From assembly GCA_018897155.1 (NCBI GenBank), contig JAHILE010000018.1:1-7779 (forward strand): a stretch of DNA of 7,779 nucleotides, written 5' to 3'. Within the stretch, counting starts at the first letter, position 1. Each line of letters opens with the position of its first letter. The notes below the pieces were generated by a model. The model made no database searches and was not told where the DNA came from. It saw only the letters and a list, made by a program, of their open reading frames with translations. Below, one piece after another: positions 1-7,779 of this stretch. The position numbers were made by a program, and so were the translations under genes. Source of the DNA: Nanoarchaeota archaeon (GTDB taxonomy: Archaea > EX4484-52 > LFW-46).

Positions 1-281
1 GTCGTAAAGTTGTAGCCAAGCGTGTTGTTTATTCCGTATCCAGTCGCAGTCTTTGAATAGTTGATTGTGTAGCCGGCGCCGTCAAGGGTGACGTTGTTTG
101 CGCCGATTGTAATGCAGGTATCTGAAGAATTGATGGACGTATTCAAAACATAATATTCATTTGCGGTGCTTAATGTAACGCCGCAGGCGGATATGTTGGT
201 TAAGGCATAGCTTGGATTAACTGAGAGAAAGAACATAAAGGATAGTGATATGATTAAAATGATTTTTGGCAACGGTTTCAT
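1..281 (-). CDS. Secreted NosD-like surface protein, N-terminal part (runs off left edge)
   Basis: This reading frame starts at ATG 281 and stays open to base 1 (93 codons), so only the N-terminus is present. Residues 1-26 form a classical signal peptide: MKPLPK, a hydrophobic core (IILIISLSFMFFLSV) and a cleavage site near SYA|LTN. The mature part starts LTNISACGVTLSTANEYY and continues into NNVTLDGAGYTINYSK, followed by GYGINNTLGYNFTT. The NNVTLDGAGYTI motif is typical of right-handed parallel beta-helix (NosD/pectate-lyase-like) repeats in archaeal surface proteins. The same block occurs inside the LamG protein at 3556-5256, and the mature start is shared with the fragment at 1800-2153. 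Many N-x-S/T sequons suggest an N-glycosylated extracellular protein. The frame is continuous upstream with the winged-helix remnant at 282-443, but the signal peptide makes ATG 281 the sensible start. Specific ligand or activity is unknown. Confidence 0.8.
   Translation of the reverse strand, partial: MKPLPKIILIISLSFMFFLSVNPSYALTNISACGVTLSTANEYYVLNTSINSSDTCITIGANNVTLDGAGYTINYSKTATGYGINNTLGYNFT
149..203. repeat. 55-bp perfect direct repeat, copy 1
   Basis: Identical base for base to 1937-1991 (offset 1788). It encodes the start of the mature NosD-type domain (LTNISACGVTLSTANEYY) immediately after the signal peptide. The adjoining signal-peptide sequences are unrelated. Confidence 0.9.
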
Positions 282-443
282 TACAACTACCCCTTTATTT
301 TTGAGCCTATTGTGAGCCCTTTCGGCAAGCACATATACTATACCTCTTCCGGTCAGGCCTAATTTTTTCAGCACTCCTTTGTCAGATAGCTCCTTCAATT
401 CCCGGCTGGCTGCAGATTTTGATATTTCAAGCGCGTATAATTT
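282..443 (-). pseudogene. Remnant of an AlbA_2/GHKL-type protein: C-terminal winged helix only
   Basis: Translated on the minus strand from base 443, the sequence reads KLYALEISKSAASRELKEL, then SDKGVLKKLGLTGRGIVYVL and AERAHNRLKN. It aligns without gaps with the C-terminal winged helix of the AlbA_2 protein at 2150-3553 (TSERTASRELSELVKK ... GITGKGTAYILA). About 17 of 38 positions are identical by eye, including TASREL/AASREL, TGxG and Y-x-LA. An in-frame TAG at 444-446 blocks the frame upstream, and none of the AlbA_2 or ATPase domains are present. No stop separates the remnant from the signal peptide at 281, so its own stop codon has been lost. I read it as the 3' scar of a deleted or replaced AlbA_2-type gene. 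A short expressed extension of the downstream protein is less likely. Confidence 0.65.
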
Positions 444-449
444 CTACGA

Positions 450-466
450 TCTTCGGCACCCGAAGA
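450..466. other. Perfect hairpin downstream of the MNT gene
   Basis: TCTTCGG-CAC-CCGAAGA is a 7-bp perfect stem with a 3-base loop. It lies about 30 bp after the MNT stop codon (497-499) on the minus strand. No T-tract follows it on the minus strand, so it is not a standard intrinsic terminator. It may stabilise the 3' end of the HEPN/MNT transcript or mark a recombination junction. A 10-bp direct repeat (aaccgacatg at 473-482 and 509-518) lies next to it. Confidence 0.4.
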
Positions 467-496
467 GCTTGAAACCGACATGCTTGTAAAGCGGTT

Positions 497-1372
497 TCAT
501 GATTTCGCAACCGACATGCACTTTTTGGCGCAATCCAGCATATCCTTTGCACTCATTTTCTTCCCTTCAAGCAGGCGCAAAATAATGCCTGAAAGCTCTT
601 TTTCGTAGGGCTTTACCTGCATGGCGATATCGTGCTTTGTTTTCGGAACAATTCTTTTCCGCAAAAGGACAAGCCTTCCTGCCTGCAATGCAAGATAAAG
701 CAGCTCGTTTTTAGCCTCGGTTTCATCAATTTTCAGCAATGAATATATTCTTTCCTCAAGCGTTTCACAGTACTTTATTTTTTCCTGGATAAGCTCCTGC
801 GAAAATATCGGAAGAGGGCTTTCAAGAAATCTCACGGCGTATTCCCTGTCGTAGATTATCTTTCCAAAAACAAGAGCGGAAATTATAAAGTCGTCGCCTT
901 TTACGTATTTTTCAGTAAGCTCTTTTTCCGAAACCGAAACAATGTTCGCATTCTCGACAAAGGGGATTTTTTCTTTTTTCCCGCCGACTACCAGAAAATC
1001 AAGATCGCTTGTTTTTCTCATTTTTTGCATGGCGGCAGAGCCCACCAACATAACTGATTCGGGGCTCGCCTCAAAGCGGATTTTGTCCGCAATGGACAAT
1101 ATTCTTCTTCCGATGCCGCTTTCCTGCGATTCAAGAAAATCCGCATCAAAGAGAAGCTTCAGCCTTTTGCAGAATATATTGGAAAAATCCAGCTTGTATT
1201 TCTTTCCGGATTCCGAAAGAATTCCGGAGTTTACCAATTTACCCATCACCTTATATGTCCAGTTCCGTGAAATATCCGTTTTTTCGCTGATTTCGGCTAT
1301 TGAAAAATACTCAAACGGGTTTTCATAAAAATTCCTCAGAATTTTTATTTCAGACTCTTTTTCAAGTATCAT
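497..1372 (-). CDS. MNT-type nucleotidyltransferase with N-terminal winged helix (predicted antitoxin)
   Basis: A 291-residue protein with three parts. Residues about 5-62 form a winged helix (SIAEISEKTDISRNWTYKVM, then LVNSGILSE, typical helix-turn-helix then wing). Residues about 100-180 form a minimal nucleotidyltransferase domain with the signature G111-S112 followed by D123-L-D125 (VGSAAM...SDLDFLVV), the G[SG]x(9-13)DxD motif that binds the metal-NTP. Residues about 195-290 are helical and resemble the helical bundle that follows such domains. I cannot place a third catalytic acid with confidence; NIVSVSEKEL, where it would be expected, has serines. The start overlaps the stop of the HEPN gene by 4 bp (ATGA) and is preceded by GAGG 9 nt upstream, so the two are translationally coupled. 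In characterised HEPN/MNT systems the MNT protein neutralises the HEPN toxin by adding AMP to a tyrosine; here that role is inferred from context. The winged helix suggests it also represses its own promoter. Confidence 0.85.
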   Translation of the reverse strand: MILEKESEIKILRNFYENPFEYFSIAEISEKTDISRNWTYKVMGKLVNSGILSESGKKYKLDFSNIFCKRLKLLFDADFLESQESGIGRRILSIADKIRFEASPESVMLVGSAAMQKMRKTSDLDFLVVGGKKEKIPFVENANIVSVSEKELTEKYVKGDDFIISALVFGKIIYDREYAVRFLESPLPIFSQELIQEKIKYCETLEERIYSLLKIDETEAKNELLYLALQAGRLVLLRKRIVPKTKHDIAMQVKPYEKELSGIILRLLEGKKMSAKDMLDCAKKCMSVAKS

Positions 1373-1779
1373 TTTAAGACGCCTCTTTTTACTAATGCTT
1401 CTCTTGCTTCTGCCCTTAGCTCCTCAATTTCTTTTAAAAATTTCAGCACATCTGCCTTAGTATAGCTTTTCGGTATGGAAGTGTACGGATGAAAGCCTGC
1501 GGCAAGCCTGTATTTTGAGAGCCGCCCGAATGTTTTCGAGTAGTCTTTTTTGAGCGTTCCAAGGATAAAATAGTCCTTCAATATGTAGCTTTTTTCCTTA
1601 TGGTCTTTCAGGTAAATGCCGTTTATTCCGGTTTTCAATGAATTCACAACATTTTCTGCAGCAATCCAGACGAAGTACAATGCCTCGTCAATCTTGTCTT
1701 CTTCCATGAACCTTTTTGCCTCATTCAACTGCTCTTCTGTTTTGCCCCAGTTTTGCTTTATTCCTTCATTAGTTACCAT
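1369..1779 (-). CDS. HEPN-domain protein (predicted RNase toxin of a HEPN/MNT pair)
   Basis: A 136-residue, almost wholly helical protein of usual HEPN length. The first helix pair (EEQLNEAKRFMEEDKIDEAL, then YFVWIAAENVVNSLK) is the family's typical A-x-x-A/E pattern. Near the C-terminus R91-LAAGF-H97-P-Y99 matches the HEPN RNase motif R-x(4-6)-H. The tyrosine two residues after the histidine corresponds to the residue that MNT partners modify with AMP in HepT-type toxins. It starts at ATG 1779 with GTGA six bases upstream (1786-1789) and overlaps the downstream MNT gene by ATGA. It has its own TATA box, so it does not need read-through from the AlbA_2 gene. Known members cleave RNA in the cytoplasm; that activity is inferred. 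The residue after the arginine is leucine rather than the usual polar residue, so catalytic strength is uncertain. Confidence 0.83.
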   Translation of the reverse strand: MVTNEGIKQNWGKTEEQLNEAKRFMEEDKIDEALYFVWIAAENVVNSLKTGINGIYLKDHKEKSYILKDYFILGTLKKDYSKTFGRLSKYRLAAGFHPYTSIPKSYTKADVLKFLKEIEELRAEAREALVKRGVLK

Positions 1780-1785
1780 TTTAAT

Positions 1786-1789
1786 TCAC
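1786..1789 (-). promoter_or_regulatory. Ribosome-binding site of the HEPN gene
   Basis: Minus-strand GTGA lies 6 bases before ATG 1779 and matches the archaeal anti-Shine-Dalgarno core. It supports ATG 1779 as the start. Confidence 0.5.
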
Positions 1790-1797
1790 TATTTGTT

Positions 1798-1807
1798 AAC
1801 TATAGTT
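1798..1807. promoter_or_regulatory. Palindrome at the predicted start of HEPN/MNT transcription (possible operator)
   Basis: AACTATAGTT is a perfect 10-bp palindrome. It sits about 25 bp downstream of the HEPN TATA box, where transcription should begin. Two shorter palindromes flank it (GTTAAC at 1795-1800 and GTATAC nearby at 1816-1821). The position suits repression by a DNA-binding antitoxin, and the MNT partner has a winged helix. The functional role is inferred. Confidence 0.35.
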
Positions 1808-1826
1808 CATATTTTGTATACCGTAG

Positions 1827-1834
1827 TTTATAAA
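1827..1834 (-). promoter_or_regulatory. TATA box of the HEPN/MNT operon
   Basis: Minus-strand TTTATAAA is a near-ideal archaeal TATA box. From its centre at about 1830, transcription would start near 1805, giving a leader of about 26 nt before the HEPN ATG at 1779. It lies inside the tail of the truncated surface-protein frame (1800-2153), so that frame's 3' end is also promoter DNA. Confidence 0.6.
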
Positions 1835-1936
1835 GGTAATCTACCCGCAAGCATACTATTTGTCTGGTTTCCCTCGCCAAATTCTCCGCTCCAATCATAA
1901 GACAAATTCCTGAAAAGTTGATTGACGTATTTAATC

Positions 1937-1991
1937 CATAATATTCATTTGCGGTGCTTAATGTAACGCCGCAGGCGGATATGTTGGTTAA
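1937..1991. repeat. 55-bp perfect direct repeat, copy 2
   Basis: Identical to 149-203, including all third codon positions. It lies in the truncated surface-protein fragment and ends at the predicted signal-peptide cleavage site. Confidence 0.9.
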
Positions 1992-2149
1992 CGCATGCGC
2001 CGGCTGGACAGAGAAAAGAACCATAATAAATAATGCGGCGGCGGCTATTGGCCGAACTTGTATTCCTTTTATGAATTTTGAGATAAAGAGCAGGAGGGCT
2101 GATGCTAAGCTTAACCGGAATTTTGATTGTAATTTTCTGCCCATATAAT

Positions 2150-3553
2150 TCACATTTGGCGCCTTTTTGGCGCCTTTTTGGCGCCTTTGGCGGCTAAAAT
2201 ATATGCCGTCCCTTTTCCGGTAATGCCTATCTGGCGGAATACTGATTTTTTGACTAATTCCGATAGCTCTCTTGAGGCAGTTCTTTCAGAAGTATTGCAA
2301 ACCTGTTGATATTCTTTGTTTGTAATTCTTTTGCTCTCTTTTGCATATAAAACCGCTTTTATCTGCCGCTCATTCATGCCCATATCTCTCAGGTATTCCT
2401 CGGTGTAAATGTCCTTTCTAAAAATTGCAGAAAGTCCGCCGGAAATCTCCCTGAATTCGAGAAATATTTCTCTCTTTTTGCAAAGCTCAAGCATTCTTGT
2501 AGTGCCGCTGCCATATTTCTCGATAAGCTCTGCATCGTAGAATATCTGGGCAATAACCCTGTTTCTTGGAATCGACTTATGATTCTCTTTATATAAATCT
2601 CCTATGCTGAGTGCCGGAGGAAGTCTTCCGGGATTCCATATTTCGATTCTATCGTCATAAATCTCTATCTGTATCTCGCTTGGCGCGGTATAATCGCGAT
2701 GAACTATTGCATTAATAATGCCTTCACGCATGGCTTGCAGCGGATACTCCCAAATTTCTTCTCTTCTCGGTCTTCCTGTAATTTCAAACCTGACGCTTGT
2801 ATGTTTTTTGATAAAATCCATTGCCTCCTCTACCTGCGCAATCAAATCTCCCTCAATCATTTTGTCATCCAGGATGTTCAGCTTTGAAACTTTGAATCTC
2901 CCGCAATGAATTTTTGCCTGCAAAACAAATCTTTGCGGCTCTTCCCCAAAAAGCAAAATGACTGCCCAAGTTGGTTTTCCTTCTTTAATCAAATCCAGTT
3001 TTTCGAGAACTTGTAAAGGTTTCTCTGCAATTTTCCTTCTCCCTGCTTCGTTCGCTAATCTGATGTAATTTTTAACTTTTTCTATGTCTATATTTTCGAT
3101 TTTTGCTTCTCTTGCCGGATAAGAATCCCACGAAGAGCCAATCGTTTGCAGGTGCATTTCAGAAATTTCTTTCGGTGTCAGTTTTTTGTTTCCGTTCCCG
3201 ACCCTTAAATAACAGACCCCTTTATAGGAAACCGGCTTTAGTGGAGGCTCGGTGATTTTAATTAAAACTATTGTTTTTCCATGAACTTCGTGTTTTTCTA
3301 TTTCAGGAATCACTATTGGCTCTGTAGCCTGAGAGATTTCATTTACCCAGCTTTTCAGGCTTTCCTTACCAACCGAAATGCCCTTTATTTCTCGTTTATC
3401 GTTCACTCCGATAAATATTGTCCCGCCACGAGCGTTTGCAAATGCTGACGTTGTTTCGAGCACATCTTTATCAAAACTTTCTTCGAGCTCCACGGTTTCA
3501 CTTTCTCCATTCCCGATTATTTTTAACATTTCCTTTTCATCCATAAATATCAT
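2150..3553 (-). CDS. AlbA_2 (Schlafen-type) / GHKL-ATPase / winged-helix protein
   Basis: A 467-residue protein of the COG2865-like family (predicted transcriptional regulator/ATP-binding protein). Residues about 15-135 form the AlbA_2 domain: ESETVELEESF, then SAFANARGGTIFIGVND and the usual REIKGI. Residues about 265-380 form the GHKL-type ATPase: N-box REGIINAIVHRDY (N281, H285), then YDDRIEIWNPGRLPP and EKYGSGTTRM (G347, G349). Residues about 395-455 form a winged helix (TNKEYQQVCNTSERTASREL, wing at GITGKGTAYILA), followed by a basic tail encoded by an 11-bp tandem repeat. Length and domain order are those of an intact member. ATG 3553 lies 2 nt after the stop of the LamG gene with no clear ribosome-binding site; ATG 3544 is a possible alternative. 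No TATA box is visible directly upstream, so it is probably co-transcribed with the LamG gene. Family roles include transcription control, and AlbA_2 proteins also appear near defence genes; the substrate here is unknown. Confidence 0.88.
   Translation of the reverse strand: MIFMDEKEMLKIIGNGESETVELEESFDKDVLETTSAFANARGGTIFIGVNDKREIKGISVGKESLKSWVNEISQATEPIVIPEIEKHEVHGKTIVLIKITEPPLKPVSYKGVCYLRVGNGNKKLTPKEISEMHLQTIGSSWDSYPAREAKIENIDIEKVKNYIRLANEAGRRKIAEKPLQVLEKLDLIKEGKPTWAVILLFGEEPQRFVLQAKIHCGRFKVSKLNILDDKMIEGDLIAQVEEAMDFIKKHTSVRFEITGRPRREEIWEYPLQAMREGIINAIVHRDYTAPSEIQIEIYDDRIEIWNPGRLPPALSIGDLYKENHKSIPRNRVIAQIFYDAELIEKYGSGTTRMLELCKKREIFLEFREISGGLSAIFRKDIYTEEYLRDMGMNERQIKAVLYAKESKRITNKEYQQVCNTSERTASRELSELVKKSVFRQIGITGKGTAYILAAKGAKKAPKRRQM
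2158..2188. repeat. 11-bp tandem repeat GGCGCCTTTTT at the AlbA_2 gene's 3' end
   Basis: Two full units (2158-2168, 2169-2179) and a 9-bp partial unit (2180-2188). On the minus strand they encode the lysine-rich C-terminus KGAKKAPKRRQM. Eleven is not a multiple of three, so unit gain or loss would change the reading frame at the very end of the gene, immediately before the GTGA overlap with the next frame. Confidence 0.85.
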
Positions 3554-3555
3554 CT

Positions 3556-5256
3556 TTATAGAAATATTTCGTCAAACCCGCACCCTCCGCCGAACTTCCC
3601 GTCAACAGTGCAGTTCACGCCGCCATACTGGGTTCCGTCGTTTCCATATCCTGATGAATCCTGCGTACTGTTCGCGATGTTGTTTGAATTGCCGGACAAC
3701 TCGAGCCAGACGCCGTATCCGCTTGAGCCAAAGGTTGTGATGGTGTTGTTTGAGACGTTGTTTGAATTGCTGGACGATTGGAGCCGGACGCCGTATCCGA
3801 ATAAGCCCGATGTTATTATAGTATTATTTTGTATTGTTCCGTTTGAAGCGCCATAGAAATAAATCGCGTAAGAGCTTAAAGGCGTTGAATTCCCCTGCAA
3901 AATATTCGCATTCTTTATTGTTGTGAAGTTGTAGCCCAACTGGTTGTCTATTGCATACCCCGCCGCAGTCTTTGAATAATTGATTGTATAACCGGCGCCG
4001 TCAAGGGTGACGTTATTCTCCTTGATTGTGAAGCACGTCCCTGCGGATGAGACATTCTGCATTAATATGTAACTTCCTCCGGCACGTGTCAGGTTCTGAC
4101 AAGCATATATGCCATAAGGCGGATTAGCGTCAATTACAACCTGTTTTGTTGCGGTCTGATTCACATTTCCCGCCAAATCCTGTGCGTATGCTGTGTAGTT
4201 GTAGATGCCGTCCGGCGTGTTGGTAAAGTTGTGGTATAATCTGTAAACTCCGGCGTTGTAGGATGCGTTGATTTCTTCTGGCGACAAAGCGCGGTTCCAG
4301 ATTTTGACTTCATCAACATTGCCGCTGAAATTTCGCTTCAAATCAAATCGGTTTCCGATAAAAAGCGGATTGGAATCTTTTCTGAGGATGCCAGTCACGT
4401 TTTTAGTATCGCTTAAGTTGCCATCCAAATATAATTTAAAGTCAGTACCATTGTAAGTAATTGCAGTATGGTGCCAAGCATCTTTTGAAATGCTCATTTG
4501 ACTAGTTGCGATACCTTCGGTAGCGTTGGCAATATCTGCCTGCAAATTGCCAGTTAAGGTTATTTGAAATAAAAACGATCCATTGCTTGACGAATTCCAG
4601 TTCGAGACAAAGTATCCTTGTGGTATGCCGGTTGGCGGATAAATCCATGCCTCAACAGTAATATAATCCGGCTCAAGCGAAGCGCTATATGGAACCACAA
4701 CATAATCGTCCACACCGTCAAAATCAAGCGCATTGCCAAATTTTCCAGTTGTATTTGTTGGGCAGTTTGAGCCGACGCACGTCCCGTTGTTTCCGTATGC
4801 TGACCAGTCGCGGAACTTAGTTGAGTTTTCTCCGGATTCATTGTTGAATCTCCACCAGCCAACCAAACCCCTATCAAAATCAATAAATGCGGTCACATTA
4901 CCTGCATCGGATATTGAAGTATTCACATATGTCCAAGTTCTGCTGACGAAAGAATTATTTGCGTCTGTCGGGGAATAAAATGTTATGGCTGGGACTGCAA
5001 AAGCGAAATACGCAAAAAACACCAAGAACACTGCAGCAAAAAATAAAGATACATGGATTTGCGGCCTTGAATACGATTTTTTTATGCAATTTCTGAAATA
5101 TTTGTTGTATCCGCATGCTTTGCTAAAGATATTTATAATTTTGTGATTCCGAAGGGTGTTAGTTTTCAACGCAAAGCCTGCCTGAAATAAAAAAATGAGA
5201 GCGCTAAGAAATGACAAAACAAGAATAAGATTAGAGCAAATGCTAAAATCACGCAT
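3556..5256 (-). CDS. Secreted LamG + NosD-like beta-helix surface protein, C-terminally truncated
   Basis: A start at ATG 5256 (GTG 5265 is the alternative) gives 566 residues; positions here count from GTG 5265. There are two hydrophobic segments (12-32 and 72-90). The second ends FAYFAFA|VPAITFYSP, a good signal-peptide or anchor boundary, so the first 70 residues may be an unusual extension. Residues about 133-340 form a concanavalin-like LamG domain: GLVGWWRFNNESG, DFDGVDDYVVVP, AWIYP, AWHHTAITYNGT, LYLDGNL, FIGNR, VDEVKIWNRALSPEEI. A short Ig-like/linker stretch (YNYTAYAQDLAGN) follows, then NosD-like beta-helix turns from about 385 to 532 (NNVTLDGAGYTINYSKT, and repeats with SNSNNVSNNTI). 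From about 534 it resembles the start of a second LamG domain (DSSGYGNDGT..., GKFGGGCGFD) but ends EIFL-stop. Probably an N-glycosylated cell-surface adhesin; ligand unknown. Confidence 0.85.
   Translation of the reverse strand: MRDFSICSNLILVLSFLSALIFLFQAGFALKTNTLRNHKIINIFSKACGYNKYFRNCIKKSYSRPQIHVSLFFAAVFLVFFAYFAFAVPAITFYSPTDANNSFVSRTWTYVNTSISDAGNVTAFIDFDRGLVGWWRFNNESGENSTKFRDWSAYGNNGTCVGSNCPTNTTGKFGNALDFDGVDDYVVVPYSASLEPDYITVEAWIYPPTGIPQGYFVSNWNSSSNGSFLFQITLTGNLQADIANATEGIATSQMSISKDAWHHTAITYNGTDFKLYLDGNLSDTKNVTGILRKDSNPLFIGNRFDLKRNFSGNVDEVKIWNRALSPEEINASYNAGVYRLYHNFTNTPDGIYNYTAYAQDLAGNVNQTATKQVVIDANPPYGIYACQNLTRAGGSYILMQNVSSAGTCFTIKENNVTLDGAGYTINYSKTAAGYAIDNQLGYNFTTIKNANILQGNSTPLSSYAIYFYGASNGTIQNNTIITSGLFGYGVRLQSSSNSNNVSNNTITTFGSSGYGVWLELSGNSNNIANSTQDSSGYGNDGTQYGGVNCTVDGKFGGGCGFDEIFL
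3679..3799 (-). repeat. 78-bp-period beta-helix repeat within the LamG/NosD gene
   Basis: A 43-bp block at 3679-3721 recurs with a few substitutions at 3757-3799. The period of 78 bp (26 residues) matches successive beta-helix turns (GYGVRLQSSSNSNNVSNNT and GYGVWLELSGNSNNIANST). It is internal to the coding sequence. Confidence 0.8.
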
Positions 5257-5292
5257 CAACAGCACCAGATAACATATATTTTCTCACGATTC

Positions 5293-5300
5293 TATATATA
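5293..5300 (-). promoter_or_regulatory. TATA box of the LamG gene
   Basis: Minus-strand TATATATA (context AAGTATATATAGAA) would place transcription start near 5271, 15 bp before ATG 5256. This gives a very short leader, common in archaea. It probably also drives the AlbA_2 gene downstream. Confidence 0.5.
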
Positions 5301-5370
5301 CTTGTAGCGATTTTTTATTGCATTGCAGTAAAAAAGCTTGAAAATAATTCAGATTTTCATGATTTTTTGT

Positions 5371-5383
5371 GTTTACCGTAAAC
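5371..5383. promoter_or_regulatory. Palindromic operator-like site 1 (GTTTAC-C-GTAAAC)
   Basis: A perfect 6+1+6 palindrome, the most upstream of three related sites. It lies about 45 bp before the plus-strand TATA box and about 75 bp from the minus-strand TATA box, so it could serve either divergent promoter. Confidence 0.6.
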
Positions 5384-5398
5384 GACGGAGAAATTTTT

Positions 5399-5411
5399 GT
5401 TTACTGTCAAC
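5399..5411. promoter_or_regulatory. Palindromic operator-like site 2 (GTTTAC-T-GTCAAC)
   Basis: Same pattern with one mismatch; outer bases T and A extend it to 15 bp (5398-5412). It ends 5 bp before the plus-strand TATA box, where TFB contacts DNA. A bound protein there could block or aid initiation. Confidence 0.55.
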
Positions 5412-5416
5412 ACACA

Positions 5417-5425
5417 CATATAAAG
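5417..5425 (+). promoter_or_regulatory. TATA box of the plus-strand gene
   Basis: CATATAAAG is an archaeal TATA-type element. Expected transcription start is near 5446, just after palindrome 3. It sits between palindromes 2 and 3. Confidence 0.5.
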
Positions 5426-5431
5426 ATGTTT

Positions 5432-5444
5432 GTTTATCATAAAC
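5432..5444. promoter_or_regulatory. Palindromic operator-like site 3 (GTTTAT-C-ATAAAC)
   Basis: A perfect palindrome, extended to 15 bp (TGTTTATCATAAACA, 5431-5445). It lies between the plus-strand TATA box and the predicted transcription start, a classic repressor position in archaea. Centre spacings within the cluster are 28 and 33 bp. Confidence 0.62.
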
Positions 5445-5517
5445 AAGGGAGATAACTTCAAAGAATTTTAGTGCGAAGTCATGAAACATTTATGTGTTTC
5501 AAGCCTTCGAAATTTTC

Positions 5518-5539
5518 GCTCTGCGATTCAATGCAGGGC
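5518..5539 (+). other. Stem-loop in the leader of the plus-strand gene
   Basis: GCTCTGC and GCAGGGC form a 7-bp stem (one G-U pair) around the 8-base loop GATTCAAT. It ends 5 bases before ATG 5545, in a leader of about 100 nt, so it could affect which start is used or how well it is translated. No known riboswitch class is recognised. Confidence 0.35.
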
Positions 5540-5544
5540 TTCAA

Positions 5545-5955
5545 ATGTTCAAAGTGAAAAAAATGGACAGCCAAAAAACATCCATTTCCCTTGAATTGGA
5601 AGCGCTGAAAAAAGAGATAACGAAAGTAACTGAAAATCGCGGCGGTTTAGACATCGACTGTGATTTAACAAATGAGTCAGAAGACAAAAGAGAAATCAAA
5701 GACACTTCAAATAATAATGTGAGCATTCTTATAACGTATTCCCTCTTAAAGAAAAACAGATCAAAGAAAATGCTTTTCAACTACGAGCTAATAGGCAGAA
5801 ACGGAAAGGATGGATTGCTTCAGACACTCAATGGAGAAAAGGTCACTTCAGGTTGTTTTATAGCACCTAAAGATAAAGAGAACTCGATTGATGAATTTCT
5901 CAAAAAACACGATATTGAATTCTCAAAGAGAAATATAACGCTCATCAATAATTGA
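5545..5955 (+). CDS. Unrecognised small protein (hypothetical)
   Basis: The only plus-strand gene; 136 residues from ATG 5545. ATG 5563 is preceded by GTGA at 5554-5557 and is an equally good start; a GTG at 5494 would add 17 residues. Residues about 10-30 look like a charged helix (LELEALKKEITKVTE), 33-55 an acidic polar linker, and 57-134 a compact alpha/beta domain. The latter has a beta-strand SILITYSLL, the motif YELIGRNGKDGLLQTLNGEK, and a C-terminal EFLKKHDIEFSKRNITLI. There is no signal peptide or membrane segment, so it is probably cytoplasmic. I recognise no family and no catalytic signature. Its promoter carries three related palindromes, so it is probably under tight control. It could be a small DNA-binding or regulatory protein acting on those sites, but nothing in the protein proves that. 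Confidence 0.7.
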   Translation: MFKVKKMDSQKTSISLELEALKKEITKVTENRGGLDIDCDLTNESEDKREIKDTSNNNVSILITYSLLKKNRSKKMLFNYELIGRNGKDGLLQTLNGEKVTSGCFIAPKDKENSIDEFLKKHDIEFSKRNITLINN

Positions 5956-5998
5956 TCCCTTCAAAAATCAATACATAATCAGTTAAACACACCAAAGG

Positions 5999-6023
5999 AT
6001 TAAAAGCCGTGATTTGTTTTAAT
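5999..6023. terminator. AT-rich inverted repeat between convergent genes (possible terminator)
   Basis: ATTAAAA (5999-6005) and TTTTAAT (6017-6023) form a 7-bp inverted repeat 44 bp after the stop of the plus-strand gene, with a T-rich right arm. It could end transcription from that gene. The rest of the 155-bp convergent gap (5956-6110) shows nothing else. Confidence 0.3.
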
Positions 6024-6110
6024 ACGTAATTGACCATCCAGCCGCACCAATCCATCGCTAAATGTGTGAGGTTTTTGACAGGCTGAAGATAACTTCTAAC
6101 AGTCTATTTC

Positions 6111-7779
6111 TTATCCCGCCCTTGCAACCAGCACCCAATTGTAGCCGCTGGTGGAGTTTCTCATGCATGCATACATGTAATCATCCACTCCACTCCCTGA
6201 TTGCTCAAGCCAGAAAGTGCCTCTTTGTGCGGCATCACATGTTGATTTTGAATCTGTTGTATTAAGCCGCATTCCGCCGTTTATTTCTAATTTGGCGGAT
6301 GGCGAAGCCGTCCCGATGCCGACATTAGTCCCGTTATCGTATATTGAAGATATTCCAACAGTATTCGTTCCGGTGAACTTTGCGACGTAATTCGGAGTTC
6401 CAGCTCCGGACATATTCCCGCTTGTCGAATTAAGGGCAACACATGTAAATGAACCATCGCCAAGGCTCTGTATTGCCTCTCCTGCAACACAATTATTTGG
6501 ATATCCTGTGAGATTGGCCCAGCCAAGACCAAGATCGGCAACAAGCTTTGTCGAATTTATTGAGCCGTCAATTATCTGGACGGTTCCGACAGAGCCCGAT
6601 GCAAGCTGTAGGTTATTGTATGCTCCTGTAACGTTTCCATCAAATGATGTTGTGTTTTTCAGGATGGAACTCCCTCCGACAATGACATCAGTTCCAAAAT
6701 ATCCATAACGCCATGTATTAGTTAAAGAGCCTATGTCAAATGTATCTGTAAAGAAAGGTATTGCCGAACCGTTTACATTTATTGTTGTGACTCCGACATT
6801 TGTGATGTTTCCTATTATGTAAAGATTTTTATTGACTCTAAGGTCGTTTGTGACTGTTATCATCCCTGTTGCCGCAGTTATCTCTCCTGCTGAAACTTTG
6901 TTTAAAGAAGCCAAATCAGAAGCAAGATCTCCTGCTGCAATTGAGCTGTCAATGATTTTTGCAGAATTCACTGAATTATCTTCAAGCTGAAGGTTATCCC
7001 ATGATCCTGTGATATTTCCGCCAGTAAATATTGTGGTTGTATAGAGGCCGTTAGTTACAGTTGCTGCATTTCCAAGTATGTTAATGGCTGTACCATTGAC
7101 TGCATTAACCATTTCCGTTGTTGTGTTATATGTATCGATATCAGAACCACAAACAGGCACGCCATCAGTTCCTATTGATATAATCTTATCATTTCCCGTG
7201 CAAACTAATGAAACAACGCCACCCTTGGTTGTTGCTGAAGGATTTGGAAGGGTTATTGTGTATGCACCGCCGTTATTTGAAACAGTTATGTTGTCTCCGG
7301 CAAGGCTGTAACCGCTTATGTTTTCCCATCCCAAAGAGCCGGTCCAGGCAACTCCAAGATTCCAGCTTGTGAGGTTACCCCAATTCAAACCTTGCGTATT
7401 TATTACAGTAGGCGCAGTCACAGTTCCGCTTAAATCCCCGCCTATTTGAACATAAGAAGCATTATAAGTGCTTAAAAATAATGCTCTTTCGGTTGCGTTA
7501 TTTACATAATCTGTTTTTGCAGAGTAATTCGCAATCATGAATGCATCATAACTTGAATTATACGTACTTATTGCACTAGTATTGTCCAAAACTGCATTTC
7601 CATTCTGATATATGTTGACGCCGTAAATTCCGGCAGTTGCATTGATATCGCCTACGACATCAAATGTTTTAACCGGAGATGATGTGCCTATTCCGATTTT
7701 TGAGCCATCATCAAATATCAGGGAATCTCCCAACGTGCCTGCAGTTATGAACTTAGCAACACGATTCTGAGTTCCTGCA
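6111..7779 (-). CDS. Tail-fibre/adhesin-like repetitive surface protein (5' end outside window)
   Basis: The frame is open from 7779 to TAA 6111-6113 (555 codons) with no stop upstream, so the TTG at 7733 is internal and the protein begins outside the window. It has a 45-residue module at both ends of the visible part: AGTQNRVAKF...GIGTSSP near 7644-7778, and AGTPNYVAKF...GIGTASPSAKLEING near 6270-6404. This 'VAKF...vGIGT.sP...l.v.G' module is typical of phage-tail-fibre-like proteins (those that can end in an S74 chaperone domain) found in many uncultivated prokaryotes. A second internal repeat, GN[IV]TG..NLQL...II[DG].SI, occurs at 6912-7019 and 6531-6638. The C-terminus (CDAAQRGTFWLEQSGSGVDD, then YMYACMRNSTSGYNWV) is a small Cys-containing cap; no S74 protease domain is visible. 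Many N-x-S/T sequons suggest an extracellular glycosylated fibre. No membrane segment is seen at the C-terminus. Confidence 0.8.
   Translation of the reverse strand, partial: AGTQNRVAKFITAGTLGDSLIFDDGSKIGIGTSSPVKTFDVVGDINATAGIYGVNIYQNGNAVLDNTSAISTYNSSYDAFMIANYSAKTDYVNNATERALFLSTYNASYVQIGGDLSGTVTAPTVINTQGLNWGNLTSWNLGVAWTGSLGWENISGYSLAGDNITVSNNGGAYTITLPNPSATTKGGVVSLVCTGNDKIISIGTDGVPVCGSDIDTYNTTTEMVNAVNGTAINILGNAATVTNGLYTTTIFTGGNITGSWDNLQLEDNSVNSAKIIDSSIAAGDLASDLASLNKVSAGEITAATGMITVTNDLRVNKNLYIIGNITNVGVTTINVNGSAIPFFTDTFDIGSLTNTWRYGYFGTDVIVGGSSILKNTTSFDGNVTGAYNNLQLASGSVGTVQIIDGSINSTKLVADLGLGWANLTGYPNNCVAGEAIQSLGDGSFTCVALNSTSGNMSGAGTPNYVAKFTGTNTVGISSIYDNGTNVGIGTASPSAKLEINGGMRLNTTDSKSTCDAAQRGTFWLEQSGSGVDDYMYACMRNSTSGYNWVLVARAG
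6270..6404 (-). repeat. VAKF...GIGT-P module, downstream copy
   Basis: Protein-level repeat of 45 residues matching 7644-7778 (AGT-N-VAKF, I-D-G--GIGT-SP). It precedes the C-terminal cap of the fibre-like protein. Confidence 0.65.
7644..7778 (-). repeat. VAKF...GIGT-P module, upstream copy
   Basis: Protein-level repeat of 45 residues matching 6270-6404. It crosses the internal TTG at 7733, which shows that the coding region continues beyond the right edge. Confidence 0.65.

Follow-up and report, generated by a model that had tools for sequence, protein, structure and literature searches.

The locus studied here raises the question of what three related 13-bp palindromes do between a small uncharacterised gene and a divergently transcribed gene for a LamG surface protein. 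The window, the whole stretch of 7,779 bp that was analysed, is contig C18 of an archaeal genome of 1.43 Mb (G000). Its host is a DPANN archaeon of the same genus as the MAG LFW-46, which has been placed in the DPANN phylum EX4484-52 (PMC8561730). LFW-46 (G001) was the single genome of the genus with which G000 was compared, and its copy of the locus is on G001:C54 (15,829 bp). Two further genomes, G007 and G032, belong to f7, another family of the same order. To our knowledge, the regulation of transcription in DPANN archaea is poorly understood. Our analysis supports the view that the palindromes are putative sites at which a single regulator binds the small-gene promoter.

All three palindromes were found where the preliminary description had placed them, at centre-to-centre distances of 28 and 33 bp. 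Its observation that two of them flank the plus-strand TATA box also held: these are sites 2 and 3, with a gap of 6 bp on each side. The features of the region are the following.

3556 to 5265, minus strand: divergent LamG surface-protein gene (PF13385, E=7e-32), probably outside the conserved regulatory unit
5293 to 5300, minus strand: putative TATA box of the LamG gene, read in the sequence, 70 bp from site 1
5330 to 5368, no strand: dispersed CATGAAAATC...GATTTTCAAGC hairpin in a short form, to the left of site 1 (copies on G000 C46, C55, C28 and C4)
5371 to 5383, no strand: palindromic site 1, GTTTACCGTAAAC (GTTTAC-C-GTAAAC), read in the sequence, 12/13 identical to LFW-46 G001:C54 5175-5187
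5399 to 5411, no strand: palindromic site 2, GTTTACTGTCAAC (GTTTAC-T-GTCAAC), 11/13 identical to G001:C54 5203-5215, with equal 28-bp spacing
5412 to 5417, plus strand: ACACAC linker at the BRE position, read in the sequence, with ATAAAC/ATAAGC at the equivalent place in G007/G032
5418 to 5425, plus strand: putative TATA box ATATAAAG of the small gene, read in the sequence, at the same position relative to a site as in G007/G032
5432 to 5444, no strand: palindromic site 3, GTTTATCATAAAC (GTTTAT-C-ATAAAC), between the TATA box and the predicted transcription start
5474 to 5545, plus strand: dispersed two-hairpin element in the predicted 5' leader of the small gene (copies on G000 C26, C50 and C48, and at G001:C54 5010-5105)
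5545 to 5955, plus strand: small Cas2/PaaX_M-like protein gene, starting at ATG 5545 or ATG 5563; 7 other genomes of the order have an orthologue

Site 2 deviates from the consensus GTTTAYNRTAAAC at one position, and site 3 differs from site 1 by C:G to T:A on both arms. Symmetry is kept by such paired changes, C6:G8 to T6:A8 in site 3 and T4:A10 to A4:T10 in GTTAAGAATTAAC, a palindrome of G007 and G032. Sites 1 and 3 carry a common purine tail (GACGGAGA/AAGGGAGA). Transcription of the small gene would start near 5445-5446, so that the dispersed two-hairpin element (folding z-score of -4.2 for 5474-5560) would fall in a leader of about 100-117 nt.

Palindromes and neighbouring genes in related genomes

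The palindromes are conserved upstream of the orthologue of the 5545-5955 gene in the congener LFW-46, and G007 and G032, from the other family, have less strict versions of them there. In LFW-46, GTTTACAGTAAAC and GTTTACTATAAAC lie 28 bp apart, like sites 1 and 2, upstream of an orthologue that is 67% identical over the matched C-terminal part. The two sites agree with those of the window at 12 and 11 of their 13 positions, against 9 of 31 in the left flank, 6 of 15 in the spacer and 10 of 30 in the right flank (29-40% for flanks and spacer). The LFW-46 sites precede the apparent TATA box of the gene by about 150 bp and are nearer a possible promoter on the opposite strand, so the geometry of the sites is not constant. 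G007/G032 possess GTTAAGTGTAAAC/GTTAAGCATAAAC together with GTTAAGAATTAAC, 57 bp apart, upstream of their small-gene orthologue. There the nearer site ends 6 bp before a ATATATAC box, the same distance as for site 2 in the window, and the ATG comes about 28 bp after the box begins, as in a leaderless promoter. The looser consensus GTTWANNNTWAAC was set after these sites had been seen, and no further matches to it were found on the two contigs (8.8 kb and 4.9 kb).

A scan of 34 genomes from the order detected pairs of sites with 10-60 bp between them at seven places, four of them at the small gene, and the reversed control gave none. The other pairs lie before a uvrC-like gene (G033) and before a surface-protein gene (G007, G032). 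Four small-gene orthologues in genus g9 had no such palindromes. Since genomes of the same genus are not independent, the footprint amounts to about two independent observations.

Several further occurrences were recorded. In G033 (C44, 3491-6018), four GTTWANNNTWAAC sites fall within 2.5 kb, the pair before the uvrC-like gene and two within a large ORF. A GTTAANNNTTAAC pair, 56 bp apart, precedes a gene for an exported surface protein at G007:C84 8685-8753 and at G032:C143 1105-1173 and is conserved in both. With this similar pair in the two g7 genomes, dedication of the sites to one gene may fail there. In three genomes of genus g9, GTTAATTATTAAC precedes an aconitase/isopropylmalate-dehydratase-like gene by about 25 bp (G012:C148 6159, G027:C83 4773, G017:C41 6952).

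The palindromes might instead mainly control the divergent transcript, which is that of LamG in the window, or both directions together. In the window, in LFW-46 and in G007, divergent genes do lie on either side of them. The LFW-46 sites are closer to the minus-strand TATA box, with a LamG gene further along the same strand, and the divergent gene of G007 resembles one for an exported-type protein. However, the neighbour is not constant: it is LamG in the window, an HTH-MNT/HEPN pair and then the LamG gene in LFW-46, and in G007 a gene that we call pilin-like from reading its sequence, with no Pfam match. The LamG protein of the LFW-46 locus is also the least similar of eight to that of the window (35 bits, against 140 for G001:C40). 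The latter gene, whose product is the LFW-46 protein nearest to the LamG of the window, contains one near-match, and about 0.9 kb read upstream of it held no consensus site; 70 bp separate site 1 from the minus-strand TATA box of the window. We therefore regard control of the divergent transcript as unlikely. The suggestion in the preliminary description that the same regulator could switch the LamG gene was not borne out, given the varying neighbour and the lack of an upstream consensus site at G001:C40 in the stretch read, and LamG co-regulation was rejected. As far as the compared sequences go, the palindromes accompany the small gene and not LamG, because the divergent neighbour varies between genera and the closest LFW-46 LamG relative is without a consensus site in the upstream stretch read.

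The small protein and its possible role

The product of the small gene has 136 residues. AlphaFold2 models a helix at its N-terminus, joined by a low-confidence linker to a C-terminal beta-alpha-beta-beta-alpha-beta domain (domain pLDDT about 90). The top Foldseek matches of the protein include Cas2 (E about 0.03), and Cas2 reached a VIA Z of 7.2-7.5, level with other folds of the ferredoxin-like type. No family in Pfam or NCBIfam matched it above threshold, and its match to PaaX_M was below the cut-off (best E 0.01). In other archaea (L021, L022, L023, L025 and L026), from our reading of the sequences, the same domain lies C-terminal to an MNT-like nucleotidyltransferase, and a HEPN-like ORF adjoins one such fusion. 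These fusions suggest that the domain may have an accessory role in HEPN/MNT systems. Repetitive surface proteins are encoded near the small gene both in the window (6111-7778) and in G007 (C7, 4740-7367), with DVVGDINAT-type repeats common to the two (at most 63% identity).

It is very unlikely that the small protein, alone or with an MNT/HEPN partner, reads the palindromes and regulates its own gene, since neither sequence nor model searches found a recognisable HTH in it. If it did so, it would be a type of DNA-binding regulator without a helix-turn-helix in DPANN archaea. HTH-MNT was rejected as a shared regulator: the HTH-MNT proteins of the window and LFW-46 share only distant similarity, and proteins of this type occur in several copies. 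The gene for the candidate regulator probably lies elsewhere in the genome.

Rarity of the cluster, repeats and replication origins

The preliminary description had judged three such sites in 75 bp to be unlikely by chance, and simulation agreed. When 20,000 sequences of 280 bp were simulated with the AT-rich composition of the region, just 3 had three mutually similar near-palindromes inside about 80 bp, and no consensus triple (at most one mismatch) in 75 bp was found in 1.4 Mb of simulated sequence of that composition. The window holds six matches to GTTTAYNRTAAAC with at most two mismatches, against 1.44 expected, and one of 200 shuffles reached six. A scan of the 1.43-Mb genome, which had been put forward as a check, showed that the motif is not scattered: the perfect matches to GTTTAYNRTAAAC are two only, sites 1 and 3, both in this promoter region. 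Permitting one mismatch gave 26 matches genome-wide, fewer than the 43 found with the pattern reversed as a control, which shows no enrichment of the motif in the rest of the genome. The unusual feature is thus the clustering at this place and not a genome-wide signal. A regulon was ruled out by the lack of genome-wide enrichment and by the position of the stray sites, seven of the eight inspected falling within ORFs.

Chance resemblance in AT-rich DNA is a highly improbable explanation of the cluster. The lack of enrichment over the reversed control does mean that single sites elsewhere in the genome are due to chance. However, the probability that a region of this kind holds three related palindromes of any sort is about 1.5e-4, and the palindromes were kept in the congener despite its diverged flanks. 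A literature search for the exact palindrome motif gave nothing related. In IMG/VR, two paired matches only were found, both in ORFs of contigs without visible relation, and a viral link was rejected.

We give equally little weight to the possibility that the palindromes belong to a dispersed repeat or mobile element and are not an operator. Two dispersed hairpin elements do flank the region (5330-5368 and 5474-5545). The short CATGAAAATC...GATTTTCAAGC hairpin has a further match at G000 C35, and the dispersed element, which also has a longer form in which CATGAAAATC...GATTTTCAAGC is followed by CTTCGAAATTTTCGCTCYGCG..., is present in both congeners. The stretch that bears the palindromes, however, has no other copy in the genome, and on this ground the reading was dropped; the hairpins also differ in position relative to the palindromes between the window and LFW-46, whereas the palindrome spacing is constant.

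An archaeal replication origin with ORB-like repeats is scarcely credible, as several palindromes in intergenic AT-rich DNA and the purine tail of sites 1 and 3, which resembles the G-string of ORB elements, are set against two Orc1/Cdc6 genes that are both on other contigs (C40 and C54), none adjacent, with no such intergenic palindromes there and with an inverted G-string pair of its own before orc1 on C40. This pair of inverted repeats, CACCCCATCATTTC / GAAATGATGGGGTG, at about 67780-67940 of G000:C40, marks a likely replication origin before orc1/cdc6.

A proposed operator and known systems

The palindromes are real and conserved, and they probably have a function. We consider it likely that the three form an operator cluster for one dimeric regulator that serves only, or almost only, the small-gene promoter. 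The observed basis consists of the sites themselves, how rare they are, the way they are kept alongside the gene in two genera and the common 6-bp distance from site to TATA box. Similar palindromes are repeated beside core promoter elements, with three around the TATA box at 5418-5425, and sites were kept with the gene while their flanks diverged in LFW-46, with looser sites in G007/G032 and none in g9; both are features of an operator cluster.

From this arrangement we infer a promoter, a dimeric protein and repression as the default. One dimer would bind each 13-bp palindrome, in which the arms GTTWA/TWAAC enclose a centre of 3 bp. Site 2 would adjoin the BRE and TATA box, and site 3 would occupy the gap between the TATA box and the start. 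With site 2 and site 3 so placed, full occupancy should repress, by blocking TFB/TBP or RNA polymerase. Occupancy of the upstream sites alone might permit recruitment of TBP/TFB, as with Lrp-type activators. A rare, conserved operator at the promoter of an uncharacterised small protein would be a handle for finding a regulator in a DPANN lineage, and a route to the role of the MNT-linked Cas2-like domain. General understanding is unchanged, as palindromic operator clusters at archaeal promoters are already well known.

Three known systems invite comparison. The locus is like HEPN/MNT toxin-antitoxin loci in that MNT-like nucleotidyltransferases of other archaea carry the domain of the small protein as a C-terminal fusion, and in that the small gene of LFW-46 has a HEPN/HTH-MNT pair divergently adjacent. 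Unlike such loci, the gene in the window has no nucleotidyltransferase domain and no adjoining HEPN partner. MDR1 of A. fulgidus occupies several operators at its own promoter and autoregulates its own operon. It is a repressor at an archaeal promoter, where it blocks the recruitment of RNA polymerase (PMC2995911, PMC5569661). MDR1 is metal-dependent and autoregulating, whereas the regulated gene of the window encodes no recognisable DNA-binding domain.

Targets of the Lrp/AsnC (feast/famine) regulators, for instance Ss-LrpB, Ptr2 and FL11, are clustered imperfect inverted repeats of 13-17 bp, and the FL11 co-crystal contains a 13-bp palindrome (PMC2995911). Their site centres are two or three helical turns apart, and in Lrp-type activation a dimer site lies a few bp upstream of the BRE (PMC2995911). 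Lrp sites are AT-rich at the centre and quite degenerate, unlike those described here, whose centres are CCG, CTG and TCA in the window and CAG and CTA in LFW-46. Because these centres are not AT-rich, the cluster was not filed as an Lrp operator. Compared with the Lrp spacing, 28 bp corresponds to 2.7 turns, 33 bp to 3.1 and the 57 bp of G007/G032 to 5.4. The likeness to Lrp/AsnC clusters lies in the three 13-bp sites of the window, one of them directly upstream of the BRE.
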